Source: a virus. Taken from it: a stretch of DNA of 24,619 nt. This document shows, piece by piece, positions 1-24,619 of this stretch. The stretch's first letter is position 1, and each line of letters starts with the position of its first letter. The notes below the pieces were generated by a model that saw only the letters and a list, made by a program, of their open reading frames with translations, was not told the origin of the DNA and searched no databases. Position numbers and translations under genes: made by a program. The stretch spans positions 1 through 24,619 of IMG/VR virus record IMGVR_UViG_3300044491_001302. One strand, given 5' to 3'.

Positions 1-210
1 ACCCATCAGCAATTCAGTTTGTTTGAAGCGAAGATGTGCTAGATTAATAAAGACATCGCAATCTTTAATCTTATCTACTACTGCGTCGGCATACTCTATT
101 GAAAAATCTGCACTTGAAAATTGTACAATCTCATAATGAGAATAGTTTCTTAAGAAGTCTGCGATCTTACCACCGAGACCACTCTTACCTGTTATTGCTA
201 CTTTTATCAT
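1..210 (-). CDS. NAD(P)-dependent epimerase/SDR-like Rossmann protein, N-terminal part
   Basis: The gene starts with an ATG at 208-210 and runs off the left edge, so only 70 residues are visible. An AAGGA ribosome binding site lies about five bases upstream, inside the end of the radical SAM gene, which it overlaps by 26 bases. The N-terminus has a hydrophobic strand followed by a Gly-rich turn (residues 8-14, GKSGLGG), and then a second strand pattern CDVFINLAH at residues 51-59. Together these resemble the dinucleotide-binding start of the extended SDR/NAD-dependent epimerase family, where a strand ending in D-V-x-I-N/H-L-A follows the first beta-alpha-beta units. The Gly-rich turn is not a good Walker A motif because the K is followed by I rather than S or T. 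The substrate cannot be inferred. Coupling to the radical SAM gene suggests the two act together, perhaps on a sugar or virion modification. Confidence 0.6.
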   Translation of the reverse strand, partial: MIKVAITGKSGLGGKIADFLRNYSHYEIVQFSSADFSIEYADAVVDKIKDCDVFINLAHLRFKQTELLMG

Positions 211-1114
211 AATAATCCTTAATCAAATCAAACGATGGTTTACCAAACAATGAACCATCTACACTACACTTGTTACAAGGTGAGCATGATCTATCACCTT
301 TGATTAACCTTTTTCTTATTTTGTTCATAGGTTTACTGAACCAAACTTCATGTAAAGATTGCTGTAGTAGATTACCCACTACATGTTCTCTACCCCAATC
401 ATTAGAGCAGAACAATACATCACCATTCCAGTCTACAAACATTTTATAGAAAGGATAATGACATGGTTTACCTTCTAGAGATTTAACATCGGATTCTTCA
501 ATACCAACCCAATCTATTACACCACTTCTATTGTTGAGTATCAACCCATGCTTTTCAAACTCACCCCAATGCATACGATATTTATATTTTGTTACAGGTA
601 TTTCTGCCCAGAGTATTAATTCATCAAAATGTTTCATCTGTTCTGGACCATCATATAGATTGATGTAAATCATGTCTAATCCACTATTATGAATAAGATC
701 TACAAGATAACGATGATCTAACTTATCACCATTGGTGTTACACTCTAATGTAGCATAAGGAAGTTCTGTTCTGAAGATTTTTACGATATCTCTAAAATCT
801 GGATTGAGTAAGTTCTCACCAAATCCACTAAATGAAACTTTACCATTGAAAGATTCTTCTGCCAATTCTTCTGCTATTCTTTGAGCACCTTTGATAGTCA
901 AATGTAGATTTCGATTAGGGAATACTTCTGGATCATGTCTTGGACAAAACACGCATGTGCGATTACACAACTCTGTTGTGTTTATCTCAACTGTAAGTAT
1001 TGAAGATAGTGGTTTGTCTAGTTGGTTATGGTTTCTTTCGAAGTGCTTTCGCTCTTGTTCTCTGCGATGTTCTAGGAAACCATATTGATCAACTGCTGGT
1101 ATCCTTTCTGTCAT
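185..1114 (-). CDS. Radical SAM/SPASM-domain enzyme
   Basis: A 309-aa radical SAM protein. Residues 50, 54 and 57 form the CxxxCxxC motif (C-N-R-T-C-V-F-C) that holds the catalytic 4Fe-4S cluster. GFGENLLNP at 97-105 fits the GGE-type SAM-binding strand. A SPASM/twitch-like C-terminal region carries C218, C236 and C277-x2-C280-x2-C283, which should bind an auxiliary cluster; the set is shorter than the seven cysteines of a full SPASM domain. I chose the ATG at 1114 because AGAGGA at 1122-1127 sits seven bases upstream; the longer frame begins with a TTG at 1132 that has no such site. SPASM enzymes mostly modify peptides, sugars or other small molecules; the substrate here is unknown. The gene overlaps the 61-aa gene upstream by 26 bases and the Rossmann gene downstream, so the three are probably translated as one unit behind the fibre genes. 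Confidence 0.85.
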   Translation of the reverse strand: MTERIPAVDQYGFLEHRREQERKHFERNHNQLDKPLSSILTVEINTTELCNRTCVFCPRHDPEVFPNRNLHLTIKGAQRIAEELAEESFNGKVSFSGFGENLLNPDFRDIVKIFRTELPYATLECNTNGDKLDHRYLVDLIHNSGLDMIYINLYDGPEQMKHFDELILWAEIPVTKYKYRMHWGEFEKHGLILNNRSGVIDWVGIEESDVKSLEGKPCHYPFYKMFVDWNGDVLFCSNDWGREHVVGNLLQQSLHEVWFSKPMNKIRKRLIKGDRSCSPCNKCSVDGSLFGKPSFDLIKDYYDKSSNNR

Positions 1115-1274
1115 TATAAAATCCTCTTTCAATTATCGCAGTTTGTACTCTAGGAGCAATAGGTTCAAAGAGTGCCATGGCACCCCTTAACTCATTTACA
1201 TCATCAGTTTTGGCATCTGCCTTTAGCACATCGATGTAGGTTTGTGTATTAGTTAGTGATGTCGATTTTTCCAT
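1089..1274 (-). CDS. Small unknown protein, 61 aa
   Basis: A 61-residue acidic/polar protein I do not recognise. It has no signal peptide, membrane segment or cysteine. The middle (residues 23-45) looks helical with a short hydrophobic stretch (ELRGAMALFEPIAPRV). Its ATG shares a base with the stop of the repeat protein upstream (TAATG), and there is no clear Shine-Dalgarno, so it probably depends on translational coupling. It overlaps the radical SAM start by 26 bases. A small protein beside a SPASM enzyme could in principle be a peptide substrate or a chaperone, but it lacks Cys and obvious RiPP precursor features. A small virion accessory is equally possible. Confidence 0.6.
   Translation of the reverse strand: MEKSTSLTNTQTYIDVLKADAKTDDVNELRGAMALFEPIAPRVQTAIIERGFYNDRKDTSS
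1122..1127 (-). promoter_or_regulatory. Ribosome binding site deciding the radical SAM start
   Basis: AGAGGA on the minus strand, seven bases before the ATG at 1114. It lies within the would-be coding sequence of the longer TTG-started reading and therefore favours the shorter 309-aa protein. Confidence 0.6.
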
Positions 1275-2692
1275 TATAAATTAAATTGTGGGGTTGGTAC
1301 AGATTGGTGTATCTTACTAATTTGATTAGCAGGTGCAGTAGGATCGTTTACATACACCTCTTGTGCTTTTCTAATTGTACCACCTTGATTTATATATACA
1401 CCTTTTGCTTTGGCAATTGGTCCGATAGGTCTAGTCGCTGGGTATGGCTGTTGTGCAGGATTTTGATAAGTCTGCTGATATGTGTATGGTTGCTGATAAG
1501 GTTGCTGTATCGGTCTAGTAGCACCGAATGGTTGTTGATATCCATAAGGTTGCTGGAAAGCATAATTCTGCTGATATCCATAAGGTTGTTGGAAAGGATA
1601 TGGTGTAGTGCCTGTTGCTGGACGTGTTCCAGTTGCAGGTCTTAATGCAGGTGTTTGTCCAGTTGCTGGTCTCGGACCAGTCGCAGGTCTTACTGCTGGA
1701 TAAGGTTGCTGAAATGAATAAGGTTGTTGAAATCCATAAGGTTGCTGGAATGAATATGGAGATTGAAAAGTTGTATTAATCGTTGCTGCCTGTACATTTA
1801 TTGAATTATTTGCTTCATAAACAACTGGAATTGGTTCTTCTTCCCCAAAGTCGAATTCTTCTTCTTCTAATGTCCAATTTACTTGGAAACCAAATGGACC
1901 TGCTGACCCAAAACTAAATGGATATGGTGTATCTGCTGGACTAGATGCTTGATGCAATAGAACATTTGCAACAGTAGGTGTTTGAGCAGTCAATTCAAAC
2001 TCTCCTGGCTGATTAGGAGCAGGATAAAAACCTACAAAGTTGTATGCAAATGTATCACCTTTGTTTATTTGTGCTGAAACAGGCGAATTAGATTGACCAA
2101 ATGGTGATGATATTAAAATATCAGAATAACTCGGTTGTGCTGTTAATGTAACAGGATATGTTGACACCAATGATGGATGCGTTCTTTGATAAGTTTGCTG
2201 ATATGGTTGCTGATACTGATAAGGTATTTGTGTAGCACCTTTGGGTTGCTGATATGGAACAGTTCCAATGGCAGGTCTTACAGCAGTACGAGTAGCAGGT
2301 TGCTGTGCTGGAGTTGGTTGTTGTCCTGTAGCAGGTCTAACCCCTGTAGTGGGTCTTGTTCCACTGGCAGGTCTGGTTGCTGTATAAGGTTGTTGAAATC
2401 CATAAGGTTGCTGAAACGGATATGGAGTTTGATAGGGTTGTTGAAATCCATATGGTTGCTGGAATGGATAAGGTGTTGTCCCAACAGCAGGTCTTGGTCC
2501 ACTTGCAGGTCTTTGTGCTTGAACAGGCACAGTTCCAGTAGCAGGTCTTGTAGCAGTATAAGGTTGTTGTGCTGGTCTTAGAGCAGGTCTAGTTCCAGAT
2601 GCAGGTCTAGTCGCAGGTTGTTGTATAGGTCTGAATGCAGTGTATGGCTGCTGGAAGTTACTCCCGATATTTATGTAGATATCATCAGACAT
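1274..2692 (-). CDS. Pro/Gln/Tyr-rich repeat protein, probable virion or fibre component
   Basis: A 472-aa low-complexity protein. Residues 14-170 and 312-424 are two repeat blocks made of QQPY-containing units (about 15 exact QQPY by manual count, often as FQQPYG) alternating with TRPATG/TRPASG units. Between them, residues about 172-310 form a non-repetitive, beta-rich segment with a strongly acidic patch at 275-286 (LEEEEFDFGEEE). After block two, residues 430-450 (GVYINQGGTIRKAQEVYVND) match the short VYVNxGGTxRxx tandem seen in many phage virion proteins, and the N-terminus (DIYINIG) echoes it. There is no signal peptide or membrane segment. An AAAGGAT ribosome site precedes the ATG. Its place after the fibre gene suggests a tail or fibre decoration. 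The repeats resemble Pro/Tyr-rich adhesive or extensible proteins in composition only; no function is proven. Confidence 0.8.
   Translation of the reverse strand: MSDDIYINIGSNFQQPYTAFRPIQQPATRPASGTRPALRPAQQPYTATRPATGTVPVQAQRPASGPRPAVGTTPYPFQQPYGFQQPYQTPYPFQQPYGFQQPYTATRPASGTRPTTGVRPATGQQPTPAQQPATRTAVRPAIGTVPYQQPKGATQIPYQYQQPYQQTYQRTHPSLVSTYPVTLTAQPSYSDILISSPFGQSNSPVSAQINKGDTFAYNFVGFYPAPNQPGEFELTAQTPTVANVLLHQASSPADTPYPFSFGSAGPFGFQVNWTLEEEEFDFGEEEPIPVVYEANNSINVQAATINTTFQSPYSFQQPYGFQQPYSFQQPYPAVRPATGPRPATGQTPALRPATGTRPATGTTPYPFQQPYGYQQNYAFQQPYGYQQPFGATRPIQQPYQQPYTYQQTYQNPAQQPYPATRPIGPIAKAKGVYINQGGTIRKAQEVYVNDPTAPANQISKIHQSVPTPQFNL
1421..1759 (-). repeat. Second QQPY/RPATG coding repeat block
   Basis: Encodes residues 312-424 of the Pro/Gln/Tyr-rich protein. 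FQQPYG-type units flank a central run of RPATG-type units, followed by a Y-rich tail (TYQQTYQ). On the plus strand it appears as many imperfect copies of a GGTTGTTG(A/G)AA-like string. Confidence 0.8.
2183..2653 (-). repeat. First QQPY/RPATG coding repeat block
   Basis: Encodes residues 14-170 of the Pro/Gln/Tyr-rich protein. Two FQQPYGFQQPY doublets sit between stretches of RPATG and RPASG units. The alternation of Tyr/Gln-rich and Arg-Pro-Thr-Gly-rich segments matches that in the second block, suggesting internal duplication. Confidence 0.8.
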
Positions 2693-2702
2693 GATCTATC
2701 CT

Positions 2703-4343
2703 TTAGACCACGAACCAAAGATGTCCTGTGGAAGTTCCTGTTGAGTCTGTTGGTGCACTACTTGTAATTTCATAATCTAAAGATATACTTAAATCGTATG
2801 GGTCAGATGAAGATCCTGGAGTTGTATCTGTTAAGTTAACATCAATACCAGCACCCTCAACATATTTTAAATACTTACCACCATCCATAGTAACTTGAGT
2901 TCCGTCACCATCGATAGCATACCATTCGTAAGTATTATTTAGTGTTAAAGTTCCAGCAGAATCATCATAAGTCTTTGATATGTTAGTTCCTGCTGTAATT
3001 AAGTTAGCAACTCTGTCATCTACTCTTTCATCAGTATAGAACTTGTTAGTACCTTCTGAAAAATCATCAGTGTCTAGTGTTCTAGTTCCACCGAGTGAAA
3101 CAGATGTACCATTAATAGTAATAGCAGAATTTGCTAATGCTGAGTTTGGTAAGTTTGTTACACTTAGATCAATCGCACCATCACCTGCATCATCATAGGT
3201 AGCAGTGATGTTAGTATGCGAACCATTGGTCACTAATTGGGCACCAACGATATCTTGTATGCTTTCTGTATCAGTAGTTGCTGAGTTTGTGATTGTCAAT
3301 GAACCAGCAGAATCATCATAAGATAAACTGATGCCTGTTCCTGCTGTAAGTAAAGTGTCAACTCTATCATCTACTCTTTCGTCTGTGTAGAATTTGTTAG
3401 TGCCTTCTGCTAGATCGTCAGTATCTAAAACTACAGCACCTGTAGAACCATTCACACTTGTAACAGGAGCACTTGCTGCTGTAAAACTAATTACACCTGA
3501 TGAAGAATCGTATGAGATATCACCAGATGCTGAAATTGCATTTCTTGCTAATGTGTTACTAAAATATTGATTGGTAGATCCTTCTGCTAAATCATCTGTG
3601 TCAAGATTAGATAAACTAGATACTGTTCCTGTTACATCACCTGTGATATCACCAACGAAAGCAGTTGAAGTGATACTTGAGAACCCTGTACCAACTCCAT
3701 TCGTAATGGTTGCTGTTCCATCTGTAATGCTAGGTGATTCAAAAGTATGACCAGTGTCAATCTTCATGTTACCATCAACAAAAGTATTACCTTCTAATTG
3801 AACTGTGTAACCTGATTCTAAAGTAGTGGTTGGTGAGGATCCATCACCATTAATAATTACACCAGATGCATTATTGTTATAGATAGCACCAAGAGCAGTA
3901 AGTTCCCAATCATCTGCTGCACCTTCTGTACCTTGCACATCTAAATATGATCCTGTAAAAGTTGATAAACGAATAATATCATTTAAACTAGCAGCAGAGG
4001 TAAGAGTAATGGTTGTGAACAATCCACCACTGGGTCCACCCACAGCATAGTCAACACCACTTCGAAGTAAAGCACCATTTTGGAATACTTGAACTCGGTT
4101 CTGTCTAAAACTTAATGTATTACTAAAGTTGTCTGTACCAGAGAATGTAGTTTGTCCAGAACTTGCTGTGAATTCAAATTCTTGGTAGTAGAAGTACAAA
4201 TCTTGTATGCTGTTTACAGCATCTACAATAGTAGTTTGGTTGATAGTTCTTAAACCAGAAACATCACCTACATCGGTTGCAAGTTCGTTATATCTACTTC
4301 TCCAAGTTTCAAAAGTATCTGTGGTATTAACTGTCTTTGCCAT
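2703..4343 (-). CDS. Tail fibre-like protein with repeated TDD-EGTNKFYTDERVDDRV modules
   Basis: A 546-aa fibre-type protein. The N-terminus (residues 9-31, TFETWRSRYNE followed by LATDVGDVSGL) matches a head found on many marine-phage fibres. Residues 56-131 form a domain with VFQNGALL and ITLTSAASLNDIIRL. Residues 247-290, 306-353 and 423-470 are three copies of a module with the pattern LDTDD(L/F)xEGTNKFYTDERVDDRV, then TAGTxIS and YDDSAGxLTxxN; the first copy is the most diverged. The C-terminus ends HLWFVV, a common fibre tail ending. It overlaps the upstream 73-aa gene by 17 bases. It most likely binds the host surface or forms a side fibre. Distal host-binding tip sequences are not recognisable, and the T4 counterpart (gp12 or another fibre) is uncertain. 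Confidence 0.8.
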   Translation of the reverse strand: MAKTVNTTDTFETWRSRYNELATDVGDVSGLRTINQTTIVDAVNSIQDLYFYYQEFEFTASSGQTTFSGTDNFSNTLSFRQNRVQVFQNGALLRSGVDYAVGGPSGGLFTTITLTSAASLNDIIRLSTFTGSYLDVQGTEGAADDWELTALGAIYNNNASGVIINGDGSSPTTTLESGYTVQLEGNTFVDGNMKIDTGHTFESPSITDGTATITNGVGTGFSSITSTAFVGDITGDVTGTVSSLSNLDTDDLAEGSTNQYFSNTLARNAISASGDISYDSSSGVISFTAASAPVTSVNGSTGAVVLDTDDLAEGTNKFYTDERVDDRVDTLLTAGTGISLSYDDSAGSLTITNSATTDTESIQDIVGAQLVTNGSHTNITATYDDAGDGAIDLSVTNLPNSALANSAITINGTSVSLGGTRTLDTDDFSEGTNKFYTDERVDDRVANLITAGTNISKTYDDSAGTLTLNNTYEWYAIDGDGTQVTMDGGKYLKYVEGAGIDVNLTDTTPGSSSDPYDLSISLDYEITSSAPTDSTGTSTGHLWFVV

Positions 4344-4548
4344 TGTTTAAAGTCCCAATAATTGTTGTTAACATAGATTTAATTTGAGTCACCTCATCTT
4401 TGAGAATAGAAATCTCAGTTTGAGTCGTTCTCCATACTCTCTGTCTATTTTTAGCAGCAGTGTAGGAGTCCATATCAGTATTTATTATAGCACCTGATCT
4501 TTCATCTCTTAAGAGATTCTTATGTCCTTCTACTTTTACTTTTGCCAT
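4327..4548 (-). CDS. Small conserved-looking protein, 73 aa, with C-terminal coiled coil
   Basis: A 73-residue basic protein. The N-terminal half is polar and basic (KVKVEGHKNLLRDERSG). Residues about 40-66 form an amphipathic heptad-like helix (TQTEISILKDEVTQIKSML), typical of a short trimerising or bundling segment. Only one base separates it from the stop of the giant gene upstream, and there is no strong Shine-Dalgarno. It overlaps the fibre gene downstream, where one stretch encodes GKDS-stop in one frame and MAKTV in the next. Its position between the giant and the fibre suggests an adaptor or assembly chaperone, by inference only. Confidence 0.65.
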   Translation of the reverse strand: MAKVKVEGHKNLLRDERSGAIINTDMDSYTAAKNRQRVWRTTQTEISILKDEVTQIKSMLTTIIGTLNNGKDS

Positions 4549-4549
4549 T

Positions 4550-7500
4550 TTATGTTGCTAATGCGATTGCTCTAAAGTTTTGAACAATCGGTATCTCAGT
4601 TGTTTTTGTTCCTTGCCCTACAATCTTAATAGCAAAAGCAGTAAACTCTGCTAAATTGTTGACTGTATATTCGTACTCTTTAAAGTTTCTAGAATCTGCT
4701 TCTACAGTAATATCTGGTGATCCATCTGTATTGAAGTAAGTCCAACCAATTTCATCAAAAGGTAAAGACTCATCGTTTCTTAAAACTTTAAACATGAGTT
4801 TTACATCGTTAGTGCTATTTCTAAAGATGTCTGCCATTACTTTAATTGCTGTTGCTGGAGTCTTAAGGTTTACTCTCTTAGTAATGTAAACCATAGCATT
4901 GTTATCCCCTTCTGCCTCTGTGCTATCAAAGTATGTACTGTAAGATCCTACATCGGATGAAGAATCTACATTGTTAATTCTGTTGTGTATTGCTAAACAA
5001 CCAATTGTGCTTACATCTATAATCGGTGACAAGTTAGGGTTCAGAGATTGTAAAGATAACTGTAATGTAAATGACTTAGCATTAGACATCTCATTGTTTT
5101 CATTAATTCCTGAAGCAACCATTTGCCCATCAGAGAAGAACACATTATCGTTGAGTGCGATGTAATTAGAAACACTACCTCTAGTGTATTGTGTTCCATT
5201 AATTACACCTTCTGGTGATTTAGCAGGTGTTGTTCTCACATTACATAACATGTATGTATCTTTAAATGTTAAAGAAGGTATCATCGTATGTAATGTATCG
5301 AAGTAATAGTCTTGTGTAGCAAGTACACTAGCACCACCACCTCTAGAAGTTTCTATCGCACCACCAACTAGATCATAAGCAGATAAAGAAGGTGTTACTG
5401 TATAAGAGTCAATCTCTATATCAGTTAAAGCAGTAAATGTAGTATTCAATGCAGCGATAGGGAATCCACCTAGTGTATCACCAACTGTATCTATCGCAAA
5501 GGTTGTGCTATTTGTAGCAGAACCAAAGTTTGTTACAGTTAGAGTATCGGCAGCATCATAACCTGATCCTGGATTTTTAATTTCCCAAGAACTAATAGCA
5601 CTTGATGCGACAACCACTTTGACTGTTGCACCTGTTCCAGATCCAGAAGTCGTAGTTGCGATGTCATCATAAGTACCATCAGCAGGTAATGAACCAGAAC
5701 CCACTGCAGATGGATTAGTGATGGATAATACTGAGTCAGTTCTATCCCCTGTTATACCCGACAATGTAACATTACCACTAGCATCATACATACCATGCGA
5801 ATAATGTGATACTTTAACTTTACTGTTGCCAGAGATAAATGATATCGGAGATGCTCCTAATCTAGTAGAATCTAAAGCATCGTTGTTAAATCTTACTGTA
5901 CCTTTCTGAGATGTATCAAACTTACATTGATTCAACTTAAACTTAAGATCTTCTAATTGCTCAGCAGACCATGTTGATGCGTTTTGTGATTTGAATAATA
6001 CACCAGCATAAGGTTGATCAGTAATCACTTCTTGTGTAATTAAATCAGTACCACCCATCTCAGATACAAATACTTCGTATTCGTTTGAGTTAGAAAGTAC
6101 GACCACACAATACTCTGTATTGTTCTCAACATAGACTGGAGATTCAAATGTAAATGTAGTTGCTGTAGCACCATTTGCTGAAGTATTTACAGCAGATGGT
6201 TTCTTAGATACTGATGAGAATGGTAATACTATTTGTCCAGGATAACCATTCACCATGTTTCTAATTTCTACATTCACAGGTAGAGAATCGTCTTTAGTTT
6301 TAAAGTAGACATCTACAGAAGATAAGAACATACCACCATCTGCTACAACCATAAATGATTGTGCAAGTGGATCTCTCCATCCACCATCCATCATTTGAAT
6401 TCTCAAGTTTCCAGGAATTCTTGGATTACCAGGATTTTGTATTTCTGGAAATTGTCTTATAGGTAATATAGGTTCAACTCTAGCAGGCACTGGAGGTGCT
6501 GGTGGAGTTGGTATTAATGCAGGTGCTATCACTGGTGATGGTATTGTCACTGTTGGAATTGGTGTAGGTATGGTTGGTGCTGTAAGATCAAATTGTACAG
6601 CATTCAGTTCTTCACCTCTTCTAGTGATAGTTCTATTACCACTTGTTTGTTCTTGTATAACTCTACCATTTCTAGTAGCGACAACTGTTGTTTGATTAGA
6701 TTGTAAAAGACCTCTAGCACTATAAGTTGCTTGTGCTTTAGAGTCTGCATCTATTTGTCCATTAGGATCAGAGATAACTGTTAATACTCTCTCCCCTGTA
6801 GGGAATCTTTGAGCACTTGAATTAGGTATAGAGAATGTAAATGATATATCACCAGATCTATCAGTTTTTACTCCAGCACCTAAAGATGCACTTCCTGATT
6901 GTGAGTATGTAGCACTTGATGGTGTACAGAACGAATCTACATCTATACCATCAAAGTAAACATAATGGAAGGTGTTTGGTTTTAATCCATCACCTGTTAC
7001 AGTTATATCTCTGCTTCGAATAAATGGTATTATGCTAATACCAACTGTTCTTGTGTTTCTATCTTCAGTAAATTCTTCGACTACTGAAGTTCTAATTCCT
7101 GATCTTGTTTGTGTTTCAGGTGTTTCTGTGATTGTTCTAGTAGTTCTAGATCCTGGAACCCAAGTACCACCTTGTCCTGGAGTTCCTTCCCATGCACCTG
7201 CACGATTAGAAACTGTTTCAGTTCCTGTATTATTAGGTTGCCCAACCCATGATGTCTGCCAGTTATTCCATACTGTACCAAGTGAGTTTCCTACACCTGC
7301 TAATACAGTATCAAAGTTTCCTTCTCTGTTAACTCTAATCTCTGGTAAAGTTTGAGTATCATTCCATACATCAGTTCCAGGAGATAAGTTTAATGTTCCT
7401 GTAAATGCGAAAACATTATAAGGATTAACATTAATTGCTTTAGATGCTTTTGATTGATTAACAAAAGGCACTTCAGAGAATGGTAGATGAATAAGATCAC

Positions 7501-10500
7501 CAGTCTTAGTATAGTTTGCTGAAGTAGTTGTATCTAGACTAATGTCAAAGAAGTTTGTTACAGACATAGGTCTAAGATGACCATTCTCTGCATCAACTGC
7601 TACTTTATAGTCGGGATGGTTAACATCACCAATACCATGTCCTCTAAAGTTATCTACTAAGAAACCTGACTTGAATCTATCAAATCCATCACCATCAAGT
7701 ATCTGCATAGATTGAGTATCTTTTTCAAGTAGAGATAGAGTCGTTACTCTTTCTAGATTCTTAACTCTATCTGCTAATCTACCGATATCTTTCATAGTAT
7801 ATCTTCTATGATCTTTTGATCGGATAACTACATCATCTAATGTTTCTGTATAAGGTTTGAGTGATAACTCAAACAACTCGATAGCATTATCTACAGGAGA
7901 AGGTCTGGTTGGTGATAAAGAAGGTGTTCCATGAACAACCTGTAATAGACCTGTCTGATGTAAGAATATCTTATCTATTCTTCCAACATAAAAAGTGATA
8001 TCACCAACAACATTTGATCCAGGAACTAGCATATCAACGATAGATGCTCCCGATGCTGTTACACCTGATGTGGATGCTTCGAATGATTTGTTTTCGTAAT
8101 AGAATGGAGCACGAACAGCACCACTTGTAGAGTTTGATAAATCTACAGGGGAACTAGGATCAGGTGTAGTGGCACTAAATGTTGTTGTACCTAATATCTG
8201 ACCAAGAGAAGGTCTAAAGTCAACTGAATCTCTTAATTCATATTCTCCATCTGGTTCTAATGACTCAGGATCTACTCTGTTAGATATGTACTGAGGAATC
8301 TCATCATAATCCACACCAGAGTAAGAATTGACATCGTAGAAATCACCAGATCCTGATGATGTGAAATAATCAAACACCACCATGATAGGTGAAACAGGAG
8401 CAGGTGCTCCAGGTTTTCTAACGATTTTTGCTAAGTCATAGAAACCATCTCTTTGACCATCGTCAAAGAAGTAGTTGTTTGTTATAACTTTTGAACCTGC
8501 ATCTATGGAACCCAATGTTCCTGCTGCTGTAGATGTTGAACCGATAATAGATTCTCCATCACTAAATGCAGTTGTCGAAGTAAGGTAGAAATAGGAAGTG
8601 TTTCCTGTACCACCATAGTTAATCATCACACCTCTGGCACCTGAAGTTTGACCAACAATAACTTCTCCTTGGTCAAATCCAGTGGCAGTGGTTTGTGTAA
8701 TTGTAAAGGAAGGTGCTGTAGCATCATTACCATCTACACCCTCATAGATTGCTCTTAGTTTGAAAGCATCAGATACACCCAATGTGATTTCTTTATCATC
8801 ATAGGCAGTACCATAGAAACCACCAGCACTTCTGGCACTTCCTACTTTCAATACTCTAGCAGATTTTAAGTTTTTATCTCTGTTAACAGGTGAGTTGATA
8901 TCAACTGTGTATGTAACTTTAAGTATAGCACCATCATCTGCGGCATCAAAACCACTAATGGTCAATGTTTGCTGAGAACCTGAAGTAGTAATCGATGTTG
9001 TGATATTATTGGTATTGTCATGAATATCAATGATATCACCATTTAATAAGTTTCCACCTGATTGTTCTTCAACTACAGCAACAATAAAGTTATCTGCTGT
9101 AATGCTGTCAAAAGTTTCACCTGTTTGTGTTGTGATTGCTATTTGTTGAGATGTTACTGTATCAACAACCTGTCTTCTTACAGATACTTGGTCAGGAGTA
9201 TGACTTGATACATAATCTCTTGCCCATGCTGCAATCGCAACTGTTTGTTCTTGATTGTAAATTTTAGTTCTTCTTCTTGTGATGTTACCAGTCTGAGTGC
9301 TACCTGCATTTGCTGTAAGTGTTAAAGAAGTGTCACTTGCTATAGAAGAAACAATTCTTTCATTACCTGCGGAGTCAACTAATATATCACCTTCTTTTAA
9401 TTCAGAAGAGAACAATGTTCCGAATCCTGTTACAGCAGTTGAACCACTTGTTAATGATACTGTACCGACAAGTACATAATCATTATCAGTAACTACATCT
9501 GCAGTAAAGGTTTCTCTTGAAGTGTTTTTAGGAACTTGAGATACACCTCTAACTCTATCTATGTTATAATTTCTTGTTGCTGTATTTTGTCCTGCTGTAA
9601 TTGAACCTGATCCTGAACCATAAGATGTTACACTATCAGAGTCATCCCAGTTTCCTACTACATCATGAATGTATAGATTGCTGGATGTATCGTGTGCTAC
9701 GATACCAGACTTTGTTCCGTCTGCATTGCGTACTTGGTCACCTGCTGTGAATGTTCCACTCTTAGCAGAATATGAAATCTTTGTAAACATCTTAACATCA
9801 AATAGATACAAATTAAAGTTATCTGTTTGATCGTAGATACCATAACTTCCTGATGTGGAAGATGTACCACTTAAATGATCAAAGTTTCTTACACGAGCAT
9901 AACCAATGTGATTTGAAGTTGGTGCAGTTCCTGGAGTAGCAACTGCCACATCCCATAGTTTTACAAAGTTGTATGGTGCTTGTGTATCATCACCTGACTC
10001 ATTACCGAACTCTGGTTCACTATGTACATCTGTAATCTTAAGATAGTTTCCTATTCTAACAGGTGTATTTGCTGCTGTTAAAGATTGAGTTGTGCGTGCC
10101 TTTGATACAGACACTGGAGTGGTTGCTGTTTTCTCAATCTCATAACCTCTCACATATGCTTTTCCAGGAGATACTTGTACTACAAACTTGGTAGAATCTC
10201 CACCATTTGCATTTGAGTAGTATCCTCTGTTTGTACCATCATTAAGATGCTCTCTTAATGAAGTTGTAAATTGTTGAACCACATAGTCACCAGACTCATC
10301 ATAAGTTCTGCGTGCTAATGTGTTTTCAATTTCACTGTAGTTTGTATTACTGACTTTGTTTTCAATAATACCATTGTTAACTCTCAACAATTCAATAAAG
10401 TTAACATCAACAACTGTATCTAATGCTTTCTTTGCAAAAGTAAAATTGACTTTTAATCTATCTGCACCTGGAGCATTCTCATTAGAACTTCCTTGTGCGT

Positions 10501-11221
10501 TATCAAGTAATGAAGAATCGTTAGCACTTGAGACTAATGATTCTGTTACATCTAAACCAACTCTATAAGAAGGTCTGGGTGAATACTTCTCTAGAATGAC
10601 TGTTTGTGCGTCAACCTTAACGAAGAATCCACGAACATAAACAATACCCTCAGATATTGCTGCTGCAGAACCTCTTCCTGTTGGAACTTTATCTTCAGAC
10701 TCTACTTGAAATTGATTGTTGTTAGAAGCAGAAGTAATTGAACCATCAGATCCTACTGCTACTTCACTCAACACTTCTAATGCATCGAAGACTCTAGAGT
10801 TATCTGCATCTGTACCTGCTGCAAGGTACTTAACAAAGAGAGTCAGTGAGTCGTCTGTTGTTTCTGCTGTAGAGTTAACAACTTTTGCGACGACTCCTGT
10901 AGTTCCACCTTGTAAATACTTATCGTGGAAACTTTCTCTATAGGTTTCAACATCAGCAGTACCTGCTGACTCTGGATTTGTATTTTTGACTTTGACATAA
11001 TGGTACTCGAAGTCTGCATCCGATTGTGCTCCAAGAACTATAGACCCTTCTTCAAATATATGATCACCAAATCTTTCGATCTGGTTCTGTAATATTGATT
11101 GTGCCTGAGTTAATTCCCTTGCTTGTATCGGTCTACCTGCTCTGAACAATACACGATGAAACTTTTTACTTTCGTTAAAGTCATCGTAATATGGCGATAC
11201 ATTTAGATCAGTCTTCTCCAT
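4550..11221 (-). CDS. Giant DUF4815-type baseplate/tail-fibre protein, 2223 aa
   Basis: The largest gene here. Residues 1-60 carry the signature NVSPYYDDFNESKKFHRVLF, then RAGRPIQARELTQAQSILQN and QIERFGDHIF, which I recognise as the DUF4815-type head of large tail proteins of marine phages. Residues about 840-915 hold two FxxGExIxGxTSxAxG modules. Around 1400-1440 is the segment SIIPFIRSRDITVTGDGLKP found in the same family. Residues about 1544-1600 are a proline-rich hinge, followed by the DPLAQSFMV / VDVYFKTKD / MVNGYPGQIVLPFS region. The C-terminal third includes a GSGY-type beta module. A GAGGAAG ribosome site precedes the ATG. It lies between gp8 and the fibres, where T4 has gp9-gp12, so a peripheral baseplate or long-fibre role is likely. 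It is far larger than any of those T4 proteins. Confidence 0.8.
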   Translation of the reverse strand: MEKTDLNVSPYYDDFNESKKFHRVLFRAGRPIQARELTQAQSILQNQIERFGDHIFEEGSIVLGAQSDADFEYHYVKVKNTNPESAGTADVETYRESFHDKYLQGGTTGVVAKVVNSTAETTDDSLTLFVKYLAAGTDADNSRVFDALEVLSEVAVGSDGSITSASNNNQFQVESEDKVPTGRGSAAAISEGIVYVRGFFVKVDAQTVILEKYSPRPSYRVGLDVTESLVSSANDSSLLDNAQGSSNENAPGADRLKVNFTFAKKALDTVVDVNFIELLRVNNGIIENKVSNTNYSEIENTLARRTYDESGDYVVQQFTTSLREHLNDGTNRGYYSNANGGDSTKFVVQVSPGKAYVRGYEIEKTATTPVSVSKARTTQSLTAANTPVRIGNYLKITDVHSEPEFGNESGDDTQAPYNFVKLWDVAVATPGTAPTSNHIGYARVRNFDHLSGTSSTSGSYGIYDQTDNFNLYLFDVKMFTKISYSAKSGTFTAGDQVRNADGTKSGIVAHDTSSNLYIHDVVGNWDDSDSVTSYGSGSGSITAGQNTATRNYNIDRVRGVSQVPKNTSRETFTADVVTDNDYVLVGTVSLTSGSTAVTGFGTLFSSELKEGDILVDSAGNERIVSSIASDTSLTLTANAGSTQTGNITRRRTKIYNQEQTVAIAAWARDYVSSHTPDQVSVRRQVVDTVTSQQIAITTQTGETFDSITADNFIVAVVEEQSGGNLLNGDIIDIHDNTNNITTSITTSGSQQTLTISGFDAADDGAILKVTYTVDINSPVNRDKNLKSARVLKVGSARSAGGFYGTAYDDKEITLGVSDAFKLRAIYEGVDGNDATAPSFTITQTTATGFDQGEVIVGQTSGARGVMINYGGTGNTSYFYLTSTTAFSDGESIIGSTSTAAGTLGSIDAGSKVITNNYFFDDGQRDGFYDLAKIVRKPGAPAPVSPIMVVFDYFTSSGSGDFYDVNSYSGVDYDEIPQYISNRVDPESLEPDGEYELRDSVDFRPSLGQILGTTTFSATTPDPSSPVDLSNSTSGAVRAPFYYENKSFEASTSGVTASGASIVDMLVPGSNVVGDITFYVGRIDKIFLHQTGLLQVVHGTPSLSPTRPSPVDNAIELFELSLKPYTETLDDVVIRSKDHRRYTMKDIGRLADRVKNLERVTTLSLLEKDTQSMQILDGDGFDRFKSGFLVDNFRGHGIGDVNHPDYKVAVDAENGHLRPMSVTNFFDISLDTTTSANYTKTGDLIHLPFSEVPFVNQSKASKAINVNPYNVFAFTGTLNLSPGTDVWNDTQTLPEIRVNREGNFDTVLAGVGNSLGTVWNNWQTSWVGQPNNTGTETVSNRAGAWEGTPGQGGTWVPGSRTTRTITETPETQTRSGIRTSVVEEFTEDRNTRTVGISIIPFIRSRDITVTGDGLKPNTFHYVYFDGIDVDSFCTPSSATYSQSGSASLGAGVKTDRSGDISFTFSIPNSSAQRFPTGERVLTVISDPNGQIDADSKAQATYSARGLLQSNQTTVVATRNGRVIQEQTSGNRTITRRGEELNAVQFDLTAPTIPTPIPTVTIPSPVIAPALIPTPPAPPVPARVEPILPIRQFPEIQNPGNPRIPGNLRIQMMDGGWRDPLAQSFMVVADGGMFLSSVDVYFKTKDDSLPVNVEIRNMVNGYPGQIVLPFSSVSKKPSAVNTSANGATATTFTFESPVYVENNTEYCVVVLSNSNEYEVFVSEMGGTDLITQEVITDQPYAGVLFKSQNASTWSAEQLEDLKFKLNQCKFDTSQKGTVRFNNDALDSTRLGASPISFISGNSKVKVSHYSHGMYDASGNVTLSGITGDRTDSVLSITNPSAVGSGSLPADGTYDDIATTTSGSGTGATVKVVVASSAISSWEIKNPGSGYDAADTLTVTNFGSATNSTTFAIDTVGDTLGGFPIAALNTTFTALTDIEIDSYTVTPSLSAYDLVGGAIETSRGGGASVLATQDYYFDTLHTMIPSLTFKDTYMLCNVRTTPAKSPEGVINGTQYTRGSVSNYIALNDNVFFSDGQMVASGINENNEMSNAKSFTLQLSLQSLNPNLSPIIDVSTIGCLAIHNRINNVDSSSDVGSYSTYFDSTEAEGDNNAMVYITKRVNLKTPATAIKVMADIFRNSTNDVKLMFKVLRNDESLPFDEIGWTYFNTDGSPDITVEADSRNFKEYEYTVNNLAEFTAFAIKIVGQGTKTTEIPIVQNFRAIALAT

Positions 11222-11234
11222 TATGCTTCCTCAA

Positions 11235-12704
11235 TTACATCTCTATGATTAGTTTAATATCTTCGATTTGGTCTGCTGCTCTTGATACAGCACCTCTATT
11301 CTCAATGTAAGTTACTTGACCTGAGTATCTTTGAACTTCAGGGAATCCTGAAGTGACAGAGGATATAGTTCCAACTGATGCACCACTTACATATACAGTA
11401 TCTGCTGCACTGAATGATTCCAATGTACCATCACTGTTTACAACAGGAAGGTAAGATACTTCTAAAGTTGATGAATTCCATGAAACGACTCGCCCTTTTG
11501 CTACACCGACACCATCTGAACTTGCGTCTGTAATGATATCGTCAACTGAAACAGATCCACCTGAATTAAAGATGAATTTGTTGACTGCGGATAAAGTTGT
11601 TGCTGTAGCAACTGTAGTTGTACCAGCATCAAATGGGTCAACTACTAGACCTATTCTTCTAAAGTCATTATCAGTTGGGAAGTCACCAGATCCTTCAGCA
11701 TACTCTAAACGAGCATTTAGAATGACATAGTTTCCACCCAATTCTGTTACAGGGTCTGCCCCATGACCATAGATTGGTGAAATGATAGGTGTTAATGTTA
11801 ATGTACCTGAATTAGTACCCACACCTGACATGTCAGCAAGGTTTAACTGAGCATTTTTATATCCTGTGCCATTAGTAGTCATAGTGACATGAGTGATCGC
11901 ACCACCTGCTACTGTTACTGTACATTCTGCGTCAGTACCAGAACCATTGTCACCTTTAACTGCGACACTTGTATAAGTTCCGTTGTTTAAACCTGCTCCA
12001 CCTGAGTCAACAGCAATGTGAAGGATTGCTCCATCCACTGCGTCGTTCTCAACATCCCATTGTGCTGAACTGTCGTCAGAAGCAGCAGATCCTATTGCAG
12101 CACTGTCACCGATTACTTCAGTTTGAGCACCAATAGTTTTTACTGGGATAAAGTCATTTGTTACGAATTTGATAACATCAGATGCTGTAATACTGTACAT
12201 GTATTTCCAAAGATATCCTCTACCTGATGCAGCACTTGAATCTGAAGTAGCAACCAAAGAAGAACTTGAAGTTCCTGTTGGTTTTACATCAGATGCTACA
12301 GGGTTACCAGAGGAATCTCTTCCTGTTCTGATACATTTGTATACATTATAGTCATCTGTGATAACATGAAATCTCGAATCGTATAGATTCGTTGCACCTG
12401 ATGGTGCTGAGTTTGATGAGGAATAGTCATGACGATATTCGTCATAAATTGTTCCACTAGTCCAGTCTCTTCGGACAATACCATGCGATACATCGGACGA
12501 GGTGATTTTCTTCAAAGCAACCATGTCATCATATGCATCGATCTCATTGGAATTATTATCCACTGGTGTTTCGACTGTATCGTCGGTTCCCCATAACCAT
12601 GGGCGACCGATAAACATGTATGTGCTAGAAGCAGATTCACCGAAGTCCTCTTTGAATTGGCGAGCATTGTTCAAACGAAACTTCTCTGTGATAATTGCAG
12701 CCAT
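11235..12704 (-). CDS. 8: Baseplate wedge protein gp8
   Basis: A 489-aa homologue of T4 gp8 (334 aa). N-terminal EKFRLNNARQF and the FIGRPWLW segment match the T4 start. DVSHGIVRRDWTSG matches the conserved RRDW block, YLWKYMYSITASD matches the WEYLFEI block, and RRIGLVVDPFDAGT the RQISIITNP block. The C-terminus (YSGQVTYIENRGAVSRAADQ) matches the T4 ending GEMIYMENRPPI. The extra length comes from internal beta modules: one with NGTGY near the middle, and one from about 11350 to 11580 with DDIITDASSDGVGVAKG. In T4, gp8 dimers join the wedge through gp7 and gp10. It has its own late promoter at 12734-12741 and an AGGAG site at 12711-12715, six bases before the ATG, so it probably begins a transcript covering gp8, the giant and the fibres. 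Confidence 0.9.
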   Translation of the reverse strand: MAAIITEKFRLNNARQFKEDFGESASSTYMFIGRPWLWGTDDTVETPVDNNSNEIDAYDDMVALKKITSSDVSHGIVRRDWTSGTIYDEYRHDYSSSNSAPSGATNLYDSRFHVITDDYNVYKCIRTGRDSSGNPVASDVKPTGTSSSSLVATSDSSAASGRGYLWKYMYSITASDVIKFVTNDFIPVKTIGAQTEVIGDSAAIGSAASDDSSAQWDVENDAVDGAILHIAVDSGGAGLNNGTYTSVAVKGDNGSGTDAECTVTVAGGAITHVTMTTNGTGYKNAQLNLADMSGVGTNSGTLTLTPIISPIYGHGADPVTELGGNYVILNARLEYAEGSGDFPTDNDFRRIGLVVDPFDAGTTTVATATTLSAVNKFIFNSGGSVSVDDIITDASSDGVGVAKGRVVSWNSSTLEVSYLPVVNSDGTLESFSAADTVYVSGASVGTISSVTSGFPEVQRYSGQVTYIENRGAVSRAADQIEDIKLIIEM

Positions 12705-12733
12705 TTTTTGCTCCTAAAATTTAATTGTTATAC

Positions 12734-12741
12734 TATTTATA
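12734..12741 (-). promoter_or_regulatory. T4-type late promoter for gp8
   Basis: Minus-strand TATAAATA in the context GAGTATAAATAG, located between the stop of the gp7-like gene and gp8. With the T4 rule (element centred at -10) transcription would start near 12728, giving a leader of about 24 bases that includes the AGGAG ribosome site. Confidence 0.8.
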
Positions 12742-12742
12742 C

Positions 12743-15700
12743 TCATTCACCAGACACAACATGTGCTGACAATGAAAAATTAGTCTTATTCTTATAATGC
12801 TCTTCAAACGATCCAATCGTCCAATTAGCATAGGTTGTAGATACATCAGCAATACGCAATCCTTCAGAGTTTGAACTCTCAGACATCAGCGATCCTGCTT
12901 GATCTTCTAATAAAATATTATCTTCACTTTCATCTACGATGTAGTAAGATATATCATAAACTTGTTGTCGTGATACTAGTTCCAGTGTACGCAGGGTTGG
13001 ACCCACACGAACAAAAGTAATGAGTGTATCACCACCATGTTCCATGATAATTCCATCACCATCTTCGGTAACGATTTTATCATAGTTCTCATGCTTTAAG
13101 TATTTAGAGGTTTCAAAAGTCCTCTCTGTTACAAAGTATTCTTGCACCTCTGTAACTGTTGCTGTTTCTAATCCTAAGTAACTTCCATCTTCTAATATGA
13201 TCTCATCACCATTTTCTGCATAGATATCAGCAGGTGGTAATATAGTTGAAGTTGTGATTAGATTTGAATTGTTGTTAGCATTAATGGTTCTTTCATATCT
13301 CATTCTACCTTGTTCTTCTTCTGGAAGTAGATAGTTACCATCTTCTAATAACATTCTCTCTTCTTCGAACATAGCAGATTGTATGACTTTACCATTGGCT
13401 GGTGCTCTTTGTGTATTCCTTGTAAGGTATCCAGAGTCGCCATAATCTATGCGTAAAGTTGTTGCTGTTCCTGAGTCTTGATCTATTCTTGTACCCACTT
13501 GTGCTGATGCTGTAGCAATAGATTGAATAATCTGAATATTTACATGACGATTACGCATTCCAGAATCACCATACTCAGTTCCAGGTTCAGTGATAGATCC
13601 ATCAGTTCGTGGATCAGTATCAGCATTAGGTGCACCTGCTGGTTGTAGCACTGGACTTTCGTCAGATACATCGGCAGCAAGAGTTGGGAACTGAATAAGA
13701 ATATCGTGCTTAGCATGCATTCTTGCTTCTGCTTCTACGATTCTTCGATAGAAGTCATCGGTATCTTCAACAATATCTGTACCGACTACAAACCCTTGTC
13801 CTGTGACTTGATCGTATACTGTAGATCCTTCTTGATAGTATCTTTCTGCTCTGAGCAGTCCGTCTTCATTTTCCAGTCCGATAGAGTACTCATTATCTAT
13901 GCCTAATGCATCCCATGTATAATCTTCGTAGATAATACCAAGAGCATCAACTTTAGAACCAATGTAAAGTGTAGGTACAAAGGATCTTGAGACATTCGTG
14001 CCATCAAAGACTCTATTGTAAATAGTTGCTTGTGCATTAATGTCAGATCGTATTGCTACTTCACCAAAGAAGATATGTCCTGTAGGATGTACAAGATCTT
14101 TAACGATACTTCTCCATCGGTTAATGGACTCACCAATCTTCACTACATAAGAATGCGTTTGATAATAGAGAGAGTCATGTATTGCCATACCAGAGGCATC
14201 GGTGTAACCATAATCATTGAGGAAGTTACCATCAATGCGTGTTTCACCTACAAGTTGACCTCTAGCATTCAAAGGACGGAACTTAGCAACTTTGAGTGAC
14301 TCTGTGCTAGAGAATGTACAGGTCTCACCTTCTAAGAATGGACCTGATAAATTTTTAACTTTTAAAATATGTCGATTAGAATTATAATCAACAATCGTTG
14401 CTGTTACACCTGAGATATCACCTGACAGTGTACCATCTCTTGGAGGTGTATCGGATGGAGTAGTAACCAACATGGTGATAATAGTATCTTCATCATCGAT
14501 GATCCCTCTCTCATCGTACTTATTACCAGCATCCTGCATACGCAATGATGCTATACCACCAATGTCATCACCATAGGTAAGTAGAATCGCTCCCTCACCT
14601 GAAGTTACATTGTGTGTAATAATGGTTGCGGTGGTACTTGAAGTTCCACCTGTAATCGTATCGTTGGAACTAAATGCTCCTGTATCGGAACTTCTTCTTC
14701 CGATCGTCAATCTATTCAGATCGGTATCTACACCGATGATTAAACCTGTAGCACTGGCAGATGAACCTGTAATGATCTCACCTTTTTGAAAACCAGTGAC
14801 ATCATTGAAATACATGAATCCACCTGGATATGCTAAAGGTGTAAATTGATATCCATAACCTGGAGATGCTACGATGACCTTTCTTATTTCTGTTTGATTC
14901 GTATCGAGTCCAAGTACTGTATTATCTTCAAATAATATATTATTGAGATATGCGTAGACTTCTATTTTATCATTGAGAGAAGCACCAGAAGAAAGCACGA
15001 TCTTGTTTACAAATACATTGTAACCTGAAGTCAGTTTAACATCGTTTTGATAAACAATGACTGACTCGGCATCAAATGCCATCATCTGATGTAAGTCATC
15101 GTGTCCTTCAAATATGGTTTGCCCATTGGTTGCTGTAAATACGAAGTGTCCCCATTGAGTACCAGATTCTAATAAGAGTTGATCGCCGACCGATTCTATT
15201 TCTGCAAAAGCACCTGAACCATTCGTACCAGCATCATCAAATACTACTAGATCTCCTGAAGAATAACCTGTGCCTCCGTCCTCGACATAAATCTCAGTGA
15301 CTCCTCCAGAAGTCAAACCATTGATCTGTGAGGTAGCATCAATCGCATCGTCAGATAAAGCAGATGCAAAATTAATTTGGTCTGAGATACTGTACAATGA
15401 TCCTGCGTTTCCACCTTCTAGATATAATCCTGCTCCGTCTTCGAGTAAAATTCTATCTCCATCAGCATCGGATAGATAGATAGATGAATGATCTAAATCA
15501 ACCCCACCTATCACACCACGCACTGTTCCTGTATTGACTGTGTTGTCATCTCTATCTAAAAAGGATACACTGTCATCTACCGCAAATGTGCCTAAGTGAT
15601 TGATAGATATTTCACAACGATAAGCAGTTTCATCTGCTGGATCAAAATAAACATTTTCAATAATCGCTTCTGCTTCTATGGTTACACCATCCGCAGAATA

Positions 15701-16501
15701 TCTGATTATTTTTCCATTGTTGGGTGGTTGCCCATTGGGTAGATACACTTGAATCACATTGGGTTCAACCCAACTAGATTCAGAAGCATGTATGGTATTT
15801 TCTATCGGATAGGCAACTTCTGCATCTTGCTGATACAGAATACGCATGAGGAACTCTAATGATTCTTTCGTTCCTTTGCGTTGGTATAATTCTTTAACAT
15901 GCTTAATGAGTAGTCGCTTATCTGCTGCCACAGAGAAGTCGATACTTGGCATGAAGTCTTTTTGAAAGTATGATAGAAAAGATCCAATGGTGGTATCAAT
16001 ATCTGCATACTTTAGAATGTTATTATTTGCAGCGATACTGTTTTCGCTGAAAGTGTTAACAATTGCTTTTTGTTCTGAGGTTCGACCGACAATGGTCTCT
16101 CCAGGATCAAAGGTTCTTGCATTGATTTCTTCAATGTATAACTTATTATCACCTATGACTCGTATGGTTGCGAGTGCACCTGAAGATTGCCCATAGATAT
16201 ATTCGCCAGCAGTAAATGCTGTGGCACCTATGGTTGCGTTGTTACTGTTTTGTTCAAAGACTATTTTTGCTTTGTCTTTGGGTGAGGGTTTAAAAGCAGC
16301 ATCTTCAAATAATATATTTCCAGTCTCTGCTTCTAATCCTATAAAATCTAATTCTTCTTGCGACTTGAGAGTCAATACTCCCATCTCAAGATATTCAAAA
16401 TATGCCTTTAAGAATGCTATTAATTCAGCAGACTCTTCCTGAACGAATCCAGGAAGAAGTCTTGTTAACTGATTAGATAACTTGTCTACTGAAAAAGGCA
16501 T
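12743..16501 (-). CDS. 7: gp7-like baseplate wedge protein, 1252 aa
   Basis: A 1252-aa structural protein between the gp6-proximal genes and gp8, which is the T4 gp7 position (T4 gp7 is 1032 aa). The N-terminus, LLPGFVQEESAELIAFLKAY then FEYLEMG, is a head shared by large baseplate proteins of marine T4-like phages. Residues about 170-235 contain SYFQKDFMPS and KELYQRKGTKESLEFLMRIL, also family-typical. Residues about 90-145 and 565-630 hold FxxGExIxGxTS modules. Residues about 449-521 match the fibre's VFQNG domain. The whole length is punctuated by short (I/L)LxEDG motifs. T4 gp7 links gp6, gp8, gp10 and gp53. I assign gp7 mainly from position, size and general family resemblance, not from a clear alignment. 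Upstream of the ATG there is no obvious Shine-Dalgarno. Confidence 0.65.
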   Translation of the reverse strand: MPFSVDKLSNQLTRLLPGFVQEESAELIAFLKAYFEYLEMGVLTLKSQEELDFIGLEAETGNILFEDAAFKPSPKDKAKIVFEQNSNNATIGATAFTAGEYIYGQSSGALATIRVIGDNKLYIEEINARTFDPGETIVGRTSEQKAIVNTFSENSIAANNNILKYADIDTTIGSFLSYFQKDFMPSIDFSVAADKRLLIKHVKELYQRKGTKESLEFLMRILYQQDAEVAYPIENTIHASESSWVEPNVIQVYLPNGQPPNNGKIIRYSADGVTIEAEAIIENVYFDPADETAYRCEISINHLGTFAVDDSVSFLDRDDNTVNTGTVRGVIGGVDLDHSSIYLSDADGDRILLEDGAGLYLEGGNAGSLYSISDQINFASALSDDAIDATSQINGLTSGGVTEIYVEDGGTGYSSGDLVVFDDAGTNGSGAFAEIESVGDQLLLESGTQWGHFVFTATNGQTIFEGHDDLHQMMAFDAESVIVYQNDVKLTSGYNVFVNKIVLSSGASLNDKIEVYAYLNNILFEDNTVLGLDTNQTEIRKVIVASPGYGYQFTPLAYPGGFMYFNDVTGFQKGEIITGSSASATGLIIGVDTDLNRLTIGRRSSDTGAFSSNDTITGGTSSTTATIITHNVTSGEGAILLTYGDDIGGIASLRMQDAGNKYDERGIIDDEDTIITMLVTTPSDTPPRDGTLSGDISGVTATIVDYNSNRHILKVKNLSGPFLEGETCTFSSTESLKVAKFRPLNARGQLVGETRIDGNFLNDYGYTDASGMAIHDSLYYQTHSYVVKIGESINRWRSIVKDLVHPTGHIFFGEVAIRSDINAQATIYNRVFDGTNVSRSFVPTLYIGSKVDALGIIYEDYTWDALGIDNEYSIGLENEDGLLRAERYYQEGSTVYDQVTGQGFVVGTDIVEDTDDFYRRIVEAEARMHAKHDILIQFPTLAADVSDESPVLQPAGAPNADTDPRTDGSITEPGTEYGDSGMRNRHVNIQIIQSIATASAQVGTRIDQDSGTATTLRIDYGDSGYLTRNTQRAPANGKVIQSAMFEEERMLLEDGNYLLPEEEQGRMRYERTINANNNSNLITTSTILPPADIYAENGDEIILEDGSYLGLETATVTEVQEYFVTERTFETSKYLKHENYDKIVTEDGDGIIMEHGGDTLITFVRVGPTLRTLELVSRQQVYDISYYIVDESEDNILLEDQAGSLMSESSNSEGLRIADVSTTYANWTIGSFEEHYKNKTNFSLSAHVVSGE

Positions 16502-16510
16502 GGTCGTTTA

Positions 16511-16993
16511 TTATGCTACTGTTGCACCATAAGATGAAACGACATACCACTTGCTTCCATTCCAGAACAACAATACAAACTCACCAACTGCATCAAATGT
16601 GAGTTGGTTAGTTGATGTTGAAGTGGTTCCAAAGTTCGTGACTGTAATTACAGCAGTTGAACTTGAAGAAGGAGCAGTAGTCATACCAACGATTTTTAAT
16701 TGACCTGTGTTTGATCCATCGCCCAATGTACCTGTAGCAGTTGTTGATGATGCTGCAGCATTTAAATCGAACAGTGTTGTGAACTCTGTGTTTAAATCTG
16801 CAGTTGCATTACCTGTGTATGTGGTAAGATCATCAGATGCTAAGAATGTAGGGATATTTTCAAACAATTGATTAATTGTCATCTTTTTGTTGACAGGTGT
16901 TCCACCTGGATCGTCAACGATATGTAGTAAGTCTGCACCACCGATGTCTGAATTAGACACTTGGGTCAGAGCAGTAATTTTTTTATCTGCCAT
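16511..16993 (-). CDS. Small virion-type protein, 160 aa
   Basis: A 160-aa protein with two recognisable parts. Residues 1-48 (KKITALTQVSNSDIGGADLL, then HIVDDPGGTPVNKKMTINQL) are the ITALT/IVDDP head common on phage fibre and virion proteins. Residues 110-158 (VTVTNFG-type strand, LTFDAVGEFVLLFWNGSKWY) form a beta-rich tip found at the ends of phage adhesins. The middle is Thr/Ala/Ser-rich. There is no signal or membrane segment. A strong TAGGAGAA ribosome site lies before the ATG, so it should be well expressed. T4 has no counterpart between gp6 and gp7. A small trimeric decoration or baseplate accessory is likely. Confidence 0.7.
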   Translation of the reverse strand: MADKKITALTQVSNSDIGGADLLHIVDDPGGTPVNKKMTINQLFENIPTFLASDDLTTYTGNATADLNTEFTTLFDLNAAASSTTATGTLGDGSNTGQLKIVGMTTAPSSSSTAVITVTNFGTTSTSTNQLTFDAVGEFVLLFWNGSKWYVVSSYGATVA

Positions 16994-17013
16994 TTTTTTC
17001 TCCTAAATTAAAA

Positions 17014-17048
17014 TCCTCTTTCGAGGGAAACTACTTGCGGGACTCGCA
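17014..17048 (-). other. Pair of short hairpins before the 160-aa gene (weak terminator or processing site)
   Basis: The 67-base gap after gp6 encodes, in the minus-strand RNA, UGCG-AGUCC-CGCA (17036-17048) and then CCUC-GAAA-GAGG (17015-17026). The second has a GNRA tetraloop and is followed by AUUUUAAUUU and the AGGAG ribosome site. Stems are only four base pairs, so termination would be inefficient; a processing or attenuation element is equally possible. Confidence 0.3.
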
Positions 17049-17060
17049 CCACTTTATTCA

Positions 17061-18932
17061 TTATGAGGAGTACGAAGTGACGGAACTATATCCTACACCA
17101 GCACTCGATTCACCACTTGCGATGGTGTCTGCTTCACCTGTCACTGTTATCAAACCTTGTTTAATATCAATGAGTTGCCCTCGAGTCGCAGTTACATCGT
17201 AACTGTTTGGGACTATGGTGAAGTAAACTGATTTATCTGTATTAGAAGTATCGGTAATGATAATTCCATTGATGGTAACTTTCCCTGCTGTGTAATCTAT
17301 CGAACCTGCTGTAGGATCTGCATAGACACGTGTTGAACCAGAGAAATAATATCTTCGAAGATTTCCGTTTCCGTCATCATCGAAGAAATAAGTTGTTACA
17401 CTATCGCCAGATATTTTAAATCCTGTAGACACTAAGATACCACCTGTCGTGCTAGCATGTCCATCATGCGGATGATAGAAACCATTACCGAAATTAAGAG
17501 TGTATCCTAATGAGGTATTGATAGTTGGTTTGAGTGTCTTTCTAAGTTTAATGGTTGTAACATTGGAAAGAATAGAATCATCTGTGGCATCTATGCTCTG
17601 AGTAAGATTCGAATGTCTAAAGATAGCATCGAATCCATTCAGATTGGTAGTGTCATAGTTTCTTATGGTCGTTGTAACGAGAGATTCTAATTCTCCTTTT
17701 GATACTGTTGCTGTTCGAGGGTTGTATTTAAATGTAGCATTGATAACTATATCAATGACTTCCGCATCAACAATCACAGGTCGAACAGTCAGCATGTTAA
17801 GATCTCTAAGTCTTGCCTTGATTAAATCCTTTTCATTCTGTGACAAATAATCTGAATTAATAGGTTTGATAGATAAGAATATCTTTCCATACTCAGGTGG
17901 ATCATTATCTTCTCCACCCCATATTGCTATCGCATCTGCGTTAGGATAAAACTCAGTGACCTTTGCTTTATAGTCATTGAGAGTCACCAAACGATTTTGC
18001 GATGAATAAAATTTGGATGCTTTAAATTTAATAGACTCTATGCTTTCATTTTCTGCACCACCATAAGCAGTGGTCACATTACTGACAATAGCATTAGAGA
18101 AACCATTAATCGCATCTACCAGTGAAAATACTTTGGCACCATTCGCATGGACACTGTCCACGACGATATAAGTGATAGTGATAATATCACCATCTAAAGG
18201 TTTGGCACCAATCGTGTTATCACCAAAATATAATTCTGTAAATCCTTCATCATTTTCTTGTGAAAAGAAAACCTTAGAAGTTGTTGTAATACTAGAGAGA
18301 TCCCCTGCTTGCGTCCACCCTGTAGTCACACTGTCGCTGTTCACTGACACTGACAATGAGTTGGAATCTACTCTTTCGTTGCTGAGTTTAAACTTGGGAT
18401 TGGATATTTGACCATCGTATACGAAAGTATCCGTGACATAAGTACCTTGTTTTAAATTAATGTTGCTGTACAAATAGGTGGATCCATTTTGCGTTGGAGT
18501 CACGGATGAAGTCACCACAAAGTTATAAGTGGAACCATCAAACACAGTAGAGAATCGCGATCCTCGTGTCAGTGTCATTTCACTGAGTGAAGGATAACTC
18601 CCTGATGCGTTACGCACATTGAGTAGATTCATTTCAAATTGTGAACTGGCACCTGTATATGAAGTCGGAACATATCCTAACTCTTTGGCTCTGGATATTA
18701 CATTCTTACGCAACTGTGCAGTATCTAAAAATAATTCAGATGCTGCGAGGTTGGTATTAAATGCTGAGATATGTGAATTGTATGCTAATAGATCTATGAG
18801 TATAGAAAGAGTTGATCCTTCAAAATCATAATCCTTAAGAGTGCTCTGTCCTTTGAGAAACTCTTTTAGATTATCTGCAATATTCTCAAAGTCTGTTTCG
18901 GTAACATTCAGTGCTGAACTATTTACTGCCAT
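17061..18932 (-). CDS. 6: Baseplate wedge protein gp6
   Basis: A 623-aa homologue of T4 gp6 (660 aa), the wedge protein that forms the inner baseplate ring and is related to the phage P2 gpJ family. The diagnostic N-terminal block is at residues about 38-95: DFEGSTLSILIDLLAYNSHI, then SELFLDTAQLRKNVISRAKE and LGYVPTS. The central part carries FFSQENDEGFTELYFGDNTI and TAYGGAENESIESIKFKASK, typical of baseplate J-like domains. The C-terminus (RGQLIDIKQGLITVTGEADT) is also family-typical. Its start overlaps the gp25 stop as TAATG, and an AGGATAC ribosome site lies just upstream, so gp25 and gp6 are translationally coupled, as expected for partners that touch in the wedge. Confidence 0.92.
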   Translation of the reverse strand: MAVNSSALNVTETDFENIADNLKEFLKGQSTLKDYDFEGSTLSILIDLLAYNSHISAFNTNLAASELFLDTAQLRKNVISRAKELGYVPTSYTGASSQFEMNLLNVRNASGSYPSLSEMTLTRGSRFSTVFDGSTYNFVVTSSVTPTQNGSTYLYSNINLKQGTYVTDTFVYDGQISNPKFKLSNERVDSNSLSVSVNSDSVTTGWTQAGDLSSITTTSKVFFSQENDEGFTELYFGDNTIGAKPLDGDIITITYIVVDSVHANGAKVFSLVDAINGFSNAIVSNVTTAYGGAENESIESIKFKASKFYSSQNRLVTLNDYKAKVTEFYPNADAIAIWGGEDNDPPEYGKIFLSIKPINSDYLSQNEKDLIKARLRDLNMLTVRPVIVDAEVIDIVINATFKYNPRTATVSKGELESLVTTTIRNYDTTNLNGFDAIFRHSNLTQSIDATDDSILSNVTTIKLRKTLKPTINTSLGYTLNFGNGFYHPHDGHASTTGGILVSTGFKISGDSVTTYFFDDDGNGNLRRYYFSGSTRVYADPTAGSIDYTAGKVTINGIIITDTSNTDKSVYFTIVPNSYDVTATRGQLIDIKQGLITVTGEADTIASGESSAGVGYSSVTSYSS

Positions 18933-19354
18933 TATCGTATCCTATTTACTACTATATCCAATTGTTGTGGTCTTGGATCGTTTTTAATTTTGTATTGTAT
19001 AGTTACATTGAGATCGTTGCTGTCCAATGCATTTTCATTCGCAGTGACTTGAATATCTTCTACACGAGGTTCAAAGTTTCGAAGTAGTTTTTGTACACGA
19101 TCTGCTACTTCTTCCATGAGATCTTCACCTTGTAATTCAAATAATAGAGATCGGATGTTGGCTCCGATTCCAGGTTTGAAAGGTCTTTCGAAGTTATCTG
19201 TGAGCACAAGATTCTTTACTGCTCTGCGTATGGCATCGCTGTCCGTCTTAAGTGAAACATCCTTCGTGACAGGATTGGAAGTAAACTTCAGATCTAGATC
19301 AGTGAAGTATTGCTTCGCGACATTCTTACTTTCGTTGACTATTTCGTTTGCCAT
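18932..19354 (-). CDS. 25: Baseplate wedge protein gp25
   Basis: A 140-aa protein of the gp25/GPW family, close to the T4 length (132 aa). TDSDAIRRAVKNLVLTDNFE, then RPFKPGIGANIRSLLFE at residues 37-73, is the conserved family block. FEPRVED at 94-100 contains the EPR motif that seats the sheath-initiating core in contractile systems. In T4, gp25 joins gp6 and gp53 and starts sheath polymerisation. There is no Shine-Dalgarno before the ATG, and the late promoter lies only five bases upstream, so the promoter transcript should begin at the ATG itself. The next internal Met is at residue 80, so an alternative start is not plausible. The gene may also be reached by readthrough from gp48. Confidence 0.93.
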   Translation of the reverse strand: MANEIVNESKNVAKQYFTDLDLKFTSNPVTKDVSLKTDSDAIRRAVKNLVLTDNFERPFKPGIGANIRSLLFELQGEDLMEEVADRVQKLLRNFEPRVEDIQVTANENALDSNDLNVTIQYKIKNDPRPQQLDIVVNRIR

Positions 19355-19359
19355 ATCAG

Positions 19360-19367
19360 TATTTATA
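19360..19367 (-). promoter_or_regulatory. T4-type late promoter abutting gp25 (leaderless)
   Basis: Minus-strand TATAAATA within GAGTATAAATACTGATATG. Only CTGAT separates it from the gp25 ATG, which places the predicted +1 on the A of that codon. The element contains the TAA stop of the 2OG oxygenase gene (19363-19365). Confidence 0.7.
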
Positions 19368-19899
19368 CTCGGTGTGTTACTTTATTCATCAGATTATACA
19401 TAAAAACCCATCTATCTTGACTGTTTGCATTCGTAAAGGAATGAAAAGATCGATCATTCCTCAGAAAGAAGTATCCTTTATTCACAGTCCAAGGATGCTC
19501 CCACATTCCATCCCCATCTTGAGACTCATAAAATCTCGTGCCTGCAGAGGACACAGGATCCACATAGGTTAAAAATGTTCCTACCTTAGTCGCGTCGTCG
19601 GTGTGTATAGGATAAGTCATTCCAGTAGGAGTCCTTTGTAACACTGCTTTAATATCATCAAAGAATATCGTAGTCTTTAACAGAGATTCTATGCGTGGTA
19701 ATATTCCAATAAAATGCGTGTACATATATTCCATGACAGGGCACTTCTCACACCATGGTCGTTTCCAATATTCAAATTCAATCTGATGCCTTTCATTCTG
19801 TTCCTTTGCCATATATCCTTTGAGTGTCTCGAATATATCGGGAGCAAAGAAATTATTAAATTCAATCAGAGGGATCGGACTATTTGGGTTTAGATACAT
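19363..19899 (-). CDS. 2OG-Fe(II) oxygenase (prolyl 4-hydroxylase-like)
   Basis: A 178-aa protein with the double-stranded beta-helix dioxygenase signature: H99-T-D101 (in YPIHTDD), a distal H153 (in RSFHSFTN), and R163 (in QDRWVFM) as the likely 2-oxoglutarate anchor, in the right order and spacing. FLTYVDPVSSAGTRFYE and GYFFLRNDRSFHS resemble the prolyl 4-hydroxylase-like branch that recurs in marine T4-like phages. The enzyme would hydroxylate a substrate using Fe(II), O2 and 2-oxoglutarate; that substrate is unknown. I chose the ATG at 19899, which overlaps gp5 by 20 bases and has AAGGTGATGG upstream. ATGs at 19908 and 19929 are in frame and possible; the latter overlaps gp5 by 50 bases and has no ribosome site. 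Its place between gp5 and gp25 means it is expressed with the baseplate. Confidence 0.8.
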   Translation of the reverse strand: MYLNPNSPIPLIEFNNFFAPDIFETLKGYMAKEQNERHQIEFEYWKRPWCEKCPVMEYMYTHFIGILPRIESLLKTTIFFDDIKAVLQRTPTGMTYPIHTDDATKVGTFLTYVDPVSSAGTRFYESQDGDGMWEHPWTVNKGYFFLRNDRSFHSFTNANSQDRWVFMYNLMNKVTHRV

Positions 19900-21007
19900 C
19901 CTTACCATCACCTTGTTCAGTATGTACATGAGTAGAGAGTTCTATGCCTTTACCTGTGACTTCACCTTCGGCAACGATATTTTTTGTCACCGTGACTTCA
20001 GCATCGATTGCTACAGTGGGTGCGGTCATATTAATATTTCCTGTGGAAGTAATATTGGTATCACCACCGACCGTGATATTTGCATTGCCTTGTGCGACAT
20101 TAATGGTCACATTACCTGACTCTACATGGACGATGGCACTACCACCGATATATAAATGATCATCTTTGCAAATAACCTCATAATGATCATTCACCACACG
20201 ATGAACTTCATCTCCATCCTGCCATATTTCTTTATAAGTACCAGAGCGATGGAAGTCTACGATTCGTTCGCGTCCTGGAGTATCATCCACACTAAAATAA
20301 TGACCACTTTCCGTCTCAGTGACTTTATTATATGGATATTGTGTTGCTGTAGTGTCTTTAGTTTTCTCAGGTAATTCAAATACACTGAGAGTTGTGGGTT
20401 TGTAAGTGGGTTCACTGCCATTGATTGCTTTATCTGACACATCGGTCTGATCCCTGTATAAAGGATAATAAGGCAGATCGTCAGTCGTGAGTGTTTTCTC
20501 AGTGATGGTACTTGCCGTGCCATCGAGTTTTATTTCTACAGACTCAGGATGCTTGGGTGCTTTATCTAATGCTGCTGTGAGTCCCCAAGAACGAGAAGGA
20601 TCTTGCACTGGATTGATTCCATCGGGAGTGTCGTCATAGTCTGTGGCTGTTAATCGACGAGGATCATTAAATCCATCTTCCACACTGGGAGTGATGAGTT
20701 GATTTTTTATATCCTTGCGTGCTCCAGAGGATGGAATACCCAAAGAAGAACCCAAGACGATAAAATTTTGCTTGGCATTATCAGTGAAAACTCCGATCAC
20801 AGTGGATCCTTCAATCAAACCATGAGTGGTCTTGCCTATACCTGAGAGCGATGCTTCTGTCGTGGGCATGATCACACTTGACCATGGTAAATCTGCCGAT
20901 GCTATTTGTTGTTTGTCATGCGTATGTATCCCATGTACACGCACACGCACTCGTCCCACTCCTAGTGGGTCGTGCCTATCTTCTACCATTCCATAATATA
21001 ATTCCAT
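19880..21007 (-). CDS. 5: Baseplate hub spike gp5 (no lysozyme domain)
   Basis: A 375-aa gp5/VgrG-type central spike. Residues 1-95 form the OB-fold: MELYYGMVEDRHDPLGVGRV and RVRVHGIHTHD, then DLPWSSVIMPTTEAS and EGSTVIGVF. Residues about 274-357 are a repetitive triple-stranded beta-helix (GNVTINVAQGNANITVGGDT, then NITSTGNINMTAP). H360-V-H362 near the C-terminus matches the HxH metal-binding apex of phage spikes. T4 gp5 is 575 aa and has a lysozyme domain between OB-fold and helix; here the linker shows no lysozyme signature, so cell-wall digestion must come from elsewhere. The spike sits under the gp27-like hub and pierces the outer membrane. Its ATG overlaps the hub stop as TAATG, and an AGGAGC ribosome site precedes it. 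Confidence 0.88.
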   Translation of the reverse strand: MELYYGMVEDRHDPLGVGRVRVRVHGIHTHDKQQIASADLPWSSVIMPTTEASLSGIGKTTHGLIEGSTVIGVFTDNAKQNFIVLGSSLGIPSSGARKDIKNQLITPSVEDGFNDPRRLTATDYDDTPDGINPVQDPSRSWGLTAALDKAPKHPESVEIKLDGTASTITEKTLTTDDLPYYPLYRDQTDVSDKAINGSEPTYKPTTLSVFELPEKTKDTTATQYPYNKVTETESGHYFSVDDTPGRERIVDFHRSGTYKEIWQDGDEVHRVVNDHYEVICKDDHLYIGGSAIVHVESGNVTINVAQGNANITVGGDTNITSTGNINMTAPTVAIDAEVTVTKNIVAEGEVTGKGIELSTHVHTEQGDGKDVSKPK

Positions 21008-22464
21008 TAATCGCTCCTATAAGCATCACTCACTTCGAGTTTGCTGGTTTCTATTTCTGCTGCGAGGGATTCTTTCACACATTCTAGATGACAGAAAGAT
21101 TCTTTGGTTGCTGTTTTAAATTCGTATTTAATTCCAGTGATTAAAAATTGATTATCATCGAAAGGATTTTTGACGATATTATCATCGACTTGCACCATAG
21201 GTATTTCCGCATGTAACACCAGACCACATTGAATATCCGTACGACCTGGAATGGTAATACGAGTGACATTCTGATGTAAGAGTTTCTCCATGGCATTGCG
21301 TTCAAAGGAATCGGCACTGTCGCTGTCAAAGTCTATGTTACGAAACACATCGTTGGCAGTATAATCGTCACTCACGCCAAAACGATGGTTCATGTTCTGT
21401 GATATTTTATAATGAGCATCGTAAGACTTAGTCAAATTGGTATCAATATCCACTTCTCTGTAGTCTGGTGGTGTATCTTCATCTATCACTTCTCCACCCT
21501 CAACGATCTTTTCAAAGTCATCAGATATGCGTACAACAGGATATCCCGATAAATGTCCTTTCGGATTGCGTTTATATACTTCACCCAGATCAAATAATAC
21601 ATCTTTGGATATTTTAGTGATCATGTCGTAGGAGTTTTTGCGTCCAGCATACATTCCCATCTCTAATCCTTCGACAATATTAAATCTTTTGCTCGTGGTC
21701 ACAGAGAGTATTTGTGTTGCCTTGCCACTTTCCTTGTCCTCTAGAGTTTTACTAGCAGAGTCGACTTGTGTCGATCGTGCTAAATTGTAAGTAAATTCCA
21801 GAGGGAACTTCATTTGCAACATGCTATCGATCGATGCGAAACGAAATCCACCATTGACTGTTTGATAAAAGAAGAAAGGATTCGACCACACTGCATCACT
21901 GTCCATGGTCATGGACTCTTGAGTTAAATAATCAATGGTTTGATGTACAGTCCAGTTAGGTATAATAAACTGCAGATTGTCAGGTTTGGTTTCTTCAAAT
22001 AAATCGAACTCTTCTTTGGATATATGTGCTTTATCAATACATAGATTCGCAATCATATCAGAGATGGCACCTCTATAGGTAGTACTGAGTCGTGCCTTGC
22101 GTGTAAAGAACATGCGAGGATCCACCAAATGAATAATATAAGTATACAAACTAGATGAGACTCTTTCTACATCGGTGATCTTGTATATACGCAGATTCTT
22201 ATCAATCGTATAAGATTTTGCTGCTTCTTCGCCAGTGCCTTCGTATTGAGATAATTTAATATGCACATACTCTTGCCCAAAGACTCTAAATCGCTCTAAT
22301 AGATTCAACCCATCAAAGACTCTTAGAGTTCCAGTAATAAAAGTATCGAATATATTTTCATAGAGGTCTATCTGTCCGACTGCTGCCTGAATGTCACTGG
22401 TCTCACCCTCTTGATTGGCAAGAGTAATGCAGTGAACTTTAAATTGACCTCTTTGTGTACTCAT
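21007..22464 (-). CDS. 27: Baseplate hub protein, gp27-like
   Basis: A 485-aa hub protein directly upstream of gp5 and coupled to it through TAATG. The N-terminal domain (VGQIDLYENIFDTFITGTLR, VFDGLNLLERF, EYVHIKLSQYEG) has the barrel pattern of gp27/gpD-type hubs, which bind gp5 as a trimer. IADMIANLC-like helices (ISDMIANLCIDKAHISKEEF) and LQFIIPNWTVHQTIDYLTQE at residues about 135-185 match the next family domain. ITIPGRTDIQCGLVLHAEIP near residues 400-420 is the usual closing barrel. T4 gp27 is 391 aa; this one is longer at the centre and C-terminus. The assignment rests on fold-level resemblance and the fixed gp27-gp5 partnership. It is equally describable as a generic contractile-tail hub. 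Confidence 0.78.
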   Translation of the reverse strand: MSTQRGQFKVHCITLANQEGETSDIQAAVGQIDLYENIFDTFITGTLRVFDGLNLLERFRVFGQEYVHIKLSQYEGTGEEAAKSYTIDKNLRIYKITDVERVSSSLYTYIIHLVDPRMFFTRKARLSTTYRGAISDMIANLCIDKAHISKEEFDLFEETKPDNLQFIIPNWTVHQTIDYLTQESMTMDSDAVWSNPFFFYQTVNGGFRFASIDSMLQMKFPLEFTYNLARSTQVDSASKTLEDKESGKATQILSVTTSKRFNIVEGLEMGMYAGRKNSYDMITKISKDVLFDLGEVYKRNPKGHLSGYPVVRISDDFEKIVEGGEVIDEDTPPDYREVDIDTNLTKSYDAHYKISQNMNHRFGVSDDYTANDVFRNIDFDSDSADSFERNAMEKLLHQNVTRITIPGRTDIQCGLVLHAEIPMVQVDDNIVKNPFDDNQFLITGIKYEFKTATKESFCHLECVKESLAAEIETSKLEVSDAYRSD

Positions 22465-22695
22465 TTATAAACTAAGGGATTCGGGAGGGGTTACTAGTGG
22501 AGACCACACATAAGAGACTTTGCGTCGGTCGAGTTCTACGATGCACTTTCTGCGTTGCTTGCTTTTGCATCGCTCTTCACCATTAATATATTTTAACAGC
22601 ATCTCAGTGGTTAGTTGTTTAATATAATAATGAGTTGTTTTGAATGATCCGTCTTTTTGTCGAACGATATCGCTTTTTTTAAATTTCATGGGCAT
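22465..22695 (-). CDS. Small basic protein between gp53 and hub, 76 aa
   Basis: A 76-residue very basic protein (FKKSDIVRQKDGSFKTTHYY, then CKSKQRRKC and ELDRRKVSYVW). Two cysteines seven residues apart flank a cluster of Lys and Arg, so metal or nucleic-acid contact is conceivable, but this is not a recognised zinc motif. There is no signal or membrane segment. The start at 22695 has AGGAAA about eight bases upstream; the third residue is also Met and could be used. It is one of the few genes in the block without an obvious T4 baseplate counterpart. Tight spacing on both sides argues that it is real. Function unknown. Confidence 0.65.
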   Translation of the reverse strand: MPMKFKKSDIVRQKDGSFKTTHYYIKQLTTEMLLKYINGEERCKSKQRRKCIVELDRRKVSYVWSPLVTPPESLSL

Positions 22696-22713
22696 AATAT
22701 AATTTCCTATAGT

Positions 22714-23442
22714 TTATGTAATGGACATGATGGATTCGAACTCGCGAACCACCTGTCGTATGTAACGAGGTTCAATGATCTTAATGCGTCGTTTCTCCTC
22801 ATTGAGATTTCTTTCATGTTCTTCATTGGTCACCACTGTGTTGGTTGGATTGTCTAAGTTACTCCAAACACCAGAAGTTTCTAAATAATGATGCACAGCA
22901 TCCCTATGTTTTGATGTGGAAGCGAGAGTAAAGGATCTTCCACTGATATTTCCTGTAATGGTATTGCCTGCTATCGCCTGTAATGCACCATCATAGACCG
23001 CAACGATGCGTTTCATGGTGGCATTGATTTCACATAAACGACCTGTTGCTCCATTGGAAGAGGTAAATGCTTCCCCTAATAAAAACTTGCCAGAACTTGT
23101 GAGAATATCTGTGCTATTTGTTGCGTTTAACACATATCCAGGATACTTTTCATTCATAAATGCATCAAAAATAACACTATCGCGATACCAATCATTCATG
23201 GATCCAAGGAAATCATTGACTAAAAAGAAAGTCCAATACAAATCCCCATCCCCATACAGTCGCGAAGCAACCACATCGGGTCTATCTCCTTCTTGGACTT
23301 CGTAATAGGTATAATTAATGATGGAATCGATGCGTTCATTCTCTATCTTCGCTTTGCGAAATAGATCTTTAATGGTAGCATAGTTACCATCAGAAAATTT
23401 ATATTGAATCTCTGGGAAGTTTGCGAAATATTGATTACTCAT
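22714..23442 (-). CDS. 53: Baseplate wedge protein gp53
   Basis: A 242-aa homologue of T4 gp53 (196 aa). The N-terminus (YFANFPEIQYKFSDGNYATI, then KDLFRKAKI) is family-typical. Residues 46-78 (TYYEVQEGDRPDVVASRLYG, DGDLYWTFFLVND) form the LysM-like fold known in gp53. Residues 118-175 are an insertion of the FxxGExFxxSNGAxG type plus a second glycine-rich strand pair, which is absent from T4 and accounts for the extra length. After it, the conserved C-terminus resumes with EEHERNLNEEKRRIKIIEPR and YIRQVVREFE. In T4 gp53 clamps the wedge ring to the hub. It lies three bases after gp48 and is read from the gp48 late promoter. Confidence 0.9.
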   Translation of the reverse strand: MSNQYFANFPEIQYKFSDGNYATIKDLFRKAKIENERIDSIINYTYYEVQEGDRPDVVASRLYGDGDLYWTFFLVNDFLGSMNDWYRDSVIFDAFMNEKYPGYVLNATNSTDILTSSGKFLLGEAFTSSNGATGRLCEINATMKRIVAVYDGALQAIAGNTITGNISGRSFTLASTSKHRDAVHHYLETSGVWSNLDNPTNTVVTNEEHERNLNEEKRRIKIIEPRYIRQVVREFESIMSIT

Positions 23443-23445
23443 GTT

Positions 23446-24480
23446 TTAGGTTCCAGGTCTTTGGGGTCCAGTATTTCTTGCCACACCCTCTATATCCCAA
23501 TCTTTACCGATTGCGAACTCTCTATAATTCTGACGAGATAGGATCTTAGTTTCAGTTAGATTCAGACCCATGGTGATACGAGTAGGATAACCATCGGCAA
23601 ATGCTGTAAACTTCTGCCCTCCTGTATAATCCACATTCATTCCAGTAATAATCATTCCAGGAAGATATCCTTCTACTTTATCTTTGATGGGACCTTTGTA
23701 TTTAATATTCCATTGTGGTGGATAAACTAAAAACAAATCATTTTCTGCTGTTTTGGGTAGCATTCTGAGTCTAAATGCTGTGATGATCTTTTGTACTTCT
23801 TGTGCTTCTTTAAAAGACTTGGGTTGAAAGGTCCATGAGAAGTCAAAGGTTCGGAAGGGCACGTCTTTGAGGAAAGTTTCTCTAAGAGGGTTTGCTGCTT
23901 TTCCTGAGACTTTATTAATGAGTTTCCCTGCATCACCTAATGCTGCTTCTCCAGTTTGCCTTGCGAATCTTTCCGCAAGATTTTTAATCAGTCCTGATCC
24001 TTGTACTCCTGTAAGGTTATCCGATCCATCTTCACCCTTTGCTGAGGTTGCCACTGCTGCTGAGATCGCTCCGATATCTGCAGTTTCATAAGTAACTGAT
24101 GAATTTTGATTGAGTCCATCAGGAATATATAATTCTATTTTAATATCTGGTAGTAGTTCGGAATTCCGACTGGCAGTATCTTCTGCACGGAATACGATGG
24201 CATTGGGTAGAGATTCTTCAAAGGGAAACTTGAGTATCGTGAACTTTCCTTGGGGTGTTTGTTTCGCAAGTCGTGGAGTCAATGTACCACTCTTAGAGAG
24301 TGCTTTGATTGAATTGCGTCTTTTATCGAGTTCGCTTTTTGCTTTTTCACGCAACTCGCCGAGAGCATCATTCGCAGAGGTATAGTTCTTGCCCTTAATC
24401 TTGGCTGAAATACCTTTGAGTGTATTGTATGCTTCTTTTGCGGAACCGACTTTATCGAGGATCTTGTTAATGCTTGCCAT
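23446..24480 (-). CDS. 48: Baseplate tail-tube cap gp48
   Basis: A 344-aa protein close in size to T4 gp48 (364 aa). The N-terminal 90 residues are helical and Lys-rich. FTILKFPFEESLPNAIVFRA at about 78-98 and the conserved C-terminal block (DVPFRTFDFSWTFQPKSFKE, ITAFRLRMLPKT, FLVYPPQWNIKYKG) are typical of the gp48/gp54 tube-initiation family. In T4, gp48 caps the hub and gp54 then starts the tube. No separate gp54 is seen in the window. The gene begins the leftward operon, with its own late promoter and a GGAAG ribosome site. The middle (residues about 135-200, Ala/Gly/Ser-rich) is less conserved-looking. Confidence 0.85.
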   Translation of the reverse strand: MASINKILDKVGSAKEAYNTLKGISAKIKGKNYTSANDALGELREKAKSELDKRRNSIKALSKSGTLTPRLAKQTPQGKFTILKFPFEESLPNAIVFRAEDTASRNSELLPDIKIELYIPDGLNQNSSVTYETADIGAISAAVATSAKGEDGSDNLTGVQGSGLIKNLAERFARQTGEAALGDAGKLINKVSGKAANPLRETFLKDVPFRTFDFSWTFQPKSFKEAQEVQKIITAFRLRMLPKTAENDLFLVYPPQWNIKYKGPIKDKVEGYLPGMIITGMNVDYTGGQKFTAFADGYPTRITMGLNLTETKILSRQNYREFAIGKDWDIEGVARNTGPQRPGT

Positions 24481-24487
24481 ATAAATA
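24480..24487 (+). promoter_or_regulatory. T4-type late promoter for gp4
   Basis: Plus-strand TATAAATA, overlapping the first base of the gp48 start codon by one base. Predicted +1 is near 24493, giving a leader of about 26 bases before the gp4 ATG at 24519. Unlike the minus-strand copies it is preceded by CA rather than GAG. Confidence 0.65.
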
Positions 24488-24504
24488 CTTCCAATATATA
24501 CAGT

Positions 24505-24512
24505 TATTTATA
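24505..24512 (-). promoter_or_regulatory. T4-type late promoter for gp48 and the baseplate operon
   Basis: Minus-strand TATAAATA in the context GAGTATAAATAAC. The predicted start near 24499 gives a leader of about 19 bases carrying GGAAG before the gp48 ATG at 24480. Confidence 0.75.
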
Positions 24513-24518
24513 CTCATT

Positions 24519-24619
24519 ATGGCATACAGTGGAAGATTCAGTTGTAAGAACCCAAAGAAATATCGTGGTGATCCGACAAAGATCTACTATCGATCACTCT
24601 GGGAAAGACGATTCATGGT
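24519..24619 (+). CDS. 4: Head completion protein gp4, N-terminal part
   Basis: The only rightward gene; 33 residues are visible before the window ends. MAYSGRFSCKNPKKYRGDP, then TKIYYRSLWERRFM, is the highly conserved start of T4 gp4 homologues, including the YRSLWE block. In T4, gp4 (also called gp50/65 region head completion) acts after DNA packaging to make heads competent for tail joining. The divergent arrangement relative to the baseplate operon is like that in T4, where gp4 and gp53 point away from each other. No clear Shine-Dalgarno is seen before the ATG, and the late promoter is at 24480-24487. Confidence 0.88.
   Translation, partial: MAYSGRFSCKNPKKYRGDPTKIYYRSLWERRFM

Follow-up and report, generated by a model that had tools for sequence, protein, structure and literature searches.

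Low-complexity Pro/Gln/Tyr repeats are usually dismissed as disordered, and the locus described here raises the question of what such repeats build when they fill two long blocks of a protein encoded in a phage fibre cluster. We addressed this question in a window of 24,619 nucleotides (the whole stretch of viral DNA that was analysed, IMG/VR record IMGVR_UViG_3300044491_001302) and in its relatives.

A repeat protein at the end of a fibre module

The minus strand of the window carries at 1274-2692 an ORF of 472 amino acids with an ATG start, which is rich in P (15.7%), Q (14.4%), T (10.6%), A (9.5%) and Y (7.8%). Its 24 repeat words (15 QQPY, 6 RPATG and 3 RPASG) compare with a maximum of 3 across 10,000 residue shuffles, and a two-face model (see below) places the repeat blocks at about 11-174 and 308-422, on both sides of an acidic centre (EEEEFDFGEEE). 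The preliminary description of this DNA, which had reported QQPY/RPATG blocks around an acidic, beta-rich centre, was thus correct, positions included. At the DNA level, the repeats have mostly diverged (the detectable arrays are short, with 18-48-nt units only) and their codons are mixed, which indicates that the repeat pattern is kept at the protein level. The features are as follows.

1274..2692, minus strand: putative fused (single-gene) needle protein, 472 aa (ORF, repeats, relatives)
2654..2692, minus strand: base motif at the N-terminus (residues 1-13, MSDDIYINIGSNF), conserved throughout the family
2171..2653, minus strand: predicted N-arm (out-strand), residues 14-174 (two-face HMM, register tests)
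1772..2170, minus strand: predicted tip domain, residues 175-307, acidic and fast evolving (two-face HMM, comparison with the relative L004)
1427..1771, minus strand: predicted C-arm (return strand), residues 308-422, mirror-complementary to the N-arm (HMM, pairing tests)
1274..1426, minus strand: C-terminal base domain, residues 423-472 plus stop (RPIGPIAKAKGVYINQGGTIRKAQEVYVND...KIHQSVP), 94% identical to L004
2703..4343, minus strand: upstream fibre-like gene, 546 aa, ending GHLWFVV, which precedes the needle gene in 114/121 family loci

The needle gene is preceded, in order, by genes for gp25, gp6, a head-closure-like giant, gp8 (phrog_438, E 1e-136), a DUF4815/VrlC giant, a small virion protein (phrog_473) and the 546-aa fibre-like protein; on its other side, a 61-aa ORF comes first, then a gene for a radical-SAM/SPASM protein and an epimerase-like fragment. 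The needle gene closes a T4-like module of baseplate and fibre genes, which bears out the earlier placement in a structural module. In pelagimyophages, the stretch that follows VrlC has been called a hypervariable cluster for host recognition that includes tail fibres (PMC7029224); the needle gene of the window is located shortly after the VrlC-type gene. The C-terminal tandem of the protein (VYINQGGTIRKAQEVYVND) had been taken to tie it to virions, a link that its sole clear match does not sustain, this match being phrog_13729 (function unknown; E 4e-4, 25 residues), which aligns to about 25-34 residues of the C-terminal base domain and to that stretch only.

The window protein as query found no match by tblastn in 50,697 annotated phages and no direct match in viral contigs. 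Pfam and PDB searches returned nothing usable for the family and no homologue of known structure, and we found no literature on this repeat family. The family was reached only via a neighbour gene: the DUF4815 protein fetched contigs with 48 loci, nearly all of which carry a relative at the same place, and a second scan with a C-domain profile gave 80 viral loci and one contig of a metagenome-assembled genome (MAG). Relatives stand at the same fibre-cluster position in about 120 loci of uncultured marine T4-like phages, and the distinct members comprise 25 fused proteins and 47 split pairs of adjacent genes, A and B, lying a few nucleotides apart. In the split phages, A has the N-terminal motif, repeats and a variable domain, and B has repeats and the C-terminal domain. 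The family shares the N-terminal motif M-S/A-D-E-I-Y-I-N-x-G...FQQPY (invariant residues M1 D3 I5 Y6 N8 G10 Q14 Q15 P16 Y17) and the C-terminal domain RPIGPxAKVKGVFVNDGGT...VEKIHQSVP, while the repeat wordings vary (SPFTYQHR, QEPNIRNQ, QPYPYIANA, RPATGT).

The surroundings are shared as well, the same upstream fibre end being found in 114 and the same downstream 110-aa gene in 119 of the 121 C-domain loci, some contigs of which were fetched twice. One contig (L005:9221-12300) is a natural empty site, where the fibre gene (10114-11013) adjoins the 110-aa MAIIANIF gene (11040-11375) and the needle gene is absent. The 110-aa gene that follows the needle gene (L013:12363-12695 and equivalents) also occurs in cultured Melnitz, Mosig, HTVC008M and cyanophages. 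It is annotated as tail fibre or fibre assembly, and its product is a candidate base or assembly partner of the needle. Another member, L141, lies on the 121-kb contig of a MAG labelled Sphingobacteriales (JAAXIF010000105.1), which is either a host clue or a mis-binned phage; photosystem genes, sought as a host clue, were not found.

Two alternating faces and an antiparallel register

Across the family, the spacing between consecutive prolines is even in 1948 of 2168 cases, and in the window protein it is even in 63 of 73 cases, versus 54% on average and 76% at most in its shuffles. Up to lags of at least 40 residues, self-similarity is higher at even than at adjacent odd lags. A three-state model trained without any labels yields two alternating faces, a (P25 Q24 T12 I10 R9 N8) and b (Y18 A12 S12 Q8 T7 F6 N6 R6 V6 H5), where Pro makes up 25% of face a and 0.0% of face b, Tyr makes up 0.1% of face a, and unbroken two-face runs reach about 320 residues with no slip. 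Indels among related arms are even in 66 cases and odd in 4, and those among tips are even in 34 and odd in 50. An even-step register is the prediction of an extended strand with alternating side chains, and one-parity Pro would fit a strand whose other parity gives its backbone NH to a partner. In L006-L051, A and B of a single phage both show superperiods of 18 or 20 residues, and these may mark the twist of the shaft.

The partner appeared when arm A was set against the reversed arm B (ANTIPARALLEL), in a single fixed register counted from the first Q of QQP in arm A and from the R of TRPI in reversed arm B. Pro-Pro coincidences peak at shift -3 in both split pairs (211, 5.75x) and fused proteins (137, 3.83x) and are depleted at the nearby same-parity shifts (-1, +1), while the parallel alignment of the arms gives no Pro-Pro peak and no shift that stands out. 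Held-out split pairs peak at the same shift -3 (197, 4.79x), and three held-out fused proteins peak at +3 instead by this crude measure. For residues that face each other, mutual information is highest at shift -1, with 0.85 and 0.88 bit on the two faces over a background of about 0.10-0.15. The learned pairings associate P with Q/R; T/I with N/D/S/A; Y/F with A/G (Y also with R); E with S; Q with T/S; and H with N, and like residues avoid each other (observed/expected: P-P 20/190, Q-Q 10/158, Y-Y 2/122, A-A 6/75). The runner-up diagonal falls to one side on one face and to the opposite side on the other, as would be expected of a twisted antiparallel ribbon.

The following tests bear on this register. 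First, a pair potential learned on the first set placed 11/11 held-out split pairs best at the learned register, i.e. best of 121 antiparallel shifts and also above every parallel shift. Second, with each cluster left out in turn, the learned register ranked 1 of 242 in 33/33 clusters, and in 30/33 when the 40 basal rungs were removed from both training and test (window rank 1 of 236), the failures then being L044, L089 and L125. Third, the mutual information is 0.94/0.92 bit for true partners versus 0.09/0.13 for swapped ones (at most 0.16 over 200 trials), and in 17/20 phages the true partner comes first among 20; in three it does not. The swapped-partner drop and the true-partner ranking show that the complementarity is a property of cognate pairs and does not stem from composition or shared ancestry; homologous repeats do share ancestry, which the swapped-partner and shift controls address, and the clusters are not fully independent. 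We conclude that the arms almost certainly pair antiparallel and in register. As a separate observation, L089, L125 and their close relatives form a fused subfamily whose arm register is weak without the base and whose Pro-Pro peak lies at +3, not -3, perhaps owing to extra bulges or a 6-residue offset.

The same signals hold in the window protein. When it and L004 were left out of training, the learned register ranked first for both, also without the base, and the window scored 36 versus -196 +/- 38 in shuffles (p 3e-4). Across 114 rungs, 18 prolines coincide (of 24 and 22 available; word-shuffle p 5e-5), compared with at most 16 under 56 even circular shifts. The alternation of QQPY and RPATG blocks is explained by the facing of RPATGT words of one arm with QQPYGF words of the other (R:Q, A:Y, G:F/Y). 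This mirror complementarity of the two repeat blocks goes beyond what the preliminary description contained. Only about 114 rungs pair (the part of the N-arm that faces the C-arm being residues 17-130), and the outer ~45 N-arm residues have no partner repeat. A blind whole-chain axis scan missed the axis in the window protein and found it in the fused L049, L022 and L040.

Two other architectures come into question. One is a shaft in the form of a beta-solenoid or of a triple-stranded parallel beta-helix, in which the repeats would be coils and the arms would not pair; it could draw on the octad and 18/20-residue periodicities of several relatives and on T4 gp5C, a known triple-stranded helix (PMC4576200). 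We regard it as extremely improbable in view of the absence of a register signal in parallel alignment, of repeat lengths (6, 8, 10, 18, 20) that change in even steps and vary even within one protein, of the barring of Pro from one parity and of the partner-specific antiparallel complementarity. A collagen-like phage fibre was also considered and rejected, as 0/174 proteins have at least 5 consecutive GXX.

Matched arms and a variable tip

In 12 distinct pairs of the first set, the arm lengths of A and B correlate with r 0.997 (mean difference 4 aa for arms of 166-325 aa, permutation p 1e-5). The correlation is 0.989 in held-out clusters; when the 47 pairs are taken together it is 0.996, with arms of 168-325 aa that differ by 3.9 aa on average. 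Arms also change length together: between the window protein and its nearest relative L004, the indels are of 18 and 26 aa in the N-arm and of 2 and 10 aa in the C-arm, with a net change of 8 in each, and between L017 and L083 gaps of 10 and 2 occur in both arms.

These matched lengths weigh on the idea that the arms are disordered, elastic or adhesive Pro/Tyr-rich segments (gluten-, elastin- or mussel-like), adhering to surfaces or serving as a slack tether. The P-, Q- and Y-rich composition and the very low AF2 confidence of the arms agree with this idea, but disorder predicts neither the even-only Pro spacing and indels, nor equal arm lengths in two separately encoded chains, nor a partner-specific register of 0.9 bit per rung, so that we consider it very unlikely; the adhesive or extensible character first suggested for the protein finds no support in the same evidence. 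Of the flexible fibre coat suggested with it, the fibre remains the best reading, while flexibility does not agree with the strict register and the paired arms. Together, the two-residue periodicity, the one-parity Pro, the even indels, the matched arms and the partner-specific antiparallel register argue for a paired beta structure, and the arms would be beta strands throughout this proposal.

The tip behaves differently from the arms. Between the window protein and L004, the tip (175-307) is 49% identical, whereas the arms and ends are 61-94% identical, the C-domain being at 94%, and most neighbouring proteins of the two phages are 86-90% identical. Similarly, L027 and L032 share 90 and 92% of their arms, 98% of their C-domain and 25% of their tip, and L105 and L107 are 93 and 97% identical in the arms, 100% in the C-domain and 46% in the tip. 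Hypervariability between near-identical arms is, in such comparisons, the pattern expected of a recognition domain, and we consider it likely that the tip binds a receptor.

A proposed length-adjustable needle and its relation to known fibres

From these data, we propose that the protein is probably a tail-fibre needle, with its arms zipped antiparallel, its base at both chain ends and a variable tip. The N-terminal motif and the C-terminal domain would sit together at the base; from there, the N-arm would run outward as one long beta strand to the variable tip domain at the far end, and the C-arm would return antiparallel, zipped to the N-arm at one fixed register. In most relatives, two adjacent genes would make the same object, A providing the base motif, the out-strand and the tip, and B the return strand and the base domain. 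On one face of the ribbon, Tyr/Phe would stand opposite Ala/Gly, and on the other face Pro opposite Gln/Arg and Thr/Ile opposite Asn/Asp/Ser. With such side-chain complementarity, the two arms would gain or lose length in concert as the tip diversifies, a pattern suggestive of a shaft of adjustable length with a tip that binds a receptor. At about 0.33 nm per rung, the paired shaft would measure roughly 38 nm in the window and up to about 107 nm in relatives. Whether three hairpins assemble into a putative six-stranded trimer is, in our estimate, an even chance.

The AF2 models are poor (pLDDT 33 and, for the fused L049, 39) and give no complete fold; they predict the N-terminal motif (residues 5-8 in the window protein) and the C-terminal domain (432-463, at moderate confidence) as strands. 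In L049, the only arm strands are 20-33 and 419-432, the ends of which sum to 452, the value given independently by the pairing code (axis 226); this predicted strand pair agrees weakly with the predicted register.

An antiparallel ribbon might instead belong to an object other than a receptor-binding tail fibre, such as a capsid or neck fibre, a whisker or a baseplate strap. The pairing evidence would then be identical and the synteny with fibre genes is only indirect, but in relatives the needle gene lies between a fibre gene and the 110-aa gene annotated as tail fibre, the locus is of the type that in related phages is called a host recognition cluster (PMC7029224) and the hypervariable part is the tip, so that we hold this alternative to be unlikely, though less so than disorder. 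The preferred tail-fibre needle, or a fibre of another kind, would probably be located on the virion, a location read from synteny only.

T4 gp37 offers the closest topology. It is a trimeric, six-stranded needle with a receptor-binding head (PMC9659904), in which the collar D10 comprises residues 811-881 and 1010-1026, the stem and tip D11 comprise residues 882-1009, and a small residue of one chain contacts a large one of another (G921 against F970; PMC6957217). The likeness lies in the topology, both chain ends being at the base, with an out-strand, an apical head and an antiparallel return strand; in the needle family the fixed antiparallel register, the anchors placed adjacent at the base and the tip between the arms would correspond to it, as far as sequences alone can tell. 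The family differs from gp37 in having no detectable sequence homology to it and no Pfam or PDB relation, in being Pro-rich with 9 HxH in 174 proteins (T4 D11 has no Pro and 7 of these metal-binding motifs, which line the gp37 stem core) and in its low-complexity, often two-gene arms of up to 325 residues. The learned pair potential gave no signal when applied to T4 gp37. As sequence relation, HxH, composition and pairing code are all unmatched, we do not file the needle family as a member of gp37.

Other kyanoviruses (HTVC008M, Mosig, Melnitz, S-RIM8, S-T4) share the module with its gp8, VrlC/DUF4815 giant, small structural protein and fibre genes; several also carry the 110-aa gene known from the downstream side of the needle gene in relatives, and one family contig encodes a gp23 with 66.5% identity to that of Melnitz. 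With the queries tried, tblastn found no needle gene in 50,697 phage records, nor did the two-face model detect a member in the examined stretches of cultured relatives. Matches of needle queries in Salmonella look like low-complexity matches.

On balance, we favour the view that a partner-specific, residue-by-residue pairing code, loosely like base pairing, joins two long strands that are often encoded by separate genes. Under this code (large faces small, Pro faces Gln/Arg), the shaft would be free to drift in both length and sequence, provided that the partner strand compensates. We know of no protein fibre built on such a code, and the two-gene split with compensating arms is, to our knowledge, new. 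Comparative sequence alone yields strand direction, register and partner in a family with no Pfam entry, PDB entry or cultured relative. If true, the model adds a new construction principle for phage fibres, a zipper needle made from two genes that evolves in length by matched steps; it also suggests where the receptor-binding site lies in a widespread uncultured marine phage group and offers some 70 distinct, naturally occurring strand pairs for learning the rules of antiparallel beta pairing.

Modification of the repeats was considered in two forms and set aside in both. Pro hydroxylation by phage 2OG oxygenases was examined through PF13640, which matches 3-6 times per contig in 11/12 family contigs, not specifically beside needle genes. 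Between the gp25 and gp5-like genes of the window, a 188-aa protein (19363-19929) shows by eye the H-x-D...R pattern of 2OG-Fe(II) oxygenases and has no significant Pfam match. The radical-SAM/SPASM protein downstream of the needle gene (window:185-1132, beside the epimerase-like fragment and the 61-aa ORF) has a 90% identical copy in L004, the only one of the first fetched loci to carry it, again beside an epimerase-like ORF; this restricted occurrence and the epimerase-like neighbour make a glycan cluster more likely than repeat modification, and 185-1132 looks like the start of a glycan-modification cluster.
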